Shown here piece by piece: positions 1 through 44,429 of a stretch of 44,429 bases of DNA (the stretch's first letter is position 1; each line of letters starts with the position of its first letter). Source of the DNA: Candidatus Peregrinibacteria bacterium (GTDB lineage: Bacteria > Patescibacteriota > Gracilibacteria > CAIRYL01 > GCA-016699755). The position numbers were made by a program, and so were the translations under genes. Where the stretch lies: contig JANTGK010000007.1 of the NCBI GenBank assembly GCA_024762935.1, positions 1 to 44,429 of the forward strand, written 5' to 3'. The notes beneath the pieces were generated by a model, which searched no databases, was not told the DNA's origin, and saw only the letters and a list, made by a program, of their open reading frames with translations.

Positions 1-1689
1 GAAATCAGTGAGCTCATGTGTAATCTGATTGTAGTAGATTCTTTTATTTATTATTGGCATCCATACTTTGCCACCATCTTCTGTCATCTGAAACTGATGA
101 GCTGTCGCTCCGGGTATCGGGAACCAGAGAAGATTTGAACCACTATTTCTCCAGATACCATTGTTTTCTACATTTCCTGTAACAGCGACATAAAGTGTAT
201 CGGTACGGGTATTAGTTCCACTATCTTGAATACTCCCGTTGTTTATAATATCTCCGTGCACTATTAAGGATCCATTACTTCCGCTTGCGTCATAGACATG
301 GACACCTGCATCAATTTCAAGATCTCCATAAATTTTAAAGTGTTTGATTTGTTTTCCAGAGTTCGAGAGCTCTTCCGGCTTCTGAAAATGAACTTTTTCT
401 GCTGTAATAGATCCATCAAATGTTTGGTTTGGTGCAGCATATATTACGGTTCCTGGTCCATTTATCGTGAGGTCTTTTGTGGTATTGCCTAGCAGCGTAA
501 GAGAAGGATCTTCAAGAACAGGAGAGAATTCAACAGTGGCACCTGTATTACTAGAAATATTTCCTCCAATAATTGGTGAATTGTTTAAAATCGAAGACCC
601 CTGAAAGATAAATTTCCCGGTCATCTCTTTAAGTCCTTCAATGCTTCTTTCGGTATTTATACCAAATACAGTTGTACTGTCATTACCCCATACACCTTCA
701 TTATAAATGCTTCCCCCGATACTAAGACTTAGTTCTTTGCTTCCATCTCTGTCTCTATCGGTAATAACTCCATAATTTTCTATATCTCCATCAATAGTGA
801 GTCTTTTTGAATCTATTGCATTTTTAAGAGTTGTATATTTATCGATTAAGACATCACCTTTAATGGTCCCATTTTGATTAATTGCTTTTGTACCCCCTGT
901 AAAATATATTGTTTTTCCTTCTACTACTCCAATGGGGAGTACTTGTGACTGTCCACCAAAGACAATGTTTTCTAGGTCTCCCTTGAGATTAAAAGTACCG
1001 AGAGCATTTCCCAATATTTTCAAAACACCACCACCGTGAAGAATTGCGTTATTGGCCTGAAAATCATGAATAGTAATCATGGAAGAATCGTCAATGGTTA
1101 CATCACCAACAAACTCTACTCTTTTGTGCTCACCAGCAGGAAACTCAGCACAACCCGAAAGACCAAGAGATGATCCTACTGATTCAAACTTTATATATGT
1201 ACTTTCAACAGGACTATCTAAGTTAAGAGATATTACTTCATTCCCTATAAAATATAGAAAATATGTATCGATTTTCCCTCTATTTTCCAATGTTCCTTTC
1301 GTTATTCTGAGTGTTTCATTATATCCACTTTGAGTAATGGTTCCCTCGTTTACAATGCTTCCATTAACAGTAACTGTTGACCCCGAACCATACAAGGTTC
1401 CTCCGCTTTCTACATGGAGGCCGCTCATTTCAACGTTCCCACGATGATAGACTCTATTTTTAATGCCAACAATATCGTCTGCCCGTGGAATTCGATCTTC
1501 TTTCCAAGTATCTTTACTGTTCCAGTTACCATTATTTTCTGAAACGATTGTTGGCACAACACTTGCAGAAGCTCCTGAACTCTCACATTCAAATCCACCT
1601 GTAGGAATGGCGGCAACTCCGAATGTTATTTGTGGCGACCAAAAAAGACAAAAAACAAAAAATACAAAGAGGGGTCTCTTTACGCTCAT
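1..1689 (-). CDS. Secreted beta-rich surface/adhesin-like protein, 3' end outside window
   Basis: An open frame of 563 codons runs from an ATG at 1689 to the left edge without a stop, so the protein is larger than shown. Residues 1-26 form a signal peptide (MSVKRP followed by a hydrophobic core, then AIPTGGFECE). The rest is rich in G, N, T, V and I. Short strands recur in motifs such as 'GSIVNEGTI', 'GDIENYGVI', 'GSIYNEGVW' and 'GDIINNGSI', which suggests a right-handed beta-helix or an autotransporter-like passenger fold. I recognise no named family. An ExxTW-like stretch near residue 60 ('WNSKDTWKEDRIPRADD') resembles the start of 'G8'-type or polymer-binding surface proteins seen in many environmental bacteria, but that is inference. 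Probably exported to the cell surface. Intergenic spacing of 122 bp from mnmA suggests its own promoter. Confidence 0.75.
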   Translation of the reverse strand, partial: MSVKRPLFVFFVFCLFWSPQITFGVAAIPTGGFECESSGASASVVPTIVSENNGNWNSKDTWKEDRIPRADDIVGIKNRVYHRGNVEMSGLHVESGGTLYGSGSTVTVNGSIVNEGTITQSGYNETLRITKGTLENRGKIDTYFLYFIGNEVISLNLDSPVESTYIKFESVGSSLGLSGCAEFPAGEHKRVEFVGDVTIDDSSMITIHDFQANNAILHGGGVLKILGNALGTFNLKGDLENIVFGGQSQVLPIGVVEGKTIYFTGGTKAINQNGTIKGDVLIDKYTTLKNAIDSKRLTIDGDIENYGVITDRDRDGSKELSLSIGGSIYNEGVWGNDSTTVFGINTERSIEGLKEMTGKFIFQGSSILNNSPIIGGNISSNTGATVEFSPVLEDPSLTLLGNTTKDLTINGPGTVIYAAPNQTFDGSITAEKVHFQKPEELSNSGKQIKHFKIYGDLEIDAGVHVYDASGSNGSLIVHGDIINNGSIQDSGTNTRTDTLYVAVTGNVENNGIWRNSGSNLLWFPIPGATAHQFQMTEDGGKVWMPIINKRIYYNQITHELTDF

Positions 1690-1708
1690 ATACTAAAAAA
1701 AGTAGAAC

Positions 1709-1737
1709 ACTATGCTTTATATATATTGTTATATCAA
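1709..1737 (-). promoter_or_regulatory. Possible promoter of the left-edge surface-protein gene
   Basis: On the minus strand TTGATA (1737-1732) lies 17 bases before CATAGT (1714-1709), followed 20 bases later by the ATG at 1689. The -10 box is a moderate match, so this is a candidate only. The same TTGATA box is seen before gatB and the gene starting at 19119. Confidence 0.35.
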
Positions 1738-1811
1738 CATGTATTATATCCTTATATGAATAAGCTCATTACTATATTTGAAATATTTATAAATAAGTCT
1801 CTAATAGTTTA

Positions 1812-2858
1812 TTACAGTCGGACAATCCCACCTCCAAAACAGTATCCATTTTTATAGAGTACTGTTGATTGACCAGAGGCAATCCCTCGGTCTGGTTTTG
1901 TGAGGGTAATTATTGTTTTTCCATTGGTGTACTCTAATGTTCCCGAATGAAACTTTTCTCCATGGCGAAGTTTTATTTTATATTCACCTGTTGGTGGCTT
2001 TTTTGGAATCCAATTACAATTTATTATCTCAAACGTATTTGTTCCAGAATCAATCGGTGCATTTTTGGAAACAAACACTTGGTTTGTTGCAGGGTTCTTG
2101 TCGACGACAAACCAGGGGCCACCAGAAAGTCCGAGTCCTTGTCGCTGTCCAATCGTGTGAAACCAAAATCCATTGTGTTTGCCGAGTATCTTTTGTGTTT
2201 CTTTTTCAATGATGTTTCCCTCTTTTTTTCCGAGGTGTTCTTCAAGAAAATCAGAAAATTTAAACTGACCTAAAAAGCATATTCCTTGACTATCCGGTCT
2301 TGATGCAGTGGGAAGATTATATTTTTTTGCCAGTGTTCGGACTTCTTTTTTGGGAAGATGACCGATAGGAAACATTGCTCGAGAGAGTTGTTTTTGATGG
2401 AGTCTGCTCAAAAAATATGTCTGATCTTTTATGGGGTCTGGTGCGGATTTCAAAAAAAATTCCCCATCTTTTTCTTCTATCTGTGCGTAATGACCAGTGG
2501 CCACTTTTTCAAATTCACGGGGAATCTTTTCATAAAAACTTCCAAATTTAATTTTTTCATTACACCAAATATCTGGATTGGGGGTAAATCCTTCTTGTAT
2601 TTCAGTAATGGTTTCTGCAACGACTTTATCCCAATATTCCCTCTGCAGAGAAATGACTCTGAAAGGCACATCAAGTTGTTTACATGTTTTTTCTACATAC
2701 TCGATATCTTGTTCCCAAGCACAATCACCAAGATGTTTTACTTCGTCTTCGAGCCATATCTTTAAGTAAAAGGCGGTAACATCATGACCTGCCTGCTTCA
2801 GAAGTGCGAGGGCAACCGAACTATCTACACCGCCAGAGACGAGAGCTGCTATTTTCAT
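1812..2858 (-). CDS. mnmA: tRNA-specific 2-thiouridylase MnmA
   Basis: The 348-residue protein fits the MnmA family, which adds sulfur to U34 of tRNA(Lys, Glu, Gln) using ATP and a persulfide carrier. The PP-loop SGGVDSS is at residues 8-14. The two catalytic cysteines are visible as C99 in 'NPDIWCNEKIKF' and C194 in 'DSQGICFLG', matching E. coli C102 and C199. The C-terminal beta-barrel with 'GQSTVLY' is also present. The start codon overlaps the stop of the upstream SufU-like gene as ATGA, so the two are translationally coupled. The gene is the last of a sufD-sufS-SufU-like-mnmA cluster, which points to SufS as sulfur donor (as YrvO serves MnmA in Bacillus). Length is normal for the family. 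Confidence 0.95.
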   Translation of the reverse strand: MKIAALVSGGVDSSVALALLKQAGHDVTAFYLKIWLEDEVKHLGDCAWEQDIEYVEKTCKQLDVPFRVISLQREYWDKVVAETITEIQEGFTPNPDIWCNEKIKFGSFYEKIPREFEKVATGHYAQIEEKDGEFFLKSAPDPIKDQTYFLSRLHQKQLSRAMFPIGHLPKKEVRTLAKKYNLPTASRPDSQGICFLGQFKFSDFLEEHLGKKEGNIIEKETQKILGKHNGFWFHTIGQRQGLGLSGGPWFVVDKNPATNQVFVSKNAPIDSGTNTFEIINCNWIPKKPPTGEYKIKLRHGEKFHSGTLEYTNGKTIITLTKPDRGIASGQSTVLYKNGYCFGGGIVRL

Positions 2859-3262
2859 TCTTCTTCCATAAGATCTCCAAAATCCAACAAAGGGATATTA
2901 TTCTTTGCTCGGTAGGCATTTCTCAGAGTGAGGAGTCCGAGGAGTGATGATTTTAATCGTCGAGGAGAGAGCTCTTCTACCTCAAGCATATTGAGAATAT
3001 CCTCTTTATGGATTGATTCAATTTTTTTTAAGTCTTCTCCTTCCATTTCTTCACTTAGCAGGCTCATAGCAGCAATCGTAACCAGTCTTCCTTCTGCCTC
3101 AAATCCGATTTCTTTAATGGTTCCATCATCTTCAAAAAGAAAATCGACCTCAATTTCTTCGCCACATGATATATTTTTTTCTTTATGGGAAAAATCGGGA
3201 GTCTCAAGTTTTCCCCAATTTACTGGATTTTTGCCGTATTCATATATCATCTCACCCTTCAT
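2855..3262 (-). CDS. SufU/IscU-like protein lacking two of three cysteine ligands
   Basis: The 135-residue protein aligns by eye with SufU/IscU/NifU-N scaffolds. 'YGKNPVNWGKLE' matches the N-terminal YxNPxNxG motif, 'ISCGEEIEV' the first cysteine motif (C33), and 'IGFEAEGRLVTIAAMS' the second. In the second motif the usual GC(A/S)IS cysteine is arginine (R59). In the third motif 'RRLKSSLLG' the RIKCA cysteine is serine (S105). The Asp following the first Cys-Gly is Glu. It therefore cannot bind zinc or a cluster in the normal way. It lies 32 bp after sufS and overlaps mnmA (ATGA), suggesting a role in sulfur relay or SufS activation, or loss of function with retained structure. Start could instead be Met5 (3250), which has AAGG five bases upstream. 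Confidence 0.75.
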   Translation of the reverse strand: MKGEMIYEYGKNPVNWGKLETPDFSHKEKNISCGEEIEVDFLFEDDGTIKEIGFEAEGRLVTIAAMSLLSEEMEGEDLKKIESIHKEDILNMLEVEELSPRRLKSSLLGLLTLRNAYRAKNNIPLLDFGDLMEEE

Positions 3263-3294
3263 ATTGTTGAAAATTAAAAATGAATGAAGAAACG

Positions 3295-4509
3295 TTATCT
3301 TTTTAATTCCTGTATTGCTTGTTTTAACATTTCAGCAAATTTCTCTCCCTCCTCTTTTGTGGTATATATTCCAAAACTTGCCCGAAGACTTGTCTTTATT
3401 CCGAGTCTGTTATGAAGTGGTTCTGCACAATGATGACCCCCGCGAATACAAATTCCATAATCACTGAGATAGTCTGCCATATCATAATTTTGTATCCCAT
3501 TATTCATAGTAAACGTAACAAGCCCGCATGCATTTTTATGAGAAATAACAGTGAGCTCAGAAATTTCAGAAAGAAGGGAATACGCCCTTTTTGATATTTT
3601 TTGATCATGGATTTCTACTGTTCTCATTCCTATTTCTTGGAGAAAATCTACCGCTACTCCAGCTCCAATAACTTCGGCGATAGGAGGCGTGCCCGCTTCA
3701 AATTTTTCTGGCACTTGATTTGGAGTAAAATTTTCATATGTTACTTCGCGAATCATTTCTCCTCCTCCCAAAAAAGGTGGCATTTTTTTTAGGAGTGAGA
3801 GTCGCCCGTATAAAACACCTACTCCACTGGGGCCGTACATCTTGTGTGATGAGAATGCAAAAAAATCACACCCGATTTCTTGTACATCTATGGGCATGTG
3901 TGCAACAGACTGACAGGCATCAACGAGGGAAAGCACACAGTGTTCTCGTGCAATGGTGCAGAGGTCTCGAATACTATTTTTTGTCCCAAGGACATTCGAA
4001 ACATGCGGAAAAGCAATGAGTTTTGTCGGGAGATCGAGAAGCTTCTCTATGTTTGAGAGGAGAAGTTCTTTTTCATCATCAAAATCAATATATTCTATTT
4101 TTAATTTCTTTCGTTTTGCCAACTGCAACCATGGCACCATATTTGCATGGTGTTCCATTCGAGTTAAAATAATTCGATCTCCTTCTTGAAAAAATCCTTC
4201 CCAGTCACCAAGGCTGTGTGCCACAAGGTTTATTGATTCGGTTGCATTTTTTGTGAAGATAATTTCTCTGGGTGAGCTTGCATGTATAAAATCTCCTATT
4301 TTTTTTCGTGCTTGTTCATATCGTTCCGTTGCTTGATCACCTAAAAAATGTGCCCCTCTATGGATATTTGAATATGTCGTTTTATAAAATGTATCAATGG
4401 CATCGAGTACTTTTTTGGGTTTTTGACTGCTTGCTGCTGTATCGAGATAAATAAGATTCTCCGTTTTTAGTATGGGGAATTGCTCTCTTATGATTTTATT
4501 ATCTCTCAT
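3295..4509 (-). CDS. sufS: Cysteine desulfurase SufS
   Basis: This group II cysteine desulfurase converts L-cysteine to alanine and transfers sulfur for Fe-S assembly and tRNA thiolation. With the start chosen here it is 404 residues, the normal SufS length. The PLP lysine is K223 in 'FSSHKMYGPSG', and the catalytic cysteine is C361 in 'IRGGHHCAEP'. 'MEHHANMVPW' and 'DACQSVAHMPIDV' are family hallmarks. An in-frame ATG 13 codons upstream exists (4548), but the ATG at 4509 overlaps the sufD stop as ATGA, which fits the coupling style of the cluster. It sits between sufD and the SufU-like gene. Confidence 0.95.
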   Translation of the reverse strand: MRDNKIIREQFPILKTENLIYLDTAASSQKPKKVLDAIDTFYKTTYSNIHRGAHFLGDQATERYEQARKKIGDFIHASSPREIIFTKNATESINLVAHSLGDWEGFFQEGDRIILTRMEHHANMVPWLQLAKRKKLKIEYIDFDDEKELLLSNIEKLLDLPTKLIAFPHVSNVLGTKNSIRDLCTIAREHCVLSLVDACQSVAHMPIDVQEIGCDFFAFSSHKMYGPSGVGVLYGRLSLLKKMPPFLGGGEMIREVTYENFTPNQVPEKFEAGTPPIAEVIGAGVAVDFLQEIGMRTVEIHDQKISKRAYSLLSEISELTVISHKNACGLVTFTMNNGIQNYDMADYLSDYGICIRGGHHCAEPLHNRLGIKTSLRASFGIYTTKEEGEKFAEMLKQAIQELKR

Positions 4510-5444
4510 CGGGTGTATAAAATATGGTGGGCCGCTTCGGTCATACATTTTTGTACTGCCTTTTCTGGAATCTGCGAAAGTATTTCTGTGAGAAATCCTT
4601 GCATGAGCAGCCGCTCTGCTGACTTTTTATCAATACCTCGAGTCTGTAAATAAAAATAATCATCATCACTGAGTCGGGCAAGTGAGCTACTATGGCTTGC
4701 AGAAACCTTATTATTTGCTACTGAGAGGAGGGGAATAGAATCGAGATGTGCCTTTGGCGAAAGGAGAAGTGCCTTTTGGTCGAGATGGTTTTTTGTATCT
4801 TTCCCCTGTATTGGTATGACAGGAGCTCCTTGTATGCGGCAGAATGCATCTTCAAAGAGCGTGGCACGTGTAAGAATATCACCAGATGTATTGTGATTAT
4901 TGGTTATATTTTCAATTTTTACATCAGATCTTCCACTTTTGAGCCCAATTTCTGCAAAAGAGATTTGAGAATACCCTCCTATTCCTGTGATTGCGTTTGA
5001 TATTTCTCCTGTAAATTTTCCTTCATTAATATGAAGGAGGGTAATATGTATTGAGGTGTTTTTTTTACTCTCGCTGAATATCTTTAGGTGTGCATTGGAT
5101 TCTTTTTCACTTTTTACAAGTAGAACAATATGGACTTTGGCATTTTCTTCTCCTTGGGCACGAATCACTACATCTGCACTATTAAAATTTTCCATCCGTA
5201 AAAACACCATTTGTCGGCAATTTTTTTCAAAGAGGAGCGTAACATCTGATGAAAAATCTGAATTCTTTTCAAAAAAACAGGTTCCAATATCTGAAAAACT
5301 GTTCGCAGAAAATTTTACTATTGTTGTGTTTTCTTCAGAAATGATTTCTTCTGTTCCATTTACATTTGGTTTCTGAAATGGAAGTTTTTTTTCTGAGGGA
5401 AGAACTGCTGATACTTTAAAGAGGGGGCATTTCATTTCTTCCAT
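4506..5444 (-). CDS. sufD: Fe-S cluster assembly protein SufD (SufB/D family)
   Basis: The protein belongs to the SufB/SufD beta-helix family and would pair with SufB and SufC in the SufBC2D scaffold. The family signature near the C-terminus is clear: 'SASHSSSLARLSDDDYFYLQTRGI', with the conserved histidine of SufD, followed by the helical 'AERLLMQGFLTEIL'. At about 312 residues it is shorter than SufD of E. coli (423), mostly at the N-terminus, as is usual for compact SufD copies. The frame opens nine codons earlier at a TTG (5471). I prefer ATG at 5444 (or 5435, which has a GGAAG-like site). It is the first gene of the sufD-sufS-SufU-like-mnmA cluster. Confidence 0.85.
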   Translation of the reverse strand: MEEMKCPLFKVSAVLPSEKKLPFQKPNVNGTEEIISEENTTIVKFSANSFSDIGTCFFEKNSDFSSDVTLLFEKNCRQMVFLRMENFNSADVVIRAQGEENAKVHIVLLVKSEKESNAHLKIFSESKKNTSIHITLLHINEGKFTGEISNAITGIGGYSQISFAEIGLKSGRSDVKIENITNNHNTSGDILTRATLFEDAFCRIQGAPVIPIQGKDTKNHLDQKALLLSPKAHLDSIPLLSVANNKVSASHSSSLARLSDDDYFYLQTRGIDKKSAERLLMQGFLTEILSQIPEKAVQKCMTEAAHHILYTR

Positions 5445-5568
5445 TTTTTCATTTTTTTTCCCTGAAGGCAAGAGACATAAGCAGGTACAGAAGAGCGAAT
5501 ATTACAGATGAAAGAATGTAAAATCTGTGGTTTTTTACTCTTTATTCCAGAGGTCTTATCGCCAAACG

Positions 5569-6951
5569 TTATATTTTCTTTTTTGCATTATTGAGTGCTG
5601 ATCGGATAGCTTCTTCAACTGTTGGATGATAAAAGGGCATTTCTAAAAGCTGATCAAGCGTTGCATGAAACCCTATCGCCCATGAAAGAAGATGAGCAAT
5701 ATGTTCTGTTTTTGGTCCAATCATTTCTGCTCCCAGGAGTTTTTTTGATTTTTTATCGATATAGAGATTCATTTTTCCACGGTTTTTGTTGAGCATTTGA
5801 CTCCGTTTATCAAAGCTAAAGTCTACACTCCCAACAACAAAACTCTCTTTTGGAAGTTCTCGATACAATTTCCCCACAACGGCCATTTCTGGTTCAGTAA
5901 AGACAATTCCAATCGGAACTCGTCGGCTTCCTTTTGATACTTTTGGAAAGAGCGCAGCATTTTTACCAGCAATGGTTCCTTCATCAACCGCTTCGTGAAG
6001 GAGTGACTTTTCTCCATTGGCATCTCCAGCAATAAAAATATTACTTTTTCCGCATTGCATTGATTCGGGGTCGTACACTGGCATCCCTCGTGAATCAAGA
6101 TCGAGACTTGTTTTGTTGAGGTCTAGTTTTTTTACATTGGGGATGCGTCCGATTGCAGAGAGAACATAGTCAAAATTTTGCTCCAATTCATTGCCATACA
6201 TACTTGTAAATCGGATATGAACTTTTTTCCTTTCGGGAACCATTTCTTGTATTTCTGCGCCAGGAAAAATATCAATTTCTCCATGATATAAATGGTTTGC
6301 TGCCTCTTGAATATCTGGGTCAGAAAACGATCCGACATTTCCACTTCGACCAAAAATAGTCACACGAACACCAAGTCTTTCGAGTGCTTGTCCAAGTTCC
6401 ATTCCAATGACACCTGTTCCAAATATTGCTACAGACTGAGGAAGTTTTTTCCATTCAAAAACATCTTCATTGGTAATGCCGAGGGTACCCAGCTCAGAGA
6501 AATTTGGCAGGAGCCTTGGAGTTGATCCGGTAGCGATAATAATGGTTTTGGCAGTTACTTTTCTATCTTTTCCAATCTGGAGAGTATTATTATCGAGAAA
6601 CTTTGCAAAGCCCTGAATCTTATGTGTTTTGGGGATATTTTCAATATGATTTGTAATTTTCGATACAAATTGATCTCGGAGAGACCGAACTCTTTCCATT
6701 ACTTTTTGATCATCTATTTCTGTTTTATGCGTTGATATTCCAAAGGAATATGCATCTCGAATCGCTTTTGCTGCATTCCCTCCACTAATAAGAAGTTTAC
6801 TCGGCATGCACCCGTTGCGGGCACAGCTTGTACCATATTCTCCACCCTCGATAACAACAATATTTTTGGTGTGTTTTATCGCTGCCTTGTAGGCACTGAT
6901 TCCAGCCGAACCATGACCAATAATGGCTACATCTACTTTTTTTGTTTTCAT
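5569..6951 (-). CDS. Lpd/mercuric-reductase-like pyridine nucleotide-disulfide oxidoreductase
   Basis: The protein is an FAD and NAD(P)H-dependent class I disulfide oxidoreductase of about 460 residues. It has an N-terminal FAD dinucleotide fold ('VAIIGHGSAGIS'), a redox-active disulfide CARNGC (Cys 43 and 48 counting from this start), a second nucleotide fold ('SVAIFGTGVIGMELGQAL'), the FAD motif 'NIFIAGDANG', and a C-terminal interface domain with the catalytic 'HPTVEEAIRSAL'. The substrate is not determinable: no 2-oxo acid dehydrogenase E1/E2 genes are nearby, so a thiol or quinone reductase role is possible. Its location next to sufD may mean it supplies reducing power, but that is inference. 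Another ATG at 6969 gives six more residues. A TATACT box at 6979-6974 is so close to 6969 that the 6951 start seems likelier. Confidence 0.85.
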   Translation of the reverse strand: MKTKKVDVAIIGHGSAGISAYKAAIKHTKNIVVIEGGEYGTSCARNGCMPSKLLISGGNAAKAIRDAYSFGISTHKTEIDDQKVMERVRSLRDQFVSKITNHIENIPKTHKIQGFAKFLDNNTLQIGKDRKVTAKTIIIATGSTPRLLPNFSELGTLGITNEDVFEWKKLPQSVAIFGTGVIGMELGQALERLGVRVTIFGRSGNVGSFSDPDIQEAANHLYHGEIDIFPGAEIQEMVPERKKVHIRFTSMYGNELEQNFDYVLSAIGRIPNVKKLDLNKTSLDLDSRGMPVYDPESMQCGKSNIFIAGDANGEKSLLHEAVDEGTIAGKNAALFPKVSKGSRRVPIGIVFTEPEMAVVGKLYRELPKESFVVGSVDFSFDKRSQMLNKNRGKMNLYIDKKSKKLLGAEMIGPKTEHIAHLLSWAIGFHATLDQLLEMPFYHPTVEEAIRSALNNAKKKI

Positions 6952-7022
6952 ATTTTTGTATATGTTCATGAGAGTATAGCAGAATCATGTTTTTTTAAAA
7001 ACCCAATAAATCTCATTTCTTA

Positions 7023-7056
7023 AAAAACCTCCTCAATCAGAGAGGAGGTTTTTTTA
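7023..7056 (-). terminator. Rho-independent terminator (bidirectional)
   Basis: CCTCCTC (7029-7035) pairs with GAGGAGG (7043-7049) around a seven-base loop. It is flanked by an A-run on one side and a T-run on the other, so it can work on both strands. It lies 41 bp after the stop of the LVIVD gene (7097) and would end its transcript before the Lpd-like gene. Confidence 0.9.
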
Positions 7057-7096
7057 ATCTTTAATGAAGTGTTATCACATACAACTCATATTTGAA

Positions 7097-9112
7097 TTAC
7101 TCAAATGTTACGAGAAGAACTCCGTCTTGGAAGTCAGCTGAACTTGAGGCTGGATTTCCTGTTCCGAGTTCAAAAAGGTAGATAATATCACGAGGGCCAA
7201 TGGTCACTATTCCTTCTTCATTGATGTAACCTTCCAAAAATTCATCAATACTTGGTTGTTGATTGTACGGTGTTAAATCAGGAACGGAATCTCCATTTTT
7301 GAGGGCTATAATCATTGGAGAATCTTCTTCTGTTGTCTGATGTTGTATAACCCAATCAGGCCAGTATGGGTTATATGATGTTCCCATAAAATCAATAGCT
7401 GTTCCTTCGATAATGTTGTTGATTACAAGAGGGTCAGAACTGGCTACTTGTGGCTCAGTTCCCTGAAAGATTGTGTGTATTTCGTTATTTATTTTTGTTT
7501 CTAGTTTAACGGGAATATTTGGTCCTCCTGATCCATATGTAATAGATATACCAAGTGTACGAACAGTCATATCTACGGTTTCGAGAGGAGTTATACTATT
7601 GTCATCATTAATATTGACCGGCAGATCATCGTCATCACCACCACCTTCTGCTCCATTTCCACCTTCTCCTTCGAGGACGGTTCCCTGGATTTGGACAATA
7701 ACAGGATTTTTTTCCTCGATATTATTTAAAATTCCAATGACACCTGTTTTTAACCCTGGGTCATCAGCAATAAATGAGACATCAAAGGTACATTCTCCTC
7801 GAACATCAACGGACTGGTTCTCACAGGTATTATTTGTGATTTCAAAGTCAGTTTCATTCACAAGAACAAAAGAATTTATTTCAAGATCAAGAAAGCCAGT
7901 ATTTGTTACTGTAAAAGTATTTGTAAGGGTATCTTCTTCAGCTTTTGTCCCAAAATCATAGTTGGTGCTACTAACAATAATATCTGGTGTCGGTGTTGGA
8001 CTAATAACCTCTAATACTCCTGGAAAATATGATGATGTGGCATAAATGAGACCACCTGAATAAAAGAGTGCATTCGGATATGCAAGATTGACTCCTGCTG
8101 CCCCATCGCTTAAGTGTGCAACATGTTCTGGATGAAGAGGGTCTGATACATTCATTATTTCGAGTGCTTTTGACCTGTATGATGAAATAAATGCCAGATC
8201 TCCCTCAATGATAATCGCATTCGGATCATTGAGCATTGCACCATTTTGTCCATCTCCAACACTAGCAACAATTGTTGGATTTTCTTTATCAGATATATCT
8301 ATTATTTGAAGAGCAAGTTTACTGCGTGCGGTGACAAATGCATATGTTCCATGAATAGCAACAGACCGGGCTTGTCTGAGGAAAATAGGATGAGCGATAC
8401 CCCCGACATGCACTGGATTTTCTGGATCAGAAATGTCAATAATCTCAAGAGCATTTGACCATTGAGATGCGATGTATACATAGTTATTTTCTATGAGAAT
8501 ATCAGAGGCTCCGTCGAGAAGGGCTCCATTTTGCCCATTAACCACCGCTGAGACATGTTGGGGATTGAGAGGGTTTGAAATATCAATAATTTCAAGAGCA
8601 TCTGAAGTGTATGATGCAACATATGCATAGTTTTCTTTTATGTTAATAGAAATTGGTGCATTCAGTTCTGCACCTCCATCGCCATCTGAAAGAGATGCAA
8701 CATGTGTTGGGTTTGATTTGTTTGAGACATCTATTATTTCAATGGCATCAGAATTTTTCGATGCGACATATGCATAATCATCCTTGACGACAACAGACCA
8801 GGCTCCATCAAGCTTTGCTCCTCCGTCTCCATTGGTGATTGATCCAACAGGAGTCGGAAAAAGAGGATCAGTAATGTCGATAATTTCAAGAGCATCTGAT
8901 GTTCGTGCCGTGACGTAGGCATAGCCTTCGTTTACAAATACATCTTGTGCACCACTAAGGTGGGCACCATTTTGTCCATCAGAAACAGAGCCAAGATGAA
9001 TTGGATTGAGATCTTCTGTGTTGAGAGTAGCAAATGATTGTGGCAGGAAGAAAAAAGCTGCCGAAAAAACCACTGAGCCGAAAGTGCTCATAGGGAGTAT
9101 GGTATTTTTCAT
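7097..9112 (-). CDS. Secreted LVIVD-repeat beta-propeller protein with ASH-like domain
   Basis: This 671-residue protein starts with a signal peptide (residues 1-28, ending 'PQSFA'). It is followed by seven repeats of about 45-50 residues, each with 'SDGxxGAxLxxA', 'xYAYVAS' and 'ALEIIDISDPxNP', which are LVIVD repeats and imply a seven-bladed beta-propeller (about residues 38-385). Next comes an Ig-like ASH/HYDIN-type domain ('YDFGTKAEEDTLTNTFTVTN', about 390-500) with two cysteines. Then follow a Gly/Asp-rich linker and a C-terminal region of unknown fold (about 520-671). No transmembrane anchor or sortase motif is seen at the end. It is probably a secreted or surface-bound protein for binding. 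It has its own palindrome-embedded promoter and a strong terminator, so it is monocistronic. Confidence 0.85.
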   Translation of the reverse strand: MKNTILPMSTFGSVVFSAAFFFLPQSFATLNTEDLNPIHLGSVSDGQNGAHLSGAQDVFVNEGYAYVTARTSDALEIIDITDPLFPTPVGSITNGDGGAKLDGAWSVVVKDDYAYVASKNSDAIEIIDVSNKSNPTHVASLSDGDGGAELNAPISINIKENYAYVASYTSDALEIIDISNPLNPQHVSAVVNGQNGALLDGASDILIENNYVYIASQWSNALEIIDISDPENPVHVGGIAHPIFLRQARSVAIHGTYAFVTARSKLALQIIDISDKENPTIVASVGDGQNGAMLNDPNAIIIEGDLAFISSYRSKALEIMNVSDPLHPEHVAHLSDGAAGVNLAYPNALFYSGGLIYATSSYFPGVLEVISPTPTPDIIVSSTNYDFGTKAEEDTLTNTFTVTNTGFLDLEINSFVLVNETDFEITNNTCENQSVDVRGECTFDVSFIADDPGLKTGVIGILNNIEEKNPVIVQIQGTVLEGEGGNGAEGGGDDDDLPVNINDDNSITPLETVDMTVRTLGISITYGSGGPNIPVKLETKINNEIHTIFQGTEPQVASSDPLVINNIIEGTAIDFMGTSYNPYWPDWVIQHQTTEEDSPMIIALKNGDSVPDLTPYNQQPSIDEFLEGYINEEGIVTIGPRDIIYLFELGTGNPASSSADFQDGVLLVTFE

Positions 9113-9144
9113 ACCGAATGGGGAAAAGGAAAAATGTATTTTTA

Positions 9145-9182
9145 TTTGCTATATTATACAATAATAATAGTAATATAGCAAA
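9145..9182 (-). promoter_or_regulatory. Promoter of the LVIVD gene enclosed in a 12-bp inverted repeat
   Basis: On the minus strand TTGCTA (9181-9176), a 17-base spacer and a perfect TATAAT (9158-9153) form a good sigma-70-type promoter. The boxes lie inside a perfect inverted repeat: TTTGCTATATTA (9145-9156) and TAATATAGCAAA (9171-9182), separated by 14 bases. The arrangement suggests a repressor operator. The ATG is 40 bases after the -10 box. Confidence 0.7.
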
Positions 9183-9252
9183 TTTCTGAAGCAAAAAGGT
9201 GAAGCCTCTCCTATATGTATTCTTATTAATTGTATTATTCAAGTTTTTTTGT

Positions 9253-9294
9253 GAATTTCTACGTTCTGCATTCTCCATTCAACATTTGGCATTC
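9253..9294 (+). repeat. Heptamer repeat array A (NNNATTC, six units)
   Basis: Consecutive 7-bp units gaatttc, tacgttc, tgcattc, tccattc, aacattt and ggcattc lie just behind the sufB stop codon (9300). The same repeat type occurs at 21949-21997 and 22526-22560. Confidence 0.7.
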
Positions 9295-9299
9295 CGTTC

Positions 9300-10721
9300 T
9301 TATCCGACACTTCCTTCCATTTCGATTTCTATGAGACGATTCATTTCAACAGCATATTCCATTGGGAGTTCACGGGTAATGGGGTCTAAAAAACCATTCA
9401 CAAGAATAGACTGAGCTTGTTCTTGTGATATTCCTCTCGATTGAAGGTAAAAAAGATCATCAGGAGAGAGTCGCCCAACGCTTGCTTCGTGTGAAACAAA
9501 GGCAGAATCATCAGCAATATCTATATCAGGAACAGTATTATTTATCGAACCCTCGTCAAGAAGGAGTCCATCACATTCTGTATGAATACGACAATTTTTT
9601 GCACCATTTGCGACACGTACAATTCCCCGATATGTTGAAATGCCACCAGCCTTACTGAGACTTTTTGATACGACTTTACAGCTCGTATTGCTTCCAATAT
9701 GAAAAACTTTTGCCCCAGTGTCTTGATTTTGATCCTTATTGGCAAAAGCTATTCCAAGGTGGTCAGCACTGCTGCCTTCACCTTTTAAAATACTACATGG
9801 GTAAAGCATGGTTACTCCTGATCCCATATTTCCTCCGACCCATTCCATACGAGCATTTTTCTCAACAATAGCCCGTTTTGTGTTGAGATTGTAGGTGTCT
9901 TTTGACCAGTTCTCAACAGATGAGTATCGGAATTGGCTGTCCTTTCCAACAAATACTTCTACACAACCAGCATGGAGAGCATTTGTTCCGTATTTTGGCG
10001 CACTACACCCCTCAATATAGTGTCCTTTTGAGTTGTCCTCAATAATGAGCAGAGTATGTTCAAATTGACCCATCCCAGGAGCATTCATTCGGAAGTATGC
10101 CTGGAGCGGTTCATCGACTTCGACTCCTTTTGGAATCCATAAAAATGTCCCACCACTCCATACGGCTGCATGAAGGGCAGCAAATTTATGATCATGAATT
10201 GGGACGCATTTCATAAAATGTTTTCTGACGAGATCTGGATATTTTTGTACTGCTTCATCCATATCGAGAAATATCACTCCTTTGTCTTCCCAGTGCTGCT
10301 TTAATGAGTGGTAAACCGTGTCGCTTTCATATTGTGCTCCTGCTCCGGCAAGCATTTGTCTTTCCGCTTCTGGTATGCCGAGTTTTTCAAAAGTATTTTT
10401 AATATCTTCTGGGACTTCATCCCATTTTTTTGCATTTTTTGTATCTGCTGCACGAGCATAAAAACAAATCTCATGAAAAATGAGGGCAGAAAGATTTGGG
10501 CCCCACTTTGGCATGGGCATCTCTTGGAAGGTTTTAAATCCTTTGAGTCGGATATCGAGCATCCATTCGGGTTCATTTTTTTCTGATGATATTTGTCTGA
10601 TAAGGTCTTCTGAAAGCCCACGGGAGAATTTTTTCAGATATTCCGATGAGTTTGCTGTATCAAACGTCTCACGAGAGAGATCTGCAAATATTCCTTCTTT
10701 CGTTTTTGACTCTTCGCTCAT
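9300..10721 (-). CDS. sufB: Fe-S cluster assembly protein SufB
   Basis: The 473-residue protein matches full-length SufB, the scaffold subunit of the SufBC2D complex. Hallmarks are the N-terminal 'GLSEDLIRQIS...EPEWMLDIRLKGF', the beta-helix core ('ALHAAVWSGGTFLWIPKGV', 'HYIEGCSAPKYG', 'LHAGCVEVFV'), the proposed cluster-site region 'IHTECDGLLLDE' with a conserved cysteine, 'FVSHEASVGRLS' with the conserved His-Glu, and the C-terminal 'DDLFYLQSRGIS'. It is transcribed from its own promoter, divergent from the gene at 10820. It is separated from both sufC and sufD, unlike the usual sufBCDS operon. Heptamer array A follows directly. Confidence 0.97.
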   Translation of the reverse strand: MSEESKTKEGIFADLSRETFDTANSSEYLKKFSRGLSEDLIRQISSEKNEPEWMLDIRLKGFKTFQEMPMPKWGPNLSALIFHEICFYARAADTKNAKKWDEVPEDIKNTFEKLGIPEAERQMLAGAGAQYESDTVYHSLKQHWEDKGVIFLDMDEAVQKYPDLVRKHFMKCVPIHDHKFAALHAAVWSGGTFLWIPKGVEVDEPLQAYFRMNAPGMGQFEHTLLIIEDNSKGHYIEGCSAPKYGTNALHAGCVEVFVGKDSQFRYSSVENWSKDTYNLNTKRAIVEKNARMEWVGGNMGSGVTMLYPCSILKGEGSSADHLGIAFANKDQNQDTGAKVFHIGSNTSCKVVSKSLSKAGGISTYRGIVRVANGAKNCRIHTECDGLLLDEGSINNTVPDIDIADDSAFVSHEASVGRLSPDDLFYLQSRGISQEQAQSILVNGFLDPITRELPMEYAVEMNRLIEIEMEGSVG

Positions 10722-10754
10722 GTGTAAAAAATGGTATTGATAGTTTCTCTCAAA

Positions 10755-10782
10755 ATTCTATCCTTTTCTTTCTTTTTGGCAA
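10755..10782 (-). promoter_or_regulatory. sufB promoter
   Basis: On the minus strand TTGCCA (10782-10777) and TAGAAT (10760-10755) are separated by 16 bases. The transcript would start about 25 bases before the sufB ATG. Confidence 0.55.
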
Positions 10783-10819
10783 ATAATTTGTTAAAATAAA
10801 ATGATATCAAAAATAAAAA

Positions 10820-11143
10820 ATGGAATACAAAAAAAATTACACTTTTGTACAGAAAAATGGTGCTCAGTGGAAATCAATTCTTGGAAGGATGTATAATGAA
10901 GAAGAGAAAAAATTTCCAAATCTGCAAAAGGCAATGACGGTCGGGGTAGATAAGGAGTTTCGGAAATACATTGTCGAAGGAACCAGTGCAGAAGGGTGGC
11001 ACTTTACACACTTACAAATGGCACTTGAGGCAATTTTTGTGACAAAATTTTTAAAGGAAAGTCCAAGTAAATATGATCGTATTGAGATTTCCGAATTAAA
11101 AAGGGAGCTCAACTCAGAGTTTCGATATTTGAAAAATACATGA
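10820..11143 (+). CDS. Hypothetical cytosolic protein (107 aa)
   Basis: I do not recognise this family. It is a soluble, mixed-charge protein with no signal peptide or membrane segment. A conserved-looking block 'GTSAEGWHFTHLQMALEAIFVTKFLKE' suggests an alpha-helical domain. The ATG is preceded by an A-rich leader without a clear ribosome binding site. The stop overlaps the next start as ATGA (11140-11143), so it is the first gene of a coupled three-gene operon with a single-pass membrane protein and a CPBP protease. Confidence 0.7.
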   Translation: MEYKKNYTFVQKNGAQWKSILGRMYNEEEKKFPNLQKAMTVGVDKEFRKYIVEGTSAEGWHFTHLQMALEAIFVTKFLKESPSKYDRIEISELKRELNSEFRYLKNT

Positions 11144-11499
11144 ATTATATTATTTTTCTCTCTGTTGGGATGTTTGTGGCACTCTTTCTTGTTGTATCCT
11201 CACATTTTGGGGTTCCGCCAAAGAGTTATGAAGACTTTAGTCCAAAAAAAGTAGCAGCTGTTATTCGGGCTGAGCATCGACAAAATGTCATGATTGCTCA
11301 GCAAAAATATGATTTTGAGGTACGACCATCTCAAATTGCTGAGAACCCTGATGCTTCTCAGCCTATTCTTCCGGCAAGTAATCCAGAAGATACAAGCGAC
11401 AAAAAACAACCGCATGAAAAAACAGGACTGTTTTCTTCGAATGGATTTGTGCAGCTCATAAAAGAGACCGCTGATCGACTTTTTTCTCAGGACAAATGA
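11140..11499 (+). CDS. Small single-pass membrane protein (119 aa)
   Basis: Residues 2-24 form one hydrophobic helix ('NYIIFLSVGMFVALFLVVSSHF'-like), either an anchor or an uncleaved signal. The rest is a polar, Pro/Glu/Lys-rich tail with a helical stretch near the end ('GFVQLIKETADRLFSQ'). No family is recognised. It overlaps both neighbours by ATGA, so its product probably works with the CPBP protease, perhaps as a substrate, partner or adaptor. That role is inferred from context only. Confidence 0.7.
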   Translation: MNYIIFLSVGMFVALFLVVSSHFGVPPKSYEDFSPKKVAAVIRAEHRQNVMIAQQKYDFEVRPSQIAENPDASQPILPASNPEDTSDKKQPHEKTGLFSSNGFVQLIKETADRLFSQDK

Positions 11500-12488
11500 A
11501 TGACAAAACAAGAGTTTTTCTGAAAAAACAAATACAATCCTTCTTATTTCGTGTACAACATTTTTTTACTGATCCATTTTACAAAAAAGGAGTTATTTCT
11601 GAAGTTCCATGGACTGCTCAAGATGGGGTGAAAGTCATTCTTTTTTCTACAGTTCTTTTTACTCTTATTGTTTTTGGAGGGTTCTTTTTCGGTGCATTTC
11701 TTATTGATGCTGGTTATATTCCTGTGCCAGATACTCTCGATGATTTGGGGCTGAGTATGTCGGGCAGCGAGGCAATTGATATGGGTATTTTTACCGGGTT
11801 TGATATTATGTCTCTCCTTCTTCTCGACCATTTTTCTTTTCTCATTACCGCAGGAATTGTCCTTCAGGTTCTGCTCCAGATATTCATGCTCGTTGTCTAC
11901 TCTCGATGGAAATATGGAGCAAAGCTTTCTCATTTTGGGTTTCGAAAACTTCCTGCAAAAATGCTGCTGGGTATGGTCTTTGGTCTGTTTGTGTTAAGTA
12001 TCTTGATTCAAAATGGATACCTTTCATTCGTGGGGATCCTTGGGATAGAAAATGCCCAGCAGAATGGGGGAGCAGAACAACTTGTTGCTGATGGGATGGT
12101 TCCTCTTCCGATTCTTTTTCTTTTTGCTGGTGTTGCTGCTCCTGTTTTAGAAGAAATAATTTTTCGTGGCTTCTTTTTAGCTGGTGCCGTTCGTCGTTCA
12201 GGTACTCTCACAGCACTTATTGCTTCGGCTCTCTTTTTTGCTTTTGCTCATATGAACCCTTCCATATTTATGCCAAGTATTGGTGCAGAAGGTTTAACAT
12301 ATACTTTACCGGCAATGTCTGAAGTCATTTCTACATTTATTCTCATGCCGATTTATTTTATGCTCGGAATACTTTTGGGCTTTGCCTTTCTTCGATCTAA
12401 TTCATTGTATCCGGGAATCACCTTTCATATGATTAATAATAACGCGGCGCTTATACTGCTTCTTATGCATCTCAATCAGATTCAATAG
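11496..12488 (+). CDS. CPBP (CAAX protease/Abi) family intramembrane metalloprotease
   Basis: A 330-residue polytopic membrane protein with about seven or eight hydrophobic helices. The CPBP motifs are visible: motif 1 'EEIIFRGFFLAGAVRR' (EExxxR), motif 2 'FAFAHM' with its histidine, and motif 3 'ITFHMINNNAA' (HxxxN). Such enzymes are glutamate/histidine intramembrane proteases, related to Rce1. Bacterial copies act in maturation of prenylated or small peptides, in bacteriocin immunity, or in signalling, so the substrate cannot be told. Translationally coupled to the gene before it (ATGA at 11496). A weak hairpin follows at 12512-12536. Confidence 0.9.
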   Translation: MNDKTRVFLKKQIQSFLFRVQHFFTDPFYKKGVISEVPWTAQDGVKVILFSTVLFTLIVFGGFFFGAFLIDAGYIPVPDTLDDLGLSMSGSEAIDMGIFTGFDIMSLLLLDHFSFLITAGIVLQVLLQIFMLVVYSRWKYGAKLSHFGFRKLPAKMLLGMVFGLFVLSILIQNGYLSFVGILGIENAQQNGGAEQLVADGMVPLPILFLFAGVAAPVLEEIIFRGFFLAGAVRRSGTLTALIASALFFAFAHMNPSIFMPSIGAEGLTYTLPAMSEVISTFILMPIYFMLGILLGFAFLRSNSLYPGITFHMINNNAALILLLMHLNQIQ

Positions 12489-12764
12489 CGAGTATAAAAT
12501 TGTAAAATGGAAGAGAAAAAAAGTAATTTCTCTTTTGAGTACCCAACTTTTTTTGAGTGGGTCTTTGTGCGGAGCTTTGCCTTCTTACCAGTAAGAGGGG
12601 TATTGAAAGCGAGTAGGTTATAAGGGTTTCGATCTCAGTCTCGTTTCTTTAGTATTTTTAGTAATCCATCCTTTTTCTCAAAATATAAAATTTCGAAGAA
12701 AAGAGAATACTTTTTGTATTTTTTCTTTATTTGTGGTGTAAGGCTCTCCTTTTTTCATTTTTAT
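12489..12764 (+). other. Non-coding stretch with two hairpins
   Basis: No convincing gene. A likely weak terminator of the CPBP operon is AGAGAAA (12512-12518) pairing with TTTCTCT (12527-12533), followed by TTTT. Further on GAAAGCGAG (12605-12613) pairs with CTCGTTTC (12640-12647), with one bulge, around a 26-base loop, then runs into T-rich sequence. This could be a small RNA or the leader of the gene at 12765. It does not fold as a tRNA by eye. Confidence 0.4.
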
Positions 12765-13049
12765 ATGAGTAATTTAGAATCGATTAGTGCTTATTACAGA
12801 CATGATGATTACCCTTCTCCTTATGAGTCTCAATGCGCAAAAGATATTGGATGCTTGATTGCAATGGGAGGAAGACATAATATTCAAGTACAAGTGGTTC
12901 CTGCTGGCACAAATGGAGAACCACTTCCTGTTCTGATTATTGACAGTGCCGCCGTCGAAAATTATGTCGTTACTGGTGCACGAGAAAGAATGCAAGAGAT
13001 TCTTGTATCCCTCCTTCAGCAAGGGGTAAAAGTAAAGGACTTTTCTTAA
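12765..13049 (+). CDS. Hypothetical protein (94 aa)
   Basis: A small soluble protein starting MSNLESIS. The frame extends upstream to a TTG at 12714, but that segment is Phe-rich and reads like non-coding DNA, so I take the ATG at 12765. The C-terminal part 'VLIIDSAAVENYVVTGARERMQEILVSLLQQGVKV' looks like a beta-strand followed by helices. No known family. It is convergent with sufC, whose stop is 12 bp away, and no obvious ribosome binding site is present. Confidence 0.6.
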   Translation: MSNLESISAYYRHDDYPSPYESQCAKDIGCLIAMGGRHNIQVQVVPAGTNGEPLPVLIIDSAAVENYVVTGARERMQEILVSLLQQGVKVKDFS

Positions 13050-13061
13050 AAATTCTTATTA

Positions 13062-13835
13062 TTATGAACTGTACCCTTTTTCTTCGATTTCTTGTGCAAG
13101 AGTAAAGTCTCCAGTTTTTTGAATTTTTCCTTCTGAAAAAAGGTGCACTTTATCGGGAGTGATATATTCAAGAATTCTTGGATAGTGTGTAATAAGAATG
13201 ACTCCCATATTTGTTTCATTTTTAAGGGCGTTCACCCTTTCACATACAACCTTTAGGGCATCAACATCGAGGCCGGAATCGAGTTCATCGAGAAAGACAA
13301 ATTTTGGTTGTAAAAGTTCCATTTGTAATATTTCCGACTTCTTCTTTTCACCTCCAGAGAATCCTTCGTTTACATTGCGTTCAAGGAATTTCTTTGGGAG
13401 AGAAACATCGGGAATCTTCTCTTCTATTTTTTTTCGGAATTTTACGGGTGATATCTGTTTTCTGAGCATCTTGTCTTTTCGAGCTTCTTGCAATGATTTA
13501 TCTGCTTTATGAAGAATTTTACCCTGATGAATGGTCTGGAGAAAATGCCGAAAATTCACACCTGAAATTTCTCGCGGTTGTTGAAAGACTAAAAAAAGTC
13601 CTTGCTGTACTCGCTCTTCTGGGGTTTCACTCAAGATGTTTTTTCCTTCTAGTTCTATTTTTCCCTCCGTTACTTGATAGCTCGGGTGCCCAGCAATCAC
13701 CTTTGCGAGTGTCGATTTTCCTGATCCATTTGGCCCCATAATGGCATGGACTTCACCGGGTTGTACTTCAAGCGTAACTCCTTTGAGAATTTCTGTATCT
13801 TCAAAATTTGCGTGGAGGTTTTTAATAGTGAGCAT
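13062..13835 (-). CDS. sufC: Fe-S cluster assembly ATPase SufC
   Basis: The 257-residue ABC-type ATPase energises the SufBCD scaffold. Walker A is 'GPNGSGKST', followed by the Q-loop 'VFQQPREISGVN', the signature 'FSGGEKKKSEILQ' (SufC-type), Walker B 'FVFLDELDSGLDVDAL', and the switch histidine in 'ILITHYPRILEYI'. Its start codon overlaps the gatB stop (TAATG), so it is translated after gatB rather than with sufB and sufD. Length is normal for the family. Confidence 0.97.
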   Translation of the reverse strand: MLTIKNLHANFEDTEILKGVTLEVQPGEVHAIMGPNGSGKSTLAKVIAGHPSYQVTEGKIELEGKNILSETPEERVQQGLFLVFQQPREISGVNFRHFLQTIHQGKILHKADKSLQEARKDKMLRKQISPVKFRKKIEEKIPDVSLPKKFLERNVNEGFSGGEKKKSEILQMELLQPKFVFLDELDSGLDVDALKVVCERVNALKNETNMGVILITHYPRILEYITPDKVHLFSEGKIQKTGDFTLAQEIEEKGYSS

Positions 13836-15265
13836 TATTTTCCTAAAATATTTCGAAGTATTTCATTTGCCATTTGTGGATTTGCTTGTCCTCTGGATTT
13901 TTTCATGACCTGCCCTACTAGTGCCCCAAGCACCTTTTCTTTCCCCCCCTTAAAGTCTTCGACCATCTGTGGGTTTTCACTGAGAACTTCTTGGCATATT
14001 TTTTCTATTTCACCAGTGTCAGAAACCTGTTCAAGCCCTTTTTCCTGGATGAGTTTTTCAATATCTTTGCCCGTCTCAAGGAGCTCTGGAAAAATCTCTT
14101 TTCCAATTTTTCCAGAAATAGTGCCTTTTTCAATTAATTGAACCATTTTTCCAAGGTTTTGAGGTGTGAGAACACAATTCATGGGAGATATATCTTCTCG
14201 CTCGTTGAGAGCAGCAAGAAAATCTCCGAGTATCCAGTTTGCGGTTTTTTTTGGGTTCTGAGAGGTTTCAGCGGCAATTTCAAAATATTGAGTAAGCTCT
14301 GGATCACCGGACAGAATTTCTGCTGTGCTCCATGAGATTTTATATTGTTTCACAAATCGTTCGAGTTTTGCTGCCGGAAGTTCTGGCACACTTTCTTGTA
14401 ACGTTTGTATTCCTTCATCTGTAAAAGTTGTAGGAGGAAGATCTGGTTCTGGAAAATACCGATAATCTGCTGCTTCTTCTTTACTTCTCTGCGAGAGAGA
14501 AACTTCTTTTATAACATCCCACCCACGAGTTTCTTGATCAATTTTTCCTCCTTTTTCAAGGATTTCTTTTTGTCTCTTTATTTCTGCTCGGACTGCTTTT
14601 TCAATATTAGTAAAACTATTCATATTTTTCAGTTCTGTTTTTGTCCCAAATTCTTTTTGTCCTTTTGGACGGAGAGATACATTTACATCACACCGCATCA
14701 TTCCTTTCTCCATATCTGCATATGAACTTCCTACTGTTCTGAGTATTTTTTGAAGTTCTTTTAAAAAGGGGACAATCTCTTCGGGGCTTCGAAAATCAGC
14801 TTCTGTCACCATTTCCATAAGAGGAGATCCGGCACGATTTAGATCTACAAGGCTCATACCTCCTTCGTGGACAAGTTTTCCAGCATCGTTTTCAAGATGA
14901 AGGCGATTCATCCGAATAGATTTTTTTTCTTCGCCAACAAAAAATTCAACATAACCTCCTTCAGAAATGGGCTCATCAAATTGTGAAATTTGGTATCCTG
15001 CGGGAAGATCAGGATAAAAATAGCTTTTTCTATCAAACTTTGAAAAGTGAGGGATCTCGCAATGAAGAGCAAGGGCTGTTTTTGCACCCAATATCACTGC
15101 TTGAGAGTTTATAACAGGGAGTGTTCCGGGAAATCCTGTACATACCGGGCAGGTATGAGTATTTGGTTCTGCTCCAAAAGTATCATTGCTGCAATTGCAA
15201 AACATTTTTGTTTCCGTTTTAATTCGGGCGTGTATTTCAAGCCCAGCAACCATTTCCCATTCCAT
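13835..15265 (-). CDS. gatB: Asp/Glu-tRNA amidotransferase subunit B (GatB)
   Basis: GatB is the kinase/tRNA-binding subunit of GatCAB, which converts misacylated Glu-tRNA(Gln) or Asp-tRNA(Asn). The 476-residue length is normal. The N-terminal 'MVAGLEIHARIKTETKMFCNC...CPVCTGFPGTLP' carries the zinc-type cysteines, and 'RSPEEIVPFLKELQKILR' and 'GTKTELKNMNSF' are family signatures. The C-terminal YqeY/GatB tail is 'KKSRGQANPQMANEILRNIL'. gatA and gatC are not in the window. Stop and sufC start overlap by one base. Confidence 0.97.
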   Translation of the reverse strand: MEWEMVAGLEIHARIKTETKMFCNCSNDTFGAEPNTHTCPVCTGFPGTLPVINSQAVILGAKTALALHCEIPHFSKFDRKSYFYPDLPAGYQISQFDEPISEGGYVEFFVGEEKKSIRMNRLHLENDAGKLVHEGGMSLVDLNRAGSPLMEMVTEADFRSPEEIVPFLKELQKILRTVGSSYADMEKGMMRCDVNVSLRPKGQKEFGTKTELKNMNSFTNIEKAVRAEIKRQKEILEKGGKIDQETRGWDVIKEVSLSQRSKEEAADYRYFPEPDLPPTTFTDEGIQTLQESVPELPAAKLERFVKQYKISWSTAEILSGDPELTQYFEIAAETSQNPKKTANWILGDFLAALNEREDISPMNCVLTPQNLGKMVQLIEKGTISGKIGKEIFPELLETGKDIEKLIQEKGLEQVSDTGEIEKICQEVLSENPQMVEDFKGGKEKVLGALVGQVMKKSRGQANPQMANEILRNILGK

Positions 15266-15286
15266 AAGTTTGTTTAAATTGCGTGT

Positions 15287-15315
15287 ATTTTGGCAAATTA
15301 TATTGTTTTTATCAA
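15287..15315 (-). promoter_or_regulatory. gatB-sufC promoter
   Basis: On the minus strand TTGATA (15315-15310), 17 bases, then CAAAAT (15292-15287); the ATG follows after 21 bases. The -10 hexamer is the same CAAAAT seen at the L16 and ATPase promoters. The element from TTGATA through the spacer closely resembles that before the gene at 19119. Confidence 0.55.
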
Positions 15316-15465
15316 TAATTCATTTCCTGATTTTTTTCTAATTTTACTGAGGTTTTGCACAGATTGTGTTCCAGTAATTCCCAGAGAGGAAAAAAGAATT
15401 TTCTCCAATTCGGTCTTTCTCTTCTTCTGCTTTTCTGCCATACTTCTGCTGATAATTCTTTATAA

Positions 15466-17472
<2,007 letters not shown>

Positions 17473-17478
17473 GAAGAT

Positions 17479-19119
17479 TTAGATAAAGTCTTCTTTCCCT
17501 TCGTAGTAATCGATTTTACCCTTTCCGTTGTAGCTCGTATTGTCTTGTATCGAAATATACCGTATAACTTCTCTTTTTTCTTGGTTTAGTGTTTCCTCTT
17601 GATGTGTTTCTTTTCGTACTTTTATGAGTTTTGGTTTTTTTGTATCTGTGAGAATAAAAAGTGAATTCGGGTCACCGAGTTTTTTGTAGAGCCTATTTTC
17701 TTGATTTGCTTCGTGGAAGTCAGGTGTAACACTATAGAAAACACTTTCATTTCTATCTCTGTAGAAGATACGTCCTCCTAACTCCTTATTGTTTACTACT
17801 ATTGAAGAGTCCTCTTGTAATGTGCGAAGATCAGTATTCTGCTTCTCTTTCAGAAACTGAATATCATTTGCAATCTCGTTTCCATGAATATCTCTGATTT
17901 TTTTTATATACTTGTCAAAATGGGGTGGGTTTTGATTCCTTTCTTCTTGTCTCCATTCCTCTGTATTCTGAATGTATGTATTAAATATTTTTAGTGCATG
18001 AACTGTATCTCCCGGATTGTTAAAATTTATTTTTAGAATTTCTTCTCTCTTTTTTTCAGCTGAATCACGTGCTTGAGAAAGGGGATGACTATAACTTTCT
18101 GCTATTTTTTTGAGAGTGCTGAGGGCAAATTCTTTATACTCATTAATATATTCGGGATTTTTTTCAAGAGTGTCTCGCAGAAAGATTACTTTTTGTTCAA
18201 GATTTTTTTGTTTTTCTTCAAAGGTGGAAGGTGGAGAAATTGTTTCTTGAATCTCATTCGACATCTCGGTAAGTTTTGTTACAAGTCTTCCAATGGCAAC
18301 TCCATCAAGTATGACATTTCTTCTGCTCACTTTTTGTATAGCTGCTTTTGTCTTGGGCCCCACAATTCCATCTGCCGGACCAGGGTCAGGAAAAATATCA
18401 GGATATCTTTCATGTAAAAGAGAAAGTCCTTTTTGAGTATTCGTGGCAATTTCTTTTCTTTGTTCGGGAGTACCCCAATCAGAAATATCCTTTCTTTCTA
18501 CAATGTTGAGTGATTGTATTACGGAGTCTATCCTCTCTTTCTTTATTTCATTGGGGCTGAGGAATATTTTTTGTACTTCCTCTGGCATCTTTTTTGCTTC
18601 ACCAAACTGAGGTATTTCCTGCTTTTTTTGAGAAGGTGATATTTGCTCTTTGATAGTATTTTGTACTCCACTGAGTGATGCAATAAGATTGATAATGGCA
18701 TTGGAGTCAATTTCTTGATTTCCATAATTTACTCGGGCGAGTGCTGCTTTCGTTTTTTTCCCAACAATACCATCAATTGGTCCTGGGTCACTGTACTGTG
18801 GAGGTGACTCTTTATGGAGTACCTTCAGAGCTCTTTGAAGAACAGTATTTTTTTGTATTCCCCATTGCTCGGGCGGAATACTGTACGGTGGTTGCAGTTG
18901 TTGAATTAGGAGGTCTATTTTTAATATTTCTGCCCGTTCTGGAGCGTTTTCTACAAATATTGGGAGTGCTTCTGTGTTTGTATTTTTTGAGGTTGGTTTT
19001 GGTGGTACTACGAATATCTCAGATGTTCCTTCAGGAGTTGTGGATGAATCTGGAATTTCTTTAAAAATTCTTCTCTGCTCCCCGAAGAGTGAGTATATGT
19101 TTTGTATATGAGTTTTCAT
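17479..19119 (-). CDS. Protein with two peptidoglycan-binding-like repeats
   Basis: The 546-residue protein has two similar segments of about 90 residues. Each contains an 'LQxALxxLHxE...PDPGPxDGIVGxKTKAAL' block, the hallmark of PG_binding_1-type domains (about residues 70-150 and 200-290). The middle is helical and charged. The C-terminus ('YRDRNESVFYSVTPDF...YYEGKEDFI') is unrecognised. No signal peptide or membrane helix is visible, which is odd for a wall-binding protein; it may be exported by another route or have a non-wall role. Related multidomain proteins are common in Candidate Phyla Radiation genomes. Convergent with gyrB. Confidence 0.7.
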   Translation of the reverse strand: MKTHIQNIYSLFGEQRRIFKEIPDSSTTPEGTSEIFVVPPKPTSKNTNTEALPIFVENAPERAEILKIDLLIQQLQPPYSIPPEQWGIQKNTVLQRALKVLHKESPPQYSDPGPIDGIVGKKTKAALARVNYGNQEIDSNAIINLIASLSGVQNTIKEQISPSQKKQEIPQFGEAKKMPEEVQKIFLSPNEIKKERIDSVIQSLNIVERKDISDWGTPEQRKEIATNTQKGLSLLHERYPDIFPDPGPADGIVGPKTKAAIQKVSRRNVILDGVAIGRLVTKLTEMSNEIQETISPPSTFEEKQKNLEQKVIFLRDTLEKNPEYINEYKEFALSTLKKIAESYSHPLSQARDSAEKKREEILKINFNNPGDTVHALKIFNTYIQNTEEWRQEERNQNPPHFDKYIKKIRDIHGNEIANDIQFLKEKQNTDLRTLQEDSSIVVNNKELGGRIFYRDRNESVFYSVTPDFHEANQENRLYKKLGDPNSLFILTDTKKPKLIKVRKETHQEETLNQEKREVIRYISIQDNTSYNGKGKIDYYEGKEDFI

Positions 19120-19125
19120 CCTACT

Positions 19126-19154
19126 ATTATCGCATAATATATGGTTTTTATCAA
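19126..19154 (-). promoter_or_regulatory. Promoter of the gene starting at 19119, probably leaderless
   Basis: On the minus strand TTGATA (19154-19149), a 17-base spacer, and GATAAT (19131-19126). Only six bases separate the -10 box from the ATG, so transcription would begin at or next to the start codon. Confidence 0.6.
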
Positions 19155-19196
19155 TAGGTGTAGCCTCAAAATCTCCCCCTAACCCCCTCCAATAGA

Positions 19197-19221
19197 TGCT
19201 TCAGGGTTGCACCCTGAAGCA
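19197..19221 (+). repeat. REP-like hairpin 1, upstream of the transposase
   Basis: TGCTTCAGGGT (19197-19207) pairs perfectly with ACCCTGAAGCA (19211-19221) around TGC. The same stem occurs in opposite orientation at 19840-19860, and a variant stem at 19895-19919. Confidence 0.75.
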
Positions 19222-19299
19222 AATGATACGAGGTAAAGCAAAATAACTTGTACAGAAACAATCTACAATGTTAGATTTATCAGCTATTTTTAATATTCC

Positions 19300-19800
19300 A
19301 TGACATCTCTTCGAATACAAAAAGATTTAAAAGATGGGATATATTTTATCACCTGTACAGTTCGAAATTGGTATCATGTCCTTGATCGAAAAAATCGGTG
19401 GAATATTTTACTTAATTCTTTGAAGTATTGCCAAAATCAGAAAGGACTGAAGATTTATGCTTGGGTCTTTATGATGGATCACATCCATCTTTTGGTTGAA
19501 CATAAAGATGTTATTGGTTTTTTGCGGGATTTTAAGAGACATACAACACGAGAAATGAAAAAGAGTATTCTTGCACATGAGCCGAGGACAGCGAAACTTT
19601 TTGAAACACCAGAAGGTTTCCAATTTTGGGGAAAGACAAATATGCCAGAAAAAGTAGAGAACTTTACGTTTTTTGAACAAAAGTATCAGTATATTCATTT
19701 TAATCCGGTCAAAAAGCAGTATGTCCGTAATCCACAGGATTGGGTTTTTTCTTCAGCAAATCAAGAAGAGCTTTTATCTATTACACAATTGGAGGCATAA
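19300..19800 (+). CDS. RAYT/IS200-like (Y1) transposase
   Basis: The 166-residue protein is a Y1 HUH single-strand DNA transposase of the REP-associated (RAYT) or IS200-like type. It has the 'TVRNWYHVLDR' N-terminal block and the metal-binding HUH motif in 'MMDHIHLLVE'. The catalytic tyrosine probably lies in 'EQKYQYIHFNPVKKQYV'. It is flanked by short hairpins like those mobilised by RAYTs. The usual length of such proteins is about 140-200 residues, so the gene appears intact. No terminal inverted repeats of a classical IS are present, as expected for this family. Confidence 0.9.
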   Translation: MTSLRIQKDLKDGIYFITCTVRNWYHVLDRKNRWNILLNSLKYCQNQKGLKIYAWVFMMDHIHLLVEHKDVIGFLRDFKRHTTREMKKSILAHEPRTAKLFETPEGFQFWGKTNMPEKVENFTFFEQKYQYIHFNPVKKQYVRNPQDWVFSSANQEELLSITQLEA

Positions 19801-19839
19801 GTTTGGTATTTTGACCCGTGTATACTTTTTCTTCAGGGT

Positions 19840-19860
19840 GCAACCCTGAAGAATCAAAGT
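19840..19860 (+). repeat. REP-like hairpin 2, inverted copy
   Basis: CTTCAGGGT pairs with ACCCTGAAG around GCA. This is the inverse complement of the hairpin at 19197-19221, so two opposed copies flank the transposase. Confidence 0.75.
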
Positions 19861-19864
19861 TACT

Positions 19865-19887
19865 CCCTCCCTTTTTAAAAGGGAGGG
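19865..19887 (+). repeat. Perfect hairpin CCCTCCCTTTT / AAAAGGGAGGG
   Basis: Eleven-base arms around a single T read as a near-perfect palindrome. It lies between two REP-like hairpins and may be part of the same mobile unit. Upstream of hairpin 1 there is a related C-rich tract near 19173-19190. Confidence 0.6.
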
Positions 19888-19894
19888 CTGAAGA

Positions 19895-19919
19895 TGCTTC
19901 AAAGTTTTACTTTGAAGCA
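19895..19919 (+). repeat. REP-like hairpin 3, covarying stem
   Basis: TGCTTCAAAGT pairs with ACTTTGAAGCA around TTT. Compared with hairpin 1, AGG/CCT in the stem has changed to AAA/TTT on both sides, keeping the pairing. Confidence 0.7.
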
Positions 19920-19973
19920 AAGTATTACCAGGAAAGGGGAAAATAAGTATATACCAAAAAAACCAAAAGTGGA

Positions 19974-19996
19974 TGACGTCTTCGGCAAAACTACAT
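19974..19996 (-). repeat. Left boundary repeat of the GC-rich island
   Basis: TGACGTCTTCGGCA (19974-19987) is the exact reverse complement of 21724-21737. The overlapping CAAAACTACAT (19986-19996) is the reverse complement of 21769-21779. Together they bracket the GC-richer segment. Confidence 0.5.
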
Positions 19997-20006
19997 TTTT
20001 GCATAT

Positions 20007-20041
20007 GAGAACCCCAGATAACCGGGGTTCTCTCTCTTTTT
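20007..20041 (+). terminator. Rho-independent terminator (plus strand)
   Basis: GAGAACCCC (20007-20015) pairs with GGGGTTCTC (20024-20032), followed by a pyrimidine run ending in T. It would stop transcription from the transposase side before the convergent lipoprotein gene. Confidence 0.8.
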
Positions 20042-20059
20042 TTAATTGATGCTACTCAA

Positions 20060-20977
20060 TCAATCGGGTATAAACCCGTTGGTTGAGCAGGGGCCGGTGG
20101 ACATATGGTCCGTTGGTCCCTTGCATGCGTCTTGCAGTAGGTGGTTTCCCTGCTGCTGTTGCATGCTTTGGCCCTGTTCCACATTGATGGAATTCCCATT
20201 ATTGAGTTTGGCAGTAACACCGCTTCCCTCAGAGTAGGCCGTACCGCCTTGGCCTCCATAAGCAGTTCCTCCGGAGCCGCCTTGGCCTCCATAGCCGTGA
20301 GCGGTGCCACCGGAACCACCAAGGCCTCCTTTTCCTCCTTCACCACCGTAAGCGGTGTTGGAGTTCTGGACGGAACTTCCTTCACTATATGAATCTGCAT
20401 CTGAGGTGCTTGCGCTAGAGTTATTCATGTCGTGAGTTCCTCCATCAAGGCTGATGTTTGTCACATCAGGCTGATGGTTTGCTGCCGCCTCAACATTGCC
20501 ATTGGCCGTAATCGCTGCGGCTTCCGTCATCGCGTTGGCATTTGCCTTTGCGATTGACTTCTGAGCGGTAATCGCCCGGTTCGTGATGACCAGAGTGGTC
20601 ATATCACGAACGAACGAGAACCAGCCGGGGCCAACAAAGCTGTTCACATACGGTGCATTCCATTGCACCCCATCGAGATCCGCAAGGCGAATCTCGGCGG
20701 CAGCCTTTAATGCCTCATAGACCGGTTTGCGCTGGTCATAAGGCAGAGGTGGATTTGCAGTCGAAACTGCAGTCCATGCTGACTGGTACATCTGCTGTCG
20801 AGTTGCCTCGACGTTGTAGCCAACAGAGCTTGCTACAGTTGCATACCCAGCGAGTGGGCCTGTACGATTTGCCACCGTGGTGGCAATTTCAAGGCCTCCA
20901 GGTCCCTTTGTACTGCTCGTTCCTGCAGCACAGCCACCCAAGATAAGGGTGGCTACTAACAATATAATCGTCCTCAT
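20060..20977 (-). CDS. Glycine-rich lipoprotein of the GC-rich island
   Basis: The 305-residue protein begins with a lipoprotein signal: hydrophobic 'TIILLVATLIL' and lipobox LGGC, giving a lipidated cysteine at about residue 16. Residues 30-180 are a helical, Ala-rich region with conserved-looking 'PLPYDQRKPVYEALKAAAEI'. Residues about 205-260 are Gly/Ser/Ala-rich repeats (GGxGGxGGTAYGGQGG). The tail is Gln-rich and Cys-containing. I do not recognise the family. Codons are clearly GC-richer than in all surrounding genes, and an AGGAG site precedes the ATG, overlapping the stop of the upstream gene. Both suggest horizontal acquisition. The Gly-rich part contains 33-bp DNA repeats (20244-20260 and 20277-20293). 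Confidence 0.8.
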   Translation of the reverse strand: MRTIILLVATLILGGCAAGTSSTKGPGGLEIATTVANRTGPLAGYATVASSVGYNVEATRQQMYQSAWTAVSTANPPLPYDQRKPVYEALKAAAEIRLADLDGVQWNAPYVNSFVGPGWFSFVRDMTTLVITNRAITAQKSIAKANANAMTEAAAITANGNVEAAANHQPDVTNISLDGGTHDMNNSSASTSDADSYSEGSSVQNSNTAYGGEGGKGGLGGSGGTAHGYGGQGGSGGTAYGGQGGTAYSEGSGVTAKLNNGNSINVEQGQSMQQQQGNHLLQDACKGPTDHMSTGPCSTNGFIPD

Positions 20978-20987
20978 GGTCGTTCTC

Positions 20988-21680
20988 CTATTGATTAATT
21001 ACTGTGACCGAAGTTGCTGCGGATGCAGCTGACCCCGAACCTTGGTTTAAACGAAATACTCCATTGGGTATCAGGAGCGGAACGGTTGGTGGAACAAACC
21101 CCGTACTACCATAGCCGGGTCCACCTGCCGGTGCTGGGTTCAGCACCGGAAGCGGTGGCGGAAATTGCACTGCTGGCGGTTCAATAACAACCGGTGGCTC
21201 TTCAACCACAGGAGGCTCAGGTTTTTCTACCTGAAACTCTCCTTTTTGGTTGAGGCAAACATTGCTGATTGCCGGGAGGTTTGCGTCATTTTTCGCATCG
21301 GTGTATTGATCGATGCGAACAATGAATTGCTCACCTGGGTAACATCTCCGCCAAATAGTTCCTATCGGTTTGCCCGAACGAGTGTATGAGTGCATGGGGA
21401 TGTTCTTCCCTCCATCCAAACACTCAATCATAACGACTTTCTCGTTTAGGTACGATTCCCAGGTATCCGCCGTAACCGCAACTGTGGGCTTGAACGTATT
21501 GTTCAATAGTTTCGCAAATGCTGCCTGCCGCTGAGGGCTGGCAGCGTTAAAGTGCTGCTGTATTTGGTCGAATGTTTTTGGAGCTTTGCCGTTTACAAAC
21601 GGCTCCGCCCCAAAACTCAATGACGAGCTCAGTAGTAATAGTAGGCCCATCACAAGGATGGGTACTCGTAAAGTACTCAT
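20988..21680 (-). CDS. Secreted protein with proline-rich linker, GC-rich island
   Basis: The 230-residue protein has a clear signal peptide cut after 'SLSFGA'. A mature N-terminal domain of about 100 residues contains three or four cysteines ('MIECLDGG', 'WRRCYPGE', 'NVCLNQKG'), probably disulfide-bonded. A Pro-rich linker ('EPPVVEEPPVVIEPPAVQFPPPLP') and a Gly/Ser tail follow. Function is unknown. A GGAG ribosome binding site lies before the ATG. It is the first gene of a two-gene operon with the lipoprotein. Its base composition is again unlike the neighbours, so both probably arrived together; they may form a surface complex, but this is inference. Confidence 0.8.
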   Translation of the reverse strand: MSTLRVPILVMGLLLLLSSSLSFGAEPFVNGKAPKTFDQIQQHFNAASPQRQAAFAKLLNNTFKPTVAVTADTWESYLNEKVVMIECLDGGKNIPMHSYTRSGKPIGTIWRRCYPGEQFIVRIDQYTDAKNDANLPAISNVCLNQKGEFQVEKPEPPVVEEPPVVIEPPAVQFPPPLPVLNPAPAGGPGYGSTGFVPPTVPLLIPNGVFRLNQGSGSAASAATSVTVINQ

Positions 21681-21996
21681 GGTATTTCTCCGTTTATTAA
21701 AAAAAATTACGCGTATTTTGTAGTGCCGAAGACGTCAAAGATCCTTGTGACATCTTGGCACTACTTCCATGTAGTTTTGGGCTGCATCGTGTAGTCCAAA
21801 ATGTACGATTTGATTATATTTAATAATATAACTTTGTCAAGTTATTATACAATGTGAATATTAAAAATATATATCAAAAAATATGACTCTATAAAAACAA
21901 AAAATAAATTATTGATACATATAAAAGAGTATGAAAAATGCTATTAATACTATTCTCCATTCTATATTCCACATTTAATATTCTCTCTTCTCTCTT
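21681..21996 (-). other. Non-coding region upstream of the island, with two hairpins
   Basis: No gene seen. TAGTGCC...GACGTCA (21721-21737) pairs imperfectly with TGAC..TTGGCACTA (21748-21763). A second stem, TTTTGGGCT (21775-21783), pairs with AGTCCAAAA (21793-21801). Beyond 21805 the sequence turns very AT-rich, then enters heptamer array B. The promoter of the island operon should lie here, but I see no confident -35/-10 pair. Confidence 0.5.
21724..21779 (+). repeat. Right boundary repeats of the GC-rich island
   Basis: TGCCGAAGACGTCA (21724-21737) and ATGTAGTTTTG (21769-21779) both have exact inverted partners, fused into one 23-base block, at 19974-19996. Confidence 0.5.
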
Positions 21997-21997
21997 C
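21949..21997 (+). repeat. Heptamer repeat array B (NNNATTC, seven units)
   Basis: Units actattc, tccattc, tatattc, cacattt, aatattc, tctcttc and tctcttc run without gaps into the last base of the rnhA stop codon. Related arrays are at 9253-9294 and 22526-22560. Confidence 0.7.
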
Positions 21998-22419
21998 TAC
22001 TTCCCTTCATCCATTGCCTCATTCGCCAACTGATCTGCTCGTTTATTGTCTTCCCTCGGTACGTGAGAAAAAGTTATTTTCTCAAAACCCTTCTTTAATT
22101 CTAATACCCGAGCAAAAAGAATTTTCATATCTGGATGCTTTACTTTGTAGTGTCCGTTGAGCTGTTTGACAATAAGTTCAGAATCTAAAAAACAATCAAT
22201 AGATTTTACTTCTAGTTCATGTGCTTTCCTGAGCCCAAGAATAAGAGCTGTATATTCAGCAACATTATTGGTGGTGGTTCCGAGAAATTTCTTTCCTCCA
22301 AAGATCTCATTTCTATGGGCATCAAAGAGAGCATATCCCGCACCAGCAGGACCAGGGTTTCCTCTGCTGCCTCCATCGGAAAAGAGAAGTACCTTTGATG
22401 GTTGAGGACTGTTATTCAT
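21997..22419 (-). CDS. rnhA: Ribonuclease HI-like protein
   Basis: The 140-residue protein has the RNase H fold. The first catalytic Asp is in 'LFSDGGSRGNPGPAGAGYALF', the Glu in 'NNVAEYTALILGL', the second Asp in 'CFLDSELIVKQLNG', and the last acidic site in 'REDNKRADQLANEA'. It would cut the RNA strand of RNA-DNA hybrids. The short, basic-loop-free form with 'NNVAEYxAL' resembles the YpdQ/archaeal-type RNase HI rather than E. coli RnhA, so some members of this subfamily have weak activity. It lies downstream of secD, on the same strand but separated by 160 bp. Heptamer array B follows the stop. Confidence 0.9.
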   Translation of the reverse strand: MNNSPQPSKVLLFSDGGSRGNPGPAGAGYALFDAHRNEIFGGKKFLGTTTNNVAEYTALILGLRKAHELEVKSIDCFLDSELIVKQLNGHYKVKHPDMKILFARVLELKKGFEKITFSHVPREDNKRADQLANEAMDEGK

Positions 22420-22525
22420 AAATCAGTTTGTTTATAAGAACGTTGAAGATAGGATGAAGAATATAGATGTGTTTTTTGTCAATCATCGTTCCTTCACTGG
22501 ATGATATATGAGGGCGAAGCAACTG

Positions 22526-22560
22526 ATTATTCAATCTTCGATATTCAATATTCTATATTC
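22526..22560 (+). repeat. Heptamer repeat array C (NNNATTC, five units)
   Basis: Units attattc, aatcttc, gatattc, aatattc and tatattc are contiguous and end 20 bp behind the secD stop codon. Same repeat type as arrays A and B. Confidence 0.75.
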
Positions 22561-22580
22561 TAAAAATCCAAATCGGATTT

Positions 22581-24569
22581 TTACAGCTTTGTAATGAGAT
22601 TTCTTTTTCGGGCGATCTTTGTTCCGACAAGTGTTCGAAGAAGTGTTCGAGTAATCGTAACTGCTGTAAACATCGAAAGGAGCACTCCGATAGCAAGCAT
22701 GATGGCAAATCCTTTAATAATTGATGTCCCCATGACATACAAAATACCACAAACGATGAGTGTCGTAAGGTTTGCATCACGGATGGACGTCCAAGCTCGG
22801 TCAAAACCAATAGCAATAGCAGTGGAAAAGTTTTTTTCTGCTCTGAGCTCCTCTCTCATCCTTTCAAATATGAGAACATTCGCATCGACAGCCATACCAA
22901 TAGAAAGAATGAGACCAGCTATTCCTGCAAGTGTAAGAACAAAAATAGATGAGAATTTCAGAATAAAGAGAAATAAAATTCCATAAATGGCAAGTGAAAT
23001 AACCGCAAAAATACCCAATATTCGATAGGAAAAAATAATCCATAGCGATAAGAGAATCAGTCCAATAGCTGCCGCTTTTATCGAAATATCAAGTGCCTCT
23101 ATTCCGAGTGAAGCAGCAACCTTCATTTCTCCATCGAGATGAACTGGAGCTGGAATTGCTCCAGCATTGAGGTCACGAGCGAGACTGATTGCCTCTTTTT
23201 GTGCTTCAATAAGAAGTGGCTGATTAAAAGATATTTGAGCAGCTCCTCCTGCTATTCTTTCTTGAATAATCGGTGCAGATATAAAGTCTCCTCCAACGAA
23301 GATTGCCATTGGTTTTCCAATGAGCTGACTCGTAAGTTCTTCAAACATTTTTGCCCCTTCATCATCAAATTCTATTGATGTCACGGGCATGTTTGTTTGG
23401 TCAGTAGAAACCTTGGCGATTTTGAAATGCTCACCATCAAGACCCGTTTCTTCCCATGGATCAGGGACAATTTCGATAAAGAGCTCATCATATGTAATCT
23501 GCTCTTCTGGGGTAGTTGTTTCTTGAGGGATAACTCTTTGGCGCGTTTCTTCAGCTACTTGTCTATCGGAAAGAACGATTTGTGCTACTCGTGCTCCGCC
23601 ACTCTCCTCTGTTGCCTTGAGGAGTTTATAAATAATAAATTTTCCATTGTCCTCTACGATTTCAGAAATTCCATTTGGCTGTACTTTTGTAATAACTTCA
23701 TTCTGGAGTTCATCACTCAGTTCAGTAATAGATTGTTCGCGTTTATCATCTATTGAGACTTCTTTTGCAACAGTATCAAAATCTTCTCCAGGTTCAGTTT
23801 TTTTTCTATCAACGATTTCTTTGATTCCTGCTCGATAAATAGAAAATCCTTCTATGGGTTTTAGTTGATTCGTGTATTGATCAAATGCCATGGCTCCTTC
23901 TGCTGCAATGACTTCGGGCACAAAATCACCGGGAGTGGTGTTCCAGAGTTTTTCTTCCAAATTTTTTGGAAGCTGATCTTTGAATTTTTTTTCTGACTCT
24001 TTTAGATTTGCTACATATTTTGCTGTTTTTCGATCATTGAGCTGCTGTTCAATATCAGCAAGTGATGTACCTGATCCTGCTAATGAAAGTGCTTCTTCAG
24101 CAGCGAGTCGAGCTGCTTCTTTTTCTGATTCATCTGCCGTTTCTTTTAATTTTTTAAACTGGAGATCAATATGTTTTTGAAGTTTTTCTCGTGTTTCGGG
24201 AGTGTCAATATCTGCGGTAAGTTCTACAAATATGTGTTTTTCGTCGCCAAAATCTGCTGAATAGACATTTAATTCTCGTGTACCATCTGGGTCGATACGA
24301 CGTTCTAGTGTTGCCTGAACACCATTAATAATATCATCTTCAGTAATACTTTCTCCGGCGGCAATTTTTTCTCGTACTCGAGTAAGATCTACTTTAAAAT
24401 CAAGTTGTGATCCACCAGCAAGATCAAGTCCATAGTGAATGGTGCGGCTCAAAAGAAAATTTCGGAGCCCATCAAAAGGAATTTTCTCTTTTGCACTTTC
24501 TGGCATAGCAACAAGCCCTGTAGAGAGAATGAGAACGGCAATAAGTAAGATTCGAATCCAGTTTTTCAT
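22581..24569 (-). CDS. secD: Protein translocase subunit SecD with long periplasmic insertion
   Basis: The 662-residue protein is SecD, the accessory membrane motor for Sec export. It has TM1 (residues 5-22), the P1 signatures 'HYGLDLAGGSQLDFKV' (45-60) and 'TLERRIDPDGTREL', and a C-terminal block of five helices from about 497. The RND-type motifs are 'AGLILSIGMAVDANVLIFERMREE' and 'FSTAIAIGFDRAWTSIRDAN'. Between about 130 and 340 there is an additional stretch: a charged helical part, then 'EDFDTVAKEVSID...NGISEIVEDNGKFIIYKLL', which looks like the second half of a parvulin-type PPIase domain. secF is not next to it or fused. A SecF partner must be elsewhere. Confidence 0.93.
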   Translation of the reverse strand: MKNWIRILLIAVLILSTGLVAMPESAKEKIPFDGLRNFLLSRTIHYGLDLAGGSQLDFKVDLTRVREKIAAGESITEDDIINGVQATLERRIDPDGTRELNVYSADFGDEKHIFVELTADIDTPETREKLQKHIDLQFKKLKETADESEKEAARLAAEEALSLAGSGTSLADIEQQLNDRKTAKYVANLKESEKKFKDQLPKNLEEKLWNTTPGDFVPEVIAAEGAMAFDQYTNQLKPIEGFSIYRAGIKEIVDRKKTEPGEDFDTVAKEVSIDDKREQSITELSDELQNEVITKVQPNGISEIVEDNGKFIIYKLLKATEESGGARVAQIVLSDRQVAEETRQRVIPQETTTPEEQITYDELFIEIVPDPWEETGLDGEHFKIAKVSTDQTNMPVTSIEFDDEGAKMFEELTSQLIGKPMAIFVGGDFISAPIIQERIAGGAAQISFNQPLLIEAQKEAISLARDLNAGAIPAPVHLDGEMKVAASLGIEALDISIKAAAIGLILLSLWIIFSYRILGIFAVISLAIYGILFLFILKFSSIFVLTLAGIAGLILSIGMAVDANVLIFERMREELRAEKNFSTAIAIGFDRAWTSIRDANLTTLIVCGILYVMGTSIIKGFAIMLAIGVLLSMFTAVTITRTLLRTLVGTKIARKRNLITKL

Positions 24570-24595
24570 CTGTTGTTCAAAGAAAAATCTCGGGG

Positions 24596-24624
24596 ATTAT
24601 GAGGGAATGAAGGGGGGAATGCAA
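24596..24624 (-). promoter_or_regulatory. secD promoter
   Basis: On the minus strand TTGCAT (24624-24619) and CATAAT (24601-24596) are 17 bases apart; the ATG is 26 bases further on. Confidence 0.55.
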
Positions 24625-24729
24625 GAGAATGGAAAATATGGGATGTGCGAAAGAAAATATGAAAGAGAGAAAAGTGCAGACAATAAATTTTTTTTATGAA
24701 ATAATTCTTTTGCTTTTTCCTGACCAATC

Positions 24730-26226
24730 ATGTGTGGGGTATTTGGACTTTTCTCTTCTGAAGAAAATATCACTCAAGAGATATTTGATGCTTTAACTGT
24801 TCTCCAACATCGTGGGCAAGATGCTGCAGGAATTGCTACCTGTGAAAAAAATGGGCGTTTCCATTTAAAAAAGGGGAATGGGCTTGTTCGAGATATTATC
24901 CACACCCGTCATGTTCGTCATTTAACGGGAAATATTGGCATTGGGCATGTTCGATATCCGACTGCTGGATGCAGTAGCCCAGATGAAGCACAACCATTTT
25001 ATGTAAATTCTCCTTTTGGGATTATGTTGGCCCATAATGGAAACCTGACAAATGCTGACGTATTGGCAAAAGAAATTTTTGAAACAGATCTGAGACATCT
25101 TTCTACGAGTTCAGATTCAGAAGTCCTTCTGAATGTTTTTGCACATGAGCTCGCAAAATTAAAAAAACCACATCCGGTTGCTGATGATATTTTTACTGCT
25201 ATTTCTAATACACAGAAGCGTGTGCGTGGTGCGTATGCTGTTGTAGGTTTTATTGCGAATGTCGGTCTTTTTGCATTTCGTGATCCAAATGGAATCCGCC
25301 CACTGTGTTTTGGATCTCGTGAAAAGAATTTTGGAGAGATGGAATATGCAGTTTCTTCAGAGTCTGTTGCTTTGGCACCACTTGGTTTTACTCTCGAACG
25401 TGACGTTTCTCCGGGAGAGGCTATATTTATCGACTGGAAAGGGAATCTCTCCACACAACAGTGTGCAGAAAACCCTGTACTGACTCCCTGTATTTTTGAA
25501 CTCGTATATATGGCGAGACCTGATTCTATTATGGATAAAATATCCGTCTATAAGTCTCGACTACGAATGGGGGAGTATCTCGCAAAGAAGATTCAAAAAG
25601 TTGCCCCAGATCTTGATATCGATGTTGTTATTCCTATTCCTGAGAGCAGTCGAACCAGTGCTATGGAGCTCGCATATCATTTACGGAAAAAATACAGAGA
25701 GGGTTTTATAAAGAATCGATATATTGGTCGTACATTTATTATGCCGGGACAAGAGATTCGAAAAAAATCTGTTCACTATAAGTTATCAGCTATTGATCTT
25801 GAGTTTAATGGGAAGAATGTTCTTCTTGTTGATGATTCTATTGTTCGAGGGACAACATCAAAAGAAATTATTCGTATGGCCCGAAAGGCGGGGGCAAAAA
25901 ATGTGTATTTTGCGAGTGCAGCTCCGCCAGTCAAATATCCGAACGTGTATGGAATAGATATGCCGACCCGTAAGGAGTTAGTTGCTTATGGGGTGACGGA
26001 AGAAGAAGTGGGAAAGATTATTGGTGCAGATCGTATTTTTTATCAAAATCTTCCAGATCTTATCCTTTCTGCACAAGAGGGAAATCCAGAAATAAAGAGT
26101 TTTGATGCTTCTTGTTTTGATGGAAAGTATGTCACTGGCGATGTTGATGAGGCTTTTTTAAAGAAGGTAGAGTCATTTCGAAGTTCTAACCGAGATACGA
26201 CAGAAAACCCGGTGACATTATTATAA
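24730..26226 (+). CDS. purF: Amidophosphoribosyltransferase PurF
   Basis: The 498-residue enzyme catalyses the first step of purine synthesis, PRPP + glutamine to phosphoribosylamine. It starts MCGVFGLFSS, so Cys2 becomes the N-terminal nucleophile without a propeptide. The glutaminase motif is 'VLQHRGQDAAGIAT' and 'HVRYPTAG', and the PRPP-binding loop is 'VLLVDDSIVRGTTSKEI'. The cluster-type C-terminal 'SFDASCFDGKYVTGD' retains a cysteine, as in Bacillus-type enzymes, but not the full set I would expect for a 4Fe-4S cluster. No other purine genes are in the window except prs at 37927, which makes PRPP. Whether the pathway is complete cannot be judged. Confidence 0.95.
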   Translation: MCGVFGLFSSEENITQEIFDALTVLQHRGQDAAGIATCEKNGRFHLKKGNGLVRDIIHTRHVRHLTGNIGIGHVRYPTAGCSSPDEAQPFYVNSPFGIMLAHNGNLTNADVLAKEIFETDLRHLSTSSDSEVLLNVFAHELAKLKKPHPVADDIFTAISNTQKRVRGAYAVVGFIANVGLFAFRDPNGIRPLCFGSREKNFGEMEYAVSSESVALAPLGFTLERDVSPGEAIFIDWKGNLSTQQCAENPVLTPCIFELVYMARPDSIMDKISVYKSRLRMGEYLAKKIQKVAPDLDIDVVIPIPESSRTSAMELAYHLRKKYREGFIKNRYIGRTFIMPGQEIRKKSVHYKLSAIDLEFNGKNVLLVDDSIVRGTTSKEIIRMARKAGAKNVYFASAAPPVKYPNVYGIDMPTRKELVAYGVTEEEVGKIIGADRIFYQNLPDLILSAQEGNPEIKSFDASCFDGKYVTGDVDEAFLKKVESFRSSNRDTTENPVTLL

Positions 26227-26292
26227 TGGCAGAAACATAACTTTTAAAGTTATCAGTACTGACCCTGACTGTATATATGTGGAAGATTCTCT

Positions 26293-28206
26293 TTATACCA
26301 CCACTACAACAGGAAAAATCATCGGTTCACGTTGAATTCTCTTGTAGATCATTGATTGGAGTCCTCTGGTAACGGCACGTTTGAAATCTTTCATGGTTGC
26401 TTTTGGATTATCTTTTAAGACTTGTTCATATGATTTTTTGGCTTGATTACGTGCATCATGGAGAATTTCTTTGCTTTCACGCATGTATATGAATCCTTTT
26501 GTAATGATTTCTGGATCTCCAATGAGTCGATGACTTTTTTCCATGGTTTTGAGTATGACAATAATGGTTCCACCGTTTGCCATTACTTTTCGTTCCTCCA
26601 TCACTTTTGTTCCAATATCTCCTGTTCCAAGGCCATCAATCATAATGATATCTGATGGGACTTTACTCTTTGATCGACGCATATGATCACCAACGAGCTC
26701 TACAATATTCCCATTCTCTAGGAGTGGTACTTTATCGGGGTCATATCCGAGGTCAATTGCAATTTTTTTGTGGGCTTGTCTCATGAACATTTCGCCGTGA
26801 ATCGGAACAATACATTTTGCTTTTATGAGAGCATGCATCATGCGAATATCACCCGAATGACCGTGTCCAGAGGCATGAATATCCATTGTATCATTTGTGA
26901 TTACTTTTGCTCCGAGATTGATGAGATTATTAATAGTAGAATAGACACCCCTTTCATTTCCAGGAATAGGAGAGGAGCTAAAGACAACACTATCACCTTT
27001 TTGAATGGAAATTTGTGAATGTGTTCCGTGTCCTATTCGTGTAAGGGCACTCCGTGGCTCACCTTGCGAGCCCGTCGTAAGAATAAGGACTTGATTTGCC
27101 GGAAGCTCTGCCGCTGCTGGGCCAAATTTTCTAAGAGAACCTTTTGGAACCTTAAAAAATCCAAGTTTGGCAGAAATTTCAAGTGTATTCTGCATACTTC
27201 GACCAGAGATAAATACTTTCCGGTTATATTTGGTTGCGAAATGTACGATTTGTTCAATTCGGGAAACCAGTGATGAAAAACTCGCGAGGATAATTCTCCC
27301 CTTTGCTTCAGAAATGAGGGTATTGAGGTTTTCAGCAATGACTTTTTCTGAAGTACAATATCCCTTTTTTGGGGCATTGGTACTTTCGCAGAAAATAACA
27401 TCAACACCTTTTCTCCCAATTTCTGCCATTCGTCCAAGATCTGCTGGCTTACACCCAACGGGGGTGAAATCAAATTTAAAGTCACCTGTATGTACAAAAG
27501 TTCCGCCTGGTGTTTTTCCATATACTCCCATGCAATCGGGAATAGAGTGGTTTACACGGAAAAATTCAAGATCAAAACACCCGAGTTTGAAAGTATCCTT
27601 TTCTGGATCTACAACATGAATGGTTGTTTGTTTCATTACTCCATGTTCTTCGAGCCTCTTTTTTACAAGACCAGAGGTGAGTTTTGTCATCACTAGGGGC
27701 GGATACCCAAGCTTTGGCAGTACGTGTTGAAGGGCTCCAATATGGTCAAGATGTCCATGAGTAATAACAAGACCTCGAACACGGTGTTTGTTTTTTTCTA
27801 AGAATGATGTGTCAGGAATAACAAAGTCGACTCCCAGCATCTCATCATCTGGAAAGGCCATGCCAACGTCAACGACGATGATGTCGTTATTACATTCAAT
27901 AGCGAGACAGTTTTTTCCGACCTCATTCAGTCCTCCCAGAATATATGCCTTAAGGCTCCCTTTTCTCATAGGGGCATGATGTTTTTCTTTTGGTTTTGAT
28001 TTATTTTGAAATGATGGCTTTTGACCTTTTCGATGTGCAGCTTTATTATGCTGAACTTGTTGGTGTCCTTGATGAACAGGTTGCTCTTGCTGAGCTGGTT
28101 TGTTCTGATGTTGAGGGTGTTTTTTTTGAGCTGCTTGTTCCTGCTTTTTTTCAGGAGGAGTGGTTGAATCAGACTTTTTGCTGAAGAAATGAGTAATAGC
28201 ATTCAT
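26293..28206 (-). CDS. rnj: Ribonuclease J with basic low-complexity N-terminal extension
   Basis: The 637-residue metallo-beta-lactamase/beta-CASP ribonuclease is the main RNA maturation and decay enzyme in bacteria that use it. The zinc motif HGHLDH is at residues 150-155, followed by 'SIPDCMGVYGKTPGGTFVHTGDFKFD', the beta-CASP block 'ILASFSSLVSRIEQI' and 'TGSQGEPRSALTRI', and 'HASGHGHSGDIRMM'. The first 80 residues are an unusual Gln/His/Lys/Pro-rich tract absent from most RNase J, likely disordered and RNA-binding. The core begins at 'MRKGSLKAYILGGLNEVGKN'. Met80 could in principle be an alternative start. Confidence 0.95.
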   Translation of the reverse strand: MNAITHFFSKKSDSTTPPEKKQEQAAQKKHPQHQNKPAQQEQPVHQGHQQVQHNKAAHRKGQKPSFQNKSKPKEKHHAPMRKGSLKAYILGGLNEVGKNCLAIECNNDIIVVDVGMAFPDDEMLGVDFVIPDTSFLEKNKHRVRGLVITHGHLDHIGALQHVLPKLGYPPLVMTKLTSGLVKKRLEEHGVMKQTTIHVVDPEKDTFKLGCFDLEFFRVNHSIPDCMGVYGKTPGGTFVHTGDFKFDFTPVGCKPADLGRMAEIGRKGVDVIFCESTNAPKKGYCTSEKVIAENLNTLISEAKGRIILASFSSLVSRIEQIVHFATKYNRKVFISGRSMQNTLEISAKLGFFKVPKGSLRKFGPAAAELPANQVLILTTGSQGEPRSALTRIGHGTHSQISIQKGDSVVFSSSPIPGNERGVYSTINNLINLGAKVITNDTMDIHASGHGHSGDIRMMHALIKAKCIVPIHGEMFMRQAHKKIAIDLGYDPDKVPLLENGNIVELVGDHMRRSKSKVPSDIIMIDGLGTGDIGTKVMEERKVMANGGTIIVILKTMEKSHRLIGDPEIITKGFIYMRESKEILHDARNQAKKSYEQVLKDNPKATMKDFKRAVTRGLQSMIYKRIQREPMIFPVVVVV

Positions 28207-28502
28207 AGGTTTTTCAATATATAAAAAAAGTACACAATTTTCGTGTAAAAATCGAATATTCGGTGGGGTTCTTCTTATTCATCGGATATAATTAGGTATC
28301 ACTCGGAATTTGTGTGTCTCCATAATGCCGGAAATTTTTAAGGAAAGCAAGTTTTTTGGGAATCATTCTATTTATATGGCTTTAGAAAAACAAATTATTA
28401 TTTTGGAATTTGGAAATATTACATCTTTCTTCCATAAAACGATTGTTTTGGGGCATAATAATATTCCCTTTTTCGATTCTTCTCTCCTGTATACTTTTTC
28501 TT
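28207..28502 (+). other. Divergent non-coding region between rnj and tyrA-pheA
   Basis: No gene is convincing. On the plus strand TATACT (28490-28495) is followed seven bases later by the tyrA-pheA ATG, so that mRNA is probably leaderless. On the minus strand a TATATT box lies about nine bases before the rnj ATG. No good -35 boxes are seen for either. Confidence 0.45.
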
Positions 28503-30146
28503 ATGAAATCAGAAACAATTGGAATTATAGGTGGAAAAGGAAAGATCGGATCAGTATTCGCTGATTATTTTGCGAATAAAGGATTCCCTGTTCTTGTCTC
28601 TGATATTGGAACAAAACTCAAAAATAGTGATGTTGCAAAAATGAGTGACATACTTATTTTATCTGTTCCTATATCTAAAGTTTCTTCTGTGGCAGCAGAA
28701 GTAGGGCCACACATGAAGAAGGATGCACTCTTTGTAGATTTTACTTCTCTAAAAACGGAGCCGATTCACGCAATGAAAGATGCTTTTTCAGGTGAAATAC
28801 TTGGTATACACCCTATGTTTGGACCGACAAATCTGACAGCAGGTCAGACCGTAGTGTTTTGTCCAGGAAGAGGAAAAAAATGGAAAAAACGGATGAAAAA
28901 TATTTTTTCCGATTTTCAAATTGTAGAAATGACTGCGGAGGAACATGATCGTTGTATGGCCTTAGTACAGGGTTTGCAACATTTTATGGAAGCAACTTAT
29001 GGTGCGACTCTTGCTGCAATGAATATGCCAATCAAGACTCTCCTTGCGGTGGCAAGTCCAATCTATCGCTTACAAATGGGTGTTGTAGGACGGGTCCTTT
29101 CTCAAGATGAGAAAATGTATTCAAATATTGTCTTTGGGTCTCAATACTCTCGAAGTGCAATTCATACCTTTTTACAGGAAGCAGAGAAGTTGGCAGGAGG
29201 GGGTTTACAAGTATTTGAACAAGAATTTTGTCGTGGTCGAAAATATTTTGGGAAATTTTCTGCTCAGGCTCAGCGTGAAAGTGATGCCATCATTGACGCA
29301 ATGTCTGCTCGCTTTGCACATCATCATCAGAAAAAAGAGAAACATGCCAAAGTGGATATGGGGGTTCTTGGTCCACAACTCACATGGTCTGATCTTGCAG
29401 CAGAGCATTTCTTTCCTCACAAAAGCCGTGAGTGGTATCCGAACTTTTCCCTTATTTTTTCTGCTCTTGAAAAAGGGAAGATAAAAATGGGTTTTTGCCC
29501 GATTGAGAATAAAATTTCTGGAACTGTTTGCGAGGTGTGGGATGAATTATCTACAGGAAAATATTGGATTGAAAGTGTGCATGATTTTCCCATAAATCAT
29601 CTTCTCGCGGCTTCAAATAAGCAGAAGCCCCGTGTCATTTTTGGTCATGCAGCAGCAATAGCCCAGTGTCGAAAATCGTTACAAAAACATTATCCTCATG
29701 CTCGTCTTGTTCCTGTGGCGAGTAATTCTGAGGCTGTTTCCCGAGCAAAAAATGTTATTGATTCAGCCGCGATTTGCAGTCCTGAAGCTGCGAATGCTGC
29801 ACATTTTTCAATTATTCGAAAGGAAATTTCTGACCAAAAAGGGAACACCACTCGATTTGCGCGAGTCGTTAAGAGAACAAAAAAAGAGAAATACGAGGGG
29901 AAGCAAATGACCTCACTCTTTTTTGAATTGTTAAATGTTTCTGGCTCGTTATTTTCTGCACTCAAGATTTTTAGAGATGCAAAACTCAATATGAGTCGAC
30001 TCGAATCCAGACCTGTCGGAAAACAGCTTTCACAATATGCTTTTTTTGTTGATATCGATGGCACTTTTCCCCCTGAATGTGAAGAGCAGCTTGTAAAAGT
30101 GACCAAAAACTTACGAATATTGGGCCATTATTCCGTGGAGAAATAG
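28503..30146 (+). CDS. Bifunctional prephenate dehydrogenase-prephenate dehydratase (TyrA-PheA-ACT)
   Basis: The 547-residue fusion would carry both branches from prephenate to tyrosine and phenylalanine precursors. TyrA part (1-280): NAD motif 'GIIGGKGKIGS' and the catalytic-type His in 'GIHPMFGPTN' (103). PheA part (284-455): 'VLGPQLTWSDLAAEHFFP', 'FCPIENKISGTV' (331-342) and the catalytic TRF at 450-452. ACT domain (468-547): 'GSLFSALKIF' and ESRP (501-504), the phenylalanine-binding motif, suggesting feedback inhibition. The frame extends upstream to 28410, but that stretch is promoter DNA. The ATG at 28503 directly precedes the NAD fold. No chorismate mutase domain is present. I know of TyrA-AroQ-PheA fusions in some archaea, so this two-domain order is notable. 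Confidence 0.9.
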   Translation: MKSETIGIIGGKGKIGSVFADYFANKGFPVLVSDIGTKLKNSDVAKMSDILILSVPISKVSSVAAEVGPHMKKDALFVDFTSLKTEPIHAMKDAFSGEILGIHPMFGPTNLTAGQTVVFCPGRGKKWKKRMKNIFSDFQIVEMTAEEHDRCMALVQGLQHFMEATYGATLAAMNMPIKTLLAVASPIYRLQMGVVGRVLSQDEKMYSNIVFGSQYSRSAIHTFLQEAEKLAGGGLQVFEQEFCRGRKYFGKFSAQAQRESDAIIDAMSARFAHHHQKKEKHAKVDMGVLGPQLTWSDLAAEHFFPHKSREWYPNFSLIFSALEKGKIKMGFCPIENKISGTVCEVWDELSTGKYWIESVHDFPINHLLAASNKQKPRVIFGHAAAIAQCRKSLQKHYPHARLVPVASNSEAVSRAKNVIDSAAICSPEAANAAHFSIIRKEISDQKGNTTRFARVVKRTKKEKYEGKQMTSLFFELLNVSGSLFSALKIFRDAKLNMSRLESRPVGKQLSQYAFFVDIDGTFPPECEEQLVKVTKNLRILGHYSVEK

Positions 30147-30158
30147 TGTAACCATGCT

Positions 30159-31427
30159 TTACTTTTTTTCAATCCTCTTTATTCCTCCTGTAAAAGGCCA
30201 GAGTACCTCAGGGATATCAACGGTTCCATCCTCATTTTGAAAGTTTTCGAGAATAGCAATCAGTGGTCTGCTGGAGGTGGCAGTTCCATTAAGTGTGTGT
30301 GCGGTAACAATTTCACCATTTTCTTTTCGAACTCGAATTTTGAGTCGTCGTGCTTGATAATCGGTGCAATTACTTGTTGATGTCATTTCGCGATATTTAT
30401 TTTGACCAGGGAGCCATGCTTCGATGTCATATTTTTTAACTGCACTTGAGCCAAGGTCGCCAGCAGCAATGAGTACAACTCGATAGGGGATTCCGAGCAT
30501 TTGAAGGATTTTTTCTTCTGCCTCTCTCATGGTCTCGTGTATCTGTTTCGATTCGTCTGGAGAACATACAGCAACCATCTCAATCTTTTCAAATTGATGA
30601 ACACGTAAAATACCTTTCATATCTTTTCCATATGTTCCTGCTTCTCGTCGGAAGCACGGAGAGTATCCAGCAAATTTTCGAGGAAGAGTATTCTCTTCGA
30701 GTATTTCATCACCATGATATGCGGTAAGGGGGACCTCACTCGTTCCGATGAGATAGAGTTCATCTTCTCCTGGATTAACGGTATATATTTCATTCTTATC
30801 AGCAGGGAAGAATCCGGTTCCATACATAGCATTTTCACGGACCATAAAGGGGGGGATTGTCGGAGAGAATCCGAGTTTTTGAATTTCTAAAAATGCCCAA
30901 TTCATGAGTGCCATCTGCAGAACGGCAAGTTCTTCTTGGAGATAATAAAATCGTGCACCGCTTACTTTTGCACTTCGCTGAGTATCAAGTATTCCGAGGT
31001 CTTGTGCGAGTTCCCAGTGTTCTTTTGGTGAAAATGAGAAATTCGGTTTTTCACCCCACTGCTTGAGGACTTCAAAATCATCTTCACCACCATCTGGAAC
31101 ATCATCAAGTGGGGGGTTTGGAATACTTATCATCATATCTTCGTACTCTTGAGTAATGACTTGGAGCTCATGATCTTTTTCTTTAAGAGTTTCGGCTACT
31201 TTTTTCATTTCAGCGAGAAACTTCTCTTTTTCGGCGCCAGAGAGTGTTGGTATTTTTTTACTCGCTTGGTTTTGCATTGCCTTTATTTCATCACGTGCTG
31301 TGGAGATCTCTCTCTTTTTTTCATCTATTTGTAAAAGTTTCGGTATGGTGTTTTCTTCCACTCCTTTTCTTTGGAGCTGCTTTTGAAAAAAATCAGGATT
31401 TTTCCGAATATCCTTTATATTGAGCAT
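30159..31427 (-). CDS. serS: Seryl-tRNA synthetase
   Basis: The 422-residue class II synthetase has the N-terminal tRNA-binding coiled coil (about 30-110) and a catalytic core. Motifs: 'GTSEVPLTAYH', motif 2 'PCFRREAGTYGKDMKGILRVHQFEKIE', and motif 3 'HTLNGTATSSRPLIAILENFQNEDG'. Motif 3 reads TATSSRP where many SerRS have GLAVGRT, a mild variant that keeps the ATP-binding arginine. Tail-to-tail with tyrA-pheA. Its promoter is TTGTCT-17-TATTCT. Confidence 0.97.
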   Translation of the reverse strand: MLNIKDIRKNPDFFQKQLQRKGVEENTIPKLLQIDEKKREISTARDEIKAMQNQASKKIPTLSGAEKEKFLAEMKKVAETLKEKDHELQVITQEYEDMMISIPNPPLDDVPDGGEDDFEVLKQWGEKPNFSFSPKEHWELAQDLGILDTQRSAKVSGARFYYLQEELAVLQMALMNWAFLEIQKLGFSPTIPPFMVRENAMYGTGFFPADKNEIYTVNPGEDELYLIGTSEVPLTAYHGDEILEENTLPRKFAGYSPCFRREAGTYGKDMKGILRVHQFEKIEMVAVCSPDESKQIHETMREAEEKILQMLGIPYRVVLIAAGDLGSSAVKKYDIEAWLPGQNKYREMTSTSNCTDYQARRLKIRVRKENGEIVTAHTLNGTATSSRPLIAILENFQNEDGTVDIPEVLWPFTGGIKRIEKK

Positions 31428-31453
31428 CTTTTTCTAAAAAATAGTACTCTCAA

Positions 31454-31482
31454 AGAATACTGGCTGCTTTTCTAAAAGACAA
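31454..31482 (-). promoter_or_regulatory. serS promoter
   Basis: On the minus strand TTGTCT (31482-31477), 17 bases, TATTCT (31459-31454), 26 bases before the ATG. Confidence 0.55.
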
Positions 31483-31517
31483 CTATATCGTAACAGCAAA
31501 AAAGATGAAAAAAAGAT

Positions 31518-31563
31518 TTGACATCAAGAGAGCATGTTTGGCAAAATGCTTTGGCCTTTTTTT
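31518..31563 (+). promoter_or_regulatory. L16 operon promoter with T-tract initiation region
   Basis: TTGACA (31518-31523), 18-base spacer, CAAAAT (31542-31547), four bases, TGGC (31552-31555), one base and seven T (31557-31563). The expected start of transcription is about the GC of TGGC, so the RNA would begin just before the U run. The same layout precedes L24 and the V-ATPase operon. Confidence 0.7.
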
Positions 31564-31585
31564 ATAGGCACATTTTGTACTGACG

Positions 31586-32005
31586 ATGCTCACTCCAAAG
31601 AAATTAAAATATCGAAAAGTTCATCGGGGGCGTGGAACGCTCCGTGGGATTGCTCAAAATGGGCATGAGATTGCTTTTGGAAGCTATGGTCTCAAAGCTA
31701 TTTCTCGAGGTGAACTTACCAGTCGTCAGATAGAAGCAGCACGTCGTGCTATTAATAGATATGTCAATCGTGCTGGAAAGGTTTGGATTCGTATTTTCCC
31801 CCATAAGCCAGTGACTCAAAAAGCTGCTGAGGTTCCAATGGGATCAGGAAAAGGAACAGTTGAGTATTATGTCTTTCCAACCCTCCCCGGAAAAATCCTT
31901 TTTGAAATGGAAGGAGTTCCTGAGGAGATTGCTCGAGAAGCCTTTCGTCTTGCATCTCATAAGCTTCCTGTAAAGACGAAATTTGTCATCAAAGAATTTT
32001 CATGA
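31586..32005 (+). CDS. rplP: 50S ribosomal protein L16
   Basis: The 139-residue protein is a normal-length uL16. Signatures are '[21 protein letters not shown]', '[37 protein letters not shown]' and '[27 protein letters not shown]'. It binds 23S rRNA near the A site and peptidyl-transferase centre. It is the first gene after a promoter: the upstream S10-operon genes (such as S3 and L22) are not next to it, so this cluster was split before L16. The stop overlaps the L29 start (ATGA). Confidence 0.98.
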
Positions 32006-32211
32006 AAACATTTGAAGAAATTTTGGCACTCACTGATGTAGAAATTCAGTTTGAAATTGAAAAAGCAGAGCGAGAGCTTGTCGGCATACGAATGGCGATT
32101 GCTGCTGACCAAGAGAAGGATTCTTCAAAGCGTCGAAAGCATCGTACATATATCGCACAGCTTAAAACTGCACGAAGACAACGAGAACTTGGTTTTGCCC
32201 AAAAAAAATGA
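32002..32211 (+). CDS. rpmC: 50S ribosomal protein L29
   Basis: A 69-residue, two-helix protein that fits uL29 by size, position between L16 and S17, and the C-terminal '[19 protein letters not shown]', a variant of the usual RxxIAxxxTxxREREL block. It sits at the peptide exit tunnel. ATGA overlaps at both ends. Confidence 0.92.
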
Positions 32212-32456
32212 GAATGAAAAAAGGTACCATCGTAAGTAAATCTGGTGATAAATCAGTTGTTGTCGAAGTACATCGATATGAGGTTCATCCAAAGTATAAG
32301 AAAAAGTATAGAATTTCTAAGAAATTTCATGCACACGACGAAGAGAATACTTCAGGTGTCGGTGATGCTGTATTTATCGTAGAATCAAAGCCCGTTTCAA
32401 AGTTGAAACGATGGCGAATCGTTCCAGAGAGCGAACTTTCATCCCTTCAAAAATAA
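32208..32456 (+). CDS. rpsQ: 30S ribosomal protein S17
   Basis: An 82-residue OB-fold protein with '[44 protein letters not shown]' and '[21 protein letters not shown]', typical of uS17, a primary 16S rRNA binder. The start is coupled to L29 (ATGA), and the stop overlaps the L14 start (TAATG). Confidence 0.96.
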
Positions 32457-32824
32457 TGATTCAGACACAATCAATCTTGGCTGTAGCCGACAATACTGGT
32501 GCAAAAGAAGTTATGTGCATTAAGGTGCTCGGTGGAAGTAAAAGGCGATATGCCCGAATTGGCGATACTATTGTTGTGACGGTTAAAAGAGCAACTCCAA
32601 AAGGAATTGTAAAAAAGAAATCTGTTCAAAAGGCAGTTGTTGTTCGCCAAAAACGTGATGTGAGAAGACGAGATGGTTCGATTATTCGGTTTGACGAAAA
32701 TGCAGTTGTTATTATTGGTGCTGACGGTCAACCACGTGGAACTCGAGTTTTTGGACCTGTAGCACGTGAACTTCGTGCTCATGGATTTCAAAAAATAGTA
32801 TCACAGGCTCCAGACGTTCTTTAG
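32456..32824 (+). CDS. rplN: 50S ribosomal protein L14
   Basis: The 122-residue uL14 begins [33 protein letters not shown] and ends with '[28 protein letters not shown]'. The frame opens earlier at 32411, but the ATG at 32456 gives the normal N-terminus and overlaps the S17 stop. In most bacteria L24 follows directly. Here a 1.3-kb antisense insertion comes first. Confidence 0.98.
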
Positions 32825-32911
32825 GATATTTATTGTACTGACGAGAGAATCCTTTTTTGGATTTTTTTGGTGTTTTACATATAATTTGTAGAAAATAGTG
32901 AGACGATTCTC

Positions 32912-33785
32912 TTAAAACGCTCCGATATTTCCCCCTGTGCTGGCTGCTCCTTTTGCTGGTGAGCCTTCTTTGAGAGTCAAATCGCCATTTGTCGGATCGG
33001 TAAACATCGGGTCACCGACAATGGTATTGACCCCATTAAATGGTTTCATAGGACTTTCCCACTTCGTTGCACCATTCTGAGGACCAGATATGAGATTGTT
33101 TCGAACGGAGATGTTTCTTTCTTGTATGCCTGCTTCTGATCCATATTGATCGGTTGCATACCCGAGTTGAAAATCTCCACTTTCGCTTATAATATTATCG
33201 TAAATATCTATATTTTTCATATTTGCACTATAGAGAGAGACCTCTCCACCAATCCATCTGCTGTCATTTCCATGCCCATTGTTATAGAGAGTATTGTTGT
33301 ATACTTTTATATCTGCTCGTAGACCATTATCCCCAAAACGTGAGAAATATATACCATTTAACGTCTAGTGAGTATATCTGAGGTATAATTTTTATTCTTC
33401 ACTTGTTCTACTGGAAGGATTTGAGAGCCTTCTCCTCTTCCTTGAATCCATGTTGTTGATCCTTCCATATTTTCTCCTTTAAGTGGTACCAAATCCCAGG
33501 TCTGACCATCTGTTGTGATATATGCTTGGTTCCACAAATAGAAAGTCTTTGAATTATTGCCAACGGTTATATGAAGACTGTCTTCTTGGCAATCGGCTTG
33601 AAGAATATTTCAATGGTATTGAGGAAAATATTCCACGGATAACTGAAACCTGCTGGAACACGAGAGGTATCTTTCTCTGTGATAGTGTGACAATTGTTTT
33701 GTGCTTTTACCTCAAAATGAGGAATTCCTATGGAAGCTATTGTAATAATGATAAAAATATTTAGTACCACCTATGTACTTTTCAT
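32912..33785 (-). pseudogene. Decayed secreted beta-helix protein gene inserted in the ribosomal operon
   Basis: Read on the minus strand, an ATG at 33785 opens MKST, then an in-frame TAG, then 'VVLNIFIIITIASIG...VKAQNN', a clear signal peptide. The frame continues to about 33605 and needs a shift to go on as 'DSLHITVGNNSKTFYLWNQAYITTDGQTW' down to about 33365. It then ends, and a third frame (33366-32912) gives the C-terminal part 'NNTLYNNGHGND...NISVRNNLISG...GDPMFTDPTNGDLTLKEGSPAKGA', typical of right-handed parallel beta-helix (pectate-lyase-like) proteins. A nonsense codon, a frameshift and a probable internal deletion show that the gene is dead. It lies between L14 and L24, opposite to them. 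Confidence 0.8.
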
Positions 33786-34061
33786 AGAATTTTTTATTTC
33801 TTCGTATTTTACCAAATTTTTTGGGAAAAGCATATTCATAATCATGTATTTTGCAGAGAAAAATAAACAAGAAAAAGAGAGAAGTTTTAGTATTGATACT
33901 TTTTATAATGGTATTTGTGCGGTTTGAGAAGGGTCTTCTGAGAATCGAAGAAATGGACCATTTTACACATGAAAACCATCTTCAAACAGTATTCTTTTTC
34001 TGTTCATAAAATGTCTATGAGGAAGATTCTCTCAGAGATAAATTTTTTTTCAGAAAAACAT
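33786..34061 (+). other. Non-coding spacer before L24
   Basis: AT-rich sequence between the dead gene and the L24 promoter. No credible gene on either strand. The pseudogene's own promoter would have been here, but I cannot define it. Confidence 0.5.
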
Positions 34062-34106
34062 TTGACACCTCGCATAGATATACGGCAGAATGCCCTGGCG
34101 TTTTTT
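34062..34106 (+). promoter_or_regulatory. L24 operon promoter with T-tract initiation region
   Basis: TTGACA (34062-34067), 18 bases, CAGAAT (34086-34091), four bases, TGGC (34096-34099), one base, six T (34101-34106), then the L24 ATG at 34112. The leader would be about 14 bases. Same layout as the L16 and V-ATPase promoters. Confidence 0.7.
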
Positions 34107-34111
34107 CTCGC

Positions 34112-34438
34112 ATGAAGATTAAAAAAGGAGACAATGTTGTTGTAATCACTGGCAAAGATAAAGGAAAAAAAGGAAGTGTCATTCGGGCAATTCCTACAAA
34201 GAACCGTATTGTCGTTGAAAAGGTGAACCTTGTCACAAAACATCAGAAGGCGAGAGGTAAAGCACCTGGTGGAAGAATACAGTTTGAAGCTCCTATTGAT
34301 TCTTCAAATGTAAAAATTATATGTCCAGACTCAAAGAAAAGTACACGTGTTGGATATCAGGTAGGGAAGGACGGAACAAAATACCGTATTTCTAAAGTCT
34401 CTGGTGCAAATATTGAGAAATCGTTTGTAAAATCATAA
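34112..34438 (+). CDS. rplX: 50S ribosomal protein L24
   Basis: The 108-residue uL24 has the KOW motif 'KKGDNVVVITGKDKGKKGSVIRAIPTKNRIVVEKVNLVTKH' followed by 'GGRIQFEAPIDSSNVKIICPDSKKSTRVGY'. It is an early assembly protein of the 50S subunit. It is the first gene after the insertion and has its own promoter. The stop overlaps the L5 ATG by one base. Confidence 0.98.
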   Translation: MKIKKGDNVVVITGKDKGKKGSVIRAIPTKNRIVVEKVNLVTKHQKARGKAPGGRIQFEAPIDSSNVKIICPDSKKSTRVGYQVGKDGTKYRISKVSGANIEKSFVKS

Positions 34439-34983
34439 TGTCTTTTAAAACCGAGTATCGGCAAAATATTATTCCTAAGCTTCAAAAAGATTTAGGAATT
34501 AAAAATATTCACGCTCTTCCAAAGCTTGAAAAAATTACTGTAAATGTTGGAATCGGCACATATATGAAAGGGGTGAAGCTCCCAACATCTGTTGTGGAAG
34601 GTATTGCACAAATTACAGGTCAGAAACCAGTTATAAAAAATTCTAGAAAATCAATCTCAAACTTTAAGCTTCGAGAAGGAATGCCGGTAGGGGTATCAGT
34701 CACTCTTCGTCGAGATCGTATGTATGATTTCTTCGAGAGACTCGTTACCATAGTTTTTCCTCGTATTCGAGACTTTCGAGGTTTTTCACGAAGGGCATTT
34801 GATGGGAGGGGGAATTATTCTTTAGGAATTCGGGATCATCTTATTTTCCCAGAGATTCCTACAGATGAAGTCATTAAACCATTTGGTGTACAGGTAACGA
34901 TAACAACCAGTGGGAATGATGATGCACAATCTCTGCAACTTCTCAAAGAATTTGGATTTCCTTTTCAAAAAGCAAATGGCTAA
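34438..34983 (+). CDS. rplE: 50S ribosomal protein L5
   Basis: The 181-residue uL5 contains '[16 protein letters not shown]', '[33 protein letters not shown]' and '[34 protein letters not shown]'. It contacts 5S rRNA and the P-site tRNA. Normal length. Overlaps the S14 gene by five bases. Confidence 0.98.
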
Positions 34984-35200
34984 GAAATCTATGGTAGTAA
35001 AGGCCCAGCGAAAACGCGACCGTGTTTCAAACGCTATTGCAGCGGGTGTGAAGCCTAAAAAAGCTTCTCAAGCATACAATTGTTGTTTGAAGTGTGGAAG
35101 AACAAGAGGGTATTTTCGTATCTTTGGACTTTGTCGGATTTGTCTTCGGGAGATGCTTCGCAAAGGAGAAGTTCCTGGTGTTAAAAAATCCAGTTGGTAA
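34979..35200 (+). CDS. rpsN: 30S ribosomal protein S14 (zinc type)
   Basis: A 73-residue uS14 with the zinc ribbon [20 protein letters not shown] (two CxxC pairs), so it is the zinc-binding form. At the ATG 34979 it starts [19 protein letters not shown]. This is about 12 residues longer than the classical 61-residue zinc form. The frame is open further upstream, but that lies within L5. Confidence 0.96.
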
Positions 35201-35217
35201 TATCGTTTTAATTGATT

Positions 35218-35601
35218 ATGAACACTGATCCTATCGCCGACTTTCTGACTCGTATTCGTAATGCCGTTCGTGCTGGACGATCGACGTTAACTGCTCCACA
35301 TTCTCAGATGAAAGAATCTATTGCTCACATACTTGAGGAGCAAAATATTATAGAAAAATCAAGAGTCGATCGGTCTGAACAATTTCCAAAAATTGTTGTT
35401 ACCCTTAAGAAAGACAAGCCTCAGCTTACTCTTACTCGAATCAGTAAACCTGGTCTTCGTGTATTCCAGAAAGCTTCTGAGATACGACCGGTAAGAAATG
35501 GGTTTGGAATTTCTATCATTAGCACTAGTAAAGGGCTTATGACAGGAGATGCAGCAAAATCAGAAGGAGTTGGAGGTGAAGTACTCTGTGAGATATATTA
35601 A
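35218..35601 (+). CDS. rpsH: 30S ribosomal protein S8
   Basis: The 127-residue uS8 begins MNTDPIADFLTRIRNAVRAGRST and ends with 'GFGISIISTSKGLMTGDAAKSEGVGGEVLCEIY', the standard C-terminal 16S-binding region. The frame has a TTG two codons upstream (35212), but the ATG at 35218 matches the family. In many bacteria it represses the spc operon by binding its mRNA; I saw no obvious site. Confidence 0.98.
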   Translation: MNTDPIADFLTRIRNAVRAGRSTLTAPHSQMKESIAHILEEQNIIEKSRVDRSEQFPKIVVTLKKDKPQLTLTRISKPGLRVFQKASEIRPVRNGFGISIISTSKGLMTGDAAKSEGVGGEVLCEIY

Positions 35602-35613
35602 TTTCCCCATAAA

Positions 35614-36156
35614 ATGTCACGAATTGGAAAGCTACCGGTTGAAATCCCTAGTGGTGTTGAGATTACTCTCAAAGATAACCTTATTACTGTTAAGGGTAAG
35701 AAAGGGGAGCTTACATACACTTTTAGTTCACTCATCAATGTAGAAGTACAAGAGAAGCAAATCGTGATTACTCGTAATTCTGATATTCAAGAAGAACGTG
35801 CTCTTCATGGTCTTACCCGTTCACTTATTCAAAACATGGTAACCGGTGTCTCAGATGGTTTTGAGAAAAGATTAGAGATACAAGGAGTTGGTTATAAAGC
35901 ACAAGCGACTGGTAAGAAAATCACCCTTAATCTTGGATTCTCTCATCCAGTAGAAATGGACGCTCCTGATGGAGTAAGTGTCGACCTCGATAAAGAAACA
36001 AAAGAGGTTGTTGTTTCTGGGTCTGACAAGCAAAAGGTAGGGCAGTTTGCTGCTGAAATCAGGGCTCACAGAAAGCCTGAACCATATAAGGGAAAAGGTG
36101 TTCGTTATGTCAGTGAGTATGTACGGCGAAAGGCTGGTAAAACAGCAGCGAAATAA
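35614..36156 (+). CDS. rplF: 50S ribosomal protein L6
   Basis: The 180-residue uL6 starts MSRIGKLPVEIPSGVEI. It has two similar domains and the C-terminal signature 'QFAAEIRAHRKPEPYKGKGVRYVSEYVRRKAGKTA'. Near the GTPase-associated centre. Normal size. Confidence 0.98.
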   Translation: MSRIGKLPVEIPSGVEITLKDNLITVKGKKGELTYTFSSLINVEVQEKQIVITRNSDIQEERALHGLTRSLIQNMVTGVSDGFEKRLEIQGVGYKAQATGKKITLNLGFSHPVEMDAPDGVSVDLDKETKEVVVSGSDKQKVGQFAAEIRAHRKPEPYKGKGVRYVSEYVRRKAGKTAAK

Positions 36157-36174
36157 TAAATATTACAATAGATT

Positions 36175-36522
36175 ATGAATATGACGACATTACAAAAACG
36201 GCAACAACGAGGGAAACGAATTCGAAAGCAAATCGGAGATGGAACTTCTCAAAGGCCTCGCTTGGTTGTTTACTGTAGTAATACATCAACCTATGCTCAG
36301 GTGATTGATGATATTGCTGGGACAACTCTTGTTAATGCGAGTTCAATGAAAGAAAAAAGTGGGTCTACTATTCAGGCAGCTGAAAAAGTAGGATCTGAAA
36401 TTGCTAAGCTTGCAAAAAATAAGAAAATATCAGCGGTTGTTTTTGACCGGAATGGATATGCTTATCATGGTCGTGTAAAGGCTCTTGCCGAATCTGCACG
36501 AAAAGAAGGATTACAGTTTTAA
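36175..36522 (+). CDS. rplR: 50S ribosomal protein L18
   Basis: The 115-residue uL18 has an N-terminal basic tail and the core 'RPRLVVYCSNTSTYAQVIDDIAGTTLVNASS...KISAVVFDRNGYAYHGRVKALAESARKEGLQF'. Binds 5S rRNA. Met3 (36181) is an alternative start. Confidence 0.97.
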   Translation: MNMTTLQKRQQRGKRIRKQIGDGTSQRPRLVVYCSNTSTYAQVIDDIAGTTLVNASSMKEKSGSTIQAAEKVGSEIAKLAKNKKISAVVFDRNGYAYHGRVKALAESARKEGLQF

Positions 36523-36538
36523 TTTTTACTGAGGGAAT

Positions 36539-37279
36539 ATGAGTTCAGAAAATGAATCACCAAAGGCAGATGAAACAAATACTACTCCTGCTCAATCAGC
36601 TGCTGCACCGACTCAGCAGAAGAGTAAAGGTCCTGCAGATGGAAAGAAATCTTTCGTGAAAAGAAATTCTTCTCGTGGCGGCGGTCGTGATCGTGGAGGA
36701 AGAGGTCGAGGAAAAAGAGGACGACGAGGAGAGCGTGAAGAGAAGGAGTTTGAAGAAGAGCTCCTCAAAATCGATCGTGTCACACGTGTTGTAAAAGGAG
36801 GTCGAAGACTCCGCTTTCGAGCCACTGTCGTGATTGGAGACCGAAAGGGTCGAGTTGGGTTTGGGTCAGACAAAGCAGTTGAAGTCCCACAAGCTATCCA
36901 AAAGGCTGTACGGGTTGCGAAAAAAAATCTTATTCGTGTTTCTACTGTTAATGGAACGATTCCTCATGAAGTAAGCCTAAAGTTTAAATCTGCAAAAGTG
37001 ATGATTATGCCGGCTAAATCCGGTACAGGAATTATTGCTGGTGGTGCTATGAGAAAAATAGCTGATCTTGCTGGTATTGAAGATATGCTTGGTAAAAATA
37101 TTGGAACGAGTAATAAAATTTCTTCTGGAAAGGCCATGATGCTTGCTCTTGCTAGTCTTAAACCTGTTCAAAAAGTTTCTCAGAAATCGGCAACGGAAGG
37201 AAAAGGAGGCGCTACTAAAAAAGACTCTAAAAAAACCACAGAAGAAACAAACACATCTACAGCAACTACTAATTTTTAA
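36539..37279 (+). CDS. rpsE: 30S ribosomal protein S5 with long basic extensions
   Basis: The uS5 core is 'EELLKIDRVTRVVKGGRRLRFRATVVIGDRKGRVGFG' and 'VMIMPAKSGTGIIAGGAMRKIADLAGIEDMLGKNIGTSNKIS'. At 246 residues it is about 80 longer than E. coli S5 (166 to 167). Residues 1-75 are an acidic-to-RGG tract (RGGGRDRGGRGRGKRGRR), and a 35-residue Lys/Thr-rich tail follows. Such tails are probably disordered and RNA-binding. S5 helps decoding accuracy and mRNA unwinding. L30, normally next, is absent. Confidence 0.97.
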   Translation: MSSENESPKADETNTTPAQSAAAPTQQKSKGPADGKKSFVKRNSSRGGGRDRGGRGRGKRGRRGEREEKEFEEELLKIDRVTRVVKGGRRLRFRATVVIGDRKGRVGFGSDKAVEVPQAIQKAVRVAKKNLIRVSTVNGTIPHEVSLKFKSAKVMIMPAKSGTGIIAGGAMRKIADLAGIEDMLGKNIGTSNKISSGKAMMLALASLKPVQKVSQKSATEGKGGATKKDSKKTTEETNTSTATTNF

Positions 37280-37286
37280 ATGAGAT

Positions 37287-37808
37287 ATGAAACTTCATGA
37301 TTTAAAACCATATCCGGGGAGTAAGAAGAAATCCGTTCGGAAGGGACGAGGTGATGCCTCGGGAAGTGGAAATTACTCAGGAAGAGGGATGAAAGGTCAA
37401 AATAGTCGTTCAGGTGGAGGTGTTCGTCTTGGTTTTGAAGGGGGTCAAACACCTTTACTAAGAAGAATTCCAAAGCTTAAGGGTTTTAAAAATCCTCAGA
37501 GGACCGAGTATCTTCCGATTAATCTTCTAGTTATCGAGGAAAAATACGCCGATGGAGAAACGGTATCACCAGAAACTCTTCTCGAAAAAAGAATTATTCG
37601 AAACTTGAACAAACCCATTAAGATTTTAGGAACTGGAAAGCTTTCGAAAAAGGTGACCTTTGCAGATGTAAAAATGTCAAAGACCGTTGAAAAAGCTTCT
37701 GCAGGAAAGAAGGGAGTAAAAAAGGATGCTTCATCTGAGAAAGAGAGTAAAAAGGTCTCAACCCCAAAGGTAGCAGCTCCTAAGGCAGAGAAGAAAACAA
37801 AGGAATAA
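37287..37808 (+). CDS. rplO: 50S ribosomal protein L15 with Lys/Ala-rich tail
   Basis: The 173-residue uL15 has 'MKLHDLKPYPGSKKKSVRKGRGDASGSGNYSGRGMKGQNSRSGGGVRLGFEGGQTPLLRRIPKLKGF'. The final about 40 residues are Lys/Ser/Ala-rich and not part of the normal fold. It follows S5 by only 7 bp, with no L30 between them. secY, the usual next gene, is not present; an oppositely oriented prs gene follows. A small palindrome (ATTCTC/GAGAAT, 37808-37824) overlaps the stop. Confidence 0.97.
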   Translation: MKLHDLKPYPGSKKKSVRKGRGDASGSGNYSGRGMKGQNSRSGGGVRLGFEGGQTPLLRRIPKLKGFKNPQRTEYLPINLLVIEEKYADGETVSPETLLEKRIIRNLNKPIKILGTGKLSKKVTFADVKMSKTVEKASAGKKGVKKDASSEKESKKVSTPKVAAPKAEKKTKE

Positions 37809-37926
37809 TTCTCTCCGAGAGAATCGTATCTGTTTTGTATTTATTATTTCACTTGCTCATTAAGCATGTGTGGTGTTTTTCTTCTGTAAAAAACATCGAA
37901 ATATATGGTATACCCGAAAGAAATTT

Positions 37927-38865
37927 TCAGTAGTAGAGCTGACTGACAGATTTTTCATTGAGAACATTTTCTATAACATGAGCCATAAGATTTGCGATTG
38001 ATATCTGTTTCATTGACGGAAGAATTTTTTGATCAACGGGGATGGAGTTTGTTACTACAATTTCTTTAAATTCTGCTTTGTTTAATCGTTCTATCGCTGA
38101 TCCTGAAAATATTGGGTGTGTTGCACAGAGATACACTTCATCTTTCGCTCCATTGTTTTTTAGAGCTTGTTTTGCATTACATACCGAACCAGCTGTATCA
38201 ATCATATCATCAAAAAGAATTGGAGTCTTTTCTTGTACATTTCCAATCAAGTGTGTGACTTGGGATTCATTGTGATTTGGTCTGTTTTTATGAAGTATAG
38301 CAAGCTCCACTTTTAGTGCATCTGCAAATTTCTTTGCAGCCTTTGCACCTCCGGCATCCGGTGATACAACGACTATATCTTTTAGGTCTTTTGCTTTGAA
38401 ATAATCAACAAACATTCTTCTTGGTGAGAGATTATCTACAGGGACATCAAAAAATGCCTGACTCTGATCTGCATGAAGATTAAGAGTAATGACATGTCCG
38501 GCTCCACTTTTTGTCAGAAGATCTGCACACACCTTCATAGAAATAGATTCACGAGCTGAGTGAATCTTATCCTGTCGGGAGTATCCAAAGTGGGGGATAA
38601 TGACATGAATAGATTTTGCAAAGCTTCTTTTTGCAGCATCACACATGAGAAAAAGCTCAAAGAAGTCTTCATGTATTTTTTCTGGACGAATGGTTGTTAA
38701 CAAGAAAACATCTTGACCTCGAATGGTTTCATCAAAATTTATATATATTTCACCACATGAGAATTTTTTCAGTGTCCGTTTTCCAAGAGGTATTTTTAGG
38801 GTTGATGCTATTTCTTCTGCTAATTCTATGTGTGCATTCGTTGCAAAGAGTTTCCCGTCAATCAT
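37927..38865 (-). CDS. prs: Ribose-phosphate pyrophosphokinase (PRPP synthetase)
   Basis: The 312-residue enzyme makes PRPP from ribose 5-phosphate and ATP. Features are 'FSCGEIYINFDETIRGQDVFLLTT', the catalytic flexible-loop region 'FGYSRQDKIHSARESISMKVCADLL', 'LNLHADQSQAFFDVPVDNLSPRRMF', and the PRPP loop 'PILFDDMIDTAGSVCNAKQAL'. PurF (24730) would use its product. It has its own promoter and is tail-to-tail with the ribosomal operon. Confidence 0.95.
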   Translation of the reverse strand: MIDGKLFATNAHIELAEEIASTLKIPLGKRTLKKFSCGEIYINFDETIRGQDVFLLTTIRPEKIHEDFFELFLMCDAAKRSFAKSIHVIIPHFGYSRQDKIHSARESISMKVCADLLTKSGAGHVITLNLHADQSQAFFDVPVDNLSPRRMFVDYFKAKDLKDIVVVSPDAGGAKAAKKFADALKVELAILHKNRPNHNESQVTHLIGNVQEKTPILFDDMIDTAGSVCNAKQALKNNGAKDEVYLCATHPIFSGSAIERLNKAEFKEIVVTNSIPVDQKILPSMKQISIANLMAHVIENVLNEKSVSQLYY

Positions 38866-38891
38866 GATTTCAGAAAAAAAGTATCACTAAA

Positions 38892-38920
38892 AGTATTCTC
38901 GAAAAATAGGAAAAAATCAA
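38892..38920 (-). promoter_or_regulatory. prs promoter
   Basis: On the minus strand TTGATT (38920-38915), 17 bases, AATACT (38897-38892), 26 bases before the ATG. Confidence 0.45.
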
Positions 38921-38975
38921 AAAAGAATCCGTTCCAAATAAACGAGTTTCTTCTTCTTAGTATTTTTGTGAGGTT

Positions 38976-39335
38976 TTACTGTATGAAATTTCTTGCACCA
39001 GTAATCATATTTACAATAACAAATGAGAGCATGATGATCAGTATTCCAACTACTGCCCAGAGGATCACTTTTTTTGCCTTATTGAGCTGTTGGTCATCTC
39101 CCTGTGCTGTTACAAACAGAACTCCTGCATAAATAATCATCGTCACTGCCAGGAGACCAAGAAATCCAAGAAAATAATTAATAAATTGTACAACTGTGCT
39201 CGCCATTTCACCATGAATAGCACCTGTAACCTCAACCTTTTTTGTACCAAAAGGATCATCACTGCTGGTTTCAGCAAATACTGGTGTGGCAGCAAAGAGG
39301 ATGAACGTTGTAAGAATGAGAGAGAGTTTTTTCAT
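38976..39335 (-). CDS. VirB2/TrbC-like pilin-type membrane protein
   Basis: The 119-residue protein has a cleavable signal ('LSLILTTFILFAATPVFA') and then two hydrophobic helices. The first is 'INYFLGFLGLLAVTMIIYAGVLFVTAQG' and the second is 'ILWAVVGILIIMLSFVIVNMI', joined by a basic loop ('NKAKK'). This is the pattern of VirB2/TrbC conjugative pilins, which occur widely as orphans in Candidate Phyla Radiation genomes. No other type IV secretion genes are near. It has a very good promoter (TTGCAA-18-TATAAT), so it is probably expressed strongly. Confidence 0.8.
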   Translation of the reverse strand: MKKLSLILTTFILFAATPVFAETSSDDPFGTKKVEVTGAIHGEMASTVVQFINYFLGFLGLLAVTMIIYAGVLFVTAQGDDQQLNKAKKVILWAVVGILIIMLSFVIVNMITGARNFIQ

Positions 39336-39358
39336 TTGATGGCTTATATCTTGCTCGA

Positions 39359-39388
39359 ATTATACCATAAATGACGAGGAAATTGCAA
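39359..39388 (-). promoter_or_regulatory. Promoter of the VirB2-like gene
   Basis: On the minus strand TTGCAA (39388-39383), 18 bases, perfect TATAAT (39364-39359); the ATG follows 23 bases later. Confidence 0.7.
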
Positions 39389-39430
39389 AATAATTGTTAA
39401 GAGTGTTGCTTTTCCTTCGAGAAGTATCTT

Positions 39431-39586
39431 CTATTTTAGGAGGAGAGCCTTTCGGATTTCGTCTTGTCGTTCTTGCTGTTTGACTCGAGCAACTGCCTTA
39501 TTGAGTTTATTTCGAAGTTTTTTTGTAGGTTGTAGTCTTTTTACTCGGTGGAGCCCATGTTGTTTTGATGCGCTGCGATTACTCAT
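39431..39586 (-). CDS. Small basic protein (51 aa)
   Basis: The product MSNRSASKQHGLHRVKRLQPTKK... is strongly basic and helical, with many Lys and Arg, like a small ribosomal or nucleic-acid-binding protein. I could not assign it to S20, S21 or another family. The frame reaches back to 39637; the ATG at 39586 begins at the plausible core. It follows the glycosyltransferase on the same strand, 84 bp downstream of its stop, or 33 bp if the longer frame is used. It may be co-transcribed. Confidence 0.5.
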   Translation of the reverse strand: MSNRSASKQHGLHRVKRLQPTKKLRNKLNKAVARVKQQERQDEIRKALLLK

Positions 39587-39670
39587 GTGTTCAAAAAATT
39601 GCTGGCACATTATGGAGAAGAATCTCCTGTAGTGCAAGGGTTTTTTTCGGCATATAAATTTCGTCTTTTT

Positions 39671-41158
39671 TTATTTTTCTTTCTTTCTCACCTTTTCTGT
39701 TACATTAAATTTCATTTTTTGACCCAACGCAAGTTGTGTTTGTGTTATAAGCGCAGGAAGACAGCCAAAACAGACTGTTGAAACTGGAAGCAGCATCCAT
39801 TGCCATATAAGTCCAAATCGTTGGATTAGTCTCGGTGGTCGGGGAACAAAAAGATACGTAAGAATCATAGACACAATGATTCCAATTAGAGCTATTTTAA
39901 AGAGTACAGAAAGGAGGATAGCAAAATGACTCCCGAAAACCGTTTGAAAAAACTCTGGATTGAGTATTTTTTCTGCTGGAATCGACAGTGCTAAAAAAAT
40001 TGCAGCGGTTGCCCACATATAGTGACCCTCTACAAGTCGTAAATATTGTAAAAAAGACTTGAGAAGTGGAAGTTTTCGATAATCACGAATAATTCCAGCA
40101 GTAAAATATGATATGTCAGATGCTCCCCATGCCCACCGTCGCAATTGTTTAAATTGACCCACAAGGGATCTAAAAAATGTTTTACTCATAATTGCATCTT
40201 GGTATATCGGAAGAAATACCGGGATGACTTCGTAGTTTCCATGAAAGTGTAAATAACTCCGCCAATACTGTCTTCCATCTTCTACAATTGTTGTTGTGTC
40301 CCAGTAATTCATTTCTGAAAGTGCAGTAAGTGGTTGGCTATGACTGGAAAAATTTCGGAGTCGATCAGGTCTTCCTGACTCTATGAGGTGCCAATAACTG
40401 GATGAGAGAGCAACAATTCTATTGAGTGTCGGTACTTCCCAAATGTTGTTAAAAAATAGTGGAAGAGGTTGAAATGATCGATTGTGTCGTTCTGGTTGTT
40501 TTGCATAAGAATATGAGAGCGCATTCAGGAGATTTTTGTGGAGTTTATTATCGGCATCAAGTGTGGTGACGAGTACTCGAGAGAAATCAAGATCTTCTCT
40601 TTTGAATTCTTCTGTGATTTTTTTAGCGGCATAGGTAATATTTCCACCTTTTCCAATGACTTCTCCCGGGAGATCTTTTGGATGCTCTGTCCAGTAGAAT
40701 CTTCCAAAAACATTTTTAAACTCTTCTTGGAGAATTTTAGCATTTTTTCGTCCGTTTTTTGCATCTCTCTCTTCCGTGGCGAGACAAAGATAGATCTGCT
40801 GTTTTGGAAAGCGTGACTGAGCAATGGAACCAATCGACTCCCTTAAAACTTCAATCCCTTCTTTGTATGTCGGGAGAATAATGAGATGAATTATTTTATC
40901 TGGATGAAGATCTGTTTTTCCAGAAAGGGCAATCAACTCTTTTTTCCAATCTTTTTGAAGAGCTTTTCTATATTTTGTATATGAAAAAACAAGAAAAAAA
41001 GCGTATTCAAGGGCTCGAAGAAACCAAAGAAAAACATATAAAAGAATAAATGTTGATACGATTGTAGGAAACTTTTTTAGAAAAACTATTGGAAGCAGGA
41101 GCGTAGTCCATGCAGTAAGAGCCGGAAGAATTTCAAAAAGACGTATTATAAATTTCAT
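39671..41158 (-). CDS. Membrane glycosyltransferase, family 2
   Basis: The 495-residue protein has two N-terminal helices (about 12-60), a GT-A catalytic domain, and three to four C-terminal helices. Catalytic marks are 'LPTYKEGIEVL', the DxD-like 'VTTLDADNKL', 'EDGRQYWRS' (ED), and the Q(R/Q)RRW-type 'QFKQLRRWAWG', as in cellulose or hyaluronan synthase-like enzymes. It would polymerise or transfer sugars from a nucleotide-sugar across or at the membrane. The sugar cannot be named. It is divergent from the V-ATPase operon. Confidence 0.9.
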   Translation of the reverse strand: MKFIIRLFEILPALTAWTTLLLPIVFLKKFPTIVSTFILLYVFLWFLRALEYAFFLVFSYTKYRKALQKDWKKELIALSGKTDLHPDKIIHLIILPTYKEGIEVLRESIGSIAQSRFPKQQIYLCLATEERDAKNGRKNAKILQEEFKNVFGRFYWTEHPKDLPGEVIGKGGNITYAAKKITEEFKREDLDFSRVLVTTLDADNKLHKNLLNALSYSYAKQPERHNRSFQPLPLFFNNIWEVPTLNRIVALSSSYWHLIESGRPDRLRNFSSHSQPLTALSEMNYWDTTTIVEDGRQYWRSYLHFHGNYEVIPVFLPIYQDAIMSKTFFRSLVGQFKQLRRWAWGASDISYFTAGIIRDYRKLPLLKSFLQYLRLVEGHYMWATAAIFLALSIPAEKILNPEFFQTVFGSHFAILLSVLFKIALIGIIVSMILTYLFVPRPPRLIQRFGLIWQWMLLPVSTVCFGCLPALITQTQLALGQKMKFNVTEKVRKKEK

Positions 41159-41298
41159 GAGTTCGCAGCTTAGGTGAAAAATATAAAGATGTCTATAGTC
41201 TTCATGTTCGTCCTTTTTAAAATACCCTCCTTTTTTCCTCTGTAAGTGAATCTTTTTTGAGTGAGAATCTCCATAAAAAAATTTTTTTTATAAAATTG

Positions 41299-41342
41299 TT
41301 GACTCCTGAGGAAATCATCATCAAAATGTCTTGGCATTTTTT
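41299..41342 (+). promoter_or_regulatory. V-ATPase operon promoter with T-tract initiation region
   Basis: TTGACT (41299-41304), 17 bases, CAAAAT (41322-41327), four bases, TGGC (41332-41335), one base, six T (41337-41342). The same layout precedes L16 and L24. Confidence 0.7.
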
Positions 41343-41350
41343 ATGACCAC

Positions 41351-41680
41351 GTGACTACAAATAATCCTATTCAACAGGTTGTGGAAGCAGAAAAACAGGC
41401 TACTGGAATTCTAGATCAGGCTCAGGAAAAGGCGAAAGAAATTATAGATACTGCAAAAAAACAAGCGACTGCAAATATTCAGGAGGCGAATGAGGGGAAA
41501 AGAAATGAAGTTTCCCAAAAACTAGAAAAAGAAAAAGAGATTGCGAAGGAGGGGTATAGAAAAGCTATTGAAAAAATAGATGCAGAAGTTTCTCATCTTG
41601 AGAAAAATGCTCTTGGAAAAATAAATACGGCTGCAGATAAAATTTCTTCAGCTTTTATTTCCCTTTTTGTACGGAAGTAA
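41351..41680 (+). CDS. V/A-type ATPase peripheral-stalk subunit (G/H)
   Basis: The 109-residue protein is almost all helix, rich in Lys/Glu/Ala/Gln, and has a right-handed coiled-coil pattern. It begins at GTG: MTTNNPIQQVVEAEKQATGILDQAQEKAKEII. This is the usual form of subunit G (AhaH/NtpF-like) at the front of the operon. An ATG at 41343 is followed by a stop after three codons, giving a tiny reading frame (MTT) just before the GTG; the two starts lie in a near 8-bp repeat. It forms the peripheral stalk with subunit E. Confidence 0.85.
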   Translation: MTTNNPIQQVVEAEKQATGILDQAQEKAKEIIDTAKKQATANIQEANEGKRNEVSQKLEKEKEIAKEGYRKAIEKIDAEVSHLEKNALGKINTAADKISSAFISLFVRK

Positions 41681-41681
41681 A

Positions 41682-43649
41682 ATGGCTGTTGTAGAAATGA
41701 AAAAAATGGCTATTCTTGTTGCACAAGATGATACTGAGAAAATTCTTGCCCAGCTTCAAAAGCATGGAATATTTGAGGTATCAAAAAACGTAAAAACAGA
41801 ATCTCCTTCCGTGTTACCAAAAGAATTGGCATCTACTGAATCTCGTCTTGCAGATATCGATTTTGTCATTCGTTTTTTGACTCCTTTTGCAAAACAACCA
41901 CAATCTTTTCGAGAGAAAGTTCTTGGGGAAATGGTAGAAGGAAATATTTCTGAAGTGGAAAATGCAGATGCAAAAGATTTTTCTGAGCTTATTGAGACCT
42001 GTAGTCTTTTGGAAGAAGAAGAGAATCGTATTCATGCAAAGCAATCAAAACTTTCAGCTTTTCTTAAACTCCTTTCGTACTGGAAGAGGCTTGATATTCC
42101 TTTGCAAACACTTCGATCAACTCATAAGACACAAATCTTCTTGGGAAGTGTCGACACAAAAGAATTTCCTGACTTTTCTCAGGAGATTGCTGATACAGAA
42201 TATACATATTTGAAGGCAGTATCACATTCTACTCGATCAACATTCTTCTTTTTACTCACTCACGAATCATCTGTTGTGACGGTAAAACAAACTCTTGAGA
42301 ATTATCGTTTTACTCCAGTTGATTTTGGAAAAGCACTGGGGACCGTCAGTGAAGAAATACGAGAGGTGAAACAAAATCAAGAGAGCCTTGAGAGTCGACT
42401 ACAGGAGATTGAGCTCCAAAAAAGAGAACTCGCAAAAAATGTTCGAGAGATAAAGCTTGCTGCTGATTCCCTTTTGTGGAAACGCCAGAAAAAAGAGGCA
42501 ATTGAGATTTCTTCAGGAACAAAATCAACAACATATATTACTGGTTGGGTCTCAGCTAGAGATGCAGCAACACTTTCTCAAGAGCTATTCGCCATCACGC
42601 CATATGTAGAAGTATTTGAAGTAGAAGCAGAAGAAGGGGAGGTTCCACCAGTACAGCTAAAAAATAATGCAGTCGTAAAACCATTTGAAAGTGTTCTTAA
42701 TCTCTTTGGGACTCCAGCATATTCAGAAGTTGATCCAACTCCATTTTTAGCCCCATTCTTTGCCATTTTCTTTGGATTCTGCTTGACTGATGCAGGGTAT
42801 GGAATACTGATGACGGTCACTCTGCTGATTGCTCTTAAGGTTCTTCCTACTACAAAACAAATGCATCAAATGCTCGTTCTTCTTTTGTTTGGAGGAGTAT
42901 CCACTATAATCATGGGGATTCTTTTTGGAGGATATTTTGGAATGACACAGGAGCAGCTTCCATTCCTTGTAAACGAAGCTACTGGAAAATTTTATGGGCA
43001 AATTTTTGATCCTGTAAAAGATCTTATGCCAAAAATAGCAGCATTGGCCTTTGGGCTCGGATTTTTACATATTATACTTGGTGTCATTCTTGGGTTTGTT
43101 AATAAAATAAGAAATAAAGACACTGTTGGTGCTCTTCTTATTCACTTTATGGAGTTGGTACTCGTCGGAAGTGTTGCGGGGATTGTTCTCCTTCCTTCCC
43201 TTTCAAAAGTATTTTTCGGAACACTTCTTATCGCATGTGCAGGAATTATTTGGGGAACTGGACCAAAAGATTCTCATGTCTTTGGACGTATTGCATTTGG
43301 ATTCCTTGAGCTCTTCATGGGCGTTATCGTAGGATGGGTAGCAAACCTACTCTCGTACTCTCGTCTTTTTTCATTGGGGCTTGCAACTGGTGTTATTGCA
43401 CTTGCATTCAATTCTATAGCTAGTACTTTAGGAGGGATGATGCCAGCACTGATTGGTATTCCTGTTATGATTCTTCTTATTCTCTTCGGACACTCTCTTA
43501 ATATTGGTCTCAATCTTCTCGGTGCCTTTGTGCACTCAGGTCGTCTCCAGTTTGTAGAGTTCTTCGGTAAATTTCTTGAAGGAGGAGGTCGAAAATTTTC
43601 TCCCCTTTCTCGAAAGACAACGTATCTGTATGATTCTCGTCATTTATAA
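41682..43649 (+). CDS. V/A-type ATPase subunit I (a subunit)
   Basis: The 655-residue protein has a cytosolic N-terminal half with coiled coils and a C-terminal membrane half of about seven or eight helices starting at 'FLAPFFAIFFGFCLTDAGYGI'. The essential ion-channel arginine is in 'LLSYSRLFSLGLATGVIA'. It forms the ion half-channels next to the K ring. The ATG at 41682 follows the previous stop (41680) by one base; the frame continues slightly upstream but the family N-terminus fits here. Confidence 0.95.
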   Translation: MAVVEMKKMAILVAQDDTEKILAQLQKHGIFEVSKNVKTESPSVLPKELASTESRLADIDFVIRFLTPFAKQPQSFREKVLGEMVEGNISEVENADAKDFSELIETCSLLEEEENRIHAKQSKLSAFLKLLSYWKRLDIPLQTLRSTHKTQIFLGSVDTKEFPDFSQEIADTEYTYLKAVSHSTRSTFFFLLTHESSVVTVKQTLENYRFTPVDFGKALGTVSEEIREVKQNQESLESRLQEIELQKRELAKNVREIKLAADSLLWKRQKKEAIEISSGTKSTTYITGWVSARDAATLSQELFAITPYVEVFEVEAEEGEVPPVQLKNNAVVKPFESVLNLFGTPAYSEVDPTPFLAPFFAIFFGFCLTDAGYGILMTVTLLIALKVLPTTKQMHQMLVLLLFGGVSTIIMGILFGGYFGMTQEQLPFLVNEATGKFYGQIFDPVKDLMPKIAALAFGLGFLHIILGVILGFVNKIRNKDTVGALLIHFMELVLVGSVAGIVLLPSLSKVFFGTLLIACAGIIWGTGPKDSHVFGRIAFGFLELFMGVIVGWVANLLSYSRLFSLGLATGVIALAFNSIASTLGGMMPALIGIPVMILLILFGHSLNIGLNLLGAFVHSGRLQFVEFFGKFLEGGGRKFSPLSRKTTYLYDSRHL

Positions 43650-43673
43650 TCTTTTCTTTTTTCTTTCCACATT

Positions 43674-44159
43674 ATGGAAACTCTCGCCCTTACTTCTGGA
43701 CCAGCACTCGCTGCGCTAGGAGCTGCTACAGCAGCTGCTCTTGGAGGTGCCGGATCTGCTATCGGTTCTGGAATCGCTGGACAAGCCGCTAGTGGTGTTA
43801 CATCTGAAAAACCAGAGCTCTTCGGAAAACTTCTTGTTCTTGAAATTCTTCCTGGTTCACAGGGAATTTATGGACTTGTAGGAGCTTTTCTCGTTACTCT
43901 TTTCTTCCCGCATATTATGGACCTTACTGCTTCACAGGGGGCCTATATATTCTTTGCCTGTCTCCCTCTTGCCATTACAGGACTTTTTTCTGGAATGTTT
44001 CAGGGGAAAGTAGCAGCGGCAGGTGCACAAGTTGTTGCAAAAAATCCTGACGGGATGGGAAAGGCAATTGTATTTGCTGCGATTGTAGAGACGTTCGCTA
44101 TTTTCGGACTTCTGATCACTTTCTTGCTTCTCAATAATTTGAAAACAGCAATATCGTAA
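43674..44159 (+). CDS. V/A-type ATPase subunit K (rotor proteolipid)
   Basis: The 161-residue protein has four membrane helices in two hairpins. The ion site carboxylate is E139 in 'AAIVETFAIFG', with Q110 in 'FSGMFQGKVAAAG', and L59, S62, Q63 in 'EILPGSQGIYG'. This set corresponds to the Na+ ligands of Enterococcus hirae NtpK (L61, T64, Q65, Q110, E139). A Glu (E57) also lies two residues before L59 in the first hairpin, a place where E. hirae has Gln. Between subunit I and subunit E. Confidence 0.95.
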   Translation: METLALTSGPALAALGAATAAALGGAGSAIGSGIAGQAASGVTSEKPELFGKLLVLEILPGSQGIYGLVGAFLVTLFFPHIMDLTASQGAYIFFACLPLAITGLFSGMFQGKVAAAGAQVVAKNPDGMGKAIVFAAIVETFAIFGLLITFLLLNNLKTAIS

Positions 44160-44177
44160 GAAAAAAATTCTTCCGGG

Positions 44178-44205
44178 TTTTGGTTCCGACTGTTTGGGAC
44201 CAAAA
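44178..44205 (+). promoter_or_regulatory. Hairpin between subunits K and E
   Basis: TTTTGGTTCC (44178-44187) pairs with GGGACCAAAA (44196-44205), one G-U pair, eight-base loop. A T-run (44215-44221) follows ten bases later. It may protect the K mRNA or partly end transcription, giving more K than E. Confidence 0.6.
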
Positions 44206-44229
44206 TCGAAAGCATTTTTTTATTTCAAA

Positions 44230-44429
44230 ATGGCTCTTCAGGATATCATTCAGAAAATTCTCGATGATGCGGAGATGGAAGCAAAAGCTCTTCTTGACTC
44301 ATCACGCGTTGAAGCAGACGCCCTTCTTGCTCAGTCAGCAGTTGATGCTGAGGCAACAAACGCTGCAATCGAGAAAAAAGGGGAAGGTAAAATTTCTCAA
44401 CTCCACAAAAAAGTTGAAAATTTGGCTCG
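44230..44429 (+). CDS. V/A-type ATPase subunit E, 5' part only
   Basis: The frame starts MALQDIIQKILDDAEMEAKALLDSSRVEADALL at 44230 and runs off the right edge (66 codons seen). The helical, Ala/Glu/Lys-rich N-terminus and its place after K match subunit E of the peripheral stalk. Confidence 0.8.
   Translation, partial: MALQDIIQKILDDAEMEAKALLDSSRVEADALLAQSAVDAEATNAAIEKKGEGKISQLHKKVENLA

Follow-up and report, generated by a model that had tools for sequence, protein, structure and literature searches.

The stretch of DNA analysed here (the window) comprises 44,429 nucleotides of contig JANTGK010000007.1 from a Candidatus Peregrinibacteria bacterium (assembly GCA_024762935.1), and carries suf genes together with mnmA on the reverse strand (Table 1). 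One of these, sufU, encodes a SufU-family protein that has lost the second and third of its zinc-ligand cysteines. It begins 32 bases downstream of sufS, and its stop codon overlaps the mnmA start by four bases (ATGA). A first-pass annotation made from the letters alone had already placed it between the two genes and in overlap with mnmA, which is correct; its description of MnmA as a thiolase is not, the enzyme being a tRNA 2-thiouridylase. The SUF set of the window genome is otherwise complete (SufS, SufD-like, SufB, and SufC), and the window SufB has kept the two cysteines that correspond in alignment to C254 and C405 of E. coli SufB. SufS is the only Aminotran_5 protein found in this genome, and the sole cysteine desulfurase detected. 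Two further genes on the same strand, encoding a choice-of-anchor repeat protein and a dihydrolipoyl dehydrogenase-like protein, lie between sufB and sufD.

Table 1. Genes and key codons of the SUF locus (positions within the window).
Feature	Positions	Strand	Basis or remark
mnmA (tRNA 2-thiouridine synthase)	1812..2858	-	TIGR00420, 397 bits
sufU (SufU family, without second and third zinc-ligand Cys)	2855..3262	-	135 aa, ATG start; Pfam, AlphaFold2, Foldseek
SufU S105 codon (TCA)	2948..2950	-	replaces zinc-ligand Cys3 (B. subtilis C128)
SufU R102 codon (CGA)	2957..2959	-	aligns with conserved SufU interface Arg (M. tuberculosis R128; PMC10216065, PMC11408855)
SufU R59 codon (AGA)	3086..3088	-	replaces zinc-ligand Cys2 (B. 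subtilis C66)
SufU E35 codon (GAA)	3158..3160	-	replaces Asp zinc ligand
SufU C33 codon (TGT)	3164..3166	-	equivalent to persulfide acceptor, B. subtilis SufU C41 / M. tuberculosis C40
sufS (type II cysteine desulfurase, 417 aa)	3295..4548	-	TIGR01979, 492 bits
SufS C374 codon, catalytic Cys	3427..3429	-	alignment to 5j8q/5xt5
SufS Y355 codon	3484..3486	-	aligns with B. subtilis H342 and E. coli SufS Y345 (5j8q/5xt5 alignment)
sufD-like	4506..5471	-	PF01458, 106 bits
dihydrolipoyl dehydrogenase-like gene	5569..6969	-	
choice-of-anchor repeat protein gene	7097..9112	-	
sufB	9300..10721	-	TIGR01980, 671 bits
sufC	13062..13835	-	TIGR01978, 314 bits

The window SufU contains a NifU_N domain (PF01592, 47.7 bits, the cut-off being 22), and scores 52.6 bits on the NCBIfam SufU equivalog model TIGR01994, below the curated cut-off of 92.5. 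Its AlphaFold2 model, built from a 58-row alignment, has a mean pLDDT of 96.8, and the solved structures ranked first by Foldseek are IscU/SufU proteins, with E-values down to 1e-10; the predicted fold is confidently that of IscU/SufU. SufE (PF02657) has no match in the window genome, the sufU locus included, and searching the window SufU against named genomes gave no confirmed relative.

What remains of the metal site? The zinc-ligand set Cys-Asp-Cys-Cys reads C33, E35, R59, and S105 here, and the IscU scaffold signature, three cysteines plus a ligand His preceding Cys3, is broken at R59, K104, and S105. C33 itself occupies the position whose role as persulfide acceptor is established in B. 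subtilis and M. tuberculosis (PMC10216065). The codons bear out the three replacements listed by the first-pass annotation, as well as its view that a three-cysteine cluster site is impossible, and with Cys2 and Cys3 gone the same is true of the zinc site. Turning the R59 or the S105 codon into one for Cys would take two base changes in either case, which rules out a single sequencing error as the explanation of either.

A survey of the class covered 353 genomes, 299 of which gave a SufU/IscU-type match; about 7 kb around 120 of these loci were extracted and then aligned. Sixty SufU proteins are altered, with both Cys2 and Cys3 absent in every one: that of the window (family f1), that of genome G029 (f17), and 58 from families f11, f15, f21, and f22. 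Most of these 58 come from genomes that use TGA within frames, which suggests that TGA is read as glycine (code 25) in part of the class. The nearest relative of the window SufU is the G029 protein, with 44% identity and the same CGE...GR...KS pattern. Position 35 is acidic in all 60 altered proteins (57 Asp, 3 Glu), and both C33 and R102 are invariant throughout the altered and intact SufU of the class (60 plus 44, hence 104/104). The 44 intact proteins all retain the three cysteines, as do 60/60 SufU/IscU loci sampled across the phylum outside the class. The glycine following Cys1 is also lost in 10 of the 60 altered proteins, and 13 of them, that of the window included, have a single cysteine in their whole length. 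In altered proteins of f11, f15, and f22, a new cysteine occurs at position 65 of the window protein, six residues past the lost Cys2, in 32 of the 60, and a cysteine at position 58, one residue off Cys2, in six; either is a possible second thiol. In three f11 genomes with altered SufU no full SufS was found (G053, G081, and G075; loci L066, L076, and L080), G053 and G075 having only fragments of a class V cysteine desulfurase and G081 no match; incomplete assembly or another sulfur source are both possible.

Among close pairs of altered SufU, dN/dS is about 0.1, hence the altered family is under purifying selection. Because the changes are shared across 60 genomes that all keep C33 and R102 at such a low dN/dS, the altered state is old, common to relatives, and selected, rather than the outcome of recent loss or random decay. 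This answers the question that the first-pass annotation had raised for itself, namely whether the same replacements would recur in relatives or would turn out to be a recent loss amid random substitutions: G029 has the very same changes, and the loss of Cys2 and Cys3 extends to the 58 proteins of four other families. A decaying gene or an assembly error, to which the score below the NCBIfam SufU cut-off might have pointed, thus has a negligible probability, since the frame is open, the state is shared with G029 at only 44% identity, and the key sites are conserved.

Could a metal nevertheless be held by other ligands, for instance C33, E35, and a replacement residue? The invariable acid at position 35 and the cysteines at positions 65 and 58 would accommodate such a variant zinc SufU. 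However, 13 altered proteins, including that of the window, have just one cysteine to offer, no His or Cys has newly become invariant across the 60, and SufS lacks the residue needed for swapping on the metal (see below), making this reading very improbable. Another alternative is that all sulfur chemistry has been lost, the protein now regulating SufS or serving it as a structural cofactor with no catalytic part; a SufS regulator was among the suggestions of the first-pass annotation. The disappearance of two or three zinc ligands, and in ten cases of the glycine past Cys1 as well, would be in line with this, but a pure regulator would have no need of an acceptor cysteine, and here C33, R102, and the acid at 35 are kept without exception; the proposal therefore fares badly and is to be considered improbable.

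In the literature SufU counts as a zinc-dependent protein, and there has been argument over whether it serves as a scaffold or solely carries sulfur. In crystal structures of SufS-SufU complexes, a SufS histidine takes over a zinc coordination position, thereby freeing the acceptor cysteine of SufU (PMC10216065, PMC11408855). This zinc-swap histidine, H342 in B. subtilis SufS and H354 in M. tuberculosis, is essential with zinc SufU; at the same position E. coli SufS has a Tyr and CsdA a Ser (PMC10216065, PMC11408855). The position is His in 42/42 SufS partnering intact SufU within the class and in 40/40 SufS outside it, but in only 6 of the 55 SufS that partner altered SufU, where N, S, L, F, T, I, A, D, V, Q, Y, and others are found instead. 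Within the class, Fisher's test of His against SufU type gives p = 2e-21 with kinship ignored, a value to be read in the light of phylogenetically non-independent counts: the altered proteins represent one or two lineages, and what the comparison adds up to is one or two independent events of origin, together with the switch to SufE in family f26 described below. The SufS of G029 has an Ile at this position. Across the partners of intact SufU, 46 SufS columns reach a conservation of 95% or more; the window SufS departs at three of them (H340 to Q, H342 to Y, and one L to I), and two of these three face SufU, the interface being defined as in PMC10216065. The loss from SufS of precisely the histidine involved in zinc-ligand swapping suggests that the sulfur acceptor works without metal, in the manner of SufE; on the other side, six genomes with altered SufU retain the histidine. 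Two code-25 genomes, G152 (locus L208) and G164 (L209), have a second class V aminotransferase paralogue that does not adjoin sufU.

In SufS trees, families f1 and f17 pair with a support of 95-96, a clade with a support of 100 unites the code-25 families, and all altered lineages fall on one side of a branch with a weak support of 29. With the diagnostic columns taken out, a single altered clade is not rejected on the SufU tree (p-AU 0.8). Given that weak branch and this test, the altered SufU arose once or twice. Within the code-25 SufS clade, the H342 position has undergone at least 6 changes between His and not-His and at least 24 residue changes, a repeated turnover that fits an order of events in which the SufU zinc site was lost first and the SufS histidine drifted afterwards.

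The class also provides its own points of comparison. In family f26 (G255 and G256), SufE is present, the class search listed no SufU match, and the H342 position of SufS is Ser or Tyr in these two members, an in-class switch of transpersulfurase type. Family f2, from the same order as the window (G002-G005, G007, and G008), has SufE instead of SufU, and where its desulfurase is seen beside SufE it is of IscS type. Another member of the window's own family, genome G001, encodes an IscS-type desulfurase together with an IscU-like protein in which every cysteine is present. The idea that the window SufS was gained by transfer together with a SufE that was later lost was discarded, the f2 desulfurase being IscS-type and the window SufS pairing with that of G029.

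There remains the close association with mnmA, from which the first-pass annotation had derived a repurposed adaptor between SufS and MnmA. In its dedicated form, this adaptor would take sulfur from SufS for tRNA thiolation, with MnmA, and not SufB, as its sole or main recipient. The gene overlap, the finding of SufS as sole cysteine desulfurase, and the putative SufE-like domain carried by the MnmA of the malaria parasite (PMC10219651) all speak for it. Yet among the altered loci examined, mnmA lies within about 3.5 kb of sufU only in the window genome: it is missing from this neighbourhood in G029 and in the code-25 families, and the intact sufU-sufS-sufD sets of the class likewise lack it. 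In addition, SufS of the malaria parasite seems to feed MnmA without SufE (PMC10219651). An mnmA-specific link was rejected on the ground that the adjacency is not conserved among altered sufU loci, and the adaptor idea is accordingly unlikely; since among the altered loci examined the mnmA neighbourhood is peculiar to the window genome, an MnmA-specific role is not a general function of altered SufU. The IscU-type locus L157 also has mnmA nearby.

We are thus left with a member of the SufU lineage that has lost its zinc site and most probably now acts in a SufE-like manner. It is very probably still a partner of SufS. We infer that it holds no zinc, that C33 accepts sulfur, and that this sulfur is delivered to SufB and MnmA. 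In such a scheme, SufS would take sulfur from cysteine to form a persulfide on C374, and SufU would dock on the SufS helix bearing Q353-x-Y355-D356. The free C33 would then accept the sulfur without any zinc-ligand swap, before SufU passes it to a SufB cysteine of the SufBCD scaffold. Because it is the only cysteine desulfurase found in the genome, SufS, with or without SufU, probably supplies MnmA as well. Release in SufE depends on R119, an arginine that is matched by one in SufU (PMC11408855); in the SufU of this class, R102 is invariant. Since published zinc SufU fails with SufS lacking the zinc-swap histidine, a zinc-free SufU must have evolved another, putative mechanism for opening the loop. 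SufU zinc has been proposed to guard the acceptor cysteine against oxidation (PMC10216065), and, as a guess, hosts living without oxygen might do without it.

If so, SufS would have a further kind of partner besides zinc SufU, SufE, and CsdE: a SufU devoid of metal that has come by convergence to work in the SufE mode, its zinc site having been lost before the SufS histidine drifted. This interpretation is considered rather likely. No paper on a zinc-less SufU was found in the open-access literature, and nothing relevant on SufU in Gracilibacteria, Patescibacteria, or the candidate phyla radiation; most subscription papers fell outside this search. Sixty genomes that keep the acceptor cysteine without the canonical metal site, with the partner histidine lost, amount to a natural experiment, suggesting that sulfur transfer is the essential job and that zinc is dispensable. 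The altered SufU/SufS pairs also offer a direct test of the residues that make SufS SufU-like or SufE-like.

How does the pair compare with known systems? With zinc SufU (B. subtilis, M. tuberculosis, and S. aureus), the window protein shares its fold, sequence homology, acceptor cysteine, interface Arg, and a gene adjoining sufS in a SUF cluster. Unlike zinc SufU, it lacks two of the three cysteine ligands, its Asp ligand is a Glu, and the partner SufS is without the histidine. The likeness to SufE-SufS of E. coli lies in a single acceptor cysteine, no metal site, a SufS Tyr at the same position, and the proposed role, SufE being the transpersulfurase of a SUF operon. SufE nevertheless constitutes a separate family (PF02657), absent from the window genome by search, and the window SufU model matches IscU/SufU first; having a non-His SufS partner (Tyr355), as SufE does, is therefore a likeness in mode of action and not membership. 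CsdE-CsdA of E. coli similarly combines a metal-free acceptor with a desulfurase whose specificity position holds Ser rather than His, but belongs to another family and another pathway (cyclic t6A). Finally, the Plasmodium apicoplast resembles the window genome in that Fe-S clusters and MnmA both depend on a single SufS, SufE not being needed for the latter (PMC10219651); there, a putative SufE-type acceptor fold is physically joined to MnmA, whereas in the window the genes merely overlap and the acceptor is derived from SufU (PMC10219651 for Plasmodium).
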